Assembly (NCBI GenBank): GCA_017858055.1
Contig: JAFMCA010000008.1
Coordinates: forward strand, 1-59,842
DNA: 59,842 nt
Source of the DNA: Flavobacteriaceae bacterium
GTDB taxonomy: Bacteria > Bacteroidota > Bacteroidia > Flavobacteriales > Flavobacteriaceae
Direction of reading: 5' to 3'
A program made the translations under genes and the position numbers. Of this stretch, positions 1-59,842 are shown piece by piece (position 1 is the stretch's first letter; every line of letters begins with the position of its first letter). The notes under the pieces are model-generated. The model had not been told where the DNA came from, did no database searches, and saw only the letters and a list, made by a program, of their open reading frames with translations.

Positions 1-384
1 GATTTGTTACGAATACGTCCAGCGATAAAAAAAACACAAACATTCGAAAGTATGGGAGAGGAAGAGCGTTTTCAAAACGAGACCCTCCGCCCTATTTTAA
101 AGCTCCAAAATCCATTGTTAATTGCAGTCTTTCATCATTATATAGAGAAGCGTAAGGGAGTGTTTTACAACTTCAACCTGGATCAGAAGCTTACCTATAT
201 GCAAAACAGTATTCTTCAAGATCAAAAGTTTCGCAATTCCATGATAGGTTTGGTTATAGGGCATTTTACCCTAGGGGAATATTCCGTTTACAAACAGTAT
301 TCCTCATCGCTAAATAAAAGGGTGATGAATCTTATCTTAGAACGTTTAAAAGATCAAATTCATCTTTTTGAAGCTCCCCAGTAA
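1..384 (+). CDS. Conserved flavobacterial protein, C-terminal part, cut by window edge
   Basis: The frame is open from the first base, so the true start lies to the left; the TTG at 4 is not a convincing start. The visible 127 residues are soluble, rich in charged and aromatic residues, with no signal peptide or membrane segment. From memory this resembles a short conserved Flavobacteriia family that databases often label 'glyoxalase', with the feature EERFQN..LRPI.KLQN..L near its N-terminus. I see no glyoxalase metal-binding pattern, so that label should not be taken as function. It converges on the M61 peptidase gene with 14 bases between them. Function unknown. Confidence 0.6.
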   Translation, partial: DLLRIRPAIKKTQTFESMGEEERFQNETLRPILKLQNPLLIAVFHHYIEKRKGVFYNFNLDQKLTYMQNSILQDQKFRNSMIGLVIGHFTLGEYSVYKQYSSSLNKRVMNLILERLKDQIHLFEAPQ

Positions 385-398
385 GACCACAAGGCGGA

Positions 399-2294
399 TT
401 ATTTAAACAACCAGGCTTTTCGTAATGTTACTGCGGCCTCATTGGCAAGAACATCTTCTACGATCCCGTTTACTTTGGCCGTAGGAGTCCCTAAGGTTCC
501 TGTAAGAGTCAGCATTTCACCATTGCGTTTTACTGTAATGCTGAATTCTTTGTTGGCCTCCCAAAGAAAGCTTGGCTGAAAAACCGCATTGATTTCATCC
601 GCATTTTCACGTTTTATTTCTGGAAGTATTTTTCCATCAAGACCAAGAAAGATATCCCCGATTTGGGCCCCCATAGCTTCAATGGTCGAGTTGAGTCCTG
701 AGATCACATATTCCATAATTCCGTCCTCATTGGGCTGAGGAGCAAAGAAAGGCACCCCTGCTTCTTGAAATAAGACAGAAGGTAGAGCAGCATCCGTTTC
801 CCCTCGAATTAATCCAACTTTTGCTAAATAGAGGGAATAATCTATAGGAGTTCCACCCACGATATGATTTTCTATAAATTTTCCGACTTCAGGATAGGTC
901 ATTTCTACGATTTCATCGAAAAGAGCATCGTCTTGAAAAGGGTTCTCTTTTCCGTATTTTCTTGCCAATTCTTGCATTACAGAGAGAATTCCTCGGGCTC
1001 CCCCACTCTGTTCTCTTATGATAATGTCCAAACACATATTGATTAAGGCTCCTTTTTGATAGACGTTTCCATAGTTCGACTGATAGGGCTCATCTACAAT
1101 ACCCGCACTCATTTCGGTAAATGACATGGTATCATCATAGCGTTGGGCGTAGTTTATTTTTTCTAAAAGACGGTTATAAAAGTCGGCTTCATCAATCAAT
1201 CCTTGATTGATTTGAAACAAATTGGCAAAGTATTCTGTAGTTCCCTCATACATCCATAAATGTTTGGACATAACGGGGGTATTGTATTCAAAATTGTGGA
1301 TTTCTTCAGAGTGTACATTTAATGGTGTTAACGTATGAAAAAATTCATGAGAAACCACATCCACCAAGCTTTGCGTTAATTCCCCTGCAGGCATGTCATC
1401 TACAAATACGACAGTGGTTGACGTATGGTGTTCTAAAGCCCCCATCATACCCCCAAAATACTGCAATCGTTCCATGTCCATTAAGTGTAACAAAATGTCA
1501 TAGCTAGGCGTATCGTTGGCATCCCCTAAAAAAGCTTTTTGGGCTTTCATCATTTCCTCTATGGCAGCCTGATAAGCGGTAGCTTGATGCGTTCCTGAAG
1601 GAGAATAGAGAGCAAGTCCTACTTTGATTTCACCCAAATCAAATGAAACGGCATTGGGTTCACTGTATAAAATAGGATTGTCGATGATATGAAAATACCT
1701 TTGTGCATCAAAAACATCCAATGTATCGCTTTTTGAAAGTACAGGAAGAGATGTAAATGGAACCAGCTTTTTGGGTGAGCTAATGGTTAATCGGTAGGGG
1801 ATTTCTTTCATTCCTTTAAAATAACCAATCATGCTGTGTAAATTCAGTAAGAAGGTTTGGTTCTTTTCAAAGTTGGTTCCCCCCATAGGATAAATTTCCT
1901 GCCCGTCTGGACCATCAAAAGTATCGTTTACCCAGTAGGTTAAACGAGCTAATTTAGTAGCTTGAGTGATCTCCCAACTGTTTTCATCCCGCTTTTTGAT
2001 CTCTAATGGGTTTCCTTTTTTGTCAAAAGCCTGAACGTTTTCAGCAAAACGTCCAAAATTGGAGTATTCATAAGTTCCAGGTACAATTTGCGGAATATAA
2101 AATACGGTGGTATTCTCCTTAAATGGAGGAGGTGTTATCGAAATTTGAACCTTGTCGTCCTGAACATCTACCAAGTCTATTCGCGTTTGAATCACATCAG
2201 CAAATGGGCTTTTGGGGGTTCTCAATGCTGCACAACCAACAAAAAGTAATGCTGCAGTTAAACTAAAGAATAATTTAGAAAGTATATTTTTCAT
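399..2294 (-). CDS. M61-family metallopeptidase, lipoprotein
   Basis: A 631-residue predicted lipoprotein: a basic, hydrophobic N-terminus ends in a lipobox (LFVGC, Cys21). The zinc motif HEFFH is at residues 316-320, and a downstream Glu in MYEGTTEYF (about 349) is the expected third ligand, as in M61 glycyl aminopeptidase-like enzymes. The C-terminal part has the PDZ-like region usual for the family. It probably cleaves peptides at the cell envelope or in the periplasm. It follows the DUF2461 gene by 10 bases and reads with it, so the two are probably cotranscribed with the DUF885 peptidase upstream. The substrate cannot be told from sequence. Confidence 0.9.
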   Translation of the reverse strand: MKNILSKLFFSLTAALLFVGCAALRTPKSPFADVIQTRIDLVDVQDDKVQISITPPPFKENTTVFYIPQIVPGTYEYSNFGRFAENVQAFDKKGNPLEIKKRDENSWEITQATKLARLTYWVNDTFDGPDGQEIYPMGGTNFEKNQTFLLNLHSMIGYFKGMKEIPYRLTISSPKKLVPFTSLPVLSKSDTLDVFDAQRYFHIIDNPILYSEPNAVSFDLGEIKVGLALYSPSGTHQATAYQAAIEEMMKAQKAFLGDANDTPSYDILLHLMDMERLQYFGGMMGALEHHTSTTVVFVDDMPAGELTQSLVDVVSHEFFHTLTPLNVHSEEIHNFEYNTPVMSKHLWMYEGTTEYFANLFQINQGLIDEADFYNRLLEKINYAQRYDDTMSFTEMSAGIVDEPYQSNYGNVYQKGALINMCLDIIIREQSGGARGILSVMQELARKYGKENPFQDDALFDEIVEMTYPEVGKFIENHIVGGTPIDYSLYLAKVGLIRGETDAALPSVLFQEAGVPFFAPQPNEDGIMEYVISGLNSTIEAMGAQIGDIFLGLDGKILPEIKRENADEINAVFQPSFLWEANKEFSITVKRNGEMLTLTGTLGTPTAKVNGIVEDVLANEAAVTLRKAWLFK

Positions 2295-2304
2295 TTTAAG
2301 AAAA

Positions 2305-2976
2305 TTAGAGGAGGGATTCTCCGTTTAAATTTGTGGTTAAGACACTGGACATATAGTCAAAAAAAGGCCGTATTGCATTAAAATGTTCGATAAGATGTTT
2401 TTGAAAATCAGCAGCCAACACTTCGCTGTCTGTGAATTTTTTTATGAACAAATACTGTTTCTTTTTTATGAGATCGATATCTGCATGCTCCTTTGAGAAG
2501 CCTTTAGGAGCAGATTTCACTTCATCTCCTTGGAGTTCCCCCCAATAGGATTTTAATTTCGGATTAGCCATAAGGTTCCGTAATTCTTGTGCATCCATTT
2601 CCAATTCTTTACGAATGCGCAGTAAGTCGTCCTTATTAGGATCCCAGAACCCTGTAGCGATAAAGGAATCCCCTGGAGCTATATGCAAGTAATACCCCCC
2701 ACGCAATTGTGGTTTTTTTCGGTGAAATGAAATTCCAAAATGGGTTTTAAATGGCGTTTTATCATTAGAAAAACGAACGTCTCTATAAATGCGAAAGAGT
2801 TTGGCTCGCTCAATCTCATCGGTTTGATTTAAAGCATTTTTGAGTTCCTCAGCAAACTGCTTAATTTCGGTTTCAAGGCTTTTGAATCGAGGTTTTTGAG
2901 GGTCAAACCATTCTCGTGTATTGTTTTGAGTCAATTCGGTATAAAAAGCGAAAACGTCGGGATTTATTTTACTCAT
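2305..2976 (-). CDS. DUF2461 family protein
   Basis: 223 residues, matching the DUF2461/TIGR02453 family in length and in typical features: an N-terminal F.F...L..NN..EWF segment, RIYRDVRFS.DK.P.K around residues 62-80, and GGYY.HI..... near residue 93. There is no signal peptide, so it should be cytoplasmic. The biochemical role of the family is unknown. It lies between two envelope peptidase genes with gaps of about 10 bases on each side, which implies cotranscription but does not prove a shared pathway. Confidence 0.85.
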   Translation of the reverse strand: MSKINPDVFAFYTELTQNNTREWFDPQKPRFKSLETEIKQFAEELKNALNQTDEIERAKLFRIYRDVRFSNDKTPFKTHFGISFHRKKPQLRGGYYLHIAPGDSFIATGFWDPNKDDLLRIRKELEMDAQELRNLMANPKLKSYWGELQGDEVKSAPKGFSKEHADIDLIKKKQYLFIKKFTDSEVLAADFQKHLIEHFNAIRPFFDYMSSVLTTNLNGESLL

Positions 2977-2985
2977 CGTTTGGTT

Positions 2986-4749
2986 TTAGTTTAGTGAATT
3001 TGCGATCCAGCGGATTATTTTATCTTCCAAATAAGCCAAAGGAATACAACCGGATTCCAATACAATTCTATGAAATACTTTTATATCAAATGCTGCTCCA
3101 AGCTCTTTTTCTGCTTGTTGACGTAAGGATTGAATTTTAAGTTGTCCAATTTTATAAGACAACGCTTGACCTGGATTGGCCATATAACGTTCAATTTCAG
3201 AAACAATACTCGCCTCTGATTCTGCTTCGTTATCTAAGGAATATTGAATGGCTTGCTCCCGAGTCCATCCTTTGGCATGTAATCCGGTATCCACTACCAA
3301 ACGAACTGCACGATGCATTTCAGCACCCAGCATTCCAAAATACTGATAGGGGTCTGTATATAACCCAAGCTCCTTACCTAAGGATTCTGTATAAAGGGCC
3401 CATCCTTCCCCATAGGCACTATACCAAAGATCTTTTCTGAAAGAAGGCAAAGCTGTATTTTCTTGTTGGAGTGAAATCTGAAAGTGATGCCCCGGTATCG
3501 CTTCATGTAAGAATAAATCTTCATCGGAGTACATATTGTATTGAGTTACCTCAGGAATAGGAACATAAAAAATTCCTGGACGTGTACCGTCCAGTGATCC
3601 TGGATTGTACTCTGCACTAGCAGAGCTTTCTCTAAAAGCTTCTGTACGCCTTACTTCAAAAGGAGTTTTTGGCTGTAATTCAAAAAGGGTATTCACCTGA
3701 GGCAGCATGCGCTCTTGAATAGCGTAAAAATTAGCAATAACTTCCTGGGGATCTTTAAAAGGCATCAACTCTTTTTTATTTCGAACTTCTTCAAAAAAAG
3801 CTTTTAAGTCGCCTTTAAATCCGAGTTGAGTTTTGACTTTTTCCATTTCCTGACCAATACGAGCTACCTCATTTAATCCAAGCTCATGGATTTCATCAGC
3901 GGTCATATGGGTAGTAGTGTATAATTTTATAGCGTACTGATAGTAAGCTGCTCCACCTTCCAGTGCATTGTAACCACTGGTTTCACGAGCAGCATCGAAG
4001 TATTCGTTTGCCATAAAATCATGAAGTTTTTTATACGCTGGGACGATTTGATTTAGAACCATCTCCTCATAGGCTTTTTTTAATCGGTTTTGGGAGGCTT
4101 CTTCTATCGTTGAAGGGAAATTGAGAACAGGTTTGTAAAATAGATGTTCTTCAAGATTGGTGGTTGTCATTTCTTCCAATTGAGGAACAACTTTAAGGAC
4201 AAGCGATTTAGGAAGTACCAAGCCACTTTGTATCCCTTCTCTCATTTTCAATTGAGCGCTATGGAGCCAATCCAAATACCCTTCTATACGGATCAACCAA
4301 TTGTCGTAATCTTGAACAGTTTTAAAGGGTTGTGCCCCTTCTCCACTGGCCAACTGTCCCATAGTAAGCTGGAATCCCCACATTTGATCTATGGGCATTT
4401 GATTTTTTTTAAACTCCATCCCCTGAAGTGCCATTTCACATTCCCACTTTAAAATATGCAAACTCAACCCAGCCTCTTGGTCTAAAGAGTCCCAATCAAA
4501 CTGTTCAATTTGTTTTAAATAGCTTGAATAAAAGGCCTTCGCTTTTTCTTCAAATTCTGGCGAAAGAAAGTTGGGCAGTGTATCGTTATATCGCGGATCT
4601 CCTTGAAAAGTTCCCTTAATTCGATACAGTGCTAGACTCTCTTGATAAAAAGACTCAAAAAAAGGGTCTACATCCTGAACGTTGTCTTTAGGATTGCTTT
4701 GGCAAGAAAAAAACAACAAACAAATAAAGAATAAAAAAAGATTTCGCAT
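2986..4749 (-). CDS. DUF885 family putative metallopeptidase, lipoprotein
   Basis: The ATG at 4749 is preferred over the upstream in-frame ATG at 4806, because it puts a lipoprotein signal (MRNLFLFFICLLFFSC) at the very N-terminus; the longer version would bury it. The 587-residue protein carries HEAIPGHHFQ in its C-terminal half, a zinc-binding signature typical of DUF885 proteins, some of which act on peptides or dipeptide-like substrates. It is probably anchored in the envelope. It starts 62 bases after hisIE and reads the same way. A near-consensus -7 box (TACATTTA, 4779-4786) lies in that gap, so it may have its own promoter. Confidence 0.85.
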   Translation of the reverse strand: MRNLFLFFICLLFFSCQSNPKDNVQDVDPFFESFYQESLALYRIKGTFQGDPRYNDTLPNFLSPEFEEKAKAFYSSYLKQIEQFDWDSLDQEAGLSLHILKWECEMALQGMEFKKNQMPIDQMWGFQLTMGQLASGEGAQPFKTVQDYDNWLIRIEGYLDWLHSAQLKMREGIQSGLVLPKSLVLKVVPQLEEMTTTNLEEHLFYKPVLNFPSTIEEASQNRLKKAYEEMVLNQIVPAYKKLHDFMANEYFDAARETSGYNALEGGAAYYQYAIKLYTTTHMTADEIHELGLNEVARIGQEMEKVKTQLGFKGDLKAFFEEVRNKKELMPFKDPQEVIANFYAIQERMLPQVNTLFELQPKTPFEVRRTEAFRESSASAEYNPGSLDGTRPGIFYVPIPEVTQYNMYSDEDLFLHEAIPGHHFQISLQQENTALPSFRKDLWYSAYGEGWALYTESLGKELGLYTDPYQYFGMLGAEMHRAVRLVVDTGLHAKGWTREQAIQYSLDNEAESEASIVSEIERYMANPGQALSYKIGQLKIQSLRQQAEKELGAAFDIKVFHRIVLESGCIPLAYLEDKIIRWIANSLN

Positions 4750-4811
4750 GAGAAAGTTATTTTGATTTGAGGAAGTTAAATGTACATTTTTTATAAGCAT
4801 CTTCAAAGAGT

Positions 4812-5408
4812 TTATCCCTTACGAGCGGCAAGAGTTTTTACTATATCGGCTAAGGTAAAGCCCTTTGCTTGTAAAAGAATTAAGTAGTGAAACAATAAAT
4901 CTGCGCTTTCGTTAAGAAAGAGATCCTCCTGATCATCCTTTGCTTCGATTACGGTTTCTATAGCTTCCTCCCCTACTTTCTGAGCAATTTTATTGATTCC
5001 CTCACGAAATAATGAAGCCACATAGCTGTTTGGTGCATTGGCTGCTTTTCGCTGTGCAATAGTTGCTTCTAATTCTTCTAGAAATGCTAAGGGAGCAGTA
5101 TTTGATTCACCCCAACACGTATCCGTTCCCTTATGACAAGTCGGTCCCTCCGGTTTTGCGTAAATCAGCAGACTGTCTTGATCACAGTCTAGGTGAATGG
5201 AAACCAAGTTGAGAAAATTTCCACTTTCTTCCCCTTTAGTCCATAAACGTTGCTTTGACCGACTAAAAAAGGTTACTTTTTGAAGTTTTTGGGTAACCTC
5301 CAATGCTTCTTCATTCATATAACCGAGCATCAATACTTTGTTTGTGATTGCATCTTGAACGATTGCTGGGATTAATTGATCGGGAGTTTTTGAAAAATCT
5401 GCTTTCAT
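4812..5408 (-). CDS. hisIE: Bifunctional phosphoribosyl-AMP cyclohydrolase / phosphoribosyl-ATP pyrophosphatase
   Basis: 198 residues with two fused enzymes of histidine synthesis. The N-terminal HisI domain shows the metal-binding segment LDCDQDSLL and the cysteines in [11 protein letters not shown] (about residues 72-97). The C-terminal HisE domain (from about 108) has the acidic helices [13 protein letters not shown] and [10 protein letters not shown]. Together they catalyse steps 2 and 3 of the pathway. The start codon overlaps the end of hisF by 4 bases, consistent with translational coupling. It is the last gene of the his operon. Confidence 0.97.
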
Positions 5409-6169
5409 AAGGTTTCTATACGTACAGCAATTTGCTGTTGTTTGAGTTCGTTTTTAAGTTCGGGTATTGAAATTTCTCCAAAGTGAAAAACACTAGCAGC
5501 TAATGCAGCATCGGCTTTACCTTCTTTAAAAGTATCTATAAAATGAGAAACATTACCCGCTCCACCGGATGCTATGATGGGAATGTTAATTGTTTCGGAC
5601 AGTTGGGCAAGTGCATGATTGGCAAATCCTTGTTTTGTTCCGTCATGATTCATCGAGGTAAAGAGAATCTCTCCTGCTCCTCTGGATTCCACTTCCTTTG
5701 CCCATTCAAACAAATCCAGTTCCGTAGGCACTTTCCCTCCGACCAAATGTACTTTCCACTGGTTCTCAATTTGTTTTGCATCGATAGCCACTACAACACA
5801 TTGAGAACCAAATTGTAGTGCCAATTCATTAATTAGATCTGGATTTTTAACTGCTGCTGAATTGATGGATACTTTATCCGCTCCGTTTTTTAAAAGTACT
5901 TCTACATCGGCTATGGAGCTAATCCCACCGCCTACAGTAAAGGGAATGTCGATCGCTGCAGCCACTCGCAACACCAAGTCTGCGAGAGTTTTCCGCTTTT
6001 GTTCGGTAGCTGAAATATCTAAAAAAACCAATTCATCAGCTTGCTCAAGGGCATATTGGGTTGCAAGTTCAACAGGGTCTCCCGCATCCCGTAGGTCAAC
6101 GAAATTTACCCCTTTAACCGTCCTGCCGTCTTTGATGTCCAAACAAGGAATAATGCGTTTAGTCAGCAT
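5405..6169 (-). CDS. hisF: Imidazole glycerol phosphate synthase, cyclase subunit
   Basis: 254 residues, a (beta/alpha)8 barrel of normal length. It opens with [19 protein letters not shown], holding the catalytic Asp of beta-strand 1; the second catalytic Asp is in VVVAIDAK (about 130), and phosphate-binding GGG and SGGAGN motifs follow. It pairs with HisH to turn PRFAR and ammonia into imidazole glycerol phosphate and AICAR. Its first 11 bases overlap the end of the small ORF at 6159-6266, and its end overlaps hisIE by 4 bases. Confidence 0.97.
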
Positions 6170-6266
6170 ATGAAATAAGCTTTAGGTAGAGATCCATTTC
6201 TTTGCATCGTTCTAAATTTTTATCCTGACTCGTTTCATTCACAAAACGCAATGTTTTTATAATCAT
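6159..6266 (-). CDS. 35-codon ORF between hisA and hisF, unknown
   Basis: The reading frame begins [14 protein letters not shown] and ends LKLISYAD, 35 residues, with no membrane segment. Its ATG overlaps the hisA stop as ATGA, and its TAA lies 11 bases inside hisF in another frame. Without it, the hisA-hisF interval would be the only real gap (93 bases) in an operon where every other junction abuts or overlaps by 1, 4 or 11 bases. It could be a genuine small protein, a coupling device that hands ribosomes from hisA to hisF, or the remnant of a lost gene. I do not recognise the peptide. Confidence 0.5.
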
Positions 6267-6985
6267 GAGCTAAGTATAAATTTTTCTATTTGTTTTAATG
6301 AAATACGATTTTCATAAATTGCCTTACCAATGATCACTCCTTCACAGCCAAGCTCTTGAAGTTGCGGAAGCTCTTCAAAAGTAGAAATTCCTCCCGAAGC
6401 AATGAGCTTTATGTTTACTTTAGAGAGCAAGCTGCGGTAGAGCTCAAAAGCGGGTCCTTCTAGCATTCCATCCTTACTAATATCGGTACAAATAACGTAG
6501 GAGATCCCTTTCGCTTGATACGATTGCACAAAATCAAAGAGGTTCAATTGAGAGGTTTCGAGCCAACCGTCTGTGGCAATATACAACCCCTTCACATCAG
6601 CCCCTAGAATGATTTTTTCAGCGCCGTAGTTTTCAATCCATGAAACAAAAGTATCTGAATCCTTAACGGCGATACTCCCTCCCGTAATTTGATTGGCTCC
6701 ACTTTCGAAGGCAATTTTGAGATCGGTATCAGATTTTAATCCCCCCCCAAAATCAATTTTAAGCGAGGTTTGACTTGCTAGGGTTTCCAGGACCTTATAA
6801 TTGACAATTTGTTTCGATTTAGCCCCGTCCAAATCGACTAAATGGAGGTGTTGGATTCCATGAGCTTCAAAGGCTTTAGCTACTTCTAGGGGAGATTCGT
6901 TATAGATTTTTTTGGTAGTATAATCCCCTTTAGATAAGCGCACACATTTTCCTTCTATAATGTCTATTGCGGGTAGTATTCTCAT
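6263..6985 (-). CDS. hisA: ProFAR isomerase
   Basis: 240 residues with the HisA barrel signature: [21 protein letters not shown] at the N-terminus carries the catalytic Asp, DFGGGL and IASGGI hold phosphate, and the second catalytic Asp is in [11 protein letters not shown]. It opens the aminoaldose ring of ProFAR to give PRFAR, the HisF substrate. Its start overlaps the hisH end by 4 bases, and its stop overlaps the ATG of the 35-codon ORF. Confidence 0.97.
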
Positions 6986-7566
6986 TGGGATAGATTTAAA
7001 AAATTGCGTAAAAGAAGTTGCCCTTTCCTACTGCTTTTTTCAGGATGAAATTGGACCCCATAAAAATTATCCTTTTGTAAGGCCACGCTATACTCTCCAT
7101 TGTAATTGCTCGTTGCCACCGTTTCCTCCAATTGTGGTACATAAAAAGAATGTACCAAATACATATAGGAGTTAGAAGAGATGCCTTCAAACAATGGACC
7201 TTTAAGGTCGTGAATACTGTTCCAACCCATTTGAGGAACCTTCACTTGATTCGAAAAGCGTTTGACGGTTCCTTTTATGATTCCCAATCCTTTCACATCA
7301 CCCTCCTCGCTGTGCTCACATAGCAGTTGCATCCCCAAGCAGATTCCCAAAACGGGTTGTTTTAGGTTAGGAATTAACTTGTCCAATCCGTAATGGTGTA
7401 ATTTTTTCATGGCACTTCCAGCCGCACCCTGACCCGGAAAAATGACCTTATCCGCACTCCGGATCTCACGCTCATTTGAGGTTAATAAACTAGATACCCC
7501 TAGACGCTCCAAAGCAAATTGAAGGCTTTTCGTATTTCCCGCTCCGTAATCAATAATAGCAATCAT
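6982..7566 (-). CDS. hisH: Imidazole glycerol phosphate synthase, glutaminase subunit
   Basis: 194 residues, a class I glutamine amidotransferase. The nucleophile Cys is in GICLGMQLL, and the catalytic His and Glu are in GVQFHPEKS near the C-terminus; the N-terminal [10 protein letters not shown] is typical of HisH. It supplies ammonia to HisF. The gene abuts hisB with no spacer and overlaps hisA by 4 bases. Confidence 0.97.
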
Positions 7567-8694
7567 TTACAAACTTCCTTTCGTTGAGGGTAGAATCATT
7601 TTCTCTGGGTCGCGTTTTACTGCACCTTTGATTGCTTTGGCAAAAGCTTTGAAAATGGCTTCAATTTTATGGTGTTCGTTCGTTCCTTCAGCTTTGATGT
7701 TGATATTTGCTTTCGCACCATCGGAAAAGGATTTAAAAAAATGGAAAAACATTTCAGTTGGCATTTTGCCAATCATCTCCCGCTTGAATTCAGTTTCCCA
7801 AACCAACCAACTTCGACCCCCAAAATCTATGGCTACTTGAGCTAAGCAATCGTCCATAGGCAAGCAAAAACCATATCGTTCCATTCCTAATTTATTACTT
7901 AACGCTTGGGAAAATGCTTCTCCAAGAGCAATTGCCGTATCTTCTATCGTGTGGTGTTCATCAACTTCAAGATCTCCCTTTACACTGAGGCGAATATCCA
8001 TACCGCCATGGCGAGCCAATTGGTCTAACATGTGATCAAAAAAAACAATTCCTGTTGTGATCTCACTTTTCCCTGTGCCGTCTATGTTGAGTTCGAGATG
8101 GATGGCTGTTTCTTTTGTTTTCCTCTCGTAGCTTACTTGGCGTTGGTCCAGTTTTAAAAACGAATAGATTTCCTTCCAAGAAGTGGTGTTTAAAACAATC
8201 GGAAGCGATGCTTTAGTTTCCAATTCCCCCTCGCCCAGATGGGGATCATTGGCAAGGAACAATCCCTTACAACCGATGTTTTTTGCAAGTTCCATATCGG
8301 TAAGTCGATCTCCAATGACATAGGATTTACTCAAATCGTATTCTGGGTTTCCGAGGTACGAGGTCAGCATTCCTGTTCGTGGTTTACGAGTAGGTGCATT
8401 GTCTTGAGGAAGACTTTTATCGATCAAAACTTCATTAAATTCAATCCCTTCGTTTTGGAACGCTCGAAGCAGAAAATGTTGAACTGGCCAAAAGGTTTCT
8501 TCTGGAAAAGATGCTGTTCCCAAGCCGTCTTGGTTGGTAATCATTACCAATTCAAAATTCAGTTCTTTTGCAATTTTTCCTAAGTAGGTAAATGCCCCGG
8601 GATAAAAGTCCAATTTCTCAAAGGAGTCTAATTGATAGCCTTCTGGTTCTAGTGCCAAAGTACCATCACGGTCTATAAACAATACTTTTTTCAT
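7567..8694 (-). CDS. hisB: Bifunctional histidinol-phosphatase / imidazoleglycerol-phosphate dehydratase
   Basis: 375 residues with two domains. The N-terminal HAD phosphatase (about 1-170) shows the nucleophile motif FIDRDGTL and [12 protein letters not shown]. The C-terminal dehydratase (from about 185) has the metal-binding [30 protein letters not shown] and [12 protein letters not shown] motifs. It performs two separate steps of the pathway. The fused form occurs in enterobacteria and many Bacteroidota. It overlaps hisC by 4 bases and abuts hisH. Confidence 0.97.
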
Positions 8695-9743
8695 ACTGAA
8701 TAACTTATTTTTTTTAACGCTTCGATCAAACGGTCATTTTCTTCTGGACGGCCTACACTGATCCGAAGGGTGTTTTCACAATTTAAGTTTTTAGATGGAT
8801 TGCGAACTACGATTCCCTCAGAGATCAACTGTTGGTAACGCAATAGACTGTCATCCACACGAATCAAAACAAAATTTGCGTCAGAAGGGTAACAGTGAAG
8901 TACTATGGGAAGAGTTGCCAAAGCGTCTTCCAATCGCTTTCTTTCGGAAAGCAACACAGCGACTTGCGCTCCTACTTTATCCTGCTCTTTAAGTCGTGTT
9001 AACGCAGCATTAATCGTTAGTGAATTGATATTATACGGTGCTTTTATCCGATTGAAAAAAGCAATCATTTCAGGGTGAGCAAAAGCCATTCCTAAACGTG
9101 CTCCAGCCATACCTTGTGCCTTTGAAAATGTTTGACAAACAAGGAGATTGGGATATTTGTCAAGCCAAGACACCACCGAGGGATTTGAGCTAAATTCAAC
9201 ATAAGCCTCATCCACTACAACCAAACCTGAAAAGTTTTGAAGAAGCTGTTCAATTGTGTTTAAATCAAAGTTATTGGCAGTTGGATTGTTTGGTGTTGGA
9301 ATAAAAATCACTTTGGTGGTCTCATTTATGGCTCCCAGTATGGCCGCTATATCCAATTGAAAATTAACTGTAAGAGGAACTTCTTGGACGCCGACCCCAT
9401 GTAAATTTGCGGCTACTTTGTACATACCAAAAGTTGGAGGAAAAATCATAATTTGATCTTTTCCAGGAGCACAGCTTCCCATAATCACCTGAGAAATAAA
9501 TTCGTCGCTACCGTTGCTCAAATAGAGTTGATCTTCCTCTACTCCTTTCCAAAGGGCAATTTCTTTTTTTAATTGCTGTTGTAAAGGATCAGGATAACGA
9601 TTGACAACACTTTCAAATGGATTTTCATTGGCATCCAATAAAATCATTTTTCTACCATCGCCCTCAAATTCTTGACGTGCAGATTGGTATGGAGCCAAGG
9701 ATATTAATGAGGGACGGATGTATTTTGAGAGATTAAATTCCAT
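8691..9743 (-). CDS. hisC: Histidinol-phosphate aminotransferase
   Basis: 350 residues, fold-type I PLP aminotransferase. DANENPF at the N-terminus, NPNNPTAN-type substrate loop ([11 protein letters not shown]), VVDEAYVEF, the PLP lysine in [16 protein letters not shown] and the C-terminal [10 protein letters not shown] are all as expected. It transfers the amino group from glutamate to imidazole acetol phosphate. Its start lies 11 bases inside the end of hisD. Confidence 0.96.
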
Positions 9744-11025
9744 CTTTAATTGCTTTTAATCGAATACTAACAGCGTTTTTGTGTGCCTCCAAGCCTTCAG
9801 CAGCAGCCATGAGTTCAATGGTTTCACCTAGAGACTGGATCCCTTCTTTAGTGATCTTTTGAAACGTAATGGCTTTTCTAAAACTATCTAAATTCACCCC
9901 ACTGTATTGTTTGGCATAGCCGTTTGTAGGTAAGGTATGGTTAGTGCCTGAAGCATAGTCACCCGCACTTTCAGGAGTGTAATTTCCAACAAATACAGAA
10001 CCTGCATTGTTGACGTTTTCGAGGTATAAGGATTCGTTTGTCACACATACGATATAGTGTTCTGGTCCATACGAATTAATAAAATCTATGGCCTCACTAT
10101 CCTTCTCAAAATAAATGGCTTTTGAGTTTTCTAAGGCAGCTGCAGCTATTTCCTTACGAGGTAAATCATCGAGTTGAGCGGCTATAGATTGAGCCACCTG
10201 TTCAAGAAGTGGTTCGTGAGTGGTTACAAAAACGACCTGACTGTCTTTACCGTGTTCCGCTTGTGAAAGAAGGTCTGCAGCGATAAAATCGGCCTTTCCA
10301 CTTTCATCTGCAACAACTAACAATTCACTGGGTCCTGCAGGCATATCGATCGCGACATGATGGCGTGTAGCCCACTGTTTGGCTACCGTAACGTATTGAT
10401 TTCCGGGGCCAAAGATTTTATACACCTTAGGGATTTGTTCCGTACCTAGTGCCATGGCTGCAATGGCTTGAATCCCTCCTACTTTAAAAATCTGCTCAAT
10501 ACCGCATAGCTTCGCTGTATACAAAACTTCAGCAGGAAGCCCTCCCTCTTTATTGGGTGGAGAACACAATACTATTTCCTTACAACCGGCAATTTGAGCA
10601 GGAATTGCAAGCATTAAAATAGTTGAAAACAAAGGTGCTGAACCTCCGGGAATATACAACCCAACCTTTTCAATCGGTTTTTTTTCTTGCCAGCATTCCA
10701 CTCCATTTTGAGTGGTGACTCGGAGGGTTTCGGTGAGTTGTGCCTTATGAAAACGTTCAATATTATCTTTTGCATTTTGAATCGCATTTTTTAAGGGCTC
10801 TGAGACTTTTGTTGCGGCTTGGTCTAGCTCCAAGGAAGTCACTTTAAATTCATCCTGAAGAACACCGTCAAATTGAGCGGTATAATCAATTATCGCTTGA
10901 TCTCCTTTTGCTTTTACGGCATCAAAAACAGAAGCAACGAGAGGTTCTAAGTCTTCATAAGTAGCTGTAGGACGCTGCATAAGCGCTTCCCATTCAGAGG
11001 CGGAAGGAGTTTTATACTGCTTCAT
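9733..11025 (-). CDS. hisD: Histidinol dehydrogenase
   Basis: 430 residues from the ATG at 11025. A longer reading from 11103 would overlap hisG by 79 bases and add a tail not expected for HisD, whereas 11025 gives the tight TAATG junction with the hisG stop. Family motifs are present: YIPGGSAPLFST, GPGNQYVTVAK, PAGPSELLVVADE, LSQAEHGKDSQ with zinc/substrate residues, and GPEHYI. It oxidises histidinol to histidine in two NAD-dependent steps. Confidence 0.96.
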   Translation of the reverse strand: MKQYKTPSASEWEALMQRPTATYEDLEPLVASVFDAVKAKGDQAIIDYTAQFDGVLQDEFKVTSLELDQAATKVSEPLKNAIQNAKDNIERFHKAQLTETLRVTTQNGVECWQEKKPIEKVGLYIPGGSAPLFSTILMLAIPAQIAGCKEIVLCSPPNKEGGLPAEVLYTAKLCGIEQIFKVGGIQAIAAMALGTEQIPKVYKIFGPGNQYVTVAKQWATRHHVAIDMPAGPSELLVVADESGKADFIAADLLSQAEHGKDSQVVFVTTHEPLLEQVAQSIAAQLDDLPRKEIAAAALENSKAIYFEKDSEAIDFINSYGPEHYIVCVTNESLYLENVNNAGSVFVGNYTPESAGDYASGTNHTLPTNGYAKQYSGVNLDSFRKAITFQKITKEGIQSLGETIELMAAAEGLEAHKNAVSIRLKAIKDGI

Positions 11026-11876
11026 TAACGAACCATTTTTTCTATGGGACAGACCAAAATATCCTCTGCTCCAGCTGCTTTTAATTGGTCGATGACTTCC
11101 CAAAAATCTCCAGCATTAATTACAGAATGTAATGAACTCCAGCCTTTTTGAGCAAGAGGTAAGACTGTAGGGCTTTTTAAAACGGGAAGTATATTACTAA
11201 TCGCTTCTATTCTATCATTGGGAGCATTCAATAAGATGTATTTGGATTGTTTTGCTCTCAATACAGACTGTATCCGAAAACGCAGCTTTTCAATTGTCTC
11301 TTTCGTTTCGTCACTAACTTTAGGAGCCTGAACCAAAACCGCCTGCGAACGAGCGATTTCGATAACTTCCTTCAGATTATTTTTAAATAGGGTACTCCCA
11401 CTGGAAACGATATCGCAAATTGCATCTGCCAAACCGATGTTCGGTGCAATCTCAACAGAGCCGTTGATGATGTGGAGATCTGCTGTAATTTGATTGGCCT
11501 CCAAAAAAGCATTCACTGTATTGGGATAAGAAGTTGCGATTCGCTTCCCCGCAAGATCTTCAACCCCTCGAAATCGGGTATTTTTGGGTACAGCTATAGA
11601 AACCCTGCATTTTGAAAATCCCAATTGTTCAATGATCTTGAGGTCCTCCCCTTTTTCAACTAATAAATTTTCACCTAAAATAGCTAAGTCAACCACACCG
11701 TCACGCATGTATTGGGGAATGTCTCCATTTCTTAAATAGAAGACTTCCATTGGGAAATTTCTAGCTTCCGCTTTAAGTTGATCCTTTCCATTGTCAATAG
11801 AAATTCCACAACTTTTGAGTAAGTTCAATGAATCTTCATTGAGTCTCCCTGATTTTTGTATTGCTATACGTACCAT
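11025..11876 (-). CDS. hisG: ATP phosphoribosyltransferase, long form
   Basis: 283 residues, the long (HisG-L) form with a C-terminal ACT-like regulatory domain (from about 210), which is the usual site of feedback inhibition by histidine. Typical segments are AIQKSGRL at the start, DLAILGENLL, RIATSYPNTVNAFL and DAICDIVSSGSTL (PRPP binding). It carries out the first committed step of histidine synthesis. It is the first enzyme gene of the operon and is preceded by the attenuator at 11888-12003. The stop shares a base with the hisD start. Confidence 0.97.
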   Translation of the reverse strand: MVRIAIQKSGRLNEDSLNLLKSCGISIDNGKDQLKAEARNFPMEVFYLRNGDIPQYMRDGVVDLAILGENLLVEKGEDLKIIEQLGFSKCRVSIAVPKNTRFRGVEDLAGKRIATSYPNTVNAFLEANQITADLHIINGSVEIAPNIGLADAICDIVSSGSTLFKNNLKEVIEIARSQAVLVQAPKVSDETKETIEKLRFRIQSVLRAKQSKYILLNAPNDRIEAISNILPVLKSPTVLPLAQKGWSSLHSVINAGDFWEVIDQLKAAGAEDILVCPIEKMVR

Positions 11877-11887
11877 ATCTTTTTAAT

Positions 11888-11917
11888 AAAAAAAACCCGT
11901 CTGATTTCTCAAACGGG
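11888..11917 (-). terminator. Intrinsic terminator of the his attenuator
   Basis: On the minus strand CCCGTTTGA and TCAGACGGG form a 9-bp stem (one G-U pair) closed by a GAAA tetraloop, followed at once by eight U. It sits between the leader peptide and hisG, so it can only act to stop transcription before the structural genes. Its 5' arm can instead pair with 11950-11958. Confidence 0.85.
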
Positions 11918-11943
11918 CTAGTATTAGGTTCATAGACATCCTA

Positions 11944-12003
11944 CTACATCTCGTTTGATTGAGTGTATGTTGTATGATGTATAGAGATTCTTTTTGTTGT
12001 CAT
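11944..12003 (-). CDS. hisL: Histidine operon leader peptide (19 aa)
   Basis: ATG at 12003, TAG at 11944-11946; peptide MTTKRISIHHTTYTQSNEM with two adjacent His codons (residues 9-10). The last codons contain TCAAACGAG (11950-11958), complementary to the 5' arm of the terminator except for one mismatch, so ribosome position on this ORF decides which hairpin forms. It begins only 8 bases after an exact TATATTTG box. I infer function from context; two His codons is a low number for such a leader. Confidence 0.75.
   Translation of the reverse strand: MTTKRISIHHTTYTQSNEM
11950..11958 (-). promoter_or_regulatory. his antiterminator arm
   Basis: Minus-strand TCAAACGAG pairs with terminator 5' arm CCCGTTTGA (11909-11917): seven consecutive pairs, one A-C mismatch, one more G-C. 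The pairing excludes the terminator stem. A ribosome paused at the two His codons (11974-11979) would leave this segment free; a ribosome at the leader stop would cover it. A further hairpin (11919-11928 with 11940-11946) lies between the two. Confidence 0.7.
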
Positions 12004-12011
12004 TTGATTTG

Positions 12012-12019
12012 CAAATATA
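12012..12019 (-). promoter_or_regulatory. his operon promoter, -7 box TATATTTG
   Basis: Exact Bacteroidota -7 consensus on the minus strand. With the spacing seen at the SRP RNA gene, transcription would start near 12007, giving the leader peptide a 5' UTR of about 4 bases. I see no clear -33 TTG at the usual distance. Confidence 0.6.
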
Positions 12020-12046
12020 TTTAAAAAAATTAAATAATGAATTTGC

Positions 12047-12865
12047 TTATTGATTTCCTAATATAATAGGCAAGCCTTTATCACCACTTCCGATTACAAT
12101 CACTTTTGCATTTGGAGATTCGGAAAGCTTGATTGTCGCTTCGATTCCTTTTTCTTGAAGAATTTTATCTGTTAGTGACGCACTTAGGATTCGGTTTGCT
12201 GTAGCTTTACCTTCGGCATCAATTCGCTGACGTTCTGCTTCTTGTTTTGCTTTTTCAATACGGAATTCGTATTCCAATGCTTCTTGCTCTTGGTTTAATT
12301 TTCGCTCAATGGCTTCTCGAATAGCTATAGGAAGTGTTACATCACGAACCAAAACAGCATTAAGTTGAACGTATTGGTCCTCTACTGCCTTTCTAGTTTC
12401 TTCAAAAATTTCATTTTGGATAGCATCCCTTTTGGTTGAATACAATTGCTCAGGAGTATAACGACCCACTATAGATCGGGCTACTGCACGTATTTGAGGA
12501 ATAATGATAATATTGAGGTAGTTTTCTCCTTTCGTTTTGTGAAGTAAACCCAATTCTGAAATTTTGGGTTGATATAATACAGAGATGTCCAAACTAATTT
12601 CTAGCCCGTTTGAAGACAATACCTGCATTTTACTTTCGAATACCTCTTGTTGCTTGACGTTATAAATATATACCTTATTCCAAGGAGCAATGACATGAAA
12701 TCCTTCTCCTAGCGGTGGTTCGTCGGTTACGACTCCTCCTCCAAAGGTTTTGAAGAGTACTCCAGCTTCACCATATCCAATATTAATAGAGGATTTGGAA
12801 ATAAAAATAAGCAAGACTACAACGAGTAAAATAATAGGCAGTCCAATTTTAGGTAATTTTTGCAT
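12047..12865 (-). CDS. Prohibitin-like SPFH-domain membrane protein
   Basis: 272 residues. One N-terminal membrane segment (about residues 6-25, LPIILLVVVLLIFI) is followed by an SPFH/Band 7 domain (from about 28) and a helical, charged region (about 175-235) rich in Glu, Ala, Arg and Gln that would form the coiled coil used for ring assembly. This is a prohibitin/HflC-like layout; such proteins form membrane scaffolds that often modulate FtsH-type proteases. It follows fabG by 17 bases and is probably the last gene of the lpxD-to-fabG run. Confidence 0.88.
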   Translation of the reverse strand: MQKLPKIGLPIILLVVVLLIFISKSSINIGYGEAGVLFKTFGGGVVTDEPPLGEGFHVIAPWNKVYIYNVKQQEVFESKMQVLSSNGLEISLDISVLYQPKISELGLLHKTKGENYLNIIIIPQIRAVARSIVGRYTPEQLYSTKRDAIQNEIFEETRKAVEDQYVQLNAVLVRDVTLPIAIREAIERKLNQEQEALEYEFRIEKAKQEAERQRIDAEGKATANRILSASLTDKILQEKGIEATIKLSESPNAKVIVIGSGDKGLPIILGNQ

Positions 12866-12882
12866 AATTCTTTTTTTAAGAT

Positions 12883-13629
12883 TTAAGTTAACATTCCTCC
12901 ATCTACATGGAGCACTTGTCCAGTAATATAACTGGAAAGATCAGAAGCTAAAAAGACACATGCATTTGCAACGTCTTCGGGCTGTCCACCTCTTTTTAGG
13001 GGAATACCCTCCCTCCATCCTTGAACTACTTCTTCGGATAGTTTAGCCGTCATTTCAGTTTCTATGAAACCCGGGGCAATCACATTAGATCGTATATTTC
13101 TAGAGCCCAGCTCTAAGGCGATCGATTTTGAAAAACCAATAATTCCGGCTTTTGAAGCTGCGTAATTCGATTGACCCGCATTTCCTTTTACACCTACTAC
13201 AGAACTCATGTGGATTAGGGACCCGTTACGCTGTTTAAGAAAAGTGCGTTGTACCGCTTTGGTCATGTTGAAAATAGATTTTAGATTCACCTCAATCACG
13301 TGATCAAAATCTTCCTCGCTCATACGCATCAACAAATTGTCTTTGGTTATGCCGGCATTGTTGATCAATATATCTAAGCCGCCGAAATCCTTGAGAACCG
13401 TATCCACGAGCTCTTGAGCTTGTTCAAAATGTGCAGCATTACTTTGATATCCTTTAACCTGTACTCCACTTGCGCTAAGCTCTTTAGTTAAGGAATCTGC
13501 AGCTTCTTGATTACTGCTATATGTAAAAGCAATGGCGCATCCGTGTTCAGTAAATACTTTAGCGATTCCTCTACCGATTCCTCTACTAGCTCCGGTAATA
13601 ATTGCAGTTTTTCCCTCTAATAACTTCAT
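12883..13629 (-). CDS. fabG: 3-oxoacyl-ACP reductase
   Basis: 248 residues from the ATG at 13629, which places the first beta-strand and TGASRGIG (NADPH binding) where FabG has them; the in-frame start at 13638 adds only three residues. NNAGIT, the catalytic Ser in HMSSVVG and YAASK (Tyr/Lys) are all present, and the end VLHVDGGM is typical. It reduces 3-oxoacyl-ACP in fatty acid elongation. It starts 9 bases after sucD. Confidence 0.93.
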   Translation of the reverse strand: MKLLEGKTAIITGASRGIGRGIAKVFTEHGCAIAFTYSSNQEAADSLTKELSASGVQVKGYQSNAAHFEQAQELVDTVLKDFGGLDILINNAGITKDNLLMRMSEEDFDHVIEVNLKSIFNMTKAVQRTFLKQRNGSLIHMSSVVGVKGNAGQSNYAASKAGIIGFSKSIALELGSRNIRSNVIAPGFIETEMTAKLSEEVVQGWREGIPLKRGGQPEDVANACVFLASDLSSYITGQVLHVDGGMLT

Positions 13630-13638
13630 ATAATACAC

Positions 13639-14511
13639 TTAAGACATTACTTCTGCAACCTTAGCCCCTATTTGTGCGGGTGAATCCACGACATGAATAC
13701 CACACTCCCGCATAATTCGTTTTTTAGCTTCTGCAGTATCTTCACTTCCACCAACAATAGCACCTGCATGCCCCATAGTTCTTCCCTTAGGAGCTGTTTC
13801 GCCTGCTATAAATCCAATAACAGGTTTTTTATTTCCCGTAGCTTTTATCCATTTTGCTGCATCCGCTTCTAACTGACCCCCTATTTCACCAATCATAACG
13901 ATGCACGTAGTCTCAGGATCATTCATAAATAGCTCTACCGCATCTTTAGTGGTTGTTCCTATGATGGGATCACCACCAATTCCAATTGCTGTAGAAATTC
14001 CTAATCCTTCACTTACTACTTGATCGGAAGCCTCATAAGTTAGGGTACCCGATTTGGAAACGATGCCAACAGATCCCTTTTTAAAAACGAAACCAGGCAT
14101 GATTCCCACTTTGGCTTCCCCTGGGGTAATTACCCCAGGACAGTTAGGACCAATTAGCGTGGCTCCTTGAGCTTTTACATATTGGAAAGCCTTAGTCATG
14201 TCATTAACTGGAATGCCTTCCGTGATCGTGATTATAACTTTAATGCCGGCTTCAGCGGCTTCCATAATAGCGTCTGCAGCGAATGCTGGGGGGACAAAAA
14301 TAATAGAGGTATCTGCACCTACTTTTTCTACCGCCTCTGCCACAGAGTTAAAAACGGGCTTGTCTAAATGCGTTTGACCGCCTTTACCCGGAGTTACCCC
14401 ACCGACTACGTTTGTTCCGTATTCGATCATTTGTGTGGCGTGGAAGGTTCCTTCACTCCCAGTAAATCCTTGTACAATGATTTTAGATGCTTTGTTTACA
14501 AGTACACTCAT
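13639..14511 (-). CDS. sucD: Succinyl-CoA synthetase, alpha subunit
   Basis: 290 residues. CoA-binding Rossmann segment at the N-terminus ([13 protein letters not shown]), [20 protein letters not shown], and the phosphorylated His in [11 protein letters not shown] (about residue 246) are present. It forms the succinyl-CoA ligase of the TCA cycle with SucC, whose gene is not in this window. It lies between efp and fabG in one direction. Confidence 0.96.
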
Positions 14512-14536
14512 AGTTTCTTATTTCTCAATTAGTAAT

Positions 14537-15103
14537 TTATTCTTTTACCCGTTCGATGTAGCTCCCTTTTTCGGTATCTACTTTGATTTTATCTCCTTCG
14601 TTTATAAACAACGGAACATTAATGGCTGCTCCTGTTTCCACTGTTGCGGGTTTGGTCGCATTGGTTGCCGTGTTTCCTTTTACGCCGGGTTCTGTATGTG
14701 TGACTTCCAATACGACACTAGCTGGCATATCTGCAGATAAGGGCAGCCCGTCCTCAGTATTGATTGAAATGGATACCATTTCTCCTTCCTTAAGGAGTTC
14801 TGGTGAATCCAGAATTTTCTTGCTGACACTGATCTGATTGTAATCCTCTGTATTCATGAAATGGAACTGCTCCCCTTCACTGTATAAGAATTGGTATTTT
14901 TGTGTTTCTACTCGAATGTCTTCTATTTTATGACCTGCAGAAAAAGTATTCTCTAATACCTTTCCGGAAGTCACGCTTCTGAGTTTTGTCCGAACAAAGG
15001 CTGGACCTTTTCCAGGTTTAACGTGTAAAAATTCGATTATTTTGTAAATGTCGTTGTTGTACTTGATGCACAATCCTTTTCGGATATCTGATGTTGATGC
15101 CAT
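14537..15103 (-). CDS. efp: Elongation factor P
   Basis: 188 residues, full length, with three beta-barrel domains. The domain I loop HVKPGKGPAF places Lys32 at the tip that reaches the peptidyl-transferase centre; in other bacteria this residue may be modified, and no modifying enzyme gene is visible here. EF-P relieves stalling at polyproline. It sits 13 bases after lpxA and 25 before sucD. Confidence 0.96.
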   Translation of the reverse strand: MASTSDIRKGLCIKYNNDIYKIIEFLHVKPGKGPAFVRTKLRSVTSGKVLENTFSAGHKIEDIRVETQKYQFLYSEGEQFHFMNTEDYNQISVSKKILDSPELLKEGEMVSISINTEDGLPLSADMPASVVLEVTHTEPGVKGNTATNATKPATVETGAAINVPLFINEGDKIKVDTEKGSYIERVKE

Positions 15104-15116
15104 ATAATGTTCAAAT

Positions 15117-15902
15117 TTAACTTTTTTGGTCGTACCCTCTTACAATTCCATGCTTTGATTTTTCAATGAACTGCAAAATAATACCTCTTTCTTCTGTAGG
15201 TTCAATTTCTGACTTAATGACTTCAATAGCTTGGGAAATATTGTATTTGCTTTTAAATAAAATCTTATAAATTTTTTGAATTTGCTCGATTTGATTTTTA
15301 GACACGCCATTACGCTCCATACCGATCGAATTTACTCCAGTAAAAATTAAGGGGTCCCGAGCAACTTTCACATAAGGGGGAATGTCTTTACGAACTAAAG
15401 AACCTCCAGAAATAAAAGCAAAATCACCGATATTGCAAAACTGCTGGATAGCCGTAAGCCCAGCTAAAACGACATAATTCCCAATCGTAATGTGCCCAGC
15501 TAAGGTACTGTTGTTGGAAAAAATGCAATGATGCCCAATAGTACAATCGTGGGCTACATGGGAATACGCCATTATCAAACAATGGGATCCAATCTCTGTT
15601 TTACCACTGGAAGAAGTCCCTCTGTTTATGGTCGCACATTCTCGAATAACGGTGTGATCCCCTATAATTGCTAGAGTATCTTCACCATTAAATTTTAAGT
15701 CTTGAGGGATCGCACTGATAACAGCTCCTGGGAAAATCTTACAGTTTTTTCCGATACGCGCGCCTTCCATAATGGTGACATTGGAACCAATCCATGTATT
15801 TTCTCCAATTTCTACATTGTCATGTATAGAAGTAAAAGAATCTATAGAAACGTTAGCGGCAATTTTTGCGTTAGGATGAATATAGGTAAATGGTTGTGAC
15901 AT
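15117..15902 (-). CDS. lpxA: UDP-N-acetylglucosamine O-acyltransferase
   Basis: 261 residues with left-handed beta-helix hexapeptide repeats over the first two thirds and an alpha-helical C-terminus. The catalytic His lies in MAYSHVAHDC (about 121-124), and the NNSTLAGH segment follows, as in LpxA. It attaches the first 3-hydroxyacyl chain in lipid A synthesis. It is 2 bases from the lpxC-fabZ stop, so the lpx genes form one run. Confidence 0.96.
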   Translation of the reverse strand: MSQPFTYIHPNAKIAANVSIDSFTSIHDNVEIGENTWIGSNVTIMEGARIGKNCKIFPGAVISAIPQDLKFNGEDTLAIIGDHTVIRECATINRGTSSSGKTEIGSHCLIMAYSHVAHDCTIGHHCIFSNNSTLAGHITIGNYVVLAGLTAIQQFCNIGDFAFISGGSLVRKDIPPYVKVARDPLIFTGVNSIGMERNGVSKNQIEQIQKIYKILFKSKYNISQAIEVIKSEIEPTEERGIILQFIEKSKHGIVRGYDQKS

Positions 15903-15904
15903 GG

Positions 15905-17314
15905 TTAATTTGTAGATTTACGTCGAGAAATTTGTGCCATTAGATCACCTTCACTCACGAGCTGGTCGTTTACAAAAGCAAGCCCTCTCATATTACAAAT
16001 TCCACGTCTTATCGGGGTTAAAAGTTCTAATTTGAAAATCAAAGTATCCCCAGGATAAACAGGGCGCTTGAATTTTACATTGTCAATTTTCATAAAAAAA
16101 GTCAGGTAATTCTCTGGGTCAGGAACCGTACTTAATACGAGCACACCTCCTGCTTGTGCCATAGATTCTATCTGTAAAACTCCGGGCATTACTGGTGCTC
16201 CTGGAAAATGTCCCTGAAAAAAAGATTCGTTCATGGTCACGTTCTTTAACCCGATGACATGTTGATCCGAAAGTTCTAATATTTTATCAACTAATAAAAA
16301 AGGAGGTCTGTGTGGTAACATATCCATAATCTGATTGACATCCATCACAGGGGGTTTAGACCAATCAATTACAGGTGCATGACATTTCTTTTGTTGCTTA
16401 ATCAAAAGCGCAATTTCTTTCGCAAAATTAGTGTTGATTTTATGACCGGGCTTTGTCGCTATGATTTTTCCCTGAATGGGCATGCCAACCAACGCTAAAT
16501 CCCCGACCAGGTCTAACAATTTATGACGTGCCGCTTCATTGGTGTGGTTAAGCTTCAAATTGTCAAGAATCCCATTGGGTTTAACGGTAATTTGATCCTT
16601 TCCAAATGCTTTTTTTAATCGCTCCATATTGGCATTTGCCAAGGGCTGATTCACATAGACAATAGCATTGTTTAAATCTCCTCCTTTGATAAGTCCATGA
16701 TCCAAAAGTTGTTCAAGTTCATGAAGAAAGCTAAAAGTTCGCGCTGGAGCGATCTCTTTTGCAAAATCATCTATCCTTTCCAACACGGCATTTTGAGTTC
16801 CTAGTACCGTAGTTTCAAAATCAATCATCACACTGTAGGAAGTATGATCGGAAGGGACTATTAAAATTTCACTTCCTGTATCAGGATCCTTATGTTGTAA
16901 CACTTCTTGAACAACAAAAACCTCTTGCGGTTCATCTTGTTCGATCACTCCTGCTATGGCTATCGCATCACAGTAGGGTTTTGATGAACCGTCCAATATA
17001 GGTAGTTCGGAACCGTTGATTTCAATGGTACAATTGTTTATGGAGCTTCCGATTAGGGCAGCAAGTAAATGTTCTGTGGTTTGTATCTCTACTTCTTCTT
17101 TGATTAGAGTGGTACTTCGTTCTGTACGTAGAACGAAATTTGCCAAGGCAGGAATTTCTACAGGAGGATTATAATCGGTTCGAACAAATTTGATTCCAGA
17201 GTTTTCCTCAGCTGGTTTTAATTCAAGATCAATTTTTTTACCACTGTGTAAGCCTACACCTTCTAAGCGTATAGATTTTGCTAGGGTTTTTTGGGGGGTT
17301 GTTTGTTTAATCAT
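15905..17314 (-). CDS. lpxC-fabZ: LpxC-FabZ fusion: UDP-3-O-acyl-GlcNAc deacetylase / 3-hydroxyacyl-ACP dehydratase
   Basis: 469 residues joining two enzymes that compete for the same 3-hydroxyacyl-ACP pool. The LpxC part (about 1-310) shows zinc ligands in TTEHLLAAL and in HKLLDLVGD. The FabZ part (from about 320) has LPHRPPFLLVD and the catalytic His/Glu in GHFPGAPVMPGVLQIE. The fusion is a known Bacteroidota trait and may balance lipid A against fatty acid synthesis. One base separates it from lpxD. Confidence 0.97.
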   Translation of the reverse strand: MIKQTTPQKTLAKSIRLEGVGLHSGKKIDLELKPAEENSGIKFVRTDYNPPVEIPALANFVLRTERSTTLIKEEVEIQTTEHLLAALIGSSINNCTIEINGSELPILDGSSKPYCDAIAIAGVIEQDEPQEVFVVQEVLQHKDPDTGSEILIVPSDHTSYSVMIDFETTVLGTQNAVLERIDDFAKEIAPARTFSFLHELEQLLDHGLIKGGDLNNAIVYVNQPLANANMERLKKAFGKDQITVKPNGILDNLKLNHTNEAARHKLLDLVGDLALVGMPIQGKIIATKPGHKINTNFAKEIALLIKQQKKCHAPVIDWSKPPVMDVNQIMDMLPHRPPFLLVDKILELSDQHVIGLKNVTMNESFFQGHFPGAPVMPGVLQIESMAQAGGVLVLSTVPDPENYLTFFMKIDNVKFKRPVYPGDTLIFKLELLTPIRRGICNMRGLAFVNDQLVSEGDLMAQISRRKSTN

Positions 17315-17315
17315 T

Positions 17316-18335
17316 TTATCTGTTATTTTCTAAGCTTGATAAACGTGATTCTATGGAAGGTAAACGTTTGAATAAAGCATACGATTTATAATACGATTTA
17401 TACTCTACTGCGGGGGTGCCTTGAATGGCTTTACCGCTAGGAATATTTTTTATTACGCCTGTTTGCCCCTGTATCTGAACTCCATCACCTAAAGTAAGAT
17501 GACCCGCAATCCCTACTTGACCCCCAATAACACAATGAGCACCGATTTTTGTAGAACCTGCAATACCAGTTTGGGCAGCAATTACAGTGTTTTTACCTAT
17601 TTCTACATTATGAGCAATTTGAACTAAATTATCCAATTTTACACCTTCTTGAATTACAGTTGATCCTAAAGTAGCTCTATCGATGGTTGTATTTGCTCCG
17701 ATTTCAACATGATCATGAACAATTACATTTCCAATTTGAGGTATTTTCAAATAGGAATTTTGACCTTGCGGGGCAAAACCAAATCCATCTGAACCTATCA
17801 CAACTCCGGAATGCAGGATGCAATGCGCCCCTATTTTGGTTTGATCCAAAAGTGTAACTCGTGGATGCAAATGAGTTCTTTTTTTAATTTGTACATCAGC
17901 TCCAATCACAGAATGAGCATGAACTTGAACTCCCTCTTCCAATATCGAATTGGGGCCAACACACACATAAGCACCGAGAAAGACCCCCTCAGCCAAATGA
18001 GCGGTAGGATCTACTTGTGCCGTTTTGTGTATACCCACTTGTTTCTTTGCTGAACTTTCAGACCACAAGATCAAAAGTTGGGTAAATGCAGCATAGGCAT
18101 CGTCAACACGAATTAATGTAGTGGAAATACGGTCGCTTACCTTTATGTTTTTTGAAACGATTACAGCACTAGCTTTTGTTTTTTCTAGGAAATGAAAATA
18201 CTTGCTATTGGAAAGAAATGAAATAGAGCCTGCATGAGCATCTTCTATCTTAGAGAGGCTGTTAATGAAAACATTAGCATCCCCCTCAACAGTTCCATTA
18301 AGTTTTTTTGCGATTTCTAAGGCCGTAAAATCCAT
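17316..18335 (-). CDS. lpxD: UDP-3-O-(3-hydroxyacyl)glucosamine N-acyltransferase
   Basis: 339 residues: an N-terminal UDP-binding domain (about 1-100), a long hexapeptide beta-helix, and a C-terminal helix. The catalytic His is in [10 protein letters not shown], and the end of the helix has [12 protein letters not shown]. It adds the second acyl chain of lipid A. It is the first gene of the lpx run. The ATG lies exactly 4 bases after an exact TATTTTTG box, so its mRNA is probably leaderless. Confidence 0.96.
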
Positions 18336-18339
18336 CGTG

Positions 18340-18347
18340 CAAAAATA
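18340..18347 (-). promoter_or_regulatory. lpxD promoter, -7 box TATTTTTG
   Basis: Exact consensus on the minus strand, in the 17-base gap between the HD gene and lpxD. Four bases separate the box from the lpxD ATG, the same distance as between the SRP RNA box and the SRP RNA 5' end. Confidence 0.6.
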
Positions 18348-18352
18348 GGTAT

Positions 18353-19591
18353 TTATAAGGAATTATCCCGTTTTGGAAAGCATAAAAAATGCTTAACAAC
18401 TGGCGTGGAAAATTGCTTAAAGTCTAGGTATTGAATCGCTTCACTAATTGAAAAAACCGATTCGTTCTTTTTTAATAAGAGGATTTGAGATTCATCCGAA
18501 ACATAGGTCTGATTGGATATGGATCCGCTAAAGACAAAGTCTGAATCCGCCTGATTGGCTTTAAAACGTTGTTCCAAACGATTTTTCTGTCGCTCAACTT
18601 CTTCTTCTGTAAATTTTTTTTCTTGAATGATGATCTTGGGTAATCGTCTATTGATTAACTGATCTGATAACTTTCTTAGCGTTTCGTCGGAATGGTTTCT
18701 CCAGCTCTTAAGTACTTGTAAAAGATCGGAGTCATCTAGGGTCAAGTAATGATCCAGAACGGCTTCACTAAGCTCTCCAGAGGTGGAATTTGTTAAAAAA
18801 GGATAGAGCATATGATTCGCTTCTAAAGATTCCGTTTTTTTATCAAACAGCAACTGAAAACGCTCTAAAGCTTTAACCAGAAGGAGTTCTGCAACCAAAC
18901 TTGTTTTGTGAAGATACACTTGCCAATACATCAATCTTCGGGCAAGTAAAAATTTCTCTAAGGAATGAACTGCTTTTACTTCAAAAACCAATTCTTCATC
19001 CTTGACATTCATCATGGCAACAATACGATCTGTATTGATATTCCCTTCGGTGACTCCAGTATAAAAACTATCCCTTTTGAGATAATCCAAACGATCTACA
19101 TCAACTTGTCCTGAGACAAGCTGATGCATAAACTTCCTTGGGTATTTGCCAGTAAATATTTCCAAAGCCAAATCCAATTGACCCTTAAAATGCTGATTTA
19201 ATTTAGTCATCACTCGCAAAGAAATTTTTTCGTGATTGACCCCTTTTAAAAAAGTCTCCTCCGTAGCGTGAGAAAAAGGACCGTGTCCAATGTCGTGAAG
19301 TAAAATTGCAATTTGCATTCCCTCTTTTTCCTCTGCACTGATTTTTACTCCCTTGCCACTAAGCACTTCAATGGCCCTTTGCATGATGTGCATGGCTCCA
19401 ATTGCATGTTCAAAACGAGTGTGGTGTGCGCCCGGATAAACCATGCTTGAAAGCCCCATTTGAGAGATCCTTCTGAGTCGCTGAAAAAAGGGGTGATTGA
19501 TGAGATTTAAAATCAAATCGGTTTCTATGGCAATAAATCCATAAATTGGGTCGTTAAACAATGTGTTCTTGCGGTACACCAAATTTGCCAT
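18353..19591 (-). CDS. HD-domain phosphohydrolase (dNTPase-like)
   Basis: 412 residues from the ATG at 19591; the further in-frame TTG at 19603 is part of the -7 box and should not be the start. The N-terminal half is an HD domain with the metal set H...HD...D visible in [23 protein letters not shown] and the Asp in [12 protein letters not shown]. This resembles SAMHD1/dGTPase-like and YwfO-like hydrolases that act on nucleotides. Substrate not known. It is divergent from porX with 21 bases between the ATGs and reads toward lpxD. Confidence 0.88.
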
Positions 19592-19600
19592 AATTTTCAA

Positions 19601-19608
19601 CAAAGATA
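19601..19608 (-). promoter_or_regulatory. HD gene promoter, -7 box TATCTTTG
   Basis: Exact consensus on the minus strand; nine bases precede the ATG at 19591, predicting a 5' UTR of about 5 bases. It lies in the 21-base gap between the divergent HD and porX genes. An imperfect plus-strand box TAATTTTC (19591-19598), with one mismatch, could serve porX. Confidence 0.55.
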
Positions 19609-19612
19609 CTAA

Positions 19613-21163
19613 ATGAATTGGATCAAAGTTTTATGGGTTGACGATGAAATTGAAATGCTTAAACCTCATTTTCTTTTCCTCAAAGAAAGAGGGTATGAAA
19701 CCACACCCTGTACCAATGGTCAAGATGCTCTAGACCTCATCAAAGCAACCTCATTTGACATTGTTTTGTTGGACGAAAATATGCCCGGCCTCAATGGATT
19801 AGAAACTTTGGATGAGATTAAAAACATACTTCCTGATCTTCCTGTGATTATGATAACTAAAAACGAGGAAGAGCACATTATGGAAGAAGCCATCGGCGCA
19901 AAAATATCAGATTACCTCATAAAACCTGTCAACCCCAACCAAATCCTTTCGTCGCTTAAAAAAATTCTCAACCACAAAAGTCTTATTGCTGATAAAACAA
20001 CACAGAACTACCAACAGCAATTTAGAGAAATTTCTCAATCTTTGTTGAACCTCGAAACCCATCAGGACTGGAGCGACTATTTCAAAAAGTTGATGTATTG
20101 GGAATTAGAACTTGAATCCTTGGAAGACAGTAGCATGTTTCAAGTTTTTGAGACCCAAATGAAAGAGGCGAACATTCAATTTGCAAAATTTATTGAGAAC
20201 CATTATGAGCATTGGATGCGAGGAAATCCAGGCCCTGTGTTTTCGCATCAGGCTTTTGAAAAATTCGTTTTTCCTCAAATAAAACAGCATCAGCCCACTT
20301 TGCTCTTAATGATAGATAATTTACGCTTCGATCAATGGAAAACCATACTTCCCGAGCTCAAAAACTATTGTAAAGTAATTCAAGAGGAAACCTATTACAG
20401 CCTCTTACCCACCGCTACACAGTATGCAAGAAATGCGTTTTTTGCAGGATACACCCCCTTGGAAATCAGTAAGCGTTTTCCTCAATGGTGGAAAAATGAT
20501 ATTGATGAGGGAGGAAAGAACTTATACGAATTGGAATTACTAAAGGAACAGTGTCAACGCCTCGGTATGGAGCGTCCGATGAGTTATCATAAAATCACTC
20601 AATTGCAACAAAGTCAACAGTTGATCAAAAATCTGCAAAACCACACCCATGAGGGGCTTACAACCGTAGTCTATAATTTTGTAGATATGATTTCTCATGC
20701 AAAAACGGAAATGGAAGTTATTAAAGAACTCGCTCCAGACAGCAAAGCATACCGTTCCATAACTTCGAGTTGGTTTAAAAACAGTCCTCTTAAAGAATTA
20801 ATCAAAAAAGCCTGCGATTTAAACTATACCATTCTGTTCACTACTGATCACGGAACGATTCACGTAGGTTATCCAAGCGAGGTGATTGGCGACAAAGAAA
20901 CCAGTATAAACTTGCGATATAAATCGGGTAAAAGCTTGACCTTTGACCCGAAAGATGTGATCCAATGCAAAAACCCTCAAGAGTATCAACTGCCCTCATT
21001 TTATGGGATTAATAGCAGCTATATTTTTGCAAAAAGTGATGCGTATTTTATCTACAAAAATAATTTTAACCAATACGCCAAAATGTACAAAAACACCTTT
21101 CAGCATGGCGGGGTTTCCCTTGAAGAAATGATCATCCCTTTTGTTGTATTAAACTCTCGTTAG
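19613..21163 (+). CDS. porX: PorX: response regulator with PglZ domain, type IX secretion regulator
   Basis: 516 residues. A CheY-like receiver (1-120) has the acidic pair at 10-11, phospho-acceptor Asp54 in LLDENMPG, Thr in MITKN and Lys in LIKPVNP. A helical linker leads to a C-terminal PglZ/alkaline-phosphatase-like domain with metal-ligand motifs MIDNLRFDQW, the nucleophile-type Thr in LLPTATQYARN, TTDHG and the late HGG. PorX with the kinase PorY controls type IX secretion genes in Porphyromonas, and its PglZ domain has been reported to hydrolyse oligoadenylates. PorY and secretion genes are not in the window. The gene is followed at 15 bases by tsaE. Confidence 0.95.
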   Translation: MNWIKVLWVDDEIEMLKPHFLFLKERGYETTPCTNGQDALDLIKATSFDIVLLDENMPGLNGLETLDEIKNILPDLPVIMITKNEEEHIMEEAIGAKISDYLIKPVNPNQILSSLKKILNHKSLIADKTTQNYQQQFREISQSLLNLETHQDWSDYFKKLMYWELELESLEDSSMFQVFETQMKEANIQFAKFIENHYEHWMRGNPGPVFSHQAFEKFVFPQIKQHQPTLLLMIDNLRFDQWKTILPELKNYCKVIQEETYYSLLPTATQYARNAFFAGYTPLEISKRFPQWWKNDIDEGGKNLYELELLKEQCQRLGMERPMSYHKITQLQQSQQLIKNLQNHTHEGLTTVVYNFVDMISHAKTEMEVIKELAPDSKAYRSITSSWFKNSPLKELIKKACDLNYTILFTTDHGTIHVGYPSEVIGDKETSINLRYKSGKSLTFDPKDVIQCKNPQEYQLPSFYGINSSYIFAKSDAYFIYKNNFNQYAKMYKNTFQHGGVSLEEMIIPFVVLNSR

Positions 21164-21166
21164 CCC

Positions 21167-21174
21167 TACTTTTG
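21167..21174 (+). promoter_or_regulatory. tsaE promoter, -7 box TACTTTTG
   Basis: Exact consensus just after the porX stop, with TTG at 21143-21145 about 20 bases upstream as a -33 element. Only four bases separate it from the tsaE ATG, predicting a leaderless mRNA. Confidence 0.65.
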
Positions 21175-21178
21175 TCGT

Positions 21179-21589
21179 ATGAAATGGAGTTTTACTTTAG
21201 CTGAATTAGAACAAACCGCTACACTTTTATTAACCAACAGCCCCACAAAGGTCATTCGGATCGATGGTGATTTGGGTGCTGGAAAGACCACGCTTATCGC
21301 TGCGGCTGTAAAACTACTCGGTGTGAAGGATGCTGCAAATAGCCCAACCTTTTCTCTAATCAATACTTACGAAGGATTGAACGGACCTATATATCACTTT
21401 GATTTTTATCGTTTGAATCACCCCGACGAAGCCCTAGATATCGGTTTAGAAGAATATTTAGACTCCTCCTATCCCTGCTTTATTGAATGGGGAGAACGAG
21501 TTCTTCCCCATTTACCTCTTCATTACGATCATTTTACCCTAACGCAAGAAACCTCTACTTCAAGAGTGCTTGAAAAACATACTACTTAA
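21179..21589 (+). CDS. tsaE: tRNA threonylcarbamoyladenosine biosynthesis ATPase TsaE
   Basis: 136 residues, normal for TsaE. Walker A GDLGAGKTT at about 30-38, then NSPTFSLINTY, YHFDFYRL and FIEWGERV, all diagnostic. TsaE drives the TsaB-TsaD complex that makes t6A37 in ANN-decoding tRNAs. It follows porX by 15 bases but carries its own consensus promoter. Confidence 0.95.
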   Translation: MKWSFTLAELEQTATLLLTNSPTKVIRIDGDLGAGKTTLIAAAVKLLGVKDAANSPTFSLINTYEGLNGPIYHFDFYRLNHPDEALDIGLEEYLDSSYPCFIEWGERVLPHLPLHYDHFTLTQETSTSRVLEKHTT

Positions 21590-21600
21590 CCCCTCAATTT

Positions 21601-21963
21601 ATGAAAGTACTTTATCGTTTAGGTTTTTATTTGGGGGGATTTTCAGTAGGACTAGTTCTATTGACTTTTATTTTTAATGGAAAAAAAACAAGCTGCAACT
21701 ATACTCCCAATGCCCGAGTTATCGACAATTTGCTTCAAAAGGAGGTTTTCATACCCGAAAACATTAAAATGGATTACCCAGAACTTACGGATAGTTTACT
21801 TCAAACCTATATTCGTAAAGGAACAATTGATTTTTCTAAAAGTGATACTAAAAGGGATTCTTGTCGTTTGTATTATATTCACTTGGGTTCAATTGAGAAA
21901 GCCTATATGGAAGTAACCAATTGTGCAAAAACAATTTCCTTAGTCACTTTTGTTCAGCCTTAA
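21601..21963 (+). CDS. Small membrane-anchored protein, DUF4258-like
   Basis: 120 residues: one N-terminal membrane segment (about 7-25), then a soluble part with three Cys (CNYTPNARV, SCRLYYIHL, TNCAKTI). The pattern resembles the flavobacterial DUF4258 proteins that sit beside tsaE; I assign it from memory and its function is unknown. It starts 11 bases after tsaE. Its last 20 bases overlap the end of the convergent proline dehydrogenase gene. Confidence 0.65.
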   Translation: MKVLYRLGFYLGGFSVGLVLLTFIFNGKKTSCNYTPNARVIDNLLQKEVFIPENIKMDYPELTDSLLQTYIRKGTIDFSKSDTKRDSCRLYYIHLGSIEKAYMEVTNCAKTISLVTFVQP

Positions 21964-23122
21964 GAGTTTTTCTACGATTTCGTTCTTTTTGAATCAATTC
22001 CAATTCACGGGGGGTTTGACCCTGTACGGCTGTATTTTCCTCTGCTCTACGGATAAGGTAGGGAATCACTTCTTTAAGAGGTCCATAGGGCACGTATTTA
22101 ACGACTTGATATCCAGCTTTGGCAAGATTAAATGAAATATGATCCGCCATCCCAAAGAGTTGTGAAATCCAAATCCGAGGATCGTTGGGAGCGAGTTGAT
22201 TCGCTTTCATAAAATCCAAGACTCTTAATACACTGTCTTCGCTATGCGTACCAAGAAACAGTTCACAATGATCTAAGGAATTAAGAATGCCATTTAATGC
22301 CAAATTAAAATTATCGTCGGTTGCTTCTTTTGACGAACAAATCGGGGAAGGATACCCCTTCTCTTCCGCACGATTGTTTTCTTTTTCGATATACGCACCT
22401 CGGACCAATTTTATCCCCAACTTAAATCCCTCTTTTCTCGAAAGCTCGAGTAGTGAATTTAGGTATTCCAATCTGTCTTTGCGGTACATTTGAAGGGTAG
22501 TGAAAATAAACGTTTCTTTTTGGTTGTATGCTCTCATTTTATCCAATACGATGGCATCTATCGCATTTTGTAGCCAGGATTCTTCTGCATCTACGAGCAT
22601 GCGAACCTGACATGCATAGGCCATGGCACAGCATTTATTAATTCGATCCTTTGTTCTATCCCAGGAGGCAACCTCCTCTTTACTTAACTGAATTCCTGCA
22701 CTGACTTTTTCAAAAAGCATTACTTTTCCTAAAGCCGTTGGTTTAAAGACAACAAAGGGAAGAGCTTTGTTTTGTTTAGAAAATTGTACTGCATTCAAAA
22801 ACTGTTGTAGGCTTTGTTCCACTCCCGCCTCTGACTTCTGACTTTCGGCTGCATAATGCATATAGGACTTTACATTGAATGCCGCCAATTGATTTACAAC
22901 TTTTAAAGAATCTTGAGCTTCATTTCCAGCACAAAACTGCTGATAAACCGTTTTTCTTAGAAGGGAATGAATAGGTAATCCGAGGCGAAGTGCTAACAAA
23001 GTAAGTTTTCCTCCAAACCGAACCCAACTCCTTTTTGAAATCATTCGAAACAATAAATAAGCCTTTTGCAGTTCTTTGTCAGACTTCAGCACATAGGCGT
23101 TTTTGGTGTCGTTAAATTTCAT
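21944..23122 (-). CDS. Proline dehydrogenase
   Basis: 392 residues, a monofunctional FAD-dependent proline dehydrogenase barrel. Diagnostic segments are KLGIKLVRGAYIEKEN, the late YVPYGPLKEVIPYLIRRAEEN with substrate-binding Arg pair, and FLGTHSEDSV. It oxidises proline to pyrroline-5-carboxylate. No P5C dehydrogenase domain is fused and none is nearby. It converges on the DUF4258-like gene with a 20-base overlap. Confidence 0.92.
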   Translation of the reverse strand: MKFNDTKNAYVLKSDKELQKAYLLFRMISKRSWVRFGGKLTLLALRLGLPIHSLLRKTVYQQFCAGNEAQDSLKVVNQLAAFNVKSYMHYAAESQKSEAGVEQSLQQFLNAVQFSKQNKALPFVVFKPTALGKVMLFEKVSAGIQLSKEEVASWDRTKDRINKCCAMAYACQVRMLVDAEESWLQNAIDAIVLDKMRAYNQKETFIFTTLQMYRKDRLEYLNSLLELSRKEGFKLGIKLVRGAYIEKENNRAEEKGYPSPICSSKEATDDNFNLALNGILNSLDHCELFLGTHSEDSVLRVLDFMKANQLAPNDPRIWISQLFGMADHISFNLAKAGYQVVKYVPYGPLKEVIPYLIRRAEENTAVQGQTPRELELIQKERNRRKTLKAEQK

Positions 23123-23168
23123 AGACTAAACTTGAAGGTGAAAGCCAAAGGATCAAAAAGACAAAAGA

Positions 23169-23810
23169 TTAACTTTTATTTTGTAATAGAGGCACAAATC
23201 GAAAACGACCGAATTTTTCTTTATCAAAAGCAGTAGCTGATTTACGTGTGAAGCGTGTCATAAATTGTTCGTTTTCACCAATAGGAATTATCATTTTTCC
23301 TCCAACTTTTAATTGATTTAAAAGCGCTTTGGGAACTTCTGGTGCTGCAGCAGTAACGAGGATCCGATCATAAGGGGCAGACTGTTCAAAACCGAGATAA
23401 CCGTCACCAAAAAAATGTTTTTTAGGTCGTAAACCAAGTTGAGTAAAAAGACGCTGTGTTTTTTTATACAACAGTTGTTGCCTTTCAATAGTATAAACAT
23501 GAGGTGTTAAACCCAGTAAAACTGCTGTTTGATAACCAGAACCGGTACCTATTTCAAGCACTTTGTCCGTAGGTCCCACTTCTAGGAGTTGAGATTGGTA
23601 AGCTACTGTATAAGGCTGAGAGATTGTTTGATCGGCAGCTATGGGGTAGGCATTGTCCTCATAAGCAAAATTGATTAAACTGGGATCCATAAAGAAATGT
23701 CTTGGAACTTGAGTCATGACCTCCAAAACAGCGTTGTCTTGTATGCCTTTTTCACGCAGCTGTTCTATCAACTGTTTGCGTAATCCTTGATATTTTGGTG
23801 TATCCTCCAT
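23169..23810 (-). CDS. pcm: Protein-L-isoaspartate O-methyltransferase
   Basis: 213 residues from the ATG at 23810. The in-frame TTG at 23819 belongs to the -7 box TATTTTTG and cannot be in the mRNA. VTAAAPEVP near the end, VLEIGTGSGYQTAVL (SAM binding) and DQTISQPYTVAYQ identify the enzyme, which repairs damaged Asp/Asn in proteins. A 72-base spacer separates it from a divergent oxidoreductase gene; each has its own exact -7 box. Confidence 0.94.
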   Translation of the reverse strand: MEDTPKYQGLRKQLIEQLREKGIQDNAVLEVMTQVPRHFFMDPSLINFAYEDNAYPIAADQTISQPYTVAYQSQLLEVGPTDKVLEIGTGSGYQTAVLLGLTPHVYTIERQQLLYKKTQRLFTQLGLRPKKHFFGDGYLGFEQSAPYDRILVTAAAPEVPKALLNQLKVGGKMIIPIGENEQFMTRFTRKSATAFDKEKFGRFRFVPLLQNKS

Positions 23811-23816
23811 GGGGCA

Positions 23817-23824
23817 CAAAAATA
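23817..23824 (-). promoter_or_regulatory. pcm promoter, -7 box TATTTTTG
   Basis: Exact consensus on the minus strand, six bases before the pcm ATG, so the 5' UTR would be about 2 bases. Confidence 0.6.
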
Positions 23825-23857
23825 ACGCAGTTTCTCCAATAATAAATATTTTGATTG

Positions 23858-23865
23858 TACTTTTG
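23858..23865 (+). promoter_or_regulatory. Oxidoreductase promoter, -7 box TACTTTTG
   Basis: Exact consensus on the plus strand, 17 bases before the ATG at 23883. Confidence 0.5.
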
Positions 23866-23882
23866 AATCAAAGGATATTACT

Positions 23883-24854
23883 ATGCTTAAAATTGGTGTT
23901 TTTGGTGCAGGACATTTAGGTAAAACTCACTTAAAAATCGCTGCGGCCTCCGAGGCATATGAATTGATAGGTTTTCACGATCCTGATCCAAAAGCCGTGG
24001 ATAAAATACTTGCACAATACGAGTACACCTACTTTAAATCTGCTGATGATTTAATTGCTGCTGTGGATGTTGTTGACATCGTAACTCCTACGCTAGCCCA
24101 TTTTGAACTAGCAAAAAGAGCCATAGAAGCTAAAAAACATGTTTTTATTGAAAAACCCATCACTACGAGTGTCGATGATGCAAAAACCCTTGTTCAATTA
24201 GCAAAAGATCACGGAGTTCTAGGGCAAGTAGGCCATGTCGAACGATTCAATCCAGCCTTTTTAGCGGTAAAACCCTCCTTAACAGATCCCATGTTTATCG
24301 AAACCCATCGTCTTTCTGAATTTAACCCTAGAGGAACAGATGTATCAGTAGTGTTAGATTTGATGATACATGATATTGATATCGTTTTAAGTGTGGTAAA
24401 GTCTCCTATTAAACACATACATGCTTCTGGAGTAGCGGTGATCAGTGAGACACCAGACATAAGTACTGCGAGAATTGAATTTGAAAATGGTTGTGTCGCA
24501 AATCTTACAGCAAGTCGTATTTCCTTAAAAAAAATGAGGAAGTCCCGATTTTTTCAAAAAAATGCCTACATCTCTTTAGACTTCTTGACTAAAAAAGTGG
24601 AATTGGTGAAAATGAAGGATGTGGATCCTCAGTCGTCTAATGAAGAGTTAGCGCTTCTTTTAACCAATGCGGAAGGAAAGAAAAAACAAATCTATTTTGA
24701 AAATCCCGACATCCAAAGCTCGAATGCCATTCAAGATGAATTGGAACATTTTGCGAATTGTATTCATACCAAAAGTACCCCCTTGGTTTCTTTAGAAGAT
24801 GGAACTCGAGCTCTTGAAGTTGCCTATCACATTATACAAAAAATAGGACACTAA
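23883..24854 (+). CDS. Gfo/Idh/MocA-family oxidoreductase
   Basis: 323 residues. N-terminal Rossmann fold with GVFGAGHLGKTHLK for NAD(P), the family motif EKPITTS at about 99-105, and a C-terminal alpha/beta substrate domain. Such enzymes act on sugars, inositols or bilin-like compounds; the substrate here is not evident. It lies alone, divergent from pcm and convergent with the YciO-type gene (2 bases apart). Confidence 0.88.
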   Translation: MLKIGVFGAGHLGKTHLKIAAASEAYELIGFHDPDPKAVDKILAQYEYTYFKSADDLIAAVDVVDIVTPTLAHFELAKRAIEAKKHVFIEKPITTSVDDAKTLVQLAKDHGVLGQVGHVERFNPAFLAVKPSLTDPMFIETHRLSEFNPRGTDVSVVLDLMIHDIDIVLSVVKSPIKHIHASGVAVISETPDISTARIEFENGCVANLTASRISLKKMRKSRFFQKNAYISLDFLTKKVELVKMKDVDPQSSNEELALLLTNAEGKKKQIYFENPDIQSSNAIQDELEHFANCIHTKSTPLVSLEDGTRALEVAYHIIQKIGH

Positions 24855-24856
24855 AC

Positions 24857-25480
24857 TCAAAGCTCATTGGGGATTTCTCCTGCCCCAGCCCTGATTAACT
24901 CAAAAGGGTCTGTGGTTAAATCAATTACAGTTGAGGGAATATTACTTCCGTAACCATCGGAGAGCATCAAGTCAATTTTACTTTCCCAACGTGCAAAAAG
25001 ATTTTCTGGATCGGTAGTATAGTCTATGATTTCATCAGGGTCGTGTAAAGAACTCGTTATCAAAGGGGCGTCTAAAAGCGGCAACAAGGCTTGTAAAACA
25101 GGATGATTTGATATCCGTACACCTATTGTTTTCCTTTTTTGAAAAGGCTTTGGGAGTTTATTTGCTGCATGAAGAATTAGGGCGTAAGGTCCAGGAAGCA
25201 ATTTTTTAACCAACTTGAAGGTCTGAGAATTCATGGGAGCAACATATTGAGACAACTCTTTGATGTCCCTAAATAAAAAACTTAAGGGTGCATGCTCCAA
25301 CTTAACTTCTTTAATCTTAGCAAAACGTTCCAATCCTTTCACGCTTGAGCTAAGGCATCCTAAACCATAAACGGTATCCGTTGGAAAAATAACGATTCCT
25401 CCTCCATGGAGCACTTCTGCTGCTTCATGAAGGTGTTTGGGGTTGGGAGTTTTTGAATAAAAGGAGATGTAGGCAGCCAT
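24857..25480 (-). CDS. YciO-type Sua5/YrdC domain protein
   Basis: 207 residues from the ATG at 25480; starting at 25537 would overlap the helicase gene by 50 bases and add a poor N-terminus. The YrdC fold is shown by IVIFPTDTVYGLGC and by LPGPYALIL. The middle and end (KRKTIGVRI...P..QALL, TSSL, TVIDLT) follow the YciO branch rather than TsaC, and the KxR pair of TsaC after the IK segment is not matched (IKEVKLEHAPLSFLF). A role in t6A synthesis, as a generic pipeline would assign, is therefore uncertain. Confidence 0.8.
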   Translation of the reverse strand: MAAYISFYSKTPNPKHLHEAAEVLHGGGIVIFPTDTVYGLGCLSSSVKGLERFAKIKEVKLEHAPLSFLFRDIKELSQYVAPMNSQTFKLVKKLLPGPYALILHAANKLPKPFQKRKTIGVRISNHPVLQALLPLLDAPLITSSLHDPDEIIDYTTDPENLFARWESKIDLMLSDGYGSNIPSTVIDLTTDPFELIRAGAGEIPNEL

Positions 25481-25487
25481 GACAAAG

Positions 25488-27812
25488 TTATTTGATGGTG
25501 AGCTTGGCAAAACGAAGAAGCAGATTCTTAACCCCAAAACCTTTAAACAGAATCACAGCTTTCTTGTCACTTCCACTTCCCTCGATGGATTTGACAACAC
25601 CCCTACCAAAACGGGCGTGTTCTACCTCCATTCCTTCTGCAAGAGAAATAAGCTCTTGATCTGGCTGACCAGCATCGGAAGTTCCCAAGGATCTGAGCTT
25701 TTTTAATTGGGTTGGTGTTGGGGTCGAAATGGTTTTTTCTTTTGAAATCGGGGGTTGAAACGATCTCTTGGGCTGAGGTTCCCCACCAAAAATGGAAGTA
25801 TCCATTAAAGGTTTGTATTGATACGCCTCTTTGGGTTTAATTGTATGGAGATACTGCGCATCTATTTCCTCTATAAAACGGCTCGGCTCTGCGTCAATAA
25901 GTTTCCCCCATCGGTATCTGGAAAGGGTATAGGAAAGAAAAGCACGTTCTTCGGCACGAGTGAGGGCTACATAAAACAAGCGGCGTTCTTCTTCCAATTC
26001 TGAACGGGTATTTAAGCTCATTGCTGAGGGAAAGAGATCTTCCTCCATCCCAACAATAAATACAAAAGGAAATTCTAAGCCTTTTGCCAGATGAATAGTC
26101 ATCAAAGCTACTCTATCGCTGTTGGGATCGTCCTCTTGATCTAAATCCGTAGCAAGAGCAACATCCTCCAAAAATTCAGACAAACTTCCTGTGGCATCTG
26201 CCAACTCTTCTTGACCTTCAACAAAATCACGTATCCCGTTGAGCAACTCCTCGACATTTTCAATACGAGCGATCCCCTCAGGAGTAGCGTCTTTTTTTAA
26301 CTCTTGAACAAAACCAACCTTTTTGGTAACCAAATCTGCAATTTCAAAAGCATTTAAAGTTTCATTTTCAATTTGGAAACGCTGAAGAAGAAGTGCAAAG
26401 TTAGAGAGCTTCAAAGTGATTCCTACATTAAAATTCAAACCGAGTTCTTTGGCTTGAATCAACGTGTCGAATAAAGAGAGGTTGTGTTGTTTAGACGCAA
26501 CTACGAGTTTATCAACCGTAGTCTGTCCTATACCTCGAGCGGGATAATTAATAATACGTTTTAAACTCTCTTCGTCTTTAGGATTGACGATAAGACGGAG
26601 GTAGGCAAGAATGTCTTTAATCTCTTTACGCTGATAGAAGGACAATCCACCGTAGATACGATAAGGGATATCACGTTTCCTCAAGGCATCTTCCATTGCA
26701 CGTGATTGGGCATTGGTTCGATACAAAATAGCAAAATTCGCATTTTTTCGCTGTTCCTGCATTTTGTATTCAAAAATTGTGGAAGCCACATGCCGACCTT
26801 CTTCCGCATCGGTTGTCAATCGATTTATTTGGATTTTTTCGCCAACCTCATTCGAGGTCCAAACAACTTTATCTATCTTAGTTTTGTTGTGACTGATAAT
26901 CGAATTGGCAGCATTAACAATCGTTTTTGTAGAACGGTAATTTTGTTCCAGACGATACAAAGCGACGTCTTCATAATCCTTTTGGAAGTTTAAAATATTG
27001 TTGATGTTTGCTCCTCTAAAGGCATAAATACTCTGAGCATCATCCCCTACTACACAGATGTTTTGATATCGATCTGAAAGTGCTCGGACGATTAAATATT
27101 GAGAATGGTTCGTATCCTGATACTCATCCACCATGATGTAACGAAATTTATCTTGGTATTTTGCCAAAACATCGGGATGACGATTGAGCAATTCATTGGT
27201 GCGGAGAAGTAAATCATCAAAATCCATGGCTCCGGCTTTAAAACAGCGATCTACATATTCCTTATAAATAGCTCCCATTTGAGGGCGCTTTGACATTGCG
27301 TCGGCTTCTTGCAAATCAATGTCGTTATAATAAGCTTTAACCGTAATGAGGCTGTTTTTAAATGCGGAGATTCGACTACGGACTTGTTTGTATTTATAAA
27401 TGTCTTTGTCTAATCCCATTTCTTTGATAATCGATGCGATTAGTCGATCTGAATCTTGGGTATCATAAATCGTAAAATTAGACGGAAATCCAAGTTTTTC
27501 TCCCTCATGTCGAAGAATGCGAGCAAAAACGGAGTGAAAAGTTCCCATCCAAAGATTTTTAGCCTCCCCCTCACCTACTAATTCTGCAATTCTACTTTTC
27601 ATTTCTCGAGCTGCCTTATTGGTAAACGTCAGCGCCAAAATAGAAAAGGAATCTACTCCTGAGGCCATCAGATGTGCTATTCTATAAGTGAGTACACGAG
27701 TTTTTCCTGAGCCCGCTCCAGCAATTACGATTAGCGGTCCATCCTTGTGAAGTACGGCTTGTTTTTGAGCATCGTTTAGAGATTCTAAGAAGGTTTCTGG
27801 AACGTGTTTCAT
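25488..27812 (-). CDS. UvrD/PcrA-type superfamily 1 DNA helicase
   Basis: 774 residues. Walker A AGAGSGKT at 31-38, motif II VDEYQDTN, motif III DDAQSIYAFRGA, QNYRSTK, LMTIHLAKGLEF and VALTRAEE are the SF1A set. The C-terminus has the Tudor-like tail GMEVEHARFGRGVVKSIEG..., typical of PcrA/UvrD, that binds RNA polymerase. It unwinds DNA in excision and mismatch repair. The YciO-type gene follows 7 bases later and is probably cotranscribed. Confidence 0.95.
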   Translation of the reverse strand: MKHVPETFLESLNDAQKQAVLHKDGPLIVIAGAGSGKTRVLTYRIAHLMASGVDSFSILALTFTNKAAREMKSRIAELVGEGEAKNLWMGTFHSVFARILRHEGEKLGFPSNFTIYDTQDSDRLIASIIKEMGLDKDIYKYKQVRSRISAFKNSLITVKAYYNDIDLQEADAMSKRPQMGAIYKEYVDRCFKAGAMDFDDLLLRTNELLNRHPDVLAKYQDKFRYIMVDEYQDTNHSQYLIVRALSDRYQNICVVGDDAQSIYAFRGANINNILNFQKDYEDVALYRLEQNYRSTKTIVNAANSIISHNKTKIDKVVWTSNEVGEKIQINRLTTDAEEGRHVASTIFEYKMQEQRKNANFAILYRTNAQSRAMEDALRKRDIPYRIYGGLSFYQRKEIKDILAYLRLIVNPKDEESLKRIINYPARGIGQTTVDKLVVASKQHNLSLFDTLIQAKELGLNFNVGITLKLSNFALLLQRFQIENETLNAFEIADLVTKKVGFVQELKKDATPEGIARIENVEELLNGIRDFVEGQEELADATGSLSEFLEDVALATDLDQEDDPNSDRVALMTIHLAKGLEFPFVFIVGMEEDLFPSAMSLNTRSELEEERRLFYVALTRAEERAFLSYTLSRYRWGKLIDAEPSRFIEEIDAQYLHTIKPKEAYQYKPLMDTSIFGGEPQPKRSFQPPISKEKTISTPTPTQLKKLRSLGTSDAGQPDQELISLAEGMEVEHARFGRGVVKSIEGSGSDKKAVILFKGFGVKNLLLRFAKLTIK

Positions 27813-27899
27813 ATCGAGTTTAAAAGTAGGGATAATCTAATTTTTCACCTCAATAAGTCAAATTAATTATAAACATCTATATTTAAAACAAAAAACATT

Positions 27900-29183
27900 T
27901 TGAAACAGCTCCTTTATAAAACATCGTTTTTTGTACTATTCAGCATAGGAATGCTCCATGGGCAATTGAATTCGAATCAGTTTAACGAAATTGAATCCAA
28001 AGTCATTGAATGGCGACATCAAATTCATCAAAATCCAGAACTTTCGAATAGAGAGTTCAAAACGGCTGAGTATATCGCTACTCATCTTAAGTCTCTAGGA
28101 ATTGAGGTACAAACGGGGGTCGCACATACCGGGGTAGTTGGTATTTTGAAAGGAAATGCAAAAGGGAAAGTAGTCGCTCTTAGAGCGGATATGGACGCCC
28201 TTCCTGTAACAGAGCGAAACAACCTTCCTTATAAATCCAATGTTACATCCCTTTATAATGGACAAGAAACGGGGGTCATGCACGCTTGCGGTCACGATAC
28301 TCATGTAGCTATTTTAATGGGTGTTGCTGAAATATTATCCAAAAATCGAACGTTTCCAGGCACGGTAAAATTTATCTTTCAACCTGCTGAGGAAGGTTCC
28401 CCTGAGGGAGAACGTGGAGGGGCCAAACTCATGGTTGAGGAGGGGGTTCTCGACAACCCAAAAGTTGATGCCATATTCGGATTGCATATTAATTCAGGGA
28501 CTCATGTAGGAAAAATTACCTACAAACCAGGAGGGATGATGGCTGCTTCACAACGGTTTGTGATAACTGTCAAAGGCAAACAAGCACATGGCTCTACCCC
28601 CTGGCAAAGTGTCGATCCTATTGTTGCAAGTGCTCAAATCATTAACGGATTACAAACAATTATTAGTCGGGAATCAAAACTCACTGACGAAGGCGCAGTA
28701 ATTTCAGTAGGATCCATTCATTCAGGAATTCGTTTTAACATCATTCCAGAAAGCCTTGAAATGGTGGGTACCATTCGAACCTTAGATAAGGATATGAAAG
28801 AAGTCATCCGAACTCGAATGCAAGAGATGGTCCCAGCAATAGCGAAAGCGTATCGGGCCGAAGCAACTGTATCCATTGAGGATGGAGCAGACATTACCTT
28901 CAATAATGTTGAATTAACCAAAAAAATGCTTCCAACTTTGGAGCGGGTCGCTGGTGTAAATAATGTTAAAGAAATCAAGGCAATTACAGGAGCTGAGGAT
29001 TTCTCTTATTTTCAAAATGAAATTCCAGGACTTTTCTTTTTCTTAGGAGGAACCCCTCTAAATATGAATGAAAGTGAGGCACCTTCTCATCACACACCCT
29101 CCTTCATGGTAGATGATGCTGGGATGAAATTAGGTGTGGAAGCGTTGAGTAATTTAGCCATAGATTTCCTCAAGATGAAGTAA
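27900..29183 (+). CDS. M20-family amidohydrolase, exported
   Basis: 427 residues from a TTG start, chosen because it supplies a signal peptide (KQLLYKTSFFVLFSIGMLHGQ) and the next in-frame ATG would cut it. M20D features: ALRADMDALP, MHACGHDTHVA metal ligands, FQPAEEGS.GG, a dimerisation domain (about 195-300) and the late HTPSF. Related enzymes hydrolyse N-acyl amino acids, indole-acetyl or hippurate-type amides; the substrate here is unknown. Export suggests scavenging. It overlaps the convergent patatin gene by 14 bases. Confidence 0.9.
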   Translation: MKQLLYKTSFFVLFSIGMLHGQLNSNQFNEIESKVIEWRHQIHQNPELSNREFKTAEYIATHLKSLGIEVQTGVAHTGVVGILKGNAKGKVVALRADMDALPVTERNNLPYKSNVTSLYNGQETGVMHACGHDTHVAILMGVAEILSKNRTFPGTVKFIFQPAEEGSPEGERGGAKLMVEEGVLDNPKVDAIFGLHINSGTHVGKITYKPGGMMAASQRFVITVKGKQAHGSTPWQSVDPIVASAQIINGLQTIISRESKLTDEGAVISVGSIHSGIRFNIIPESLEMVGTIRTLDKDMKEVIRTRMQEMVPAIAKAYRAEATVSIEDGADITFNNVELTKKMLPTLERVAGVNNVKEIKAITGAEDFSYFQNEIPGLFFFLGGTPLNMNESEAPSHHTPSFMVDDAGMKLGVEALSNLAIDFLKMK

Positions 29184-30060
29184 GCGCTTGATCTCGGGCA
29201 TGTTCCCAGCCTTGTTGCCACCACATTTCCATATGAGCCTTATTAAAAACGAGTGAGTTTGTAGTGAGCACTTTTGGAGTGTAAAACATTCGAATTGAGG
29301 CATGGTTGTCTTCAGCAACTAGTTTCCCTATATGAACGTTTTGAGATTCGATTCGATCAGCAATAAATCCAAAGATGGAACTTAGGGCATCAAATGGATT
29401 GCGCGAATGTACACGATTGGTCTGCTGGAATTCCGTGTCAAGAAGAATGGCATCTACATGAGTAGCTCCAAGAGTTATGGCTTTTTCAATGGGAATGACA
29501 CAACCCAAACCGCCATCGGCATATTCACATCCGTTTTTCGTAACGAGGCTCATAAAAGGAACATAATTACATGAAATCCAAATCCAATCCAAAAAATCCA
29601 CATAACTACAGTCTTTTAATTTTTTATACTCTACGGAGTTTGTTGTGATGTTGGACACACAAACCAACACTTCTTTTTGACTTTTTTGAAGTATTTTAAA
29701 GTCTGGATAAGAAATTTGATCTTCAATGAGTTTTCGCAAGTTATAACTCTCTCCAAAGGTTTTACTTCCTCGAATAAAATTCTTTAAGACATTGAGGTGA
29801 TTGATTTTAATCCGTTCGACCCCTTTTCGATTGACAATTAAAAATGGATTGATATTAAAAATACTGGACTGATCTACATTGGTATAGATCTCTTTTATCT
29901 CAGCAATTTTGTTTAAAGCTAAATGGGAAATCAAAAGGCTCCCGGTTGATGTTCCTAAAAACAAATCATACGATCGTTTTTCCTCTTCCAATAAATATTG
30001 AGCAATGCCACCGGCAAAAGCGCCCTTACTTCCTCCTCCTGAAATGACTAATGCGCGCAT
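29170..30060 (-). CDS. Patatin-like phospholipase family protein
   Basis: 296 residues with the Ser-Asp lipase dyad: oxyanion hole SGGGSKGAFAGG at 7-18, nucleophile motif GTSTGS (about 40-45) and YADGGLGC with the dyad Asp (about 180). No signal peptide, so it should be cytoplasmic or at the inner membrane face. It hydrolyses an acyl ester of unknown identity. It is divergent from recG with 69 bases between; I see no exact -7 box on either strand there. Confidence 0.9.
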   Translation of the reverse strand: MRALVISGGGSKGAFAGGIAQYLLEEEKRSYDLFLGTSTGSLLISHLALNKIAEIKEIYTNVDQSSIFNINPFLIVNRKGVERIKINHLNVLKNFIRGSKTFGESYNLRKLIEDQISYPDFKILQKSQKEVLVCVSNITTNSVEYKKLKDCSYVDFLDWIWISCNYVPFMSLVTKNGCEYADGGLGCVIPIEKAITLGATHVDAILLDTEFQQTNRVHSRNPFDALSSIFGFIADRIESQNVHIGKLVAEDNHASIRMFYTPKVLTTNSLVFNKAHMEMWWQQGWEHARDQALTSS

Positions 30061-30129
30061 GTTTCTAATTTGCCGTTTTTTCTGATTAAATTTACACTTT
30101 GAGTCTTCAAAATAAAATTATAAAATTAT

Positions 30130-32229
30130 ATGGATGTTATGCAAACCCCGCTGGTTTATTTAAAAGGGGTTGGTCCTGATCGTGCACGTTTGCTAAAGGA
30201 GGAATTGAATCTCCAAACATTCCAAGATCTATTGCATTTTTTTCCCAACCGATATATTGATCGGAGTAGATTCTATGCCATACGAGAATTGCCACAAAAT
30301 AATTCCGAAATACAAATTAAAGGGAAAATCACTTCCGTTTCTTTTATAACACAACAAAGAGGAAAACGAATGGTCGCTCAGTTTGAAGATGAAAGCGGGA
30401 CAATGGAATTGGTATGGTTTCGAGGGCATCAATGGATTCGAGATTTAATAAAGATTAACGAGAGTTATGTGGTTTTTGGTCGGCTGAACTGGTTTAAAGG
30501 TAAAGCGAGCATCCCCCATCCAGAATTTGAACTGGAAGCAACTTTTCAGCAAAGTACGAAAATGCTTTTTTATCCTATTTATTCTTCTACCGAAAAACTA
30601 GTTAATAAGGGGCTTTCACAAAAGGTTATTCAAAAAATAATGGTCAATCTCTTAGAAACCAAAACGACCCCCTTTTCTGAGACCCTTCCCCAAGCATTAC
30701 GCGATCAATACAAATTGATTTCTAAAGATTACGCTCTTCGCCAAATTCACTTTCCAGAATCTCAACAACTGCTGAGCAGAGCTCAAATGCGATTAAAATT
30801 TGAAGAGTTTTTTTACATGCAAATGCAGCTTGTCCTAAAGAATTTGCAACGTAAGCAAAAAATTAAAGGGCATGTTTTTGAAATAATTGGAACAAATTTT
30901 CATCATTTTTTTGAAAAACACCTGCCTTTTGAATTGACTGAGGCTCAAAAAAGAGTGATCAAAGAAATTAGAATGGATATGGGAACGGGGCGGCAAATGA
31001 ATCGGTTGCTTCAAGGAGATGTGGGTTCAGGAAAAACGATAGTTGCCCTATTGGTAATGCTGATTGCCATTGATAACGGTTTTCAGGCTTGTTTGGTTGC
31101 TCCTACCGAAATTTTGGCGCAACAACACTTTCAATCCCTTTCAGAACAATTACATGCGCTCCAAATACCGGTAGCCTTATTGACAGGAAATACCACTAAA
31201 AAAGAGCGTGTTGTCCTTCATCAGGGATTAGTTGACGGCAGTATTCCGATTCTTATTGGTACGCATGCCGTACTTGAAGATGCAGTACAATTCAAAAATC
31301 TTGGGCTTGCCGTAATTGACGAACAACATCGATTTGGTGTAGCCCAAAGAGCTAAACTTTGGCAAAAAAACGAACTTCCACCTCATGTGTTGGTTATGAC
31401 AGCTACTCCTATACCAAGAACGCTTGCTATGAGTGTATACGGGGATTTAGATCTTTCCGTAATCGATGAACTCCCCCCCGGCCGAAAAAAAGTAAAAACC
31501 CTACATCGAACAGATTCGAATCGACTTCAAGTTTTTGCCTTTGTAAAAGATCAAATTGCCTTAGGGAGGCAGGTTTATGTTGTCTATCCATTAATTCAAG
31601 AATCCTCACAATTAGACTATAAAGACTTAATGGATGGTTACGAGAGCCTTTCGAGAAGTTTTCCTATGCCAGAGTATCAAATTAGTATTGTTCATGGACA
31701 AATGAAATCTGAGGACAAGGCTTATGAAATGCAACGTTTTATTGAAGGTAAAACACAAATCATGGTGGCTACAACCGTTATTGAAGTAGGGGTAAATATA
31801 CCCAATGCCTCCGTGATGATTATTGAAAGTGCGGAACGGTTTGGGCTGTCTCAACTACATCAATTGCGAGGCCGCGTTGGTAGAGGAGCCGATCAGAGTT
31901 ATTGTATTTTAATGACAGGACAAAAGCAAAGTCAAGAGGCTAAAATTCGAATGGAGACCATGGTGCGAAGTAATGACGGTTTTGAAATTGCTGAGGTTGA
32001 TTTAAAACTCAGAGGGCCAGGAAATCTTATGGGTACCCAACAAAGCGGCATACTGCAGTTCAAAATTGCAGATTTAATCCAAGATCAGCCTTTACTCAAA
32101 GCAGCCCGAGAAAAAGCTTTCCAAATTTTAAACGAAGATCCTTCTCTCAAACATCCTGATCATCAATGTATTAAAAAAACCTTAGCCGCTTTAAAATTTG
32201 ATTCCAACATTTGGAATTTCATAAGTTAA
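30130..32229 (+). CDS. recG: ATP-dependent DNA helicase RecG
   Basis: 699 residues. An N-terminal wedge/OB fold (about 55-150) precedes two RecA-like domains with Walker A GDVGSGKT, DEQHRFGVAQR, MTATPIPRTLA, ATTVIEVGVNIPNA and HQLRGRVGRG. RecG remodels stalled forks and branched DNA. It is 50 bases upstream of pheT, which has its own -7 box. Confidence 0.96.
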   Translation: MDVMQTPLVYLKGVGPDRARLLKEELNLQTFQDLLHFFPNRYIDRSRFYAIRELPQNNSEIQIKGKITSVSFITQQRGKRMVAQFEDESGTMELVWFRGHQWIRDLIKINESYVVFGRLNWFKGKASIPHPEFELEATFQQSTKMLFYPIYSSTEKLVNKGLSQKVIQKIMVNLLETKTTPFSETLPQALRDQYKLISKDYALRQIHFPESQQLLSRAQMRLKFEEFFYMQMQLVLKNLQRKQKIKGHVFEIIGTNFHHFFEKHLPFELTEAQKRVIKEIRMDMGTGRQMNRLLQGDVGSGKTIVALLVMLIAIDNGFQACLVAPTEILAQQHFQSLSEQLHALQIPVALLTGNTTKKERVVLHQGLVDGSIPILIGTHAVLEDAVQFKNLGLAVIDEQHRFGVAQRAKLWQKNELPPHVLVMTATPIPRTLAMSVYGDLDLSVIDELPPGRKKVKTLHRTDSNRLQVFAFVKDQIALGRQVYVVYPLIQESSQLDYKDLMDGYESLSRSFPMPEYQISIVHGQMKSEDKAYEMQRFIEGKTQIMVATTVIEVGVNIPNASVMIIESAERFGLSQLHQLRGRVGRGADQSYCILMTGQKQSQEAKIRMETMVRSNDGFEIAEVDLKLRGPGNLMGTQQSGILQFKIADLIQDQPLLKAAREKAFQILNEDPSLKHPDHQCIKKTLAALKFDSNIWNFIS

Positions 32230-32248
32230 TTATCGCAGGATAGATTCT

Positions 32249-32256
32249 TATATTTG
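32249..32256 (+). promoter_or_regulatory. pheT promoter, -7 box TATATTTG
   Basis: Exact consensus, 23 bases before the TTG start of pheT. No clear -33 TTG. Confidence 0.5.
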
Positions 32257-32279
32257 CTACATATTTAAAACCTTATTTT

Positions 32280-34688
32280 TTGAAAATTTCTCATAACTGG
32301 CTGCAACAGTTCATTAAAACAGACTTATCCACCGAAGAGATTAGTATAATGCTTACCGATCTCGGTCTTGAAGTAGAAGGAATGTACTCCTACGAAAGCA
32401 TTAAAGGAGGACTCCAAGGAGTTGTTGTAGGAGAAGTTTTGAGTTGTGAACCCCATCCTAATGCAGATCGACTCAAAAAAACGGAAGTTCTTTTAGGTGA
32501 AAATGAAATCGTTCCAATTGTCTGTGGCGCACCAAACGTGGCCAAGGGACAAAAAGTTTTAGTTGCCACCGTCGGGACCCTACTAACTTTTCATGATGGT
32601 ACTGAAGTAAAGATTAGTAAAAGTAAAATTCGTGGGGAGGTAAGTATGGGAATGATCTGTGCGGAAGATGAATTGGGTTTGGGAAGTAATCACGACGGAA
32701 TCCTAGTTTTAGATCACAACAAAATCCCTGGAACTCCTGCGGCTTCAATTTTTGAAGTTGAAATTGATACCGTTTATGAAATTGGATTGACACCCAATCG
32801 TGCAGATGCGATGAGTCATTTGGGGGTTGCACGTGATCTTAAAGCCCTATGTACACTGAGAAACATTCCTTTTGAATGGTCCGTTCCGGAAACCTCTTCT
32901 TTTCATGTGGACACCACTCAGAAAACCATTCCCGTCGAAATTGAAGATTCCGAAAAATGCTTACAGTATCACGGTCTTACTCTAACCAATATAAAAATAA
33001 GTCCTTCTCCGCAATGGCTTCAAAATCGTTTAAAAGCCATTGGAATTAACCCTAAAAACAATATTGTAGATGTCACAAATTATGTGATGCACGAGTTGGG
33101 ACAACCCTTACATGCATTCGATGCAGATAAAATAAATGAAAAAATCGTTGTTAAAACCTTTCCTAAAAACACTTCATTTATTACCCTAGACGGAACAGAG
33201 CGCAAGCTGACCGATGAGGATTTGATGATTGGCGATCCCAAAGAATCGCATTGTATAGCTGGAGTATTTGGAGGAATTCACTCAGGAGTAGACGAACAAA
33301 CAAATTCAGTATTTCTGGAAAGCGCTTATTTCAATCCCGTTAGTATCAGAAAAACAGCAAAATATCATGGTCTTAATACCGACGCCTCCTTCCGATTTGA
33401 ACGCGGCATTGATCCAGAAATTGGAATTTACGCATTAAAAAGAGCTGCCATTCTAATTAAACAACTCTCTGGAGGGGAAATCTCGAGTAACATACAAGAG
33501 TTTTCAAGACCTTTGGAAGAACCTAAACAAATCTTTTTAAGCTACGAGAAGATTGAAAAAACTATTGGTCAATCTCTTGAAAAAGAAGAACTCTACACTA
33601 TACTTAGTGGTTTGGAGATTGGAATCGTTAACGTAACAGAAGCTGGAATAGGAATGACTATTCCTCGTTATCGTGTCGACGTAACCCGTCCTGCAGATGT
33701 AATAGAAGAAATTCTTCGGGTTTATGGTTACAATCGGTTGGAAGAAAAACCTTTAGTTTTTGAAGCAAATCCTCCTTATCAATGGAAGAGTATTCACAAA
33801 ATTGAAAATGAGGTTGCAAGTAAACTTTCAAGTTTTGGGTTTTTTGAAACACTCAACAACTCACTGAGTTCTCCAGAATACACAGCAGATTTTCATCAAG
33901 CAGTTACGCTAGTCAATCCCCTCGGTAAAGAATTATCTAAAATGCGACAAACCCTTCTTTATCAGGCTCTAGAAGTGGTTTCGTTTAATTTGAATCGTCA
34001 GAACAAACAGCTCAAACTCTACGAATTTGGATCCATCTATGGTAAATCAGGGGATGCGTTTATAGAAGCAAAGCGACTTTCTTTGAGTATCTCTGGTGAG
34101 GTGTTTAACTCGCATTGGGAGTTGAATTCACAACCAGATCCGTTTTATTACTTCAAGGGGATCCTCTCCGATTTATTTAAAAGCTTGGGATATTCAGAAC
34201 CCAATTTTGATGAAACCGTTGCTTCTCATTTCGATTTGGCTTTTTCCCTTGAAATCAACGCTAAAAAATACGGTCATTTTGGAATCGTTTCTTCCACTTT
34301 AAGAAATCAATTTGGTATTGATCAAGAGGTTTATTTCGCTGAGTTGAATTGGGAAGAGCTTACAAAGCATGCTTTTTCAAAGCCGATCATTTATGAAGAG
34401 GTGGCAAAGTTTCCTCTAATGCGTCGTGATTTCGCCTTGCTGATCGATAAGAATGTCAGCTTTCAATCGCTCAAAGATACAGCATATAAAACCGAAAGAA
34501 AGATTTTACAAGACGTTAACTTGTTCGACGTCTATGAAGGGAAAAATCTACCCAAGGACAAAAAGTCGTACGGGATCAGTTTTACTTTTCAGGACAAAAA
34601 CAAAACCCTTACGGACAAGCAAGTTGAAAGAGTCATGGAACAATTACTTCAGAACTTTAAAAGCCAGTTTGGGGCTGAATTGCGATAA
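32280..34688 (+). CDS. pheT: Phenylalanyl-tRNA synthetase, beta subunit
   Basis: 802 residues. The start is TTG: the conserved N-terminus KISHNWLQQFI follows it directly and the next ATG comes more than 20 residues later. An EMAP/tRNA-binding domain (VVGEVLSCEPHPNADRL, about 40-150), B3/B4 editing domain, B5 domain (about 400-480), catalytic-like core and C-terminal FDX-ACB domain (ends KSQFGAELR) are in order. It works with PheS, whose gene is not in this window. Confidence 0.96.
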   Translation: MKISHNWLQQFIKTDLSTEEISIMLTDLGLEVEGMYSYESIKGGLQGVVVGEVLSCEPHPNADRLKKTEVLLGENEIVPIVCGAPNVAKGQKVLVATVGTLLTFHDGTEVKISKSKIRGEVSMGMICAEDELGLGSNHDGILVLDHNKIPGTPAASIFEVEIDTVYEIGLTPNRADAMSHLGVARDLKALCTLRNIPFEWSVPETSSFHVDTTQKTIPVEIEDSEKCLQYHGLTLTNIKISPSPQWLQNRLKAIGINPKNNIVDVTNYVMHELGQPLHAFDADKINEKIVVKTFPKNTSFITLDGTERKLTDEDLMIGDPKESHCIAGVFGGIHSGVDEQTNSVFLESAYFNPVSIRKTAKYHGLNTDASFRFERGIDPEIGIYALKRAAILIKQLSGGEISSNIQEFSRPLEEPKQIFLSYEKIEKTIGQSLEKEELYTILSGLEIGIVNVTEAGIGMTIPRYRVDVTRPADVIEEILRVYGYNRLEEKPLVFEANPPYQWKSIHKIENEVASKLSSFGFFETLNNSLSSPEYTADFHQAVTLVNPLGKELSKMRQTLLYQALEVVSFNLNRQNKQLKLYEFGSIYGKSGDAFIEAKRLSLSISGEVFNSHWELNSQPDPFYYFKGILSDLFKSLGYSEPNFDETVASHFDLAFSLEINAKKYGHFGIVSSTLRNQFGIDQEVYFAELNWEELTKHAFSKPIIYEEVAKFPLMRRDFALLIDKNVSFQSLKDTAYKTERKILQDVNLFDVYEGKNLPKDKKSYGISFTFQDKNKTLTDKQVERVMEQLLQNFKSQFGAELR

Positions 34689-34729
34689 CATTCTACGCTT
34701 AAAAATTTAAATTAGAGAGATTTATTTCT

Positions 34730-34737
34730 ATTTTTGT
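34730..34737 (+). promoter_or_regulatory. -7 box TATTTTTG upstream of the 229-residue protein
   Basis: Exact consensus, 15 bases before the ATG at 34753. Confidence 0.5.
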
Positions 34738-34752
34738 GTCAATTGAAATAGA

Positions 34753-35442
34753 ATGATGATGCTGAAAATTTTCCCACAAACCAATATTGAAATAGCTTTA
34801 GAAAAAACTCAGAATAAAGCCAACATCAAAAGTAAGCAGGACTACCCGCTTGATTCAATTTTTTCGGAGGTAACCAGTAAATCTCAAAATAATTTTGTTT
34901 TTGATCTTTTGGAAACAAATAAAATCTTCCATATCAATCAAATAAAAGACGTTTGTATTGATTATCGTTTACGTTTTTTAGATCTCAAATATTTCAAAGG
35001 GGATTTACCTGAAAGTGCTGAAAATGCCATAAAGCAATTGGAACGTTCTCACGATACGGTACTTACAGATTTTAAAATTATGGCTCCCTCAATTTTATTT
35101 CGTTTAGCGAAACAAGACGACCCCTTGCTATTTGTTCCCATGGGGAATGAATACTACTATCTTGTTCACAAATGGGGAAATGACTTGCATCCTTTTCGCA
35201 AGCTTTTTATGTGGCCGTTCAGAAACATATGGAATTTGTTGTTGACATTACTTGGAGTAAGTTGGATTATTACAGCCTTCACTCCAATGGCAATCTTCAC
35301 TAAAAGCCCGGATGCTACCTCCTATTGGATGCTTTTCTTTTTTATGTTTAAAGCCCTTGCTTCCATCGTATTGTTTTATGGTTTTGCTTTAGGTAAAAAT
35401 TTTAACCCTGCCATTTGGAATAACAAATACAACAAATCCTAA
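34753..35442 (+). CDS. Unknown protein with two C-terminal membrane segments
   Basis: 229 residues. The first 150 are soluble and have no recognisable domain. Two hydrophobic segments follow (about 157-177, WNLLLTLLGVSWIITAF, and about 188-212), so the protein is probably anchored with its N-terminal domain on one side of the inner membrane. I do not recognise the family; it looks like a lineage-restricted flavobacterial gene. It is 8 bases upstream of the DUF2007 gene, so the two are likely cotranscribed. Confidence 0.7.
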   Translation: MMMLKIFPQTNIEIALEKTQNKANIKSKQDYPLDSIFSEVTSKSQNNFVFDLLETNKIFHINQIKDVCIDYRLRFLDLKYFKGDLPESAENAIKQLERSHDTVLTDFKIMAPSILFRLAKQDDPLLFVPMGNEYYYLVHKWGNDLHPFRKLFMWPFRNIWNLLLTLLGVSWIITAFTPMAIFTKSPDATSYWMLFFFMFKALASIVLFYGFALGKNFNPAIWNNKYNKS

Positions 35443-35450
35443 ATTAAACA

Positions 35451-35669
35451 ATGTCCAAATCTTATAAAAAAATTTATTCCGGCAATACTATAGAGGTTCA
35501 TAGATTTTGTGATGAACTCGAATCCATTAATATTAATCCTGTTGTAAAAGATCCTGAGGAATCTGCTCGTTTAGGAGGCTTTGGTGCATTTTATACCGAT
35601 AAGGAAATATGGGTTCACGAAGATGAATTTACTCAAGCTCAAGAGCTTTTAAATAAGCTTGGACTTTAA
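35451..35669 (+). CDS. DUF2007 domain small protein
   Basis: 72 residues, matching the small DUF2007 ('putative signal transducing protein') fold: YSGNTIEVHRFCDELE at the start, a GGFGAFYTDKEIWV strand region in the middle and an EDEFTQAQELL helix at the end. Members are ferredoxin-like and often bind a membrane protein or proteolytic partner; the function here is unknown. It lies between a membrane protein gene and a sodium symporter gene. Confidence 0.8.
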   Translation: MSKSYKKIYSGNTIEVHRFCDELESININPVVKDPEESARLGGFGAFYTDKEIWVHEDEFTQAQELLNKLGL

Positions 35670-35707
35670 AATTGTTTTCATACATTTAGTGGGAATTAAA
35701 CGATACT

Positions 35708-40415
<4,708 letters not shown>

Positions 40416-40417
40416 TG

Positions 40418-41074
40418 CTATTGATTCCCTTTTTTGTGATCCGCTAAAAACTGAGCCAAACCGATATCGGTCAGAGGATGTTTAAGCAATCCTTTAATTG
40501 CAGACAAAGGTCCTGTCATGACATCGGCACCAATTTTAGCACAGTTTACAATATGCATGGTATGACGTACCGAAGCTGCCAAGATCTCGGTTTCAAATCC
40601 ATAATTATCGTAAACCAATCGAATGTCTTCTATTAAATCCAAACCATCCGTTGAAACATCATCCAATCGTCCAATAAAAGGAGACATGTAAGTAGCCCCT
40701 GCTTTAGCAGCCAACAGGGCTTGTCCAACTGAAAATATTAAAGTACAATTGGTTTTTATCCCTGCGTCAGAAAAGTATTTTAATGCTTTAACTCCGTCCT
40801 CTGTCATTGGAATTTTAACTACAATCTGTGGATGCAGAGAGGCAAGTGCTTCGCCCTCTCGAACCATCCCTTCAAAATCCACGGCAATAACTTCAGCCGA
40901 AACATCACCGTCTACTATTTCACAAATGTCCACATAGTGCTTTAGAATGTTATTCGCGCCAGTGATTCCCTCTTTTGCCATCAAGGATGGATTGGTAGTG
41001 ACGCCATCTAATACACCCAATGCTTGGGCTTCGCGGATTTGATCTAGATTGGCAGTGTCGATAAAAAATTTCAT
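40418..41074 (-). CDS. Transaldolase / fructose-6-phosphate aldolase family
   Basis: 218 residues, the short TalC/MipB form. [27 protein letters not shown] and the Schiff-base Lys in [10 protein letters not shown] are present. It is likely the transaldolase of the pentose phosphate pathway; separation from true fructose-6-phosphate aldolase is not possible by eye. It follows the SDR gene by 11 bases. Confidence 0.92.
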
Positions 41075-41085
41075 ATTGGAAGGTA

Positions 41086-41892
41086 TTATAATTTGTAATG
41101 ATTCATTAAAAGTTTTTCAAAGATACGACTTGGAAGTAGGGTTTTTAATATCCCTGAAAGTTTTTGTAAGGGTGCTCCTACTTTGTAACGTGCTTTTGGT
41201 TTTTGAGCTTGGAGGATGTTTTCAATTATTTTAACAATTTGATCGGTTCCAATTCCCTTATCTACATGCTGATTCATTTGATTTAAGCTGAATTGATAAT
41301 TTTCAAAATAAGGGGAATTTTTGTTTAATGGCGTGTAATGTCTTCTTTCTGCAATATTTGAAATAAAATCACCTGGAGCTAGATTGCATATTTTTATTCC
41401 AAAAGCATGAGATTCTAATCTCAAAGATTCTGTCATGCGTTCTAAAGCACTTTTTGCTGCGGAATACACTCCACGAAAAGGTAAGCCCATATCAGCAGCT
41501 ATTGAAGTTACGTTGATAATTACCCCCCCTCCTTGGTTGCGCATAAGAGGCATGACCGCTTGCATCAGACGTAAAGGACCAAAACAATTAATTTCAAAAT
41601 GGTTTTTAACCTGGTCAAGTTCAATTTCCTCCATAGGACCTGTGATGCCTACCCCAGCATTATTAATTAGGATATCCAACCGATTTGTTTCAATCAAGAC
41701 GCTTTTTATACAAGACTGAATGCTTTTGGAATCCGAATTCTCCAAATATAAAAACTTAAAAGGGTGCTGTTCTTGGTGAATCTCTGGATTCCTACTGGTA
41801 CCAAAAACGGTATACCCCTTTTGGTGCATAGACAAAGCAGTTGCTAAGCCTAGGCCGGAAGAAGCTCCAGTTATTAATACAACATCAGACAT
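41086..41892 (-). CDS. Short-chain dehydrogenase/reductase
   Basis: 268 residues. [10 protein letters not shown] (cofactor), NNAGVG, catalytic Ser in [10 protein letters not shown] and YSAAKSALE. The C-terminal part is longer than FabG-like SDRs, as in retinol- or steroid-dehydrogenase-like members; substrate unknown. Its ATG is only 20 bases beyond the SRP RNA 3' end, and I see no -7 box between them. Confidence 0.88.
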
Positions 41893-41912
41893 CGAGTAGG
41901 ATTAAAAAAAAT

Positions 41913-42008
41913 GGGCAAGCGACCTACATCACACCGCTACGACCACCTACCCTTGCTGCGTTCCCACCCTGGGGGATTCGGCAGGAGCTGGTTGTGTAGG
42001 ACTTGCCC
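41913..42008 (-). ncRNA. ffs: Signal recognition particle RNA (4.5S type)
   Basis: The minus strand reads GGGCAAGTCCTACACAACC at the 5' end and closes with GGTCGCTTGCCC at the 3' end; the ends pair (GGGCAAG/CTTGCCC, CCTAC/GTAGG). The helix 8 apical part CCCAGGGTGGGAACGCAGC has the GGAA-type loop and asymmetric bulge that bind Ffh. The length is about 96 bases, a small bacterial type without Alu domain. A run of eight U follows the closing stem and should serve as terminator. Confidence 0.93.
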
Positions 42009-42012
42009 GTAG

Positions 42013-42020
42013 CAAAGATA
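42013..42020 (-). promoter_or_regulatory. SRP RNA promoter, -7 box TATCTTTG
   Basis: Exact consensus on the minus strand, with two TTG (42041-42043 and 42038-42040) 20 and 17 bases upstream as -33. Four bases separate the box from the paired RNA 5' end, which gives the transcription start distance for this genome. Confidence 0.75.
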
Positions 42021-42057
42021 AGCCCTTCGGTTGAGTTCAACAATCATTTTAATTGCT

Positions 42058-42065
42058 TAATTTTG
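42058..42065 (+). promoter_or_regulatory. Glutaminyl cyclase gene promoter, -7 box TAATTTTG
   Basis: Exact consensus on the plus strand, 31-37 bases before the start. Its -33 region shares sequence with that of the divergent SRP RNA promoter. Confidence 0.5.
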
Positions 42066-42102
42066 AAATGATTCGATTGCTACAATTCATTTCTAAATGC
42101 CA

Positions 42103-43125
42103 ATGAAAACTGTCCTCTATCTCTCTTTTGTTCTTTTTTTACTAAAATGCGGGGGTCCTGATCTTCCAAAATTTAAAATTCTTACAGGCAACAAGTCCAA
42201 TCAATTCACTTGGGGCGATTCCCTTGATTTAAAACTGAATAAAACTTTCGAGGGTGCAAATGTTCGCTTTTTTCTTAATAATCAGCCCATTGAAGAAAAA
42301 CACCTACTAACCAACGAACAACCCATGGGTACCCATCCCCTTAAAGCAATTGTTTCGGCTGGCGAACAAACCTATGAAGTGGAAAGTACACTAACTGTAC
42401 TCGCACCTTTTCCACCAAAACTATACACTTTTGAACTCATAGCCACCTATCCGCACGATATTACTGCGTATACCCAAGGTCTTGAGTTTGATGGAGAGAC
42501 TTTGTATGAAAGTACTGGTCTTTATGAAAAATCTAGCTTAAGAACCGTAAATTATGAAAATGGTGAAATCCTTGTCAACAAACCTCTAGACGCTAATTTT
42601 TTTGGTGAAGGATTGACTGTTTTTGAAGATAAGATTATACAACTCACTTGGAAAGCCAAAAAAGGGTTTATTTATGATAAAGCGACATTGGTCATGCAAA
42701 AATCTTTTGAATACAAGGACAGTAAAGAGGGATGGGGATTATGTAACGATGGTAATTTCCTTTTTAAAACAGACGGCACCAATCAAATTTGGACTTTAGA
42801 CCCAGAAACTATGGCGGAAAGAGGAAATATTCAAGTAATGACCAATAAAGCTCCGATTAAAAATTTGAATGAATTGGAATGGGTCGATGGTAAAATTTAT
42901 GCCAACACCTACCAGTTTCAGAAAGATGTGGTGGTCATTATAGACCCTAAAAATGGAATTGTAGAGGGTGTTGTTGACTTTTCTGGCCTCAAAAATCAAG
43001 TAACCCAGCATCCTCAATTGAATGTCTTTAATGGTATCGCCTATCACCCCGATCGTAAAACTTTTTTTGTAACAGGAAAAAACTGGGACAAACTTTTTGA
43101 GGTGAAGATTTTCCTTAAAGAATGA
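42103..43125 (+). CDS. Glutaminyl-peptide cyclotransferase, lipoprotein
   Basis: 340 residues from the ATG at 42103 (ATG at 42097 adds two residues). A lipoprotein signal ends at Cys16 in LLKCGG. An N-terminal beta domain (about 25-95) precedes a five-bladed propeller-like domain with TQGLEFDG, YESTGLY and LNELEWVDGKIYAN, typical of plant-type glutamine cyclotransferases. Likely cyclises N-terminal Gln to pyroglutamate on exported proteins, an activity linked in Bacteroidota to proteins exported by the type IX system. It overlaps the thioesterase gene by 4 bases. Confidence 0.9.
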   Translation: MKTVLYLSFVLFLLKCGGPDLPKFKILTGNKSNQFTWGDSLDLKLNKTFEGANVRFFLNNQPIEEKHLLTNEQPMGTHPLKAIVSAGEQTYEVESTLTVLAPFPPKLYTFELIATYPHDITAYTQGLEFDGETLYESTGLYEKSSLRTVNYENGEILVNKPLDANFFGEGLTVFEDKIIQLTWKAKKGFIYDKATLVMQKSFEYKDSKEGWGLCNDGNFLFKTDGTNQIWTLDPETMAERGNIQVMTNKAPIKNLNELEWVDGKIYANTYQFQKDVVVIIDPKNGIVEGVVDFSGLKNQVTQHPQLNVFNGIAYHPDRKTFFVTGKNWDKLFEVKIFLKE

Positions 43126-43514
43126 AAGTATTTACCCTAACGACGAAGGTGCTCGCAGAGCATATCGATAACTTAGGACATGTTAACAATGTTCAATACC
43201 TACAATGGGTTCAAGAAGCAGCCTTCGCCCATTGGGAAGCATTAATACAAAATCAAAAAGAAACACTGGGAATTTGGGTTGTGCGAAGTCACTCGATAAC
43301 TTATAAAAATCCAGCCTTTATAAACGATGAAATAACTCTGAAAACCTATGTTAAACAAAGCAAAGGAGTGCTTTCCGAACGTATCGTAGAAATTTATAAA
43401 GACACCAATTCAAGCCTTTTAGCGAGATGCAGTACCCAATGGTGCTATTTAAATGCTACTACTCACAAGATGGAAAAGATACCCCAATCCATCATTGATC
43501 TATTTGAGTCTTAG
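43122..43514 (+). CDS. Acyl-CoA/ACP thioesterase, 4HBT fold
   Basis: 130 residues. [17 protein letters not shown] carries the Asp of hot-dog 4HBT thioesterases of the YbgC/FadM type. It hydrolyses acyl thioesters of unknown chain length. Its start overlaps the cyclotransferase stop, and its stop TAG overlaps the glyA stop (TTAG). Confidence 0.88.
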
Positions 43515-44788
43515 TAATTAAAAAGTGCTCTTCCTTTCATTAGCGCATGAACTTCTTGGGCTACAGCAGCAAGCTCTTTTGCGTTCTCGTGATTTTGAAT
43601 CACCCGATCAATTAAACCAACCACAGTTTCCATGTCGTTTTCCTTTAATCCTCGTGTGGTAATCGCAGCAGTACCTAGACGGATTCCTGAGGTAACAAAA
43701 GGAGATTTATCGTCGAAGGGTACCATGTTTTTGTTGGCGGTAATTTCAGCTTTTACTAAAGCAATTTCGGCATCTTTACCTGTAATGTTTTTGTTTCGCA
43801 AGTCGATCAACATCATATGGTTGTCTGTACCCTCAGAGATTAAATGATAATCTCTCGCTACTAAAGCAGCAGCCATGGCTTGGGCGTTTTCACGCACCTG
43901 TTTCATATAGGATGTAAAAGAGGGCTCGAGGGCTTCTGCAAAAGCAATGGCTTTACCTGCGATTACATGCATTAAAGGCCCTCCTTGATTTCCAGGAAAA
44001 ACTGCCATGTTTAACAAATGTGACATTTTTTGAGCGGATCCATTTTTAAGGGTTAGTCCAAAAGGGTTGTCAAAATCTTGCCCCATCAGTATTAGTCCAC
44101 CGCGAGGTCCTCTAAGTGTTTTGTGCGTTGTAGTTGTAACAACGTGGCAATGTGGCATGGGATTACTTAGCAAACCCGTTGCAATCATTCCAGAAGGATG
44201 AGAGATGTCTGCGAGTAAAAAAGCGCCCACAGCATCTGCAATTTCACGAAATTTAGAGAAATCTATGTCTCTAGAATAGGCTGAAGCACCAGCTATAATC
44301 ATTTGAGGTTTTACTTCTTGAGCAATTTTTAGGATGTTCTCATAATTCAATCGACCCGTTTCTTTTTCTACTCCATAAAAATGGGCTTGATACAATCGAC
44401 CTGAAAAGTTAACCGGAGATCCGTGAGTCAAATGTCCTCCATGGGACAAATCAAAACCTAAAATCTTGTCCCCAGGTTTTAAAAAAGCATGAAACACAGC
44501 CGTATTGGCTTGAGAACCCGAATGGGGCTGAACATTGGCATATGCTGCTCCAAATAATTTTTTTGCACGTTCAATAGCAAGAGTTTCCACTTCATCTACC
44601 ACTTCACACCCTCCATAATATCGCTTTCCAGGATACCCTTCTGCATACTTATTTGTAAGTACAGAACCTGTTGCCTCCATCACAGCTGGGCTAGTGAAAT
44701 TCTCAGAAGCAATCAATTCAATGCCATTTAATTGACGTTCTTCTTCCCTTTTTATCAAATCAAAAATTACCGTATCTCGTGCTGACAT
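43511..44788 (-). CDS. glyA: Serine hydroxymethyltransferase
   Basis: 425 residues. [28 protein letters not shown], and the PLP Lys in [14 protein letters not shown] identify it. It interconverts serine and glycine and supplies methylene-tetrahydrofolate. The 129-base spacer to divergent nnr is AT-rich and holds no exact -7 box and no glycine-riboswitch-like fold that I can see. Confidence 0.97.
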
Positions 44789-44917
44789 ATATTCGTTTTT
44801 AAAGCTGTAAAATTACATATTATAAAAAGGAACCCATTCGATTTTTTAACTTTTAAAAGGTTATTTTAAACAAGTAATTAACAAGAAAATAATTAATTTG
44901 GAAGATCAATTGTACTC

Positions 44918-46426
44918 ATGAAACTTTTAAGTGCCCAACAACTCAGAGCTGCGGATCAATTCACTATAGCAAATGAACGGATTGCTTCCCTGGATCTCAT
45001 GGAACGGGCTGCCAGAGGTTGTGTAAAATGGTTGAACCTTAACTTTCCTGAATTGGGTGCAGTAGCTGTATTCTGTGGTACTGGAAACAATGGAGGTGAT
45101 GGACTTGCAATAGCAAGATTATTATACAAACAAGGCAAAAAGGTAAGCTGCTTTGAAAACAAACTAAGCGAAGAATCTGAAGATTATACTGCAAACAAAA
45201 AACGTCTTCCGATTCCCTTAAATTATTTAAATGAAACTAATTTTGAAGAGCTACTAGCCACCATAAATCCTGAGACCCTCATTATTGATGCGCTTTTTGG
45301 GTCTGGTTTAAATAGGTCTGTTCAAGGATTTTCAGCAAAGCTAATTTCTAAATTAAATCAAGGTAAGAATACGATTATAAGTATCGACATACCTTCAGGA
45401 TTATTTGCTGAATTTAATACAACCCATATTCCAAAAGCAATCATACAAGCAACGTATACCCTAACCTTTCAGCGCCCTAAACTTTCTTTTTTACTACCCG
45501 AATACGGTGCTTTTGCTGGTAAATTTCATGTCCTTGATATCGGTTTGGCGGAGTCCTTTATTGAAGAACAGACCTCCCCTTACAATTACATCACCGCTGA
45601 ATTTGTGAAAAATAAATTAGCACCAATCAAAACTCCTTTTGTTCACAAAGGTACTTTTGGTCATTTACTCCTGATTGCGGGACAAGAAGGTAGTATGGGT
45701 GCAGCTATTTTAGCAGCAAAAGCAGCCCTACACAGTGGATTAGGCAAATTAACCCTCGTTAGTCCAAGTTGCGGTTTAGAAATTTTACAAACAAGCGTTG
45801 TTGAGGCTATGGTTTTCCCTGCTGGAGATAAATTTATTGAAGGACCTCATTTTCCTCAAATTGAACCCATGGCTATCGGACCGGGTTTAGGGAAAAATCC
45901 ACAGACTGTTAAATCACTTAAGTTGCTTTTAAAACAGGCTACGCAACCCCTAATTTTGGATGCAGATGCTCTGAATATTCTTGCTGAGCAGCCTGATTTT
46001 GTCGATTTAATACCGAAATACAGTATACTGAGCCCCCACCCTAAAGAATTTGAACGTCTCGTTGGCAAATGGAAAAATGATCAAGAAAAGTTGGATTTAC
46101 TCTCTTCGTTTTCTAAACATCATCAAGTTTATATTGTTTTAAAAGGCGCTTATTCAGTTATTGCAACTCCTGAAGGGACGTTTTATTTTAATAGCACGGG
46201 GAATCCAGGAATGGCTACGGCGGGAAGTGGTGACGTATTGACAGGGATTTTAGGAAGTTTCCTTGCTCAGGGCTTTTCTCCCCTAAACACTGCTTTACTG
46301 GCTGTATTTGTACATGGTGTGGCGGGTGACTTCGCCGAGAAGAAATGGACTTCAAGGGTTGTTACAGCAGGCTTGATTTCTGAAAGTTTATCCCTTGTGT
46401 TTAAAGAACTTCAAACCACGCCTTAG
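44918..46426 (+). CDS. nnr: Bifunctional NAD(P)H-hydrate epimerase / ADP-dependent dehydratase
   Basis: 502 residues. The N-terminal YjeF_N epimerase domain (about 1-215) has CGTGNNGGDGLAIARLL. The C-terminal kinase-like dehydratase (from about 225) has GHLLLIAGQEGSMGAA, DADALN and GMATAGSGDVLTGI. Together they repair hydrated nicotinamide nucleotides. It is the first of five rightward genes ending with aroB. Confidence 0.95.
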   Translation: MKLLSAQQLRAADQFTIANERIASLDLMERAARGCVKWLNLNFPELGAVAVFCGTGNNGGDGLAIARLLYKQGKKVSCFENKLSEESEDYTANKKRLPIPLNYLNETNFEELLATINPETLIIDALFGSGLNRSVQGFSAKLISKLNQGKNTIISIDIPSGLFAEFNTTHIPKAIIQATYTLTFQRPKLSFLLPEYGAFAGKFHVLDIGLAESFIEEQTSPYNYITAEFVKNKLAPIKTPFVHKGTFGHLLLIAGQEGSMGAAILAAKAALHSGLGKLTLVSPSCGLEILQTSVVEAMVFPAGDKFIEGPHFPQIEPMAIGPGLGKNPQTVKSLKLLLKQATQPLILDADALNILAEQPDFVDLIPKYSILSPHPKEFERLVGKWKNDQEKLDLLSSFSKHHQVYIVLKGAYSVIATPEGTFYFNSTGNPGMATAGSGDVLTGILGSFLAQGFSPLNTALLAVFVHGVAGDFAEKKWTSRVVTAGLISESLSLVFKELQTTP

Positions 46427-46470
46427 TGTCAATTTGGCTCTTTTTAAGATGCTGCAAGTGTCATTTAGTC
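46425..46470 (+). repeat. Tandem AGTGTCA motif upstream of clpB
   Basis: AGTGTCAATTTGGC (46425-46438) and AGTGTCATTTAGTC (46457-46470) begin 32 bases apart, about three helical turns. They precede a heat-shock chaperone gene, so they may be a regulator site. The first copy overlaps the nnr stop codon. A TAGCTTTTG element (46489-46497) with one extra base versus TAnnTTTG could be the -7 box. Confidence 0.35.
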
Positions 46471-46521
46471 AGCTGAATATCAATGGAATAGCTTTTGCAT
46501 AGAGTTTTTGAAAAAAATTCT

Positions 46522-49107
46522 ATGAATTTAAACAATCTTACCACCAAAGCGCAAGAATGTGTACAATGCGCACAGCAGTTTGCTTTTGAAAACAGTCATC
46601 AACAGATCGAAAATGAACACCTCTTTCAAGGCATACTCGAAGTAGATGATAACGTTATACCCTACCTCCTCGGAAAACTCAACATCAACCTATCCCTTTT
46701 AAAGCAATTAAATGGGAGTGCATTAAAAAGTTTTCCAAAGGTGACAGGCGGTTCGCAAATGTTTTCTCAAAGCGCCTCCCAAACCTTGATGAATTCAATT
46801 TCTATAGCAAAAAAGCAAGAGGATGAATACGTAGCTACAGAACACCTTCTGCTAGCGTTGTTTGAATCCAAGAGCACAGTTTCCAAAATTCTTCATGATC
46901 AAGGCGTATCCAAGGCCTCATTGACATCAGCCATTCAAGAATTGAGAAAAGGAGAGAAAATTACTTCTGCCTCTGCGGAACAGAACTATAATTCCCTGGA
47001 GAAATACGCAAAAAATTTAAACAAACTTGCACAAGCCGGTAAGCTTGATCCTGTAATTGGTAGGGATGAAGAAATCCGAAGGTTATTGCAAATTCTCAGT
47101 AGAAGAACAAAGAACAACCCCATCCTCGTTGGAGAACCAGGAACTGGAAAAACAGCCATAGCAGAAGGTTTAGCGCATCGGATAATTGAAGGGGATGTTC
47201 CTGAAAACCTTAAAGACAAACAAATTTTCGCCTTAGATATGGGCGCCCTCATTGCTGGGGCTAAATACAAAGGAGAATTTGAAGAGCGCTTAAAAAGTGT
47301 GATCAAAGAAGTAACACAAAGTGCTGGAGATTTAGTTTTATTTATCGACGAGATACATACCCTAGTGGGTGCTGGAGGTGGTGAAGGTGCTATGGACGCT
47401 GCCAACATCTTAAAACCGGCCTTAGCAAGAGGGGAACTCAGAGCTATTGGTGCCACTACCCTAGACGAATACCAAAAATATTTTGAGAAAGACAAAGCCC
47501 TTGAACGTCGTTTTCAAAAAGTACTGGTTGACGAACCCGATACGGATAGCGCAATCGCTATTTTAAGGGGAATTAAAGAAAAATATGAAGCCCATCATAA
47601 AGTTCGAATCAAGGACGAAGCAATTATCGGTGCCGTTACCTTATCCACTCGATACATCACCAACCGCTTTTTGCCCGATAAAGCGATAGATCTTATGGAC
47701 GAGGCTGCATCAAAACTCCGAATGGAAATTAACTCCAAACCTGAAGAACTGGATACCTTAGATCGAAAAATCCGACAGATTGAAATTGCTTTGGTCGCAA
47801 TAAAACGAGAAAAGGATCACGATAAAATCAAAAAACTCAACTTAGAATTGAGTGAATTGAAGGAAGAACGTAAAACCTTGTTTGCTCGATGGAGTCAAGA
47901 GAAAGAAATTGTAGACAGTATTCAGCAAACAAAAATTGAAATTGAAAACCTCAAAGCACAGGCCGATCGAGCAGAACGAGAAGGCGACTACGGCACTGTA
48001 GCAGAAATACGCTACGGAAAGCTACAAGCAATTGAAAATAAAATTCAAAAACTACAAGAAACGCTTGCTAAAAATCAATCCGAACACAGTTTAATTAAAG
48101 AAGAAGTCACTTATGACGATATCGCTGAAGTTGTAGCTAAATGGACAGGAGTGCCCGTTAGTAAGATGTTGCAATCAGACAAAGAAAAACTACTGCACTT
48201 GGAAGATTTGCTCCATCAGCGGTTAATTGGTCAAGAAAAAGCTGTAGAGGCCGTAAGTGATGCGATTCGAAGAAGCAGAGCTGGTTTGCAAGACAGTAAA
48301 CGACCTATTGGAAGTTTTTTATTTCTAGGGACAACAGGAGTAGGTAAAACGGAATTAGCGAAAGCTTTGGCAGAAGCATTATTTGACGATGAAAATAACA
48401 TCACTCGGATCGATATGAGTGAATATCAAGAGCGGCATGCAGTTAGTCGTCTTGTAGGCGCACCTCCTGGCTATGTAGGCTATGATGAAGGTGGACAACT
48501 TACAGAGGCGGTTCGACGTAAACCCTATTCTGTGGTTTTGCTCGATGAAATTGAAAAAGCGCATCCAGATACGTTCAATGTACTCCTTCAAGTATTGGAC
48601 GAAGGTCGGCTTACAGACAATAAAGGTCGATTGGCAGATTTCAAAAATTCAATAATCATTATGACCAGTAACCTTGGAAGTCAAGAAATCCAAGAGGCTT
48701 TTGAATCAAATCCTGAATTTGAAAAAGCGGAAAGCACGGCAAAAGAAAGGGTAATGTCTCTCTTAAAAAGACAAGTTCGACCAGAGTTTTTAAATCGAAT
48801 TGATGACATTGTACTGTTTTCTCCTCTCACCCAAAAGGAAATTACAGAAATCGTAAAACTACAATTCAAATTGATTGCACAACGTCTTCTTTTGCAGGAG
48901 GTCAAGATTTCGGCTACAGATGAAGCAATACATCAACTTGCCCGCCTAGGTTTTGATCCTCAATACGGAGGAAGACCAGTTAAGAGAGTGCTCCAACAGC
49001 ATATATTAAATCCGTTGAGTAAAGATTTGTTAGGTCCAGCCTTGGATAAAAGCAAAGAAATTGTGGTTGATTTTTTTGAGGATAGCTTTGTTTTTAGAAA
49101 TGCATAA
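46522..49107 (+). CDS. clpB: ATP-dependent disaggregase chaperone ClpB
   Basis: 861 residues from the ATG at 46522; the in-frame TTG at 46495 lies in a promoter-like element. An N-terminal Clp repeat domain, NBD1 with GEPGTGKT and a coiled-coil middle domain (about 390-520) precede NBD2 with GTTGVGKTELAKAL. FIDEIHTLVG, the pore loops KYKGEFEERLK and GYVGYDEGGQL, and the length mark ClpB rather than ClpA/ClpC. It resolves protein aggregates with DnaK. Confidence 0.96.
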   Translation: MNLNNLTTKAQECVQCAQQFAFENSHQQIENEHLFQGILEVDDNVIPYLLGKLNINLSLLKQLNGSALKSFPKVTGGSQMFSQSASQTLMNSISIAKKQEDEYVATEHLLLALFESKSTVSKILHDQGVSKASLTSAIQELRKGEKITSASAEQNYNSLEKYAKNLNKLAQAGKLDPVIGRDEEIRRLLQILSRRTKNNPILVGEPGTGKTAIAEGLAHRIIEGDVPENLKDKQIFALDMGALIAGAKYKGEFEERLKSVIKEVTQSAGDLVLFIDEIHTLVGAGGGEGAMDAANILKPALARGELRAIGATTLDEYQKYFEKDKALERRFQKVLVDEPDTDSAIAILRGIKEKYEAHHKVRIKDEAIIGAVTLSTRYITNRFLPDKAIDLMDEAASKLRMEINSKPEELDTLDRKIRQIEIALVAIKREKDHDKIKKLNLELSELKEERKTLFARWSQEKEIVDSIQQTKIEIENLKAQADRAEREGDYGTVAEIRYGKLQAIENKIQKLQETLAKNQSEHSLIKEEVTYDDIAEVVAKWTGVPVSKMLQSDKEKLLHLEDLLHQRLIGQEKAVEAVSDAIRRSRAGLQDSKRPIGSFLFLGTTGVGKTELAKALAEALFDDENNITRIDMSEYQERHAVSRLVGAPPGYVGYDEGGQLTEAVRRKPYSVVLLDEIEKAHPDTFNVLLQVLDEGRLTDNKGRLADFKNSIIIMTSNLGSQEIQEAFESNPEFEKAESTAKERVMSLLKRQVRPEFLNRIDDIVLFSPLTQKEITEIVKLQFKLIAQRLLLQEVKISATDEAIHQLARLGFDPQYGGRPVKRVLQQHILNPLSKDLLGPALDKSKEIVVDFFEDSFVFRNA

Positions 49108-49131
49108 CCCTACCCGAAGCGTATTTAATAT

Positions 49132-49139
49132 TACCTTTG
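49132..49139 (+). promoter_or_regulatory. smpB promoter, -7 box TACCTTTG
   Basis: Exact consensus; the four bases TAGG separate it from the GTG start of smpB, predicting a leaderless mRNA that begins with GTG. Confidence 0.65.
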
Positions 49140-49143
49140 TAGG

Positions 49144-49608
49144 GTGCAAAAGCAAATTCACATAAAAAACAAAAGGGCTCGTTTTGAGTTTGAACTCATT
49201 GAGGAGTATACAGCTGGTATTGTGCTTACTGGTACAGAAATCAAATCCATTCGCAACAGTAAAGCGTCTATAACAGAGAGTTTTTGTGAATTCAATGAAC
49301 GCGGGGAACTGTTTACCGTCAATATGCATATCGATGAATACGCTTTTGGCACTCGATACAATCATAAACCTAAAGCTCAACGCAAACTCCTATTGAACAA
49401 AAAGGAGTTGAAAAAACTGCGCCGTGAGGTAAGTAATAGTGGTTTAACCATTGTTCCTTTGAGTTTGTTTCTTACTGAAAATGGCTTGGCAAAATTGCGG
49501 ATTGCTTTAGCCAAAGGAAAAAAACTCTATGACAAAAGAGAAACGATGAAAGATCGAGACAATCAAAGAGATCTAGATCGTATTAAAAAAAGTTTTAAAC
49601 GCGTTTAG
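49144..49608 (+). CDS. smpB: SsrA-binding protein SmpB
   Basis: 154 residues from a GTG start; the conserved N-terminus [18 protein letters not shown] begins there. Diagnostic [14 protein letters not shown], the NMHIDEY strand and the basic C-terminal tail ([15 protein letters not shown]) are present. It binds tmRNA to rescue stalled ribosomes. The start is 36 bases after the clpB stop. Confidence 0.96.
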
Positions 49609-49650
49609 ATTCAACCTACTTAAAACGTTAACTTTAAATAAAAATCTCCC

Positions 49651-50439
49651 ATGAAAACAACTCTTTTCACACTTTTCCTAATCACACAATTTTGTTGGAG
49701 TCAAACTCCACTTGAACGACTAGAAAAATCTCCTCGCCACCATGAATGGATCAACCTAGAGGCTTCAGATCGGAAGGTTCAAAGTTTTTTAGTGTACCCT
49801 GAGGTCTCTGAAAAAGTTCTTACTGTAGTTCTAATTCACGAAAACAGAGGTTTAAACGATTGGGCTAGAAGTATGGCAGATCAAATCGCTGAAATGGGAT
49901 ACATTGCTCTTGCTCCTGATTTTTTATCTGGTAAAGCCCCTAATGGAGGGGGGACTCGTGATTATGAAAATTCTGATGATGCTCGAACAGGGATTTACGC
50001 ATTATCTAAAGAGGAGATCAGTACTACGCTTCATGCCGCTGTCTCTTATGCAGAAACTATTCCTGCCTCGAATGGAAAAGTAGTGGTCATCGGTTTTTGC
50101 TGGGGAGGGAGCCAATCCTTCCAATTTGCAACCGAATCCTCTGCTATTGAAGCGGCTATCGTTTGTTACGGAACAGGTCCAGCAGATGCAGATGTTTATC
50201 AAAATATTCAAATTCCAGTTTATGGATTTTACGGAGGTAATGACAATCGAGTCAACGCTACAATAGAGGACAGTAAAACAGCCATGAAAGGGATTGATGC
50301 AACTTTTGAACCTGTAATCTACGAGGGAGCGGGACATGGGTTTTTCAGAGCAGGAGAAGAACCTGATGCTTCTGAATCAAATAAAATTGCTAGAGAACAA
50401 GGGATTAAACGATTAAAACAACTCCTTTCTCAACTCTAA
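49651..50439 (+). CDS. Dienelactone hydrolase family protein, exported
   Basis: 262 residues with a signal peptide (MKTTLFTLFLITQFCWSQ). The alpha/beta hydrolase catalytic Cys is in GFCWGGSQSF, the acid in the GGNDNRV segment and the His in GAGHGFFRAG, as in dienelactone hydrolases. The natural substrate may be an ester or lactone; unknown. A near-consensus TAACTTTA precedes it. Confidence 0.9.
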   Translation: MKTTLFTLFLITQFCWSQTPLERLEKSPRHHEWINLEASDRKVQSFLVYPEVSEKVLTVVLIHENRGLNDWARSMADQIAEMGYIALAPDFLSGKAPNGGGTRDYENSDDARTGIYALSKEEISTTLHAAVSYAETIPASNGKVVVIGFCWGGSQSFQFATESSAIEAAIVCYGTGPADADVYQNIQIPVYGFYGGNDNRVNATIEDSKTAMKGIDATFEPVIYEGAGHGFFRAGEEPDASESNKIAREQGIKRLKQLLSQL

Positions 50440-50476
50440 TTTAGATTCGAGCGGAGATCCGTCTTAGAATTATGCT

Positions 50477-50484
50477 TATTTTTG
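50477..50484 (+). promoter_or_regulatory. aroB promoter, -7 box TATTTTTG
   Basis: Exact consensus, 16 bases before the aroB ATG. Confidence 0.5.
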
Positions 50485-50500
50485 TCCTCTCGGATACAAC

Positions 50501-51556
50501 ATGAACAATACGATATCTATTTCATACGGACTCAAAGCACTTCAAGCACTTTCTGAAGAGGTAAAAAATAAAAACTATAGTTCAATTTTTATACTGGTGG
50601 ACAGCAACACGCACGGTTACTGTCTTGAACGTTTTAATGAAATAGCTAACATTAAGGCTACCGGAATTCTAACAATGAAAGCCGGCGAAGAAAATAAAAA
50701 CCTCTCTACCTGTGAACAATTGTGGAACGAATTGTCGGAAAAAGGGGCGGATCGCAATAGTGTTCTAATCAATTTAGGAGGCGGTGTGGTTACCGATTTG
50801 GGAGGATTCGTAGCTTGTACCTTTAAAAGGGGGATTGATTTTTACAATATCCCTACTACCCTACTTTCCATGGTAGATGCCTCCGTTGGAGGAAAAACAG
50901 GAATTGACCTTGGTGCGCTGAAAAACCAAATTGGAATAATTCGTGAGCCCCAAGGGGTTATCGTTGAAAGCGGTTGGCTCCAAACACTCCCAAACGAAGA
51001 GTTGAGAAGTGGATTTGCAGAAATGCTCAAACACGGTCTCATTGCAAATCCTTCGTATTGGAAAACTTTACAATCTTTGGATCTCCTTAGTGCTGAAACT
51101 TTGGAGGATTTTATTCAGCCTTCAATTGCTGAAAAAACAAAAGTCGTATTGGAAGACCCAAATGAAAAAGGTTTGCGAAAAATTCTGAACTTTGGTCATA
51201 CACTGGGGCACGCGATAGAATCCTATTTCCTTACCCATCCAGACAAACCACGCCTTTTGCATGGAGAAGCAATTGCTATTGGTATGGTATTGGAGGCTTA
51301 CCTTTCAACTGTTTGTTGTGCTTTGAACTTAGGGGAAGCCAATGAAATTAAGACAACTTTTGATAAATTTTATCCCAAGCAAGAGATTTCACTTGCTGAT
51401 CAAAAAGCAATTTTAGAGTTACTACGTCACGATAAGAAGAATAAAGCAGGCAGAATCAATTTTGTGCTTCTCAGTGCTATAGGAACGCCACAAATCGATG
51501 TGGAAGTGCCTCAAGATCTTTTCGCTACTGCCTTTGAATTTTATAAATCGGCTTAG
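50501..51556 (+). CDS. aroB: 3-dehydroquinate synthase
   Basis: 351 residues. NLGGGVVTDLGGFVA (NAD), PTTLLSMVDASVGGKTG, and zinc ligands in LHGEAIAIGM and LNFGHTLGHAIE are present. It carries out the second shikimate pathway step. The stop is 3 bases from that of convergent ppc. Confidence 0.96.
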   Translation: MNNTISISYGLKALQALSEEVKNKNYSSIFILVDSNTHGYCLERFNEIANIKATGILTMKAGEENKNLSTCEQLWNELSEKGADRNSVLINLGGGVVTDLGGFVACTFKRGIDFYNIPTTLLSMVDASVGGKTGIDLGALKNQIGIIREPQGVIVESGWLQTLPNEELRSGFAEMLKHGLIANPSYWKTLQSLDLLSAETLEDFIQPSIAEKTKVVLEDPNEKGLRKILNFGHTLGHAIESYFLTHPDKPRLLHGEAIAIGMVLEAYLSTVCCALNLGEANEIKTTFDKFYPKQEISLADQKAILELLRHDKKNKAGRINFVLLSAIGTPQIDVEVPQDLFATAFEFYKSA

Positions 51557-51559
51557 TGA

Positions 51560-54148
51560 TTAAGCAGAATTCCTACTCGCATTGATGTTTCCAAAAAGCG
51601 AACGAGTGATCATGGTTTCCATAATGCTTATTTGCTTTTTGTCTATGTTTTTATCTTCCTTCAGTTTTTGTAATTCCATTAAAGCATATTGCTGAATGGT
51701 TAATAAAGGTTGAACGATTTCTTCCCTAGCTTTGATCGATGCCTTTCCAGCGGCTTCATTTTCCATTAGTGACTTAAATCCACTTACTTCCAACAACAAC
51801 GCTTTTGTCAGATTGTATTCATTAAAAATAATTTCCCAAAATGCGCCAAACTCTTCATCCTCTTTCATATAGGCCGTGAGTTTAAAAAACGACTTGGTTA
51901 AACTCATCATACTATTAAAAATAAGCGTTCTAAAAAATCTTGAATTTCGATACAACTGCTTGATGTCGTCTAATTTGTTTTGAATCAAAAAGGAGTTTAA
52001 TGCAGTACCCACCCCATAAAATCCGGGAACGTTTTGTTTGAGCTGACTCCAGCTTCCAACAAAAGGAATTGCGCGCAAATCCTCAAATTTTAATTCGGAA
52101 GATTTTCCTCGCTTTGAGGGTCTGCTTCCAATATTTGTTTTTGCGTAATAAGGAAGTGTTGACATTCGTTCCAGATAAGGAATAAACATAGGGTGAGCTT
52201 TAAAGTCATTATAAGCTTTATAACTCACTTCTGCAATCCCTTCTAGAGTAGCGCGATCTTTATCGGATAGGTTGTTTTTACCGGGATTTAAAACTTGACT
52301 TTCGATACCTGAACTCAGTAACTGTTCAAGATTGTATTGTGAAGAATCCAATGTACCGAAATTTGAGCTAATCGTCTGCCCTTGTACAGTCAGTTGGATG
52401 TCATCATTTTGGATGGTATCCCCCATGGAAGCGTAAAACTCGTGAGTATTTCCGCCTCCTCGAGCAGGTGGCCCCCCTCTTCCATCAAAAAAGGCTATAC
52501 GAATGCCAAATTCTGAGGCCAGTTCACTTAAAGCTTCTTTCGCCTTGTATATACTCCAATTCGCCATGAAATAACCTCCATCTTTTGTTCCATCAGAAAA
52601 GCCCAACATGACTGTTTGCTTCATGTTCCGTTGTTCCAGATGCTTAATATAAATGGGATTACTAAATAAACCTCTCATGACCACAGCAGCGGTAACTAAA
52701 TCGGGAATAGTCTCAAATAGCGGTATAAAATCAACTGTTGGATTTTCCCATTTGCTCATTCTACACATAGCGAAAAGCTCAAGAATATTTTCCAAGGTTT
52801 GACAATTGCTAATAATGTATCGATTACAGCCTCGCTCCCCATTCATTTCCTGAATAATTCGCATTGCTCGAATACTTTCTAGGGTTTGATGTGTAATTTC
52901 GTCTTGGAAAATCGTAGGAGGTAAATCACCTTTTAAATTAGGTAAAATGGCACATCGTTCTGCTTCAGAAAGTTTGAGATAGTTTTTAGGCAAATCTTTA
53001 ACATAGAGCTGAACATCAGGATGGCTTACAATCTCATTAAAAACCGATCGATGAACTCGTGAATCCTGACGAATATCCAAACTGGCAAAATGAAATCCGA
53101 ACAATTCGATTTTGTGGATCAAATCATTAATATCTTCCAAATAGAGCCCTTTGTGTTCTTTTTGAATCGTTTCTGAGATATACATCATTTCAGAACGTAC
53201 AAACTCCAAGGAAAATTGGTCGTTTCTGTCGGGATAAAAAAGAGCGTTAAAAACTGCACTCTCCAATCCAACAACACGCTCCTCTACACCCGGAAAAGTC
53301 AATTTTCTTTTGAGTTTTCGTAGGTCTCGATAATAATTTCTCAAAATAGAAAACCGTAATCTTTCTGCTGTTTTTAATGTGATTTCAGGAGTTACATAAG
53401 GGTTTCCATCTCGATCGCCCCCTGGCCAAAAACCAAAATCAAAAATTGCATTGTTCATTGAGTCTGAGGAGATGATGTGATCCGAAATATAACCGTAAAT
53501 GGTACTTGCGGAATGGTAAAAAACATTTTCTAAAAACCAAATCAAACTCACAGCCTCATCAAAAGGTGAGGGTTTTTCTTTTTTATAAAACGGGGTTTTA
53601 CCCAATTGAACAAGTAGCTTTTGAATAAGATCCAAGTCGTCTTGAGCAATGGCCTTAGAAAGTTCGTTGATGATTACCAAAACATTATCTGGGTAGAATT
53701 GTGTAGGATGAGCGGTCAGCACAATCCTGACTTTAAAACGTTTAATATAATCCGTAAGAGCACTCGTGAGTTGTTTTTTCTGTGCTTCTTCTTTGATGTT
53801 TCTCAGAGTACCCCTACCGTGCATATTGTTTACGTAGGAAAAACTAGCATCCTCAATAGCGTCAAAAAGGACCACTTGTCGTTCGATATACTGAATGAAA
53901 TTAAAAAGCAAGTCATGACGCTGATTTTGATCCAAATCAGGATTAAAACGCTGGAAAAAACTGGAAACAATTTCTCTAGGGTTGTGATTTAATTCAAACT
54001 GATTTTTACAATGATCAGCAAACAAAGGCAATAAAAGCGCTGTGTTTCTAATGTTTTCAAAGGGGAGGGTAAGGAATAAACTGTTGTAAATTTGAAATCT
54101 GGAAAGTACTTTTTCGTTAAATCGTTCAATTTTTGGTTTTCGGGCCAT
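51560..54148 (-). CDS. ppc: Phosphoenolpyruvate carboxylase, divergent flavobacterial type
   Basis: 862 residues. The catalytic His147 is in VLTAHPTQFYP, and FWPGGDRDGNP and GFSDGTKDGG (Lys522) match other PEP carboxylases. The usual FHGRGG...GRGGG loop reads FDGRGGPPARGGG (residues 554-566), with Asp for His but the Arg kept. The C-terminus ends SRNSA where others end RNTG. It adds bicarbonate to PEP to refill oxaloacetate. It is 14 bases after the Lrp-type regulator gene. Confidence 0.94.
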   Translation of the reverse strand: MARKPKIERFNEKVLSRFQIYNSLFLTLPFENIRNTALLLPLFADHCKNQFELNHNPREIVSSFFQRFNPDLDQNQRHDLLFNFIQYIERQVVLFDAIEDASFSYVNNMHGRGTLRNIKEEAQKKQLTSALTDYIKRFKVRIVLTAHPTQFYPDNVLVIINELSKAIAQDDLDLIQKLLVQLGKTPFYKKEKPSPFDEAVSLIWFLENVFYHSASTIYGYISDHIISSDSMNNAIFDFGFWPGGDRDGNPYVTPEITLKTAERLRFSILRNYYRDLRKLKRKLTFPGVEERVVGLESAVFNALFYPDRNDQFSLEFVRSEMMYISETIQKEHKGLYLEDINDLIHKIELFGFHFASLDIRQDSRVHRSVFNEIVSHPDVQLYVKDLPKNYLKLSEAERCAILPNLKGDLPPTIFQDEITHQTLESIRAMRIIQEMNGERGCNRYIISNCQTLENILELFAMCRMSKWENPTVDFIPLFETIPDLVTAAVVMRGLFSNPIYIKHLEQRNMKQTVMLGFSDGTKDGGYFMANWSIYKAKEALSELASEFGIRIAFFDGRGGPPARGGGNTHEFYASMGDTIQNDDIQLTVQGQTISSNFGTLDSSQYNLEQLLSSGIESQVLNPGKNNLSDKDRATLEGIAEVSYKAYNDFKAHPMFIPYLERMSTLPYYAKTNIGSRPSKRGKSSELKFEDLRAIPFVGSWSQLKQNVPGFYGVGTALNSFLIQNKLDDIKQLYRNSRFFRTLIFNSMMSLTKSFFKLTAYMKEDEEFGAFWEIIFNEYNLTKALLLEVSGFKSLMENEAAGKASIKAREEIVQPLLTIQQYALMELQKLKEDKNIDKKQISIMETMITRSLFGNINASRNSA

Positions 54149-54162
54149 TTACTTTATAAAAT

Positions 54163-54642
54163 TTATAATTCGTTAAATATGCTATGCATTAGTCTTTTTT
54201 TATCATTAATGCTTTCCTCTAGTGAAATCATGGTCTCCGTTCTAGAGACTCCGGGTACATCATCAATTTTAAAAATGATTTCTTTAGCATGGTTGGTATC
54301 TCTCGCACGTACTTTGCAAAATATATTAAACTTTCCAGTGGTGATATGAGCTACAGTGATGTAGGGGATTTTATCTAATTCCTCAATAACCTTTGCGGTA
54401 GCATTTGTTTTTTCTAAAAAGATTCCTACGTAGGCTATAAAAGAATACCCTAGTTTTTCGTAATCCAAATTCAGTGAAGAACCCTTGATAATTCCAGATT
54501 CTTCCATTTTTTTTACCCTTACGTGAACAGTTCCTGCGGAAATCAGAAGACGTTTGGAAATGTCTGTGAAAGGTATGCGGGTATTGTCTATTAAAATATC
54601 CAGGATTTGGTGATCAATTTCGTCTAATAATACTTTACTCAT
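54163..54642 (-). CDS. Lrp/AsnC-family transcriptional regulator
   Basis: 159 residues: N-terminal winged HTH (about 5-65; DEIDHQILDIL...RLLISAGTVHVRVKKMEESGII) and a C-terminal RAM/ACT domain. These proteins sense amino acids and may activate or repress. Reading into ppc, it may control anaplerosis, though that is inference. The -7 box is at 54670-54677. Confidence 0.92.
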   Translation of the reverse strand: MSKVLLDEIDHQILDILIDNTRIPFTDISKRLLISAGTVHVRVKKMEESGIIKGSSLNLDYEKLGYSFIAYVGIFLEKTNATAKVIEELDKIPYITVAHITTGKFNIFCKVRARDTNHAKEIIFKIDDVPGVSRTETMISLEESINDKKRLMHSIFNEL

Positions 54643-54669
54643 TGGTTATGATATAGTGTTCCTATTTTA

Positions 54670-54677
54670 CAAATTTA
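54670..54677 (-). promoter_or_regulatory. Lrp-ppc promoter, -7 box TAAATTTG
   Basis: Exact consensus on the minus strand, 27 bases before the ATG at 54642. Confidence 0.45.
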
Positions 54678-54726
54678 ATGAAAAAAAGGGTATATCGTTG
54701 AATTATTTTCCTGGATTTTAAGATTT

Positions 54727-55806
54727 TTATAAATATAATATATCAAAATTGAAGTTTTCAATCATTTTTCCATTTTTATATTCTAAGGGAATCGATCGGA
54801 TCTTATCTGGCAGCTTACCGTATTGATGTGCACGTTGCTCTAAAGAAGTGCCATAAGAAACCATTTCAGGAAGAAAATGAATGCTTTGATCTTTCAAAAC
54901 TTCCTGGTAGAGTAGCGCAATTTTTTGATTGGTTTTGATTTCATTATTGTCCACTATAGTCTGATCCAAAAGGATTAGATCAACAAATTCAACTTCGTTT
55001 TTTGGGATCTGAAAATAGGTTTCTATTTCATACCGCTGTTCATTTTGGACAAGTTGTTGAACCAATGTTTTATAGGCCAAGAGAATGTGTGATCTTGTCT
55101 GCTCTCTCTGATAATCCCCAGGAACGTGTCCTGCCTCAAAGAGGAGGGTTGGTGTGCCTAGTTGTGTATAAGAGTCTCCTACACAATTTGGGTTAAAACC
55201 GTCGTCATATCTACCTATAGCATTTGGAATTACTTCGGATAAAGCTTCAAACATTCCAACAATATACTCCATGGCAATTTTTCTTGCGGGGGTTACTGTT
55301 CTTTCGGGATTGGCTGAAGGAGCCAAAAACGAAACACTTGCAGAAGGACCTCCTTTACCAGCCGCGTAGATAGTCCTTTGACCGTGAAGATTTAAACACA
55401 AATCAGGAGCGATCTTCTCATAAGCTTCTCGCAACACCCTACTTTCAGGTTGAGTCAATTCGATCGCGTCACGATTTAAGTCGACCCCAAGAGCATTGAA
55501 ACGCGTGTAACGTTCCGCCCCGTCCGGATTGAGCTGTGGGACGATATACAAAGTAAGCTGTTCTCTTAGAGGCTTTTGTTCAGGAGCTAAAAACCAAGGA
55601 ATGAAATCAAATAGAGCTTTGGTTGTTGTGCTTTCATTACCATGCATTTGAGACCACATCAATACTTTAGTTCCTCCAGTCCCAAGGGTAATCATTTCTA
55701 TAGCACGATTTTCTACAGAATAACCTAAGGTTTTTATTAAATCTGAGCTAAGAGTTTTTAAAAATTCAGTCAAATGAATAGGGGGTAAATAACGCTTGCA
55801 AGCCAT
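54727..55806 (-). CDS. M14-family zinc carboxypeptidase-like protein
   Basis: 359 residues without signal peptide. Zinc motif MHGNEST (HxxE) at about 55-61, with the third ligand His in LNLHGQRT and a Glu in LFEAGHVPGD. It resembles M14/succinylglutamate-desuccinylase-type peptidases that remove C-terminal residues. Expected cytoplasmic. It is divergent from the XRE gene across a 256-base spacer with repeated GTTTACA sites that overlap its -7 box. Confidence 0.88.
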   Translation of the reverse strand: MACKRYLPPIHLTEFLKTLSSDLIKTLGYSVENRAIEMITLGTGGTKVLMWSQMHGNESTTTKALFDFIPWFLAPEQKPLREQLTLYIVPQLNPDGAERYTRFNALGVDLNRDAIELTQPESRVLREAYEKIAPDLCLNLHGQRTIYAAGKGGPSASVSFLAPSANPERTVTPARKIAMEYIVGMFEALSEVIPNAIGRYDDGFNPNCVGDSYTQLGTPTLLFEAGHVPGDYQREQTRSHILLAYKTLVQQLVQNEQRYEIETYFQIPKNEVEFVDLILLDQTIVDNNEIKTNQKIALLYQEVLKDQSIHFLPEMVSYGTSLEQRAHQYGKLPDKIRSIPLEYKNGKMIENFNFDILYL

Positions 55807-55824
55807 ATTTTATTTTTAATAACA

Positions 55825-55832
55825 CAAATGTA
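55825..55832 (-). promoter_or_regulatory. M14 gene promoter, -7 box TACATTTG
   Basis: Exact consensus on the minus strand, 18 bases before the ATG; a TTG 16 bases upstream (55849-55851) fits -33. It overlaps the GTTTACA-type site at 55829-55835. A second box TACTTTTG lies at 55862-55869. Confidence 0.55.
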
Positions 55833-55850
55833 AACATCCATTTGTTTACA
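55829..55850. repeat. Inverted repeat TGTAAAC-N8-GTTTACA
   Basis: Perfect 7-base arms (55829-55835 and 55844-55850) with 8 bases between. The left arm overlaps the M14 -7 box and the right arm its -33 region, as for a repressor operator. The overlapping palindrome TACAATTGTA (55847-55856) follows. Confidence 0.6.
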
Positions 55851-55856
55851 ATTGTA

Positions 55857-55863
55857 GTTTACA
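55857..55863. repeat. GTTTACA copy
   Basis: Direct repeat of the right arm above, 13 bases further on and in the same orientation, between the two M14-side -7 boxes. Confidence 0.5.
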
Positions 55864-55917
55864 AAAGTAACACAATCTCCCGATTAAAGTTAGGAAGTTC
55901 GTAGGTCAAGTGATTAT

Positions 55918-55924
55918 TGTAAAC
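55918..55924. repeat. TGTAAAC copy
   Basis: Single site in the middle of the spacer, inverted relative to the preceding copy. Confidence 0.4.
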
Positions 55925-56022
55925 ATAATTTAATTTTAAAAACTTTAAATATTGATTATTAAATGATTAAGATGTATTTCTAAAGTAAAACTTTTATAAT
56001 AATGGGCTTGTTATTCTTAAAT

Positions 56023-56030
56023 TACATTTG
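56023..56030 (+). promoter_or_regulatory. XRE gene promoter, -7 box TACATTTG
   Basis: Exact consensus on the plus strand, 32 bases before the ATG at 56063. Confidence 0.5.
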
Positions 56031-56055
56031 TATATTCGTACTTCACACTAGTTAA

Positions 56056-56071
56056 GTTTACAATGTTAAAC
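56056..56071. repeat. Operator-like GTTTACAATGTTAAAC over the XRE start codon
   Basis: GTTTACA directly precedes the ATG, and GTTAAAC continues into the second codon; the 16 bases are an imperfect palindrome with GTTTA/TAAAC arms. It lies downstream of the predicted start of transcription. Confidence 0.5.
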
Positions 56072-56467
56072 ATAGATGCGTTTATTGATCGACTGGAGCA
56101 ATTGATGGAAAATCATCAATTAAATGCTGCCTCTTTTTCAGAGAAAATTGGAGTACAACGCTCTTCCCTCTCCCATATTTTATCAAGACGCAACAAACCA
56201 AGTTTAGACTTTATTTTAAAAATACAAGCACAATTTGATGAAGTTGATTTTGACTGGCTTCTATTAGGGACCTCAAAAAAAGTTTCCTTTGCAGCTGATG
56301 ATTTGAAAAAGCAAGAAACCGCTACCGAAAAAAAAGAGGATTTTAAGGAGGAAAATATTCAACTCGAAAACCAAAGCAATTCTCCTAAAAATAGACCGTC
56401 TGAACTATTGAAAATTGTGGAGTTCTATAAGGATGGAACTTTTGATGTTTTTTTGCCTAAATCTTAG
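56063..56467 (+). CDS. XRE-family transcriptional regulator
   Basis: 134 residues. An N-terminal HTH (about 18-60; FSEKIGVQRSSLSHILSRRNKPSL) has a clear Cro/CI-type pattern. A long charged linker rich in Lys, Glu and Gln (about 75-115) leads to a short C-terminal motif LLKIVEFYKDGTFDVFLP, seen in small flavobacterial XRE proteins and perhaps used for dimerisation. Repeated GTTTACA sites around its promoter and start suggest autoregulation. Confidence 0.88.
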   Translation: MLNIDAFIDRLEQLMENHQLNAASFSEKIGVQRSSLSHILSRRNKPSLDFILKIQAQFDEVDFDWLLLGTSKKVSFAADDLKKQETATEKKEDFKEENIQLENQSNSPKNRPSELLKIVEFYKDGTFDVFLPKS

Positions 56468-56475
56468 TAATTTTG
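56468..56475 (+). promoter_or_regulatory. Small lipoprotein gene promoter, -7 box TAATTTTG
   Basis: Exact consensus immediately after the XRE stop codon; six bases separate it from the ATG at 56482, predicting a 5' UTR of about 2 bases. The in-frame TTG at 56473 is part of this box. Confidence 0.55.
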
Positions 56476-56481
56476 TGTCCT

Positions 56482-56853
56482 ATGAAAAGGATGCTTTTAG
56501 GCGTGTTAATTTTGTTTCAATCTTGCTATACCGTAGAACGTAACTGCCTTCCCTTTCATACTGGAACCTTTGAATTTACTCAAATTATTAAAAATGAAAT
56601 GAAGACCTCTACGTTCACTAGAGATTCTCTTTATGAAATCGAACAGTTTGAAGGAAAAATCGATACCGCCAGCATACGTTGGGTAAACGATTGCGAATGC
56701 ATCCTTACCAAACTCAACCCCACCTCAAACCAAGAAAAAAGACCTATTCAGATCAAAATCATAAGCACAACACAAAACAGTTATGTTTTTGAATATTCTT
56801 TGGTTGGAGACGCAAAAAACACGCAACGCGGAACAATTCAAAAAATTAATTAA
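56482..56853 (+). CDS. Small lipoprotein, unknown
   Basis: 123 residues from the ATG at 56482. A lipoprotein signal ends at Cys15 (LLGVLILFQSC), followed by a beta-rich domain of about 100 residues with few recognisable motifs (RWVNDCECILT, a Cys pair). Similar flavobacterial genes next to parC are sometimes mislabelled 'DNA topoisomerase IV' through proximity; nothing here is topoisomerase-like. It is 2 bases from terC. Confidence 0.65.
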   Translation: MKRMLLGVLILFQSCYTVERNCLPFHTGTFEFTQIIKNEMKTSTFTRDSLYEIEQFEGKIDTASIRWVNDCECILTKLNPTSNQEKRPIQIKIISTTQNSYVFEYSLVGDAKNTQRGTIQKIN

Positions 56854-56855
56854 AC

Positions 56856-57620
56856 ATGCTTACACCCGATCTTATCCTCGCTTTTTTGACATTAACGTTT
56901 CTGGAAATTGTTCTGGGAATAGACAACATCATATTTATATCCATTCTGGCCAGTCGTTTTCCCCAAGAGACCAGAAAAAAATTAATGCGAATTGGCCTTT
57001 TTCTCGCTATGTTGATGCGCATCGTATTGCTTCTTGGGATCAGCTGGCTTGTGCAGATTCAAAAATCACTTTTCAGTATAGATTCTGCTTGGATCTCTAC
57101 TACTGTCACTTTACAATCCATCATTCTGCTTTTAGGAGGGTTGTTTTTGATCTATAAAAGTACACGTGAAATTTTTGATAAAGTAGAAAATGTTGACGAA
57201 GCATTTAAGCAGGAAAACAATACCAAATTCTCTTTTTCACGCGCTTTAGTCCAAATTGTTTTGATTGACATCGTATTTTCTTTTGATTCTATTTTAACTG
57301 CTGTTGGGATGACGAACGGGATTCCCTATGCCCTACCCATTATGATTGCTGCAGTTGTGGTCGCAATTTTTATCATGATGCTCTTTGCTACGCCTGTTAG
57401 CAGCTATATCAACGACCATCCTTCCCTACAGATTTTAGGACTTTCTTTTTTATTGCTGATTGGTTTTATGTTAATTACAGAAGCAGCACACTTGTCTCAA
57501 ACATCCTTCTTTGGCGCCAGTATCGGCACCATACCGAAAGGGTATTTGTATTTTGCGATTGCTTTTTCTCTAGGTGTTGAAATGATCAATATGCGTTTCC
57601 GTAAAGGACCGAAACACTAA
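56856..57620 (+). CDS. TerC-family membrane protein
   Basis: 254 residues with about 7 membrane helices. The two acidic membrane motifs GIDNIIFISILA (about 22-33) and FSFDSILTAVG (about 144-154) are those of TerC/YoaE-type transporters, associated with metal-ion (often manganese) export during protein maturation. The substrate is inferred from the family only. Its TAA overlaps the parC stop (CTAA). Confidence 0.9.
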   Translation: MLTPDLILAFLTLTFLEIVLGIDNIIFISILASRFPQETRKKLMRIGLFLAMLMRIVLLLGISWLVQIQKSLFSIDSAWISTTVTLQSIILLLGGLFLIYKSTREIFDKVENVDEAFKQENNTKFSFSRALVQIVLIDIVFSFDSILTAVGMTNGIPYALPIMIAAVVVAIFIMMLFATPVSSYINDHPSLQILGLSFLLLIGFMLITEAAHLSQTSFFGASIGTIPKGYLYFAIAFSLGVEMINMRFRKGPKH

Positions 57621-59842
57621 AATTCCAATCGAATCTGACTGTCGTCTTTATCAGGTAATATCGCCTCTTCTCCCTCTACCTCAATGTCATTTGGATCCAG
57701 CTCTTCGGGAATTTCGTATTCTAAGGCTTCTTTAAGAATTACATTTTTGATTTTCTTATCGGACAACTGATTTCCTAGTGCTTTAAAGCCTTTAACAGAA
57801 ATAAACTCTTCGGCATTGACCTCTAATTGATCTAATTCCGCTTTTCCTCTTGGCTTTTCAAATTCAATGGACAGCACGGGTCTGCCTTCAAAACAAACAA
57901 AGGTAAGCTCCCCATTTTCTTTAATAAAAGATTCTTCTCGGTCAACGCTCTCTACACAAAATCGTTTAAGGAAATAACGTTCTTTTTCGGGATCGTAATG
58001 TACTGCAGTAATCGGCTTTTCTGGGATCCATTTTTCAATATGGATTACAGAATCATCGAAATGTAAGCTCAATTCGGGGGTGACTACTTTAATTGTTCCC
58101 TGTTCAGAAGCAATTAATAATTTATCATCCCCTTTAAACGCACCCAACAAGTCTCCTCTGCCTTCCAAATTTAAACGCCGAATAGAGGTATCAAACCATA
58201 TTTTCCTTGGCTTCAGGGTAGAAACTCCTTTTTCTTTCAGCTCAACTTTTCTCACATTGTATTTGGTTACAATATTGCCTCTTACGGAGCGCCCCTTAAT
58301 CTGAAGATCCGCAAAATCAAGATCCCATTTTAATTTCTTAATGCTGCCCATACTGCGAAGTAAAATGGTTACAATTTCGGCTTCACCGTTTGGATTTGCA
58401 GAAAAATAAAGGGTTTCTGAACCTGGTTTTTCTTGGGTTAAATCATAAATTTTATCACGTGTCACACCCGTCACTGCAAAACGTTTGATGTACGTGGGGC
58501 CTGATTTTCCGTCGCGATAAATCATATTATAAATTGTTCTGTTGTCTTTTTTCTTAAAAACAGCAGCGTGGAGAATGTTTTTTCCAATAAAAACTTTGCT
58601 ATCAACTTTTACCACTTGCATTTTTCCATCCTCTGTAAACACAATGATGTCATCGATATCGGAACAATCGCAAACGAATTCGTCTTTTTTAAGTGAAGTT
58701 CCAATAAAACCTTCTTCCCTGTTTACAAAAAGTTTTTGGTTTCTTACCACTACTTTTTTGGCATCTACATCGTCAAAAAGTCGGATTTCCGATTTCCGGT
58801 CTTTATCTCCACCATAGGTTTTCTTTAGGTGATTAAAATACCGAATAGCATAGTCGATAAGGTGAACTAAATTGTTTTTTACTTCTGCAATATCCCCTTC
58901 TAAGGCCTCGATTTTTTGTTGTGCTTTATCTAAATCAAATTTGGAGATCCTTTTGATTCTAATTTCCGTTAAACGGACAAGGTCTTCTTCTACTACCGCT
59001 CGCTTTAAATGTGTAATATGCGGCTTTAAGCCTTTATCAATAAATGCGATGACCTCTTCCCAGGTTTCAGCATCTTCAATATCCCGGTAGATTTTATTTT
59101 CAATAAATATTCGCTCTAAGGAAGCGTAATGCCATTGATTTTCCAATTCTTGAAGGGCTACTTCCAATTCCATTTTCAAAACTTGAACGGTATGGTCAGT
59201 AGAAATCTTAAGCATTTCCGTAACCCCCATAAAATGAGGCTTGTTATCGATAATTAAGCATCCTAAGGGTGAAATGGATGTTTCACAAGCCGTGAAAGCG
59301 TAAAGTGCATCTATGGTTTTGTCTGGAGAGATATCGTTAGGGATATGCACCAGAATTTCAACATCTGAAGAAGTATTGTCTTCAATTTTTTTGATTTTTA
59401 TTTTTCCCGTATCATTTGCTTTGAGAATACTGTCGATCAAGCTGGACGTATTCGTACTGAAAGGGATTTCATTAATTACTAAAGTATTTTTATCCTGCTG
59501 TGAAATTTTAGCTCTTACTCGAACTTTTCCTCCTCGCTGACCATCGTTGTAATTTTGTACGTCAATTATCCCCCCAGTTTGAAAATCCGGAAAAAGGGAA
59601 AACTTTTTTCCTTTTAAATGAGCAATGCTTGCTGATAACAATTCATTGAAATTGTGGGGTAAGATTTTAGTTGAAAGCCCTACAGCAATCCCTTCAGCCC
59701 CCTGAGCCAAAAGAAGAGGGAATTTCATGGGCAAGTGGATGGGCTCTTTCTTCCGTCCGTCATAAGAAAGTTGCCATTTGGTCACTTTCGGACTAAAAAC
59801 GACCTCTAGGGCAAATTTGGAAAGGCGTGCTTCGATATATCT
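57617..59842 (-). CDS. parC: DNA topoisomerase IV/gyrase subunit A, cut at its N-terminus
   Basis: The frame stays open through base 59842, so the N-terminus with the catalytic Tyr is outside the window; the GTG at 59785 is not the start. Visible are RYIEARLSK, PLLLAQGAEGIAVG, a coiled-coil tower (about 250-330 of the visible part) and a beta-pinwheel C-terminal domain. The acidic tail ends DKDDSQIRLEF. Flavobacterial ParC and GyrA are hard to separate without the full protein; the C-terminal domain lacks an obvious GyrA box QRRGGKG, which favours ParC. Confidence 0.9.
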   Translation of the reverse strand, partial: RYIEARLSKFALEVVFSPKVTKWQLSYDGRKKEPIHLPMKFPLLLAQGAEGIAVGLSTKILPHNFNELLSASIAHLKGKKFSLFPDFQTGGIIDVQNYNDGQRGGKVRVRAKISQQDKNTLVINEIPFSTNTSSLIDSILKANDTGKIKIKKIEDNTSSDVEILVHIPNDISPDKTIDALYAFTACETSISPLGCLIIDNKPHFMGVTEMLKISTDHTVQVLKMELEVALQELENQWHYASLERIFIENKIYRDIEDAETWEEVIAFIDKGLKPHITHLKRAVVEEDLVRLTEIRIKRISKFDLDKAQQKIEALEGDIAEVKNNLVHLIDYAIRYFNHLKKTYGGDKDRKSEIRLFDDVDAKKVVVRNQKLFVNREEGFIGTSLKKDEFVCDCSDIDDIIVFTEDGKMQVVKVDSKVFIGKNILHAAVFKKKDNRTIYNMIYRDGKSGPTYIKRFAVTGVTRDKIYDLTQEKPGSETLYFSANPNGEAEIVTILLRSMGSIKKLKWDLDFADLQIKGRSVRGNIVTKYNVRKVELKEKGVSTLKPRKIWFDTSIRRLNLEGRGDLLGAFKGDDKLLIASEQGTIKVVTPELSLHFDDSVIHIEKWIPEKPITAVHYDPEKERYFLKRFCVESVDREESFIKENGELTFVCFEGRPVLSIEFEKPRGKAELDQLEVNAEEFISVKGFKALGNQLSDKKIKNVILKEALEYEIPEELDPNDIEVEGEEAILPDKDDSQIRLEF

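Follow-up and report, generated by a model that had tools for sequence, protein, structure and literature searches.

A conserved leader-peptide element ahead of hisG in Flavobacteriaceae that very probably acts as a histidine-responsive attenuator

The window analysed here, by which we mean the whole 59,842-nt stretch of contig JAFMCA010000008.1 (assembly GCA_017858055.1, Flavobacteriaceae bacterium), carries on its minus strand a complete histidine operon in the order hisG-D-C-B-H-A-F-IE (4812-11876). All eight genes (hisG, hisD, hisC, a bifunctional hisB, hisH, hisA, hisF and hisIE) have an NCBIfam match; the first, hisG, spans 11025-11876 (TIGR00070, E 4.6e-54) with its ATG at 11876-11874. 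Directly upstream on the same strand lies an SPFH/band-7-like gene (12047-12865), identified by inspection and with no NCBIfam match at E 1e-20. Elsewhere in the window a Bacteroidales small SRP RNA (RF04183) is found at 41909-42015 on the minus strand, with 111.8 bits.

The element of interest lies just ahead of hisG on the minus strand. Read in the direction of transcription, it begins with a -7 promoter box, TATATTTG (12012-12019), which fits the TAnnTTTG consensus of the flavobacterial primary sigma factor. An eight-base gap, CAAATCAA (12011-12004), leads to the ATG of a 19-codon ORF for a putative leader peptide, MTTKRISIHHTTYTQSNEM (11944-12003, stop included), whose codons 9 and 10 (11974-11979) are adjacent His codons that would serve as control codons. 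Within the last leader codons is arm 2, TCAAACG (11952-11958), which can form 7 bp with arm 3, CCCGTTTGA (11909-11917). Arm 3 is both the 5' arm of a terminator and the 3' half of a candidate antiterminator of which arm 2 is the 5' half. The terminator continues through a GAAA loop (11905-11908) and a 3' arm, TCAGACGGG (arm 4; 11896-11904), into eight T, TTTTTTTT (11888-11895), giving a GAAA-capped stem of 9 bp whose T tract ends 11 nt short of hisG. The box, the 19-codon ORF, its two His codons, the capped 9-bp terminator and the eight U of the original prediction were all re-extracted base for base; its arm complementary to the terminator 5' arm is also present, but the extent proposed for it (11950-11958) was two bases too long.

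We located HisG in 35 of 38 genomes of the genus, the window genome counted, and in 123 of 149 genomes of the family, a set that includes the window genome and one genus member and so leaves 121 loci from other genera. The regions upstream of hisG were inspected at all 35 genus and 121 family loci. A His leader with an ATG start precedes hisG in 35/35 genus and 118/121 family loci, and if a GTG start is also allowed in 35/35 and 120/121; at the sole family exception (L138) the locus is interrupted by a contig end. Leaders were picked by their His content, a choice that favours His, and were set against shuffled sequences for ATG starts only: a short ATG ORF with the pattern H.{0,2}H appeared in 29 of 700 shuffled genus upstream regions and in 35 of 35 real ones, and the share of shuffled upstream regions giving an ATG His ORF was 4% for the genus, 6% for the family and 11% for the class. 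The leader ahead of hisG is not a product of chance. Conservation of the leader among relatives had been proposed as a check on the attenuator, and once run it came out in favour, the leader being kept in every analysable genus and family locus.

The number of His codons varies from two to six in the family. The pair emphasized in the original prediction is real in the window and peculiar to the window genome, since the other 34 of the 35 genus genomes carry three or four. Many family leaders look like MTFIQLHHHHFHTCTQAS, and their frequent C-terminal QA arises because the RNA arm, CTCAAGCG or CTCAGGCG, is translated. Among 80 public records of close relatives, which overlap the genomes of the earlier sets and bear labels that include MS024-2A and Candidatus Arcticimaribacter, the His leader is present in 74 with an ATG start and in all 80 with ATG or GTG. 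On the hisG strand, a covariance model of the family element matched 80/80 of these records with E values of at most 0.001, alongside 28 weaker antisense matches. GTG-start His leaders occur at loci L062, L077, L166, L179, L280, L284, L294, L297, L299 and L301; in L280, L284 and L299 the GTG lies, by eye, about 4 nt past the -7 box, which would make these possibly leaderless GTG starts.

The pairing arms are conserved along with the leader. A terminator score of at least 30 was obtained at 35/35 genus and 120/121 family loci. An uninterrupted arm of at least 7 pairs is present at 35/35 genus and 102/121 family loci, the other 19 family loci having 6 pairs (11 loci) or fewer (8 loci) by the arm finder used. 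When the 48-nt region upstream of the window terminator was shuffled, a match between arms 2 and 3 as good as the window's arose in 0.85% of 2000 shuffles; with 60 shuffles for each leader, arm matches with p >= 0.1 made up 22% of family and 9% of genus leaders.

In an alignment of 116 sequences, comprising the window and 115 of the 118 ATG-leader sequences of the family (L002, L114 and L135 were omitted for irregular leaders, and a few other irregular ones were retained), six of the ten pairs of the terminator helix have changed on both sides with the pair kept. The eight antiterminator columns are paired in between 100/114 and 116/116 ungapped cells. At one arm-3 column where T gives way to C, 10 of the 116 sequences carry C and all 10 have G opposite in arm 2, as against 31 of the other 106 (Fisher p 1.4e-5, ignoring relatedness).

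Folding adds a helix that the original prediction, sound in the elements it named, had not described. In the unmasked window leader the His-codon region pairs with a segment past the leader stop and holds arm 2 in the loop (11930-11985 in the MFE fold), forming a predicted protector hairpin. Arm 2 is enclosed by at least 6 pairs in 34/35 genus and 117/118 family folds (151/153), a count taken without a shuffle control. The mean z of the leader fold is -2.0 in the genus and -3.3 across the 118 family leaders, and only -1.17 for the window itself. The protector helix varies in sequence across relatives.

Permutation tests in which cognate arms were compared with swapped ones, and which ignore relatedness, point to coevolution of both helices at the level of the family. 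Among the 118 family sequences, cognate arms 2 and 3 pair more strongly than swapped ones (z -8.5, 0/2000 permutations), as do cognate sides of the protector (z -9.9, 0/2000). Among the 35 genus sequences no such excess was seen for arms 2 and 3 (z 0.0, 973/2000) or for the protector (z -0.6, 547/2000). On these comparisons, arms 2 and 3 coevolve in the family and not within the genus, where nothing is visible because the arms vary too little. The arm covariation looked for as a further check on the original prediction is therefore found in the family, with none within the genus. RNAalifold, run on MAFFT alignments, recovered the terminator only, probably because three- and four-His leaders gap differently; for this reason the evidence on the protector comes from folds and from comparing cognate with swapped pairings.

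The locus thus combines a leader ORF bearing control codons for the operon's own amino acid, an antiterminator that excludes the terminator by sharing its 5' arm (7 bp in the window) and an intrinsic terminator between the leader and the first gene. We are highly confident that this is a ribosome-mediated transcription attenuator of the his operon that responds to histidine, a mechanism known from other bacteria. The leader and its switchable terminator very probably turn the his genes on when histidine is low. The attenuator interpretation put forward in the original prediction gains support, as all its elements are present, the leader is conserved and the arms coevolve in the family.

In the scheme we favour, transcription would begin a few bases ahead of the leader AUG, and a ribosome would start on the leader peptide near the 5' end. 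With ample His-tRNA the ribosome would reach the leader stop and cover arm 2, arm 3 would pair with arm 4 and transcription would stop before hisG. With scarce His-tRNA it would stall at the His codons and mask the 5' side of the protector, leaving arm 2 free to pair with arm 3 while the polymerase reads through. If the leader were not translated at all, the protector hairpin would keep arm 2 looped and the terminator would form.

Folds of the window sequence fit this scheme in part. When the RNA is truncated immediately after arm 3 and either His codon is masked by a ribosome, the 7-bp antiterminator folds (-11.6 kcal/mol total); with the ribosome masked at the leader stop it cannot form. For the full transcript with a ribosome masked at His, the terminator is still favoured by free energy, and the switch must therefore be kinetic, with the choice made during transcription. 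The geometry of the leader speaks for the scheme. In the window, 12 nt separate the start of arm 2 from the start of the leader stop; the distance is 12-18 nt in 35/35 genus leaders and 9-18 nt in 109/118 family leaders. In 11/118 family leaders and 1/35 genus leaders the final His codon extends at least to the first base of arm 2, so that a ribosome stalled on that codon could mask the arm.

One predicted pairing lies outside the simple attenuation model. In untranslated window RNA ending just past arm 3, it is the 5' end (TCAAATG), not arm 2, that pairs with arm 3 in the fold. This TCAAATG surrounds the leader start codon (12007-12001) and repeats most of arm 2. A 5'-end match to arm 3 of at least 7 nt is present in 10/35 genus sequences (the window and nine others) and in 2/118 family sequences. 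The repeat could be a second antiterminator, a means of masking the start codon, or a mere A-rich start context.

The distance from promoter to leader is short throughout the genus. Where several boxes fitted equally well, the one nearest the ATG was used; on this basis an exact TAnnTTTG box lies 5-8 nt before the leader ATG in 35/35 genus genomes, with a gap of 8 in the window. In Flavobacterium psychrophilum the primary-sigma -7 box is placed at -12 to -5 (PMC9723704), and for F. johnsoniae a candidate was taken as a probable promoter when 4 or 5 nt lay between box and start (PMC6847099). Applied to the window, these spacings put the transcription start at 12006-12007, 4-5 nt past the box, and therefore give a predicted 5' UTR of 3-4 nt; the roughly four bases originally predicted hold up on the same reasoning. 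By box position the leader 5' UTR would be 0-4 nt in 35/35 genus genomes.

The family appears to hold a second arrangement. An exact box was found within 60 nt of the ATG in 44/118 family leaders, lying at 4-11 nt in 20, at 12-16 nt in none, at 17-24 nt in 21 and further away in 3. The other 74/118 have a one-mismatch box only, at 11 nt or less in 23, at 12-13 nt in none and at 14-22 nt in 51.

The trpE locus of the window genome, outside the window, has a similar layout: upstream of trpE (L227) there is a Trp leader, MNRTIILRNGWWYRLQQ, with an exact TATATTTG box 5 nt before its ATG and a terminator after it. This own-genome trpE locus gave no Rfam match up to E 1. WW Trp leaders with a gap of 4-6 nt were seen at 29 of the 30 genus trpE loci examined (30 of 34 genomes with trpE), and their 5' UTR would be about 0-2 nt. 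Because the search accepted exact boxes only, up to 40 nt away, the single locus without a hit (L242) may have an altered box.

Such spacing is not confined to attenuators. Across the long ORFs on both strands of the window (53 mechanical ORFs), 7 of the 16 exact boxes within 60 nt sit 9 nt or less from the ATG. This suggests that the small genome may produce many near-leaderless mRNAs, in contrast to F. johnsoniae, where 87% of predicted leaders are longer than 10 nt (PMC6847099). We tentatively propose, as a possibility somewhat short of an even chance, that in a small-genome marine lineage of Flavobacteriaceae the his and trp attenuator leaders are read from (almost) leaderless mRNA, with the ribosome loading on the 5' end once it is out of the polymerase. 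Loading of this kind would stand in for Shine-Dalgarno recognition and would help ribosome and polymerase to advance together; elsewhere in the family there would be a second his form, whose promoter and start codon lie about 10 nt further apart.

The element reaches beyond the family. In the class, 57 of 119 genomes searched had hisG, and 29 of the best 30 loci by score have a His leader with an ATG or GTG start; the terminator finder returned nothing in 2 of these 30 and weak hairpins only in 3 more. In the phylum, 18 of the best 30 matches lie outside the class, mostly in two families, and 13 of these 18 have a His-rich ORF (start codons include GTG and TTG) with its stop about 80-115 nt before hisG, two being doubtful and three having none, a tally made without a shuffle control. 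In the order, the covariance model matched 51 of 108 genomes, a total that may include some without hisG. The window genome has a single model match, at hisG, on which paralogous copies of the element at its other operons were rejected. A further 18 model matches were taken from other genomes of the order; three lie at hisG, and of the 15 elsewhere 14 resemble, by eye, ordinary terminators after genes. At the remaining locus, L223, from another family of the order, the match has a short Lys/Arg-rich ORF, MNKKRKRNLLKSI, on one side and an ABC-transporter-like gene on the other; this is perhaps a leader for basic amino acids, or chance. Two ilvD-family loci showed no leader, by eye only.

The hairpin before hisG might instead be the ordinary terminator of the SPFH/band-7-like gene, with an independent hisG promoter downstream and a fortuitous ORF. 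The position of that gene, directly upstream on the same strand, would suit such an arrangement, and an SPFH relative lies within the 3.4-kb hisG locus at 28/30 genus and 20/30 family loci. The element is nevertheless kept at the 12 of these 60 loci where no SPFH relative was found (2/30 genus, 10/30 family), and we rejected the explanation on that persistence. The unbroken retention of the His leader, the coevolution of arm 2 with arm 3 in the family and the exact -7 box standing before the leader in all 35 genus genomes likewise argue against an upstream-gene terminator, which we judge very improbable.

A structured leader that senses histidine or uncharged tRNA directly, in the manner of a riboswitch or T-box and with an incidental ORF, is scarcely credible. 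The family RNA is indeed structured, as its mean z attests, and it sits at a biosynthetic operon, but what has been conserved is a reading frame that keeps its His codons in phase with arm 2 and the stop codon, whereas the sequence of the protector helix differs between relatives. The leader in the window has no Rfam match at gathering and the RF00514 matches of its relatives are sub-threshold, on which grounds riboswitch and T-box were rejected. Control of hisG through translation or Rho would dispense with the intrinsic terminator, and some attenuators do act on translation, according to the accessible part of one source (PMC9413887); against this, the strong GC stem with its eight T, ending so close to hisG, covaries in the family, and we hold such control to be very unlikely. 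Ribosome-mediated transcription attenuation remains the reading we prefer.

As the mechanism is known and a hisG element had already been noticed, this analysis contributes the anatomy of that element, the coevolution of its arms, its wider distribution, and the predicted near-leaderless layout that his and trp leaders have in common within one genus. The distribution points to ribosome-mediated attenuation of his genes as an ancient, general property of Bacteroidota, whose members lack Shine-Dalgarno sequences. If so, transcription and translation would have to be coupled closely enough there to act as a switch. A 2013 survey considered that gamma-proteobacteria may have been the source of the amino-acid attenuator motifs in Rfam at that time (PMC3766115), a view that the observed spread would qualify. 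Less expected is the near-zero 5' UTR predicted for the his leader, with the trpE leader equally close to its box. How the 5' UTR affects this timing can be tested directly, given the two promoter spacings of the his leaders and a genus whose his and trp leaders are both predicted to be near-leaderless.

The abstract of Vitreschak et al. (2004) reportedly mentions candidate attenuators in Bacteroidetes/Chlorobi. A 2010 study described leader-peptide systems as previously known only in Proteobacteria and Actinobacteria (PMC2965389), and attenuation comes up once, in the introduction, in the accessible text of a 2021 paper on the his genes of the superphylum (PMC8305728). Guérin et al. (2021) found strong clues that leader peptides attenuate amino-acid operons in F. 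psychrophilum, and they named a structured 5' element ahead of hisG that other genera of Flavobacteriaceae share and that has no Rfam hits (PMC9723704). The available text of that paper gives no model for hisG (PMC9723704); to its element we add the window genome, the protector hairpin, the coevolution and a wider spread. Our full-text search for leader-peptide or his attenuation in Flavobacteria or Bacteroidota, with most subscription papers outside its coverage, returned nothing closer. The Bacteroid-trp motif (RF01692) is a probable cis-regulatory motif of Bacteroidetes, and the accessible part of the report by Weinberg et al. (2010) places none at hisG (PMC2864571).

A leaderless attenuator leader is known in trpL of Sinorhizobium meliloti, whose RNA starts at the start codon itself (PMC7298713), whereas here it would start within a few bases of it; the phylum and the amino acid differ, and the start site of the present element is a predicted one. 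With the enterobacterial his attenuator (RF00514, His_leader) the element shares a tandem-His leader ORF, an alternative antiterminator and an intrinsic terminator, all directly before hisG. The enterobacterial leader has a longer run of His than the flavobacterial one. Sub-threshold matches to RF00514 were obtained in 5 of 20 relatives searched, the best scoring 34.2 against a gathering threshold of 49 bits, a score that the window does not reach. Unlike its enterobacterial counterpart, the flavobacterial element has an arm 2 that lies within the leader ORF and is looped by the protector hairpin, has a predicted 5' UTR of only 3-4 nt, and belongs to a host phylum described as lacking Shine-Dalgarno sequences (PMC6847099).
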